DNA of 9,023 nt, from the NCBI GenBank assembly GCA_903828035.1, contig CAIKKV010000648.1, positions 1 to 9,023 on the forward strand, given 5' to 3'. Origin of the DNA: an uncultured bacterium. Its GTDB lineage: Bacteria; Verrucomicrobiota; Kiritimatiellia; CAIKKV01. Below the pieces are notes generated by a model, which saw only the letters and a list, made by a program, of their open reading frames with translations, had not been told where the DNA came from and did no database searches. Shown here piece after piece: positions 1 through 9,023 of this stretch. The first letter of the stretch is position 1, and each line of letters opens with the position of its first letter. Made by a program: the position numbers and the translations under genes.

Positions 1-128
1 CCCCTTGACCCGCTAATCCGTAGAATCAGACAAGAAGGACCCCATTTCGGACAAGCTTACTGCGCCCCTGGGCTAACTTACTCTGCCAAAGGCGCACTTA
101 CTTTGTCCTTTGACCGTTTTTTTCCGAC
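1..128. repeat. Short periodic repeats downstream of hflX, possible mobile-element end
   Basis: No gene is visible here. The hexamer CTTACT occurs at 56, 77 and 97, a spacing of 21 and 20 bases. GACAAG occurs at 29 and 50, also 21 apart. The copies at 76-87 and 96-107 match at 10 of 12 positions. GGACAA at 49-54 is inverted as TTGTCC at 103-108, and near-identical decamers (CCTTGACCCG at 3, CCTTTGACCG at 107) flank the block. A run of seven T follows at 117-123. Repeats of about 20 bases in series are known at the ends of IS21-family elements, where they bind transposase. Assigning this block to such an end is inference; no transposase gene is in view. Confidence 0.35.
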
Positions 129-144
129 TCACGTGCGGAGTCGG
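124..144. other. Hairpin spanning the hflX stop codon
   Basis: CCGACTC at 124-130 and GAGTCGG at 138-144 form a perfect 7-bp stem with a 7-base loop, overlapping the hflX stop codon at 129-131. In the hflX transcript the hairpin is followed by seven A rather than U, so it is not a standard intrinsic terminator. It could still mark the transcript end or protect the 3' end; that is inference. Confidence 0.4.
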
Positions 145-1241
145 GCGGGAAGAAGCCGGGCGATTGTTTCTTTGAGGGAATCAAGGCCTGTTCCGGAAAC
201 GGCTGAGATGGGGAGGGCTTCGGGAAAATCGCCTTTGAGGGCTTCCAGGGTGACTTGGCTTTCAGGTAAATCGATCTTGTTCAGGACCAGGAGAACCGGG
301 ACGTTGTCGGCCCCGATTTCAGCCAGCGTTTCCGAGACAACCTTCATGTGCTCGCGGACAAAGGGGTGGCTGGCGTCCGCGACGTGGAGGAGGAGGTCGG
401 CTTCGGCCAATTCCTCGAGGGTCGACCGGAAGGAGGCGACCAGGCCGTGGGGCAGGGACCGGATGAAGCCGACGGTGTCGGTCAGCAGCACGTTCCGTTC
501 ATCGGGCAGGTGGATCTGCCGGGTTTTGGTGTCGAGCGTGGCGAACAGGCGGTCGTCGACATAGGCGTCGGACCGGGACAGGGCGTTGAGCAGGGTCGAT
601 TTGCCGGCGTTCGTGTAGCCCACGAGGCTGACGAGCGGGAAGGCGCGATGGGCGCGGGTCAGGCGGCGCCGCTTCTGGATGGCCTTCAGCTTGTCGTCCA
701 GTTCGCGGATGCGGCGGCGCATGGGGGCGTTGCGCTGTTCGAGCGGGCTTTCGCCAGGGCCGCGCATGCCGGTGCCCCCGCCGAAGCGCTCCTGCTTGGA
801 GGAGACGGGGATGCGGGAGAGAAGGTAGCGCAGCTGGGCCAGCTCCACCTGGATCTGGGATTCCGAGGATCGGGCGCGGCGGGCAAAGATCTGGAGGATC
901 AGCTCGGTGCGGTCGATGACCTTGATGCCGAGCGACAGGTCGAGGTTGTTGACCTGGATGGCCGAGAGGTCGTTGTCGAAGATCACCAGCTTGGCGCCGG
1001 TTTCCCGGCAGGCAATCTGCACTTCCGGAAGTTTTCCGGGGCCGATGAAATACTGGGGCGTGGGCCGGGGGCGGCGCTGGGTGATGGTTCCCACGGCGAC
1101 GAGGCCGGCGGTGTCGGCCAGGCGCTCCAGTTCCTCGATGGAGTCGAGCGCCTCTTCGCGGGTCTGGCGCCCGTGGATCACCTGGACCAGCAGGGCCTTC
1201 TCGGGATTGTCTTCAGCCGTCAAATGGAGTTGCTTGGACAT
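129..1241 (-). CDS. hflX: GTPase HflX
   Basis: HflX is a translational GTPase that binds the 50S subunit and in several bacteria splits stalled or stress-damaged ribosomes. At 370 residues it matches a short family member. The N-terminal HflX domain covers about 1-200 and includes the glycine-rich GGGTGMRGPGE at 154-164. The G domain follows: G1 GYTNAGKST 208-216, G2 around T235, G3 DTVG 255-258, G4 NKID 321-324 and G5 SAVSG 346-350. The family's usual GPGETxLExDRR segment is changed here to GPGESPLEQRNAPMRRR (161-177), with spacing kept. The chosen ATG has no visible Shine-Dalgarno sequence but a TATAGT box lies 6 bases upstream. It is the last gene of a minus-strand group with cutA and the small cysteine protein, 48 bases after the latter. 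Family assignment is secure; cellular role is inferred from homologues. Confidence 0.97.
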   Translation of the reverse strand: MSKQLHLTAEDNPEKALLVQVIHGRQTREEALDSIEELERLADTAGLVAVGTITQRRPRPTPQYFIGPGKLPEVQIACRETGAKLVIFDNDLSAIQVNNLDLSLGIKVIDRTELILQIFARRARSSESQIQVELAQLRYLLSRIPVSSKQERFGGGTGMRGPGESPLEQRNAPMRRRIRELDDKLKAIQKRRRLTRAHRAFPLVSLVGYTNAGKSTLLNALSRSDAYVDDRLFATLDTKTRQIHLPDERNVLLTDTVGFIRSLPHGLVASFRSTLEELAEADLLLHVADASHPFVREHMKVVSETLAEIGADNVPVLLVLNKIDLPESQVTLEALKGDFPEALPISAVSGTGLDSLKETIARLLPARLRT

Positions 1242-1247
1242 GCGTGC

Positions 1248-1253
1248 ACTATA
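1248..1253 (-). promoter_or_regulatory. Possible -10 box immediately upstream of hflX
   Basis: On the minus strand TATAGT lies six bases before the hflX ATG, a 5 of 6 match to the sigma-70 -10 consensus. No convincing -35 hexamer is visible at 16-18 bases upstream, only a T-rich stretch. If active, transcription would start at or next to the ATG and give a leaderless message, consistent with the missing ribosome binding site. hflX could otherwise be read through from cutA. Confidence 0.35.
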
Positions 1254-1289
1254 CCGAAGCGGACGCGTAAAGAAAATCGGAAAAACTCA

Positions 1290-1586
1290 TCAGCTCAGGG
1301 CTTCGCGCAAGGCGTTGAGCCGGGCGGCTTCGTTTTTCTCAAGGTGGTAGACAGGCTGGGGCGGCAAGTGATGGATGTATTCGCGGCGGATTTCCCGGCG
1401 TGATTTCACCACGGCCTGTTTTTTCCACAGGCGGTAGAGCTGGTGAATGGCTTCATCGGCACAGCCGTGGCAGCCGGATTTTCGCCGCCACTGGGTGCGG
1501 GGGTGGGCGTAGCCCCAGCAATGATCTCCGAGGTTCAGCAGGCACCCGTGGCATTTGCGGACGGGTTTGTGAGTCGGCTGCGTCAT
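1290..1586 (-). CDS. Small cysteine-rich protein with two CHGC motifs, unknown function
   Basis: I do not recognise a named family. The 98-residue product has two identical CHGC motifs (12-15 and 39-42) plus C23, with H22 next to it, in its first 45 residues. The second half is basic and probably helical (KSRREIRREY at 61-70) and ends in a leucine/alanine-rich helix. Two CxxC pairs about 27 residues apart suggest a zinc-ribbon-like or other metal-binding fold; the metal is inference. No signal peptide or membrane segment is seen, so it should be cytoplasmic. Its ATG overlaps the cutA stop codon in an ATGA junction, which supports translation and coupling to cutA, a gene itself linked to divalent metals. 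No GGAGG-like site is needed given the overlap. The gene is likely real because of the overlap, the tidy fit between neighbours and the paired motifs. Confidence 0.75.
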   Translation of the reverse strand: MTQPTHKPVRKCHGCLLNLGDHCWGYAHPRTQWRRKSGCHGCADEAIHQLYRLWKKQAVVKSRREIRREYIHHLPPQPVYHLEKNEAARLNALREALS

Positions 1587-1936
1587 GCCGGGCGGGGCTT
1601 CTCGTTGGCCGGGGGGTTCGTTTCGTCATCGATCCATTCCAGGTAGGCGGGGTGGCCGGCCAGGATGGGGGTGATGATGATCTCGGGCACTTCGTAGGGA
1701 TGCACGGCTTCAATGGCGGCCATGATCGCCTCGCCGTTCGATTCGGGCGCCTTGGCCTGAAGACGGAACTCGCTCGCCCGCTCGAGCTGTCCCTGCCACC
1801 AGAACGTGCTCTGGATGGGCGTTGTCTGCACGCAGGCGGCGAGGTGCGGCAGCAACAAGGCGTCCGTAATGGCCTGGACGGCCTCCTGGCTGTCCACCGT
1901 CGTCGTGATGATGATATAGGGTGTCTGACCGCTCAT
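1583..1936 (-). CDS. cutA: Divalent-cation tolerance protein CutA
   Basis: CutA proteins are small trimeric, PII-like cytoplasmic proteins. They were named for copper tolerance in Escherichia coli, but their general function is still debated. The 117-residue product has the family landmarks: an N-terminal beta strand with YIIITTTVDS (7-16), HLAACVQ (31-37), STFWWQGQL (43-51), E56 and K62 in the core, HPYEVPEII (79-87) and YLEWI (98-102). The frame is open upstream to an ATG at 2036-2038, giving 34 extra residues rich in basic and polar amino acids that CutA proteins do not have. I therefore chose the internal ATG at 1934-1936, which gives the usual length of about 110 residues. It is the first gene of the minus-strand group, divergent from nadE with a 104-base gap, and overlaps the small cysteine protein by 4 bases. 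Confidence 0.95.
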   Translation of the reverse strand: MSGQTPYIIITTTVDSQEAVQAITDALLLPHLAACVQTTPIQSTFWWQGQLERASEFRLQAKAPESNGEAIMAAIEAVHPYEVPEIIITPILAGHPAYLEWIDDETNPPANEKPRPA

Positions 1937-2004
1937 GACAGTTTCATCATGCCTGTTTCCATCTTGGATGGCGAGTGTTTTCTGGCGCTTAAGTGTCAGC
2001 CGTC

Positions 2005-2032
2005 TTGCCTTTTGCGGGGGAGCGGGCATAAT
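2005..2032 (+). promoter_or_regulatory. Putative sigma-70-type promoter of the nadE operon
   Basis: TTGCCT at 2005-2010 (4 of 6 to TTGACA) and CATAAT at 2027-2032 (5 of 6 to TATAAT) are separated by 16 bases. The expected start point, about 7 bases after the -10 box, falls at 2039-2041, on the nadE ATG itself. No good Shine-Dalgarno sequence stands at the normal distance before that ATG. Together this suggests a leaderless nadE message. Consensus match only; no transcript data. Confidence 0.5.
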
Positions 2033-2040
2033 AGGCACAA

Positions 2041-3957
2041 ATGGAAGAGCGCCACCCCAATCCGCTCCGACTGGCCCTGGCCCAGCTTGAGATCAAGCCC
2101 GGCCGGCCGGCCGAGAACTCTGCCCGCATGCTGGCGTTTATCGCCGAGGCGCGGGCGGCCGGCGCTCACCTGGTCCTCTTTCCCGAAATGGCCATCCCCG
2201 GCTACCTGCTGGGCGATGAGTGGGAGCGTCCCGCTGTCCTCCGCGAATGCGAATCCTGCGGCGCGGCCATTACCGCCGCCTCGGCCGGGCTGACCGTGAT
2301 CTTCGGCAACATCGCCGTCGATTGGTCCCGCAAGAATGAGGACGGCCGCGTCCGCAAATACAACGGGCTCTTCATTGCCGAAAACGGCCGCCTTCTGACG
2401 CCCGACAACGGGCTCGGCTATCCGTTCGTCATGAAGACGCTCATGCCGAATTACCGGGAGTTCGATGACAGCCGCCACTTCTATGACCTGCGCAAGGTGG
2501 CTCTGGAGCGCGGGCGGAATCCGGCCGATCTTGTGACGTCCGTCCCCACGCGCGCCGGCCGGCTGGGCTGCATGCTGTGCGAAGACGCCTGGGATGACGA
2601 TTACGGCTTTTCGCCCGCCCGCGTGCTGGCGGCCCTCGGCGATGTCGATCTGTTCGTCAATATCAGCTGCTCGCCCTATACCTTTAACAAGAACCACAAG
2701 CGCAACCGACTCTTCTCCTCCCGCGCCGCCGAGTTCGGCCGGCCGATCGCTTATGTGAATGCGGTTGGCATCCAGAACAACGGCAAGACGGTTTTCAACT
2801 TCGACGGCGCCTCCGCCGTCTATGGCCCCGGGGGGCGGATTGAGGACGGCCTGCCTTCCTTCGAGGAAGGCTTGCTGAAGGTTGAGCTGCCCGCCGATCC
2901 GGCCGCGTCCTTCGGGAGGGCGCTCGAGCTGAAAGAGGACTCGATCGCCGACCTCTTCAGTGCCGTCTCCACCGGAACGCGCCGCTTCATGAATCAGCTC
3001 GGGATTTCGCGCGTGGTGGTGGGCGTCTCGGGCGGAATCGATTCGGCCGTTGTCGCCGCGATCTACCGTCACCTGCTTCCGGCCAAGGATGTGATCCTGG
3101 TCAATATGCCGGGCCCGTTCACGTCGAAGCTGACGCGCGGTCTTGCCTCCGGACTGGCCGGGGCCCTGGGCAGCCCCTATGGCGAGATTCCCATCCAGCC
3201 TTCCGTCGAAGCGGTCCGCGGGCAGATGGACGGCTTCCGGCTGGTCAGCGCCGACGGGTCGCTCGCCGAGACGCTGCGGCTCACCGAGTTTGTCATGGAG
3301 AATGTGCAGGCGCGCGACCGCTCGGCCCGCATCCTCGCAGCCGTGGCGGCCTCGGCCGGCGGCGTGTTCACCTGCAACGCGAACAAATCCGAGCTCACGG
3401 TGGGCTACTCGACCCTGTATGGCGACCTGGGCGGCTACCTGGCCAACATCGCCGATCTCTGGAAGGGGGAGGTGTATGCCCTGGGCCGCCACCTCAACAA
3501 TGTTGTCTATGGCCGCCCCGTCATTCCCGAGGGTATCTTCACGGTGATGCCGTCGGCCGAGCTGAGCCCGGCGCAGAATGTGGACGAGGGGAAGGGCGAT
3601 CCGATCCAGTATCCCTACCACGACTGCCTGTTCCGGAGTTGGGTGGAGGCGTGGAATCGCACCACGCCGGAGGATATCCTGGAGTGGTACGCCGCCGGAA
3701 CGCTGGAGGAGAACCTGGGCTACGATGGCCGCGTGGGCGCCCGGTTTGCCGACGCGCGGGCGTTCATCGCCGACCTGGAGCGCTGGTGGAACCAGTACCA
3801 GGGCATGGGCGTGGCCAAGCGCATCCAGGCGCCGCCGGTTCTGGGCGTCAAGCGGCGCGCCTTCGGGTTCGATCACCGCGAGTCCCAGATGGGCGCGCGC
3901 TACACGGCGCGCTACACGCAATTGAAGAAGAGCCTGCTCAAGGAGAGTCCGGAATGA
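2041..3957 (+). CDS. nadE: Glutamine-dependent NAD+ synthase
   Basis: The enzyme performs the last step of NAD+ synthesis, the ATP-dependent amidation of deamido-NAD+ (NaAD) with glutamine as ammonia donor, in the cytoplasm. The 638 residues hold two domains. The N-terminal nitrilase-type glutaminase (about 8-290) has its Glu-Lys-Cys triad visible as E49 in LFPEMAIPGY, K132 in MKTLMPNY and C180 in GCMLCEDAWDDDY. The C-terminal synthetase domain (about 300-638) has the ATP-pyrophosphatase loop SGGIDS at 330-335 and NANKSELTVGYSTLYGD at 446-462. The start is fixed by the first nitrilase strand beginning at residue 9. It has no clear ribosome binding site and a promoter-like -10 box just upstream. 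It leads a five-gene run and its stop codon overlaps the next start (ATGA). Two-domain length resembles the glutamine-using bacterial forms rather than the short ammonia-only enzyme. Confidence 0.97.
   Translation: MEERHPNPLRLALAQLEIKPGRPAENSARMLAFIAEARAAGAHLVLFPEMAIPGYLLGDEWERPAVLRECESCGAAITAASAGLTVIFGNIAVDWSRKNEDGRVRKYNGLFIAENGRLLTPDNGLGYPFVMKTLMPNYREFDDSRHFYDLRKVALERGRNPADLVTSVPTRAGRLGCMLCEDAWDDDYGFSPARVLAALGDVDLFVNISCSPYTFNKNHKRNRLFSSRAAEFGRPIAYVNAVGIQNNGKTVFNFDGASAVYGPGGRIEDGLPSFEEGLLKVELPADPAASFGRALELKEDSIADLFSAVSTGTRRFMNQLGISRVVVGVSGGIDSAVVAAIYRHLLPAKDVILVNMPGPFTSKLTRGLASGLAGALGSPYGEIPIQPSVEAVRGQMDGFRLVSADGSLAETLRLTEFVMENVQARDRSARILAAVAASAGGVFTCNANKSELTVGYSTLYGDLGGYLANIADLWKGEVYALGRHLNNVVYGRPVIPEGIFTVMPSAELSPAQNVDEGKGDPIQYPYHDCLFRSWVEAWNRTTPEDILEWYAAGTLEENLGYDGRVGARFADARAFIADLERWWNQYQGMGVAKRIQAPPVLGVKRRAFGFDHRESQMGARYTARYTQLKKSLLKESPE
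3940..3947 (+). promoter_or_regulatory. Strong Shine-Dalgarno site fixing the start of the second operon gene
   Basis: AAGGAGAG lies inside the end of nadE, with its GGAG core 8 bases before the ATG at 3954. This decides the start: the open frame extends some 105 codons further upstream into nadE but has no comparable site there. Confidence 0.8.
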
Positions 3958-5081
3958 CCGCCCCTGTACCTGAATTCGATCGTTTCCGGCTGCGCCAGCG
4001 CAGCCTGCGGGAGCGGCCCAACCGCGCGAACATCGAGCGCGACCAGGTGAAGCCCGGCGACCCGCCGGGCCGCGCCGACGAGCCGTTCCGCCAGGCCGTG
4101 CGCGAAGCCGCGGACCGGATCCGCCTGTCGCGGAAGGCGGGGCGCCCGGTGGTTGCCGCCTTCGGCGCGCACAGCGTCAAGAACGGGCTCGGCCCCGTGT
4201 TCATCCACCTGATGGAAAAAGGCTGGCTGACCCACCTCGCCACGAATGGGGCGGGCATCATCCACGACTGGGAATACGCCTATCAGGGCGAGACCAGCGA
4301 GGACGTGAAGGCCAATGTCAAGGAAGGCTCGTTCGGAATCTGGCAGGAGACCGGCTTTCATATCAATTTGGCGCTGCTCCTCGGCGCGCGCGACGGGCTG
4401 GGCTATGGCGAATCGGTCGGCCGCCTGATTGCGCGGGGGGGGCATGACGTGCCCCGCCAGGCGCCGCTGCTGGCCGACATCGCCCATGCCGCCGACGGCC
4501 ATGCCGCGGCGCTCAAGGCCGCCGGGGCGGCGGATATGCTGTCCGCCATCGGCCGCTTCGGCATCCCGCAGGGCTGGATGGCCGTGCCGCATCCGTTCAA
4601 GAAGTACAGCATCCAGGCCGCCGCCTACCGCCTCGGCATCCCATTCACCGGCCATCCCATGATCGGGCACGACATCATTTACACCCATCCCCTCAATTCC
4701 GGCGCCGCCGTCGGGCGGGCCGGGGAGCGCGATTTCCTGCGCTTCGCGCACAGCGTCTCGCAGCTGGAAGGCGGGGTCTATCTCTCCATCGGCTCGGCGG
4801 TCATGTCGCCGATGATCTTCGAGAAATCGCTCTCCATGGCGCGCAACGCGGCGCTGCAGCAGGGGCGGAGCCTCGACAAGTTTTACCTGATGGTGGTGGA
4901 CCTGGCGGAGTCGAGCTGGGACTGGAGCCAGGGCGAGCCGCCCATGGAGTCGCCCGCCTATTATCAGCGGTACAACAAAACGTTCAGCCGGATGGGGGGA
5001 ACCCTTCGCTACCTGGGCGCGGATAATCGCGATTTCCTGACCGCCCTGACGCTGGAATTGGAGAAAGGAGCTGGCTCATGA
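3954..5081 (+). CDS. Deoxyhypusine-synthase-like protein, function unknown
   Basis: The 375-residue product looks like a bacterial relative of deoxyhypusine synthase, an NAD-dependent enzyme that modifies eIF5A in eukaryotes and archaea. Supporting features are [21 protein letters not shown] (70-90, read in parts), the segment [15 protein letters not shown] (93-107) followed by GETSEDV (112-118), [10 protein letters not shown] (125-134), [19 protein letters not shown] (228-246) and [15 protein letters not shown] (277-291). Aligned by eye with remembered human enzyme sequence, the catalytic lysine position (GVVKHH) falls on M284, so classic deoxyhypusine synthesis is unlikely; bacteria also lack eIF5A. 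Start chosen at 3954 because of the strong ribosome binding site and 4-base overlap with nadE. It overlaps rfbB by 4 bases as well. No signal peptide or membrane segment is seen. The relationship is recalled, not searched; the substrate is unknown. Confidence 0.7.
5063..5070 (+). promoter_or_regulatory. Shine-Dalgarno site of rfbB
   Basis: AAAGGAG at 5064-5070, inside the end of the preceding gene, stands 7 bases before the rfbB ATG at 5078. It supports an independent ribosome entry in addition to coupling through the ATGA overlap. Confidence 0.75.
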
Positions 5082-6148
5082 GCGAAAGCAAACGGATTCT
5101 GGTTACGGGCGGCGCCGGGTTTATCGGCTCCGCCGTGGTTCGCCTGCTGATCCGCGAGACGCCGCACCGGGTCTGCAACATGGACAAGCTGACGTATGCG
5201 GGGAACCTGGAGTCGGTGAAGGAGGCCGCGGCGGATCCCCGTTACCTGTTTATTCAGGCGGACGTGGCCGATGTGCTGACGGTTTCGCGCGTCTTCGCCG
5301 AGTTCAAGCCGCAGGTGGTCCTGCACCTGGCGGCCGAGTCGCACGTGGACCGCTCCATCGACAAGCCTTCCGCCTTCATCGAGACCAACGTCGTGGGCAC
5401 CTACACGATGCTGGAAGCCGCGCGCGCGTACCGGGACAACCTGGAAGGCGCGGAGCGGGATGGCTTCCGGTTCGTCCACATTTCAACCGACGAGGTCTAC
5501 GGCAGCCTTGGAGCCACGGGCTATTTCACCGAGAGCACGCCCTACGACCCGCGGTCGCCCTATTCCGCGAGCAAGGCGTCGTCGGATCACCTGGTCATGG
5601 CGTGGCATCACACCTTCGGCCTGCCCGCGTTGATCACGAACTGCTCCAACAACTACGGCCCGTATCATTTCCCCGAAAAGCTGATTCCCCTGATCATCCT
5701 CAACGCGCTGGAGGGGAAGACCCTGCCGGTGTATGGGAAAGGGGACAATATCCGCGACTGGCTGCACGTGGAGGATCATGCCCGCGCCTTGCTGCTGGTG
5801 GCGGAGAAGGGGATTCCCGGCCAGACGTACAACGTGGGTGGCGGCAATGAGCGGACCAACTTGCAGGTGGTTCAGCTCGTCTGCGATCTGCTCGACGAAT
5901 TGCGCTCGGGCGCCGCGCCGCGCCGGGGGCTGATCACCTTTGTGGCCGACCGGCCGGGGCACGACAAGCGCTACGCGATCGATGCCTCCAAATTGCGGAC
6001 GCAGCTGGGCTGGCAGCCGCGGGAGACGTTTGAGACGGGGCTGCGCAAGACGGTGCAGTGGTACCTGGACAACCGGTGGTGGTGGGAGCCGATCCGCCAG
6101 CGGAAATATGCGGGCGAGCGGCTCGGATCCGGAAAAACAGGAGCATAA
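5078..6148 (+). CDS. rfbB: dTDP-glucose 4,6-dehydratase
   Basis: This extended short-chain dehydrogenase converts dTDP-glucose to dTDP-4-keto-6-deoxyglucose with bound NAD+, the second step toward dTDP-L-rhamnose and other deoxysugars for surface polysaccharide. The 356 residues show the Rossmann motif GGAGFIG (11-17), MDKLTYAGN (35-43), [12 protein letters not shown] (83-94), the catalytic T137-D138-E139 in STDEVYG, and Y162/K166 in [20 protein letters not shown] (191-204), [11 protein letters not shown] (224-234) and [11 protein letters not shown] are family hallmarks. Length is normal. A strong ribosome binding site and a 4-base overlap with the upstream gene fix the start. The other genes of a rhamnose pathway (rmlA, rmlC, rmlD) are not in the window. 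The following gene is another sugar-nucleotide SDR, 2 bases away. The symbol rmlB is equivalent. Confidence 0.96.
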
Positions 6149-6150
6149 CA

Positions 6151-7089
6151 ATGGCAACGTATCTGGTCACCGGCGGCGCCGGGTTCATCGGCTCGCATAT
6201 CGTCGAGGCCCTGGCGGCCGAAGGGCACACGGTCAAGGTGTTCGACAACCTGGCCACGGGCCATCACGAGAACCTGGACCACTTGAAAGGGCTGCACACC
6301 CTGATCGAAGGCGACGTCCGCGATATGGCCGCGCTGGAATCGGCCATGCGGGGCGTGGAGTTCGTCTTCCACGAGGCGGCCATGGTGTCGGTTCCCCTGT
6401 CGGTGGAGCAGCCGCGGGAATGTCACGAGATCAACGCCACGGGCACGCTGAACGTGCTGATGGCGGCGAAGCAGGCGGGCGTCCGGCGCGTGGTCATGGC
6501 CAGCACGGCGGCCGCGTACGGGAACAACCCGGCGCTGCCCAAGCGGGAGATCATGCGGCCGGAGCCGGAGTCGCCGTACGGGCTGACGAAGGTGACGGGC
6601 GAGTACTACCTGCGGTCGTTCGGCCTGCTGTACGGGATGCAGACCGTGGCGCTTCGCTATTTCAACGTGTACGGGCCGCGGCAGGACCCGAAGTCGATGT
6701 ATTCGGGCGTGATCTCGAAGTTCACGGACGTGCTGGCCGCGGGCGGGACGCCCACCGTGTTCGGCGACGGCAGGCAGACGCGCGACTTCGTGTACGTCAA
6801 GGACGTGGTCCAGGCGAACCTGAAAGCCATGCTGGCGGTGCGGATGGAGGCCGGCCAGGTGATCAATGTGGGAACGGGCAAGGCGGTGTCGCTGCTGGAC
6901 CTCCTGGCCGTCCTGGGCCAGCTGTACGGCCGGCAGGTGACCCCGAAGTTCGCGCTGCCGCGCGCGGGCGACGTCCAGCACTCGCTGGCCGATATTGCCC
7001 AGGCCCGCCACGTGCTGGGCTACGAGCCCAAGACGACGCTGCACGAGGGGCTGGCCGCGCTGCTGGCCTGGCGCAATAATACAAAATAG
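6151..7089 (+). CDS. NAD-dependent UDP-hexose 4-epimerase family protein
   Basis: This extended SDR enzyme most likely interconverts C4 epimers of a UDP-hexose or UDP-N-acetylhexosamine, supplying precursors for cell-surface glycans. The 312 residues show GGAGFIG (8-14), FDNLATGHHENL (31-42), the catalytic region ASTAAAYG (117-124) with T119 as the likely Ser/Thr, and Y143/K147 in SPYGLTK. LRYFNVYGPRQDP (168-180), YSGVISKF (184-191) and GRQTRDFVYVKD (207-218) resemble WbpP/Gne-type epimerases acting on UDP-GlcNAc as much as GalE, so I leave the symbol empty. The frame is open upstream, but AGGAG at 6139-6143 lies 7 bases before the ATG at 6151, which begins directly with the Rossmann strand. 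It starts 2 bases after the rfbB stop. A decarboxylase or UDP-glucuronate epimerase role is less likely. Confidence 0.9.
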   Translation: MATYLVTGGAGFIGSHIVEALAAEGHTVKVFDNLATGHHENLDHLKGLHTLIEGDVRDMAALESAMRGVEFVFHEAAMVSVPLSVEQPRECHEINATGTLNVLMAAKQAGVRRVVMASTAAAYGNNPALPKREIMRPEPESPYGLTKVTGEYYLRSFGLLYGMQTVALRYFNVYGPRQDPKSMYSGVISKFTDVLAAGGTPTVFGDGRQTRDFVYVKDVVQANLKAMLAVRMEAGQVINVGTGKAVSLLDLLAVLGQLYGRQVTPKFALPRAGDVQHSLADIAQARHVLGYEPKTTLHEGLAALLAWRNNTK

Positions 7090-7101
7090 GGACAACAGGC
7101 C

Positions 7102-8517
7102 ATGAGCGATCGGCCCATCCTGACCCGGCGCGATTTCCTGATTCTCGGCGGAACGGCGGCCGCCACGGTTCTTTCGGGGTGCGCCACGAACCCGGTCACC
7201 GGCCAGAGCCAGCTCATGCTGGTGTCGGAGTCGGAGGAGCTGGAAACCGACCGGGACCAGTCGCCGCACCAGTTTTCGGCCGATTACGGCCCCTTGCAGA
7301 ATGCGGCGCTGAACGCCTATGTGTCGGACGTGGGCAGGCAGGTGGCCTCCGTGTCGCACCGGCCGCAGATGCCGTACTCGTTCCGCGCCCTGAATGCCGT
7401 CCATGTGAACGCCTATACGTTTCCGGCCGGCAGCGTGGGCGTCACGCGGGGCATTCTCCTTTCCATGCAGGACGAGTCCGAGCTGGCCGCCCTGCTGGGC
7501 CATGAAATCGGGCACGTCAGCTACCGGCACATGGCCAGCCAGATGAGCAAGGCCATGGTGACCCAGCTGGCCCTGGTGGCCGCGGTGGGCGCCGTGTCCT
7601 ACAAGAACAAGAAATACACGGCCCTGGCCGCGGGGCTGGGCACGCTGGGGTCGGGCCTGCTGCTGGCCAACTACAGCCGCATGGACGAGCGGCAGGCGGA
7701 TGAGTCGGGCCAGGCCTACCTGGTGAAGGCCGGGTATCATCCCGATGGCATGGTGCACCTGATGGAGCGGCTGGTGGCCCTGCACGCGAGCGAGCCCTCG
7801 GCCTTGGAAGTCATGTTTTCGAGCCATCCGATGAGCACGGAGCGCTATGACAGCGCGGTGCTGCGGGCCGCCACCACGTATGCCGGCTTTCGGGAGCAGA
7901 AAGCCGGCCGCGAGCGGTACATGGATTTGACGGCCCCGGTCCGGGCGCAGAAGGACGCCATCGTGGCCATGCAGAACGGGCTCGAGGCCATGGGCGAAAA
8001 CAAGATTCCCGAGGCGGAGCAGCAGTACCAGAAGGCGCTGACCCTGCAGCCGCAGGATTATGCCGGGTTGCTGACGATGGCGAAGATCCAGCTGGCCCAG
8101 AAGAAGTTCCCGCAGGCCCGCGAGTTTGCCAACCGCGCCCGCGCCGCCTATCCGGAGGAGCCCCAGGCCCGGCAGGTGTGCGGCATGACGGCCCTGAACT
8201 TGAAACAGTTCGACGCCGCCTTTTCCGATTTTGACGCCTATGAGCGGATGCTGCCGGGGAATCCGAACCTGGCCTTTTATAAGGGGTTCGCCCTGGAGCA
8301 GATGGGGCGGAAGGAGGCCTCCGCCGCCGAGTTTCAGCGTTTCCTGGAGTCGGGATCGGAAGGCGACCAGACGACGTATGCCCAGAATCGCCTGGTGGGC
8401 TGGGGGTATATCGAGTATCCGGCGGCAGCGGCGGCTCCCTCCGCCGCGGCCACTCCCGCCAAGGCGGCGGCCAAGCCCGGCACCGGCCAGAAAAAGAAGA
8501 AGAAAAAAGGCTACTGA
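7102..8517 (+). CDS. M48-family zinc metalloprotease lipoprotein with TPR domain
   Basis: This BepA/LoiP-like protease is predicted to work in the cell envelope, where relatives degrade or help assemble outer-membrane proteins. The N terminus has a twin-arginine motif TRRDFLILGG (8-17), a hydrophobic stretch and lipobox LSGC with C27 as the likely lipidated residue. This is followed by CATNPVTG, common in this family. The protease domain (about 55-260) contains NAYTFPAGSVGVTRG (103-117), the zinc motif HEIGH (134-138), the third ligand E196 with D200 in SRMDERQAD, and SHPMSTER (241-248). Residues about 284-415 form several tetratricopeptide-type helical pairs. The C terminus is Ala/Pro/Lys-rich and ends in six lysines before GY. 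The ATG at 7102 follows the epimerase stop by 12 bases, with a weak TAGGGA site. Last gene of the run. It may be exported folded through Tat; that is inference from the RR motif. Confidence 0.93.
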   Translation: MSDRPILTRRDFLILGGTAAATVLSGCATNPVTGQSQLMLVSESEELETDRDQSPHQFSADYGPLQNAALNAYVSDVGRQVASVSHRPQMPYSFRALNAVHVNAYTFPAGSVGVTRGILLSMQDESELAALLGHEIGHVSYRHMASQMSKAMVTQLALVAAVGAVSYKNKKYTALAAGLGTLGSGLLLANYSRMDERQADESGQAYLVKAGYHPDGMVHLMERLVALHASEPSALEVMFSSHPMSTERYDSAVLRAATTYAGFREQKAGRERYMDLTAPVRAQKDAIVAMQNGLEAMGENKIPEAEQQYQKALTLQPQDYAGLLTMAKIQLAQKKFPQAREFANRARAAYPEEPQARQVCGMTALNLKQFDAAFSDFDAYERMLPGNPNLAFYKGFALEQMGRKEASAAEFQRFLESGSEGDQTTYAQNRLVGWGYIEYPAAAAAPSAAATPAKAAAKPGTGQKKKKKKGY

Positions 8518-8548
8518 TGCCCGCAAAAAATAGGCGCACGTCGATTCG

Positions 8549-8572
8549 GGAGGGCCGGGTTACACCCCGGCC
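8549..8572 (+). repeat. REP-like element, GGAG type, copy A
   Basis: GGAG at 8549-8552 is followed directly by stem GGCCGGG (8553-8559), loop TTACAC, and stem CCCGGCC (8566-8572), 24 bases in all. The layout, a conserved tetranucleotide at the 5' foot of a GC-rich hairpin, is that of REP elements recognised by RAYT transposases. 32 bases after the M48 gene. Confidence 0.65.
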
Positions 8573-8574
8573 TT
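8551..8574 (+). terminator. Possible terminator of the nadE operon (overlaps REP copy A)
   Basis: A 9-bp stem (8551-8559 with 8566-8574, one G-T pair) and 6-base loop sits 33 bases after the last stop codon and is followed by TTAAAG rather than a long T tract. It is stable enough to slow polymerase or block exonucleases, but as an intrinsic terminator it is weak. REP elements commonly serve as mRNA 3' ends. Confidence 0.45.
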
Positions 8575-8596
8575 AAAGCGCAATCAAGACGCATCA

Positions 8597-8620
8597 GGCT
8601 CGGGTGGAACCTCGCCCTCC
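8597..8620 (-). repeat. REP-like element, GGAG type, copy C (inverted)
   Basis: Read on the minus strand this is GGAG (8620-8617), arm GGCGAGG, loop TTCCAC, arm CCCGAGCC overlapping the loop edge, again 24 bases. It matches copy A at 19 of 24 positions. The stem has two consecutive G-A mismatches in its middle. It is inverted relative to copy A with a 24-base spacer, so the pair resembles a REPIN/BIME unit. Confidence 0.6.
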
Positions 8621-8646
8621 CTGGTGTGTGGCGGAAAGACCTCCTT

Positions 8647-8670
8647 ACACGAAGACGCGAAGCCACGGAA
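8647..8670 (+). repeat. Three imperfect 8-base tandem units
   Basis: ACACGAAG, ACGCGAAG and CCACGGAA follow one another without gaps. ACGAAG-type strings of this kind recur between genes in PVC-group genomes as far as I recall; that is not checked here. Confidence 0.45.
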
Positions 8671-8690
8671 AACATCTGATGCGACGCGTT

Positions 8691-8714
8691 GGAGGGCCGA
8701 CCTCCGCGTCGGCC
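8691..8714 (+). repeat. REP-like element, GGAG type, copy B
   Basis: GGAG (8691-8694), stem GGCCGAC (8695-8701), loop CTCCGC, stem GTCGGCC (8708-8714): 24 bases with exactly the geometry of copy A. Two base pairs differ from A and both changes are compensated on the other arm (G-C to A-T and G-C to C-G), which supports selection or copying for structure. A competing fold pairs GGAGG (8691-8695) with CCTCC (8701-8705). Confidence 0.65.
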
Positions 8715-8779
8715 GCGCACGCTCGGGTGGCGCGCGAGATGGCTTGCACAAAAAGCCCGGTTGCTTTTTTCGGGAAGCT

Positions 8780-8797
8780 GCGGATCACGCGGATTAC
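8780..8797 (+). repeat. Two 9-base tandem units
   Basis: GCGGATCAC and GCGGATTAC are adjacent and differ at one base. They continue the pattern of short tandem microrepeats in this tail. Confidence 0.45.
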
Positions 8798-8918
8798 CCG
8801 ATGCTTTGAAATGGAGACGGCCGTTCCTGGCCGTTAGCGAAGTGATCAGAGCCATAGACAGAATTACCTGGATTCAACTGCGGACTTATGCATGCCAGAC
8901 GCTTGCACATGGGATTGT

Positions 8919-8941
8919 GTAGCGCCGCACTGTGTGCGGCG
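8919..8941 (+). repeat. REP-like element, GTAG type
   Basis: GTAG at 8919-8922 is followed at once by stem CGCCGCAC (8923-8930), loop TGT, and stem GTGCGGCG (8934-8941), a perfect 8-bp hairpin. GTAG at the foot of a hairpin is the hallmark of classic enterobacterial and pseudomonad REPs. Stem and loop differ from the GGAG copies, so it would belong to a second family. Confidence 0.6.
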
Positions 8942-8971
8942 GGCATTCGGGATTTCGGTTTTTGTATATTT

Positions 8972-9023
8972 TCCGTCATCTCGAGCGGAGTCCCTCTTCG
9001 GGACGAAGTCGAGAGATCTCCAA
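8972..9023 (+). repeat. Partial palindromic repeat at the window edge
   Basis: A hairpin with GTCCC (8990-8994), loop TCTTC and GGGAC (9000-9004) is enclosed by a second pairing, CTCGA (8980-8984) with TCGAG (9009-9013), across small internal loops. Strings such as GTCATCTCGAGCGGAG and GTCGAGAGATCTCC resemble dispersed intergenic repeats I have seen in environmental bacterial genomes. The element may continue past the window. Confidence 0.45.

Follow-up and report, generated by a model that had tools for sequence, protein, structure and literature searches.

Why do three hairpins, each carrying the tetranucleotide GGAG at its foot, lie within a single intergenic gap of 506 bases downstream of a gene for an M48 peptidase? 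The gap closes the window, by which we mean the whole 9,023-nucleotide stretch of DNA that was analyzed (Table 1). An initial annotation of the letters alone had proposed that the hairpins have the design of REP elements moved by RAYTs (REP-associated tyrosine transposases). We reach a similar and more specific reading, to which we assign a probability of roughly 0.86: the three copies, termed A, B and C, are REP-like hairpins of a GGAG-headed class that would be recognized, cut and spread by a RAYT. Residue 101 of the enzyme may help to read the second base of the guide.

Table 1. Features of the window discussed in the text
Feature	Position	Strand	Letters and description
NadE gene	2041-3957
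M48 peptidase gene	7102-8517		upstream of the gap holding A, B and C
Intergenic gap	8518-9023		contains A, B and C
Copy A	8549-8572	+	GGAG GGCCGGG TTACAC CCCGGCC; GGAG-headed REP-like hairpin, perfect 7-bp stem
Copy B	8597-8620	-	GGAG GGCGAGG TTCCAC CCGAGCC; GGAG-headed REP-like hairpin, tandem GA/GA mismatch mid stem
Copy C	8691-8714	+	GGAG GGCCGAC CTCCGC GTCGGCC; GGAG-headed REP-like hairpin, perfect 7-bp stem
Terminator-like region	8749-8777		A-rich and T-rich stretches flanking GCCCGGTTGC
Second kind of REP	8919-8941	+	GTAG CGCCGCAC TGT GTGCGGCG; perfect 8-bp stem, classical GTAG head
Interrupted inverted repeat	8977-9023		window end; TCTCGAGCGGAGTCCCTCTTCGGGACGAAGTCGAGAGATCT

Each copy consists of the GGAG head, a 7-base arm starting with GG, a 6-base loop and a second 7-base arm. 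A and B form an inverted pair, tail to tail with 24 bases between them, and B and C lie head to head with 70 bases between them. The coordinates, strands, GGAG start and 4+7+6+7 layout had been annotated correctly. The annotation had also described compensatory changes between A and B, from G-C to A-T at element positions 10/19 and from G-C to C-G at positions 11/18. These changes exist, but they distinguish A from C; B has the letters of A at positions 10, 11, 18 and 19. The palindrome next to the tetranucleotide is perfect in A and C and has two mismatches in B, where GA stands opposite GA at the two middle stem positions.

The gap also holds a REP of the classical kind, which was absent from the initial annotation and which folds at -10.8 kcal/mol (z -4.36). 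Like A, B and C, it is intergenic. Similar GTAG elements with a TGT loop occur in 4 of 193 genomes of the taxonomic class searched (48 in G099, 38 in G159, 16 in G013 and 1 in G123) and adjoin two RAYT genes (L181 and L198). A stretch between C and this REP resembles a terminator by eye. The window ends in an interrupted inverted repeat; none of the 193 genomes matches a search pattern derived from the two arms. Two further hairpins, one at 8813 (GGAG ACGGCC GTTCCT GGCCGT) and one on the minus strand of 8715-8745, were considered as additional elements and set aside, being absent from the matches of the covariance model described below.

The three GGAG hairpins are real features that exceed chance. 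The window has two perfect elements of the form GGAG+7+6+7, whereas its dinucleotide shuffles average 0.003, and none of 300 reaches two. Within the gap, three elements have at most two mismatches, a number reached by none of 2,000 shuffles. When two mismatches are allowed across the whole window, four elements are found and 80 of 300 shuffles reach at least three, so this looser geometry by itself proves little on that scale. As DNA, A folds at -8.8 kcal/mol (z -2.85 against shuffles) and C at -7.8 kcal/mol (z -1.93). B, folded as plain DNA, is no better than its shuffles (-2.5 kcal/mol, z 0.04).

We then used a covariance model, R1, whose 63 underlying elements come from other genomes; these include the letters of A, as found in another genome, and not those of B or C. 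In the window, R1 gives 36.3 bits for C, 34.3 for A and 31.4 for B (E 8e-7 to 1.3e-5), and the next-best match reaches 10 bits (E 2.1). Among eight chosen genomes, with 150 candidates scored per genome, seven have R1 matches: 18 in G001, 12 in G002, 15 in G006, 1 in G069, 61 in G079, 64 in G161 and 27 in G113. G007, which belongs to the family of G001, has none among its 150 candidates. Search by covariance model, which had been suggested with the initial annotation, does find many copies in relatives.

The elements are widely and unevenly distributed. A pattern based on C, GGAGGGN5CTCCGYN5CC, matches in 104 of the 193 genomes of the class to which G001 belongs, 32 of which have at least 10 matches. 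Counts range from 0 to 199 per genome, the highest being 199 in G061, 171 in G014 and 142 in G059. Summed by hand over the 193 genomes, the pattern has about 1,705 matches versus 25 for a reversed control pattern, which has at most two in any genome of the class. For A and B the corresponding pattern is GGAGGGN5TTMCACN5CC; 53 of the 193 genomes contain it, and 24-mers identical to A occur in G069 and G079. In a sample of the phylum, 82 of 288 genomes have the C pattern; some of them are shared with the class set.

Evidence of conserved secondary structure comes from 66 distinct elements in the fetched loci, collected with a pattern that fixes the head, the outer two base pairs and the loop. 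The two outer pairs are uninformative regarding covariation because the pattern fixes them. We aligned 63 of these elements, taking no more than two per locus. Paired cells make up 90.9% of the alignment, as compared with 63.8% in shuffles, and sliding the partner drops pairing to 30-47%. Cells changed on both sides number 105, versus 36 in shuffles, and stem covariation is 0.589 versus 0.144. The stem is under selection. Structure-preserving variation, the absence of which had been named as grounds to abandon the REP proposal, is thus abundant in these two-sided changes.

The mismatched stem of B could be taken as a sign of a decayed copy. We rejected this view, because 24-mers identical to B occur at two places in G161, the same stem is found beside the RAYT gene of L173, and the GA/GA combination is enriched. 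Counting distinct stems per locus, 68 with tandem mismatches follow true heads and 21 of these have GA/GA, whereas two sets of decoy heads yield none among 57 and none among 104 stems; with duplicates kept, the count is 31 of 89, from 10 loci. Tandem GA/GA recurs after both GTAG and GGAG heads (L132, L146, L164, L173, L182 and others). The G·A mismatch fits a known theme, since E. coli REPs are reported to need a mismatched bulge (PMC8266576) and unpaired GA residues are noted in the GTAG-24 repeats of P. aeruginosa (PMC3733652). In two group 3 systems, by contrast, introduced mismatches lowered cutting (PMC8266576).

If the hairpins are REPs, RAYT genes should accompany them in relatives. G001 has five matches to the RAYT model NF047646, one of which is over the cut-off. 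This gene, at locus L014, scores 86.3 bits, above the 80 bits expected of a RAYT with this model, and its translation has the HUH and Y---NP motifs in the form of HIH and YVRNNP. Three inverted GGAG pairs flank it on both sides, one at its start (GGAGGGCCCTGCTCCGTCAGGGCC on the minus strand and GGAGGGACACGCTCCGTCGTGTCC on the plus strand) and two just after its end. A RAYT gene flanked by the same element, as sought by the annotation, is therefore present in this relative, and others are found at further loci. Together with the paired changes among the relatives' copies, the flanked gene supports the REP-like design originally proposed. In 103 of the 193 genomes at least one RAYT match exceeds the cut-off, and the 131 RAYT loci of the class used here all have the RAYT domain. 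At two loci, L172 (G161:C2) and L178 (G023:C41), GGAG elements lie inside the span of the RAYT gene; they separate the HUH motif from the Tyr motif and leave the reading frame open, and the proteins have extra residues there. In-frame REP insertions at this place have been published for subclass 2.4 (PMC6006769).

Comparison of gene order bears on two other interpretations of the window's copies. The closest NadE protein has 78% identity and is encoded at locus L001 of the PVC group MAG MiH-14oct19-188 (G001), where six of seven tested window proteins are present at 61-82% identity; the one missing there is the M48 peptidase, whose orthologue is on a different contig of G001. The other nine NadE loci found have 55-65% identity and include Kiritimatiellae, Kiritimatiellales and Verrucomicrobia records as well as three gammaproteobacterial ones; the window presumably derives from a Kiritimatiellota-like bacterium. 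The three gammaproteobacterial loci (L006, L007 and L010, from Saccharophagus, Marinagarivorans and Cellvibrionaceae) have 55-58% identity to the window's NadE, a hint of transfer. After the M48 orthologue of G001, the best R1 match has 14.9 bits (E 0.14). We do not take this locus as an empty site, because the window stops at 9023 and offers no counterpart for the orthologue's downstream neighbor.

One of these interpretations is that the hairpins are kept for a role in RNA, such as termination or the protection or processing of a 3' end after the M48 gene, with no history of mobility. A starts 31 bases past the M48 stop codon, and E. coli REPs affect mRNA stability and termination (PMC6006769). 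However, the head lies outside the stem as a single-stranded segment and is constant in all elements (by the search pattern), including the copies that flank RAYT genes. Also, the elements occur in both orientations and often as inverted neighbors (30 of 43 pairs less than 200 bases apart in the fetched loci), no T run typical of an intrinsic terminator follows A, B or C as read from the sequence, no Rfam model matches in the window at gathering score, and the M48 orthologue of G001 is followed by no R1 match better than the one given above. We therefore consider a role in RNA as the sole explanation improbable; such a role may exist as a by-product of the REPs.

The other interpretation accepts descent from REPs and holds that the copies are dead remnants, the RAYT that made them having been lost from the window's genome. 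Copy numbers vary greatly across the class, and no element lies near the M48 orthologue in G001. Moreover, G068 has 71 C-type matches and no RAYT match at E 1e-12; either this genome is incomplete, or its REPs have outlived a RAYT or borrow one. Yet the stems of A and C are perfect and copies identical to A and to B exist in other genomes, which suggests little decay. We regard this interpretation as unlikely, although clearly less so than a pure RNA role. In our preferred reading of A, B and C as REP-like elements, the window's genome presumably has or had a RAYT of the GGAG type.

The head of these elements might alternatively act without any protein reader. The loop CTCCGY contains CTCC, to which GGAG is reverse complementary, and head and loop stay constant across stems of differing sequence. 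L014 and copy C suggested that the head might pair with the loop as a built-in lock. Such a lock predicts that head and loop covary, and they do not: GTAG heads occur with loops CTCCGT, CTCTGT and CTCAGC (L113 and L134), and GGAG heads with CTTCGT, CTTTGT, TTACAC and CCCT. We dropped this idea, which we consider the least probable of those discussed, in favor of a head that serves as a guide for the enzyme.

We therefore asked how the heads relate to the RAYT proteins. In a first pass, flanking REP heads were labeled by script at the 131 loci, giving 50 GTAG, 21 GGAG, 5 GTGG, 3 other heads and 52 loci with none. On a tree of the 76 labeled RAYTs, the GGAG label needs 3 changes, versus a mean of 18.6 when labels are shuffled. 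Between 18 GGAG and 50 GTAG RAYTs, separation is complete at two positions of the L014 domain, namely position 6 (V/I/L versus Y/F, one H and one gap) and position 96 (Q/Y/F versus L/V/I/R/A/C, among the residues listed). It is nearly complete at position 95, with T/R in GGAG RAYTs versus 49 H and one R in GTAG RAYTs. Positions 95 and 96 align with H101 and A102 of E. coli TnpAREP.

Final head labels, assigned by copy number, were obtained for 137 of 202 RAYT loci (96 of the 131 in the first set and 41 of 71 in a held-out set), while 65 of the 202 received no head call. In a set of 130 labeled rows, GAGG tied with GGAG was counted as GGAG, and ties between T2 and G2 heads (those with T or G as guide base 2), as well as other heads, were left out. 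All 39 RAYTs with G2 heads lack His at the H101 position (25 R, 12 T and 2 S), whereas 84 of 91 with T2 heads (GTAG or GTGG) have it and seven do not. The sole G2 row with His is L236, which has GGAG tied with GTGG and is left out of the 130. Some heads are less simple than their labels: L164 has GGAG elements in addition to those behind its GTAG label, L194 and L138 have GTAG heads with one or two spacer bases, and L026 and L047 were labeled GGAG in one pass and GTAG in two. The held-out set consists of 71 RAYT loci from genomes unused before, which may be of the same class; among its 41 called heads, 12 of 13 G2 RAYTs lack His, 24 of 25 T2 RAYTs have it, and three heads are GAGG.

Over all 130 rows, position 95 is the column most informative on the head. 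When the main GGAG rows are removed, 106 rows remain, including 16 with G2 heads; position 95 then takes second place among 130 columns, behind a column that is filled in just 6 of the 16 G2 rows, while position 96 falls to rank 41 and position 6 to rank 98. A particularly direct comparison is provided by L252 and L112, which have a common stem-loop (GCGGGGTG CCCT CACCCCGC) with GTGG and GGAG heads, and His and Arg at position 95, respectively. Residues in this region have been connected with the head in previous work: GTAG contacts lie in strand 1, around strand 4 and at the C-terminus, with Q95, D100 and R104 named (PMC8266576), and W94, Q95, E100, H101 and R104 are discussed as the GTAG-recognizing region, in which H101 is sometimes R (PMC6006769). 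The latter source implies Arg at 101 beside GT(A/G)G heads in other subclasses.

The association could nonetheless reflect shared ancestry only, with another part of the protein reading the head, an explanation that we rate at slightly under even odds. On the tree of 130 labeled rows, head and residue need 7 changes each, and a phylogeny-aware test has five independent pairs to work with, of which approximately two agree, none opposes and three do not differ (p 0.5). Because independent switches are few, the tie between head and residue is a strong correlation and not proof. Two further columns also separate GGAG from GTAG RAYTs equally well in the main set. On the other hand, it is position 95 that keeps its high rank without the main GGAG rows, H101 lies between residues named as guide contacts and is itself discussed with them (PMC8266576, PMC6006769), and L252 and L112 differ in head and residue while the stem-loop is unchanged. 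Given that the His found in most GTAG RAYTs is replaced by Arg, Thr or Ser in GGAG RAYTs, residue 101 likely helps to read guide base 2 and, judging from aligned sequences, is a candidate reader of that base. We put a causal role of this residue at about even odds.

On a tree of the 131 RAYTs, 23 GGAG-type proteins form one clade with support of 86, while on the tree of 130 labeled rows the two GGAG subclades are not joined. Nine RAYTs (L133, L163, L169, L185, L186, L212, L224, L243 and L266) are located elsewhere in the tree. In most of them a spacer C separates GGAG from the hairpin, and the H101 position is occupied by Arg or Thr. These nine represent a possible second origin of GGAG.

By analogy with studied TnpAREP proteins (PMC8266576), our preferred reading would operate as follows. 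GGAG would be the 5' guide tetranucleotide at the foot of a 7-bp hairpin, and the RAYT, being a single-Tyr HUH nuclease, would bind this hairpin as folded single-stranded DNA. The tetranucleotide would be used for recognition and for the choice of the cut, and the Tyr would cut and rejoin the strand, so that elements such as A, B and C may have been mobile and may have spread as inverted pairs. The GGAG class, with its two loop types CTCCGY and TTMCAC, would be associated with certain RAYT lineages within this group of bacteria. Residue 101 would help to read guide base 2, and its change would have gone with the move from GTAG to GGAG. In the published guide model, CT is chosen by A3G4 and CA by T2G4 (PMC8266576). 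By extension, GGAG would keep A3G4 and its choice of CT, while T2G4 would become G2G4 and select CC. Of 66 distinct elements, 21 have CT immediately 5' of GGAG, more than any other dinucleotide; TT follows with 11.

A broader hypothesis is that the guide is an evolvable code, His going with T2 and Arg, Thr or Ser with G2. GGAG systems would then have arisen more than once and could share a genome with GTAG systems, as in the window, each blind to the enzyme of the other. We offer this extension tentatively, giving it somewhat less than an even chance.

With respect to known systems, published definitions of REPs use GT(A/G)G heads (PMC3686654), and published variants of the head are GYAG, GYRG, GTRG and GTMG (PMC3686654, PMC3733652). 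A large survey searched for REPs by using GTAG or GTGG only (PMC6006769). Because the GT(A/G)G head is the basis of recognition and was built into that search, a GGAG class would be missed; here its C-type pattern is present in 104 of 193 genomes of one taxonomic class. No word beginning with GGAG occurs in the main texts of PMC3733652, PMC6006769, PMC8266576 and PMC12306157. PMC2817692 and PMC3686654 do list sequences with an internal GGAG; in the accessible parts, these start with GTAG or GTGG, in some cases preceded by an extra base. The suggestion that the family is undescribed accordingly holds so far as these portions of the literature extend.

Among the literature matches listed, only PMC3733652 deals with REPs of this bacterial group. 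It describes the families GTAG-17 to GTAG-20 of Opitutus terrae (Verrucomicrobia), which are REPs of the related PVC group and of which one is mostly GTGG. Its text mentions no GGAG head, and in this respect these families seem to differ from A, B and C. The CGTC repeats of the same paper have a terminal CGTC that is absent from A, B and C. The REPtrons of TnpAREP subclass 2.4 (group 4 of Bertels) resemble L172 and L178 in their WQ and Y---NP motifs and in REP insertions between HUH and Tyr (PMC6006769). This likeness is one of motifs, and subclass 2.4 is listed with NH(I/F/V)H and GT(A/G)G heads, whereas the GGAG RAYTs found here mostly have DH(I/V)H. The L014 RAYT has a single relative of solved structure, E. 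coli TnpAREP (PDB 4ER8; E 9e-7); W94, Q95 and R104 are kept in L014, while H101 and A102 are replaced by Thr and Gln.

The novelty lies in the GGAG head and in how it is tied to the RAYT. Given that the same hairpin occurs with different heads (L252 and L112) together with a difference at position 101, how a RAYT chooses its REP may become a question about one residue. Canonical REPs, whether in BIMEs or REPINs, have the head GT(A/G)G, and in the window that definition (PMC3686654) applies to the element at 8919-8941 alone. A, B and C, with GGAG in its place, appear to work as REPs of a RAYT do and depart from canonical REPs in this one defining feature.
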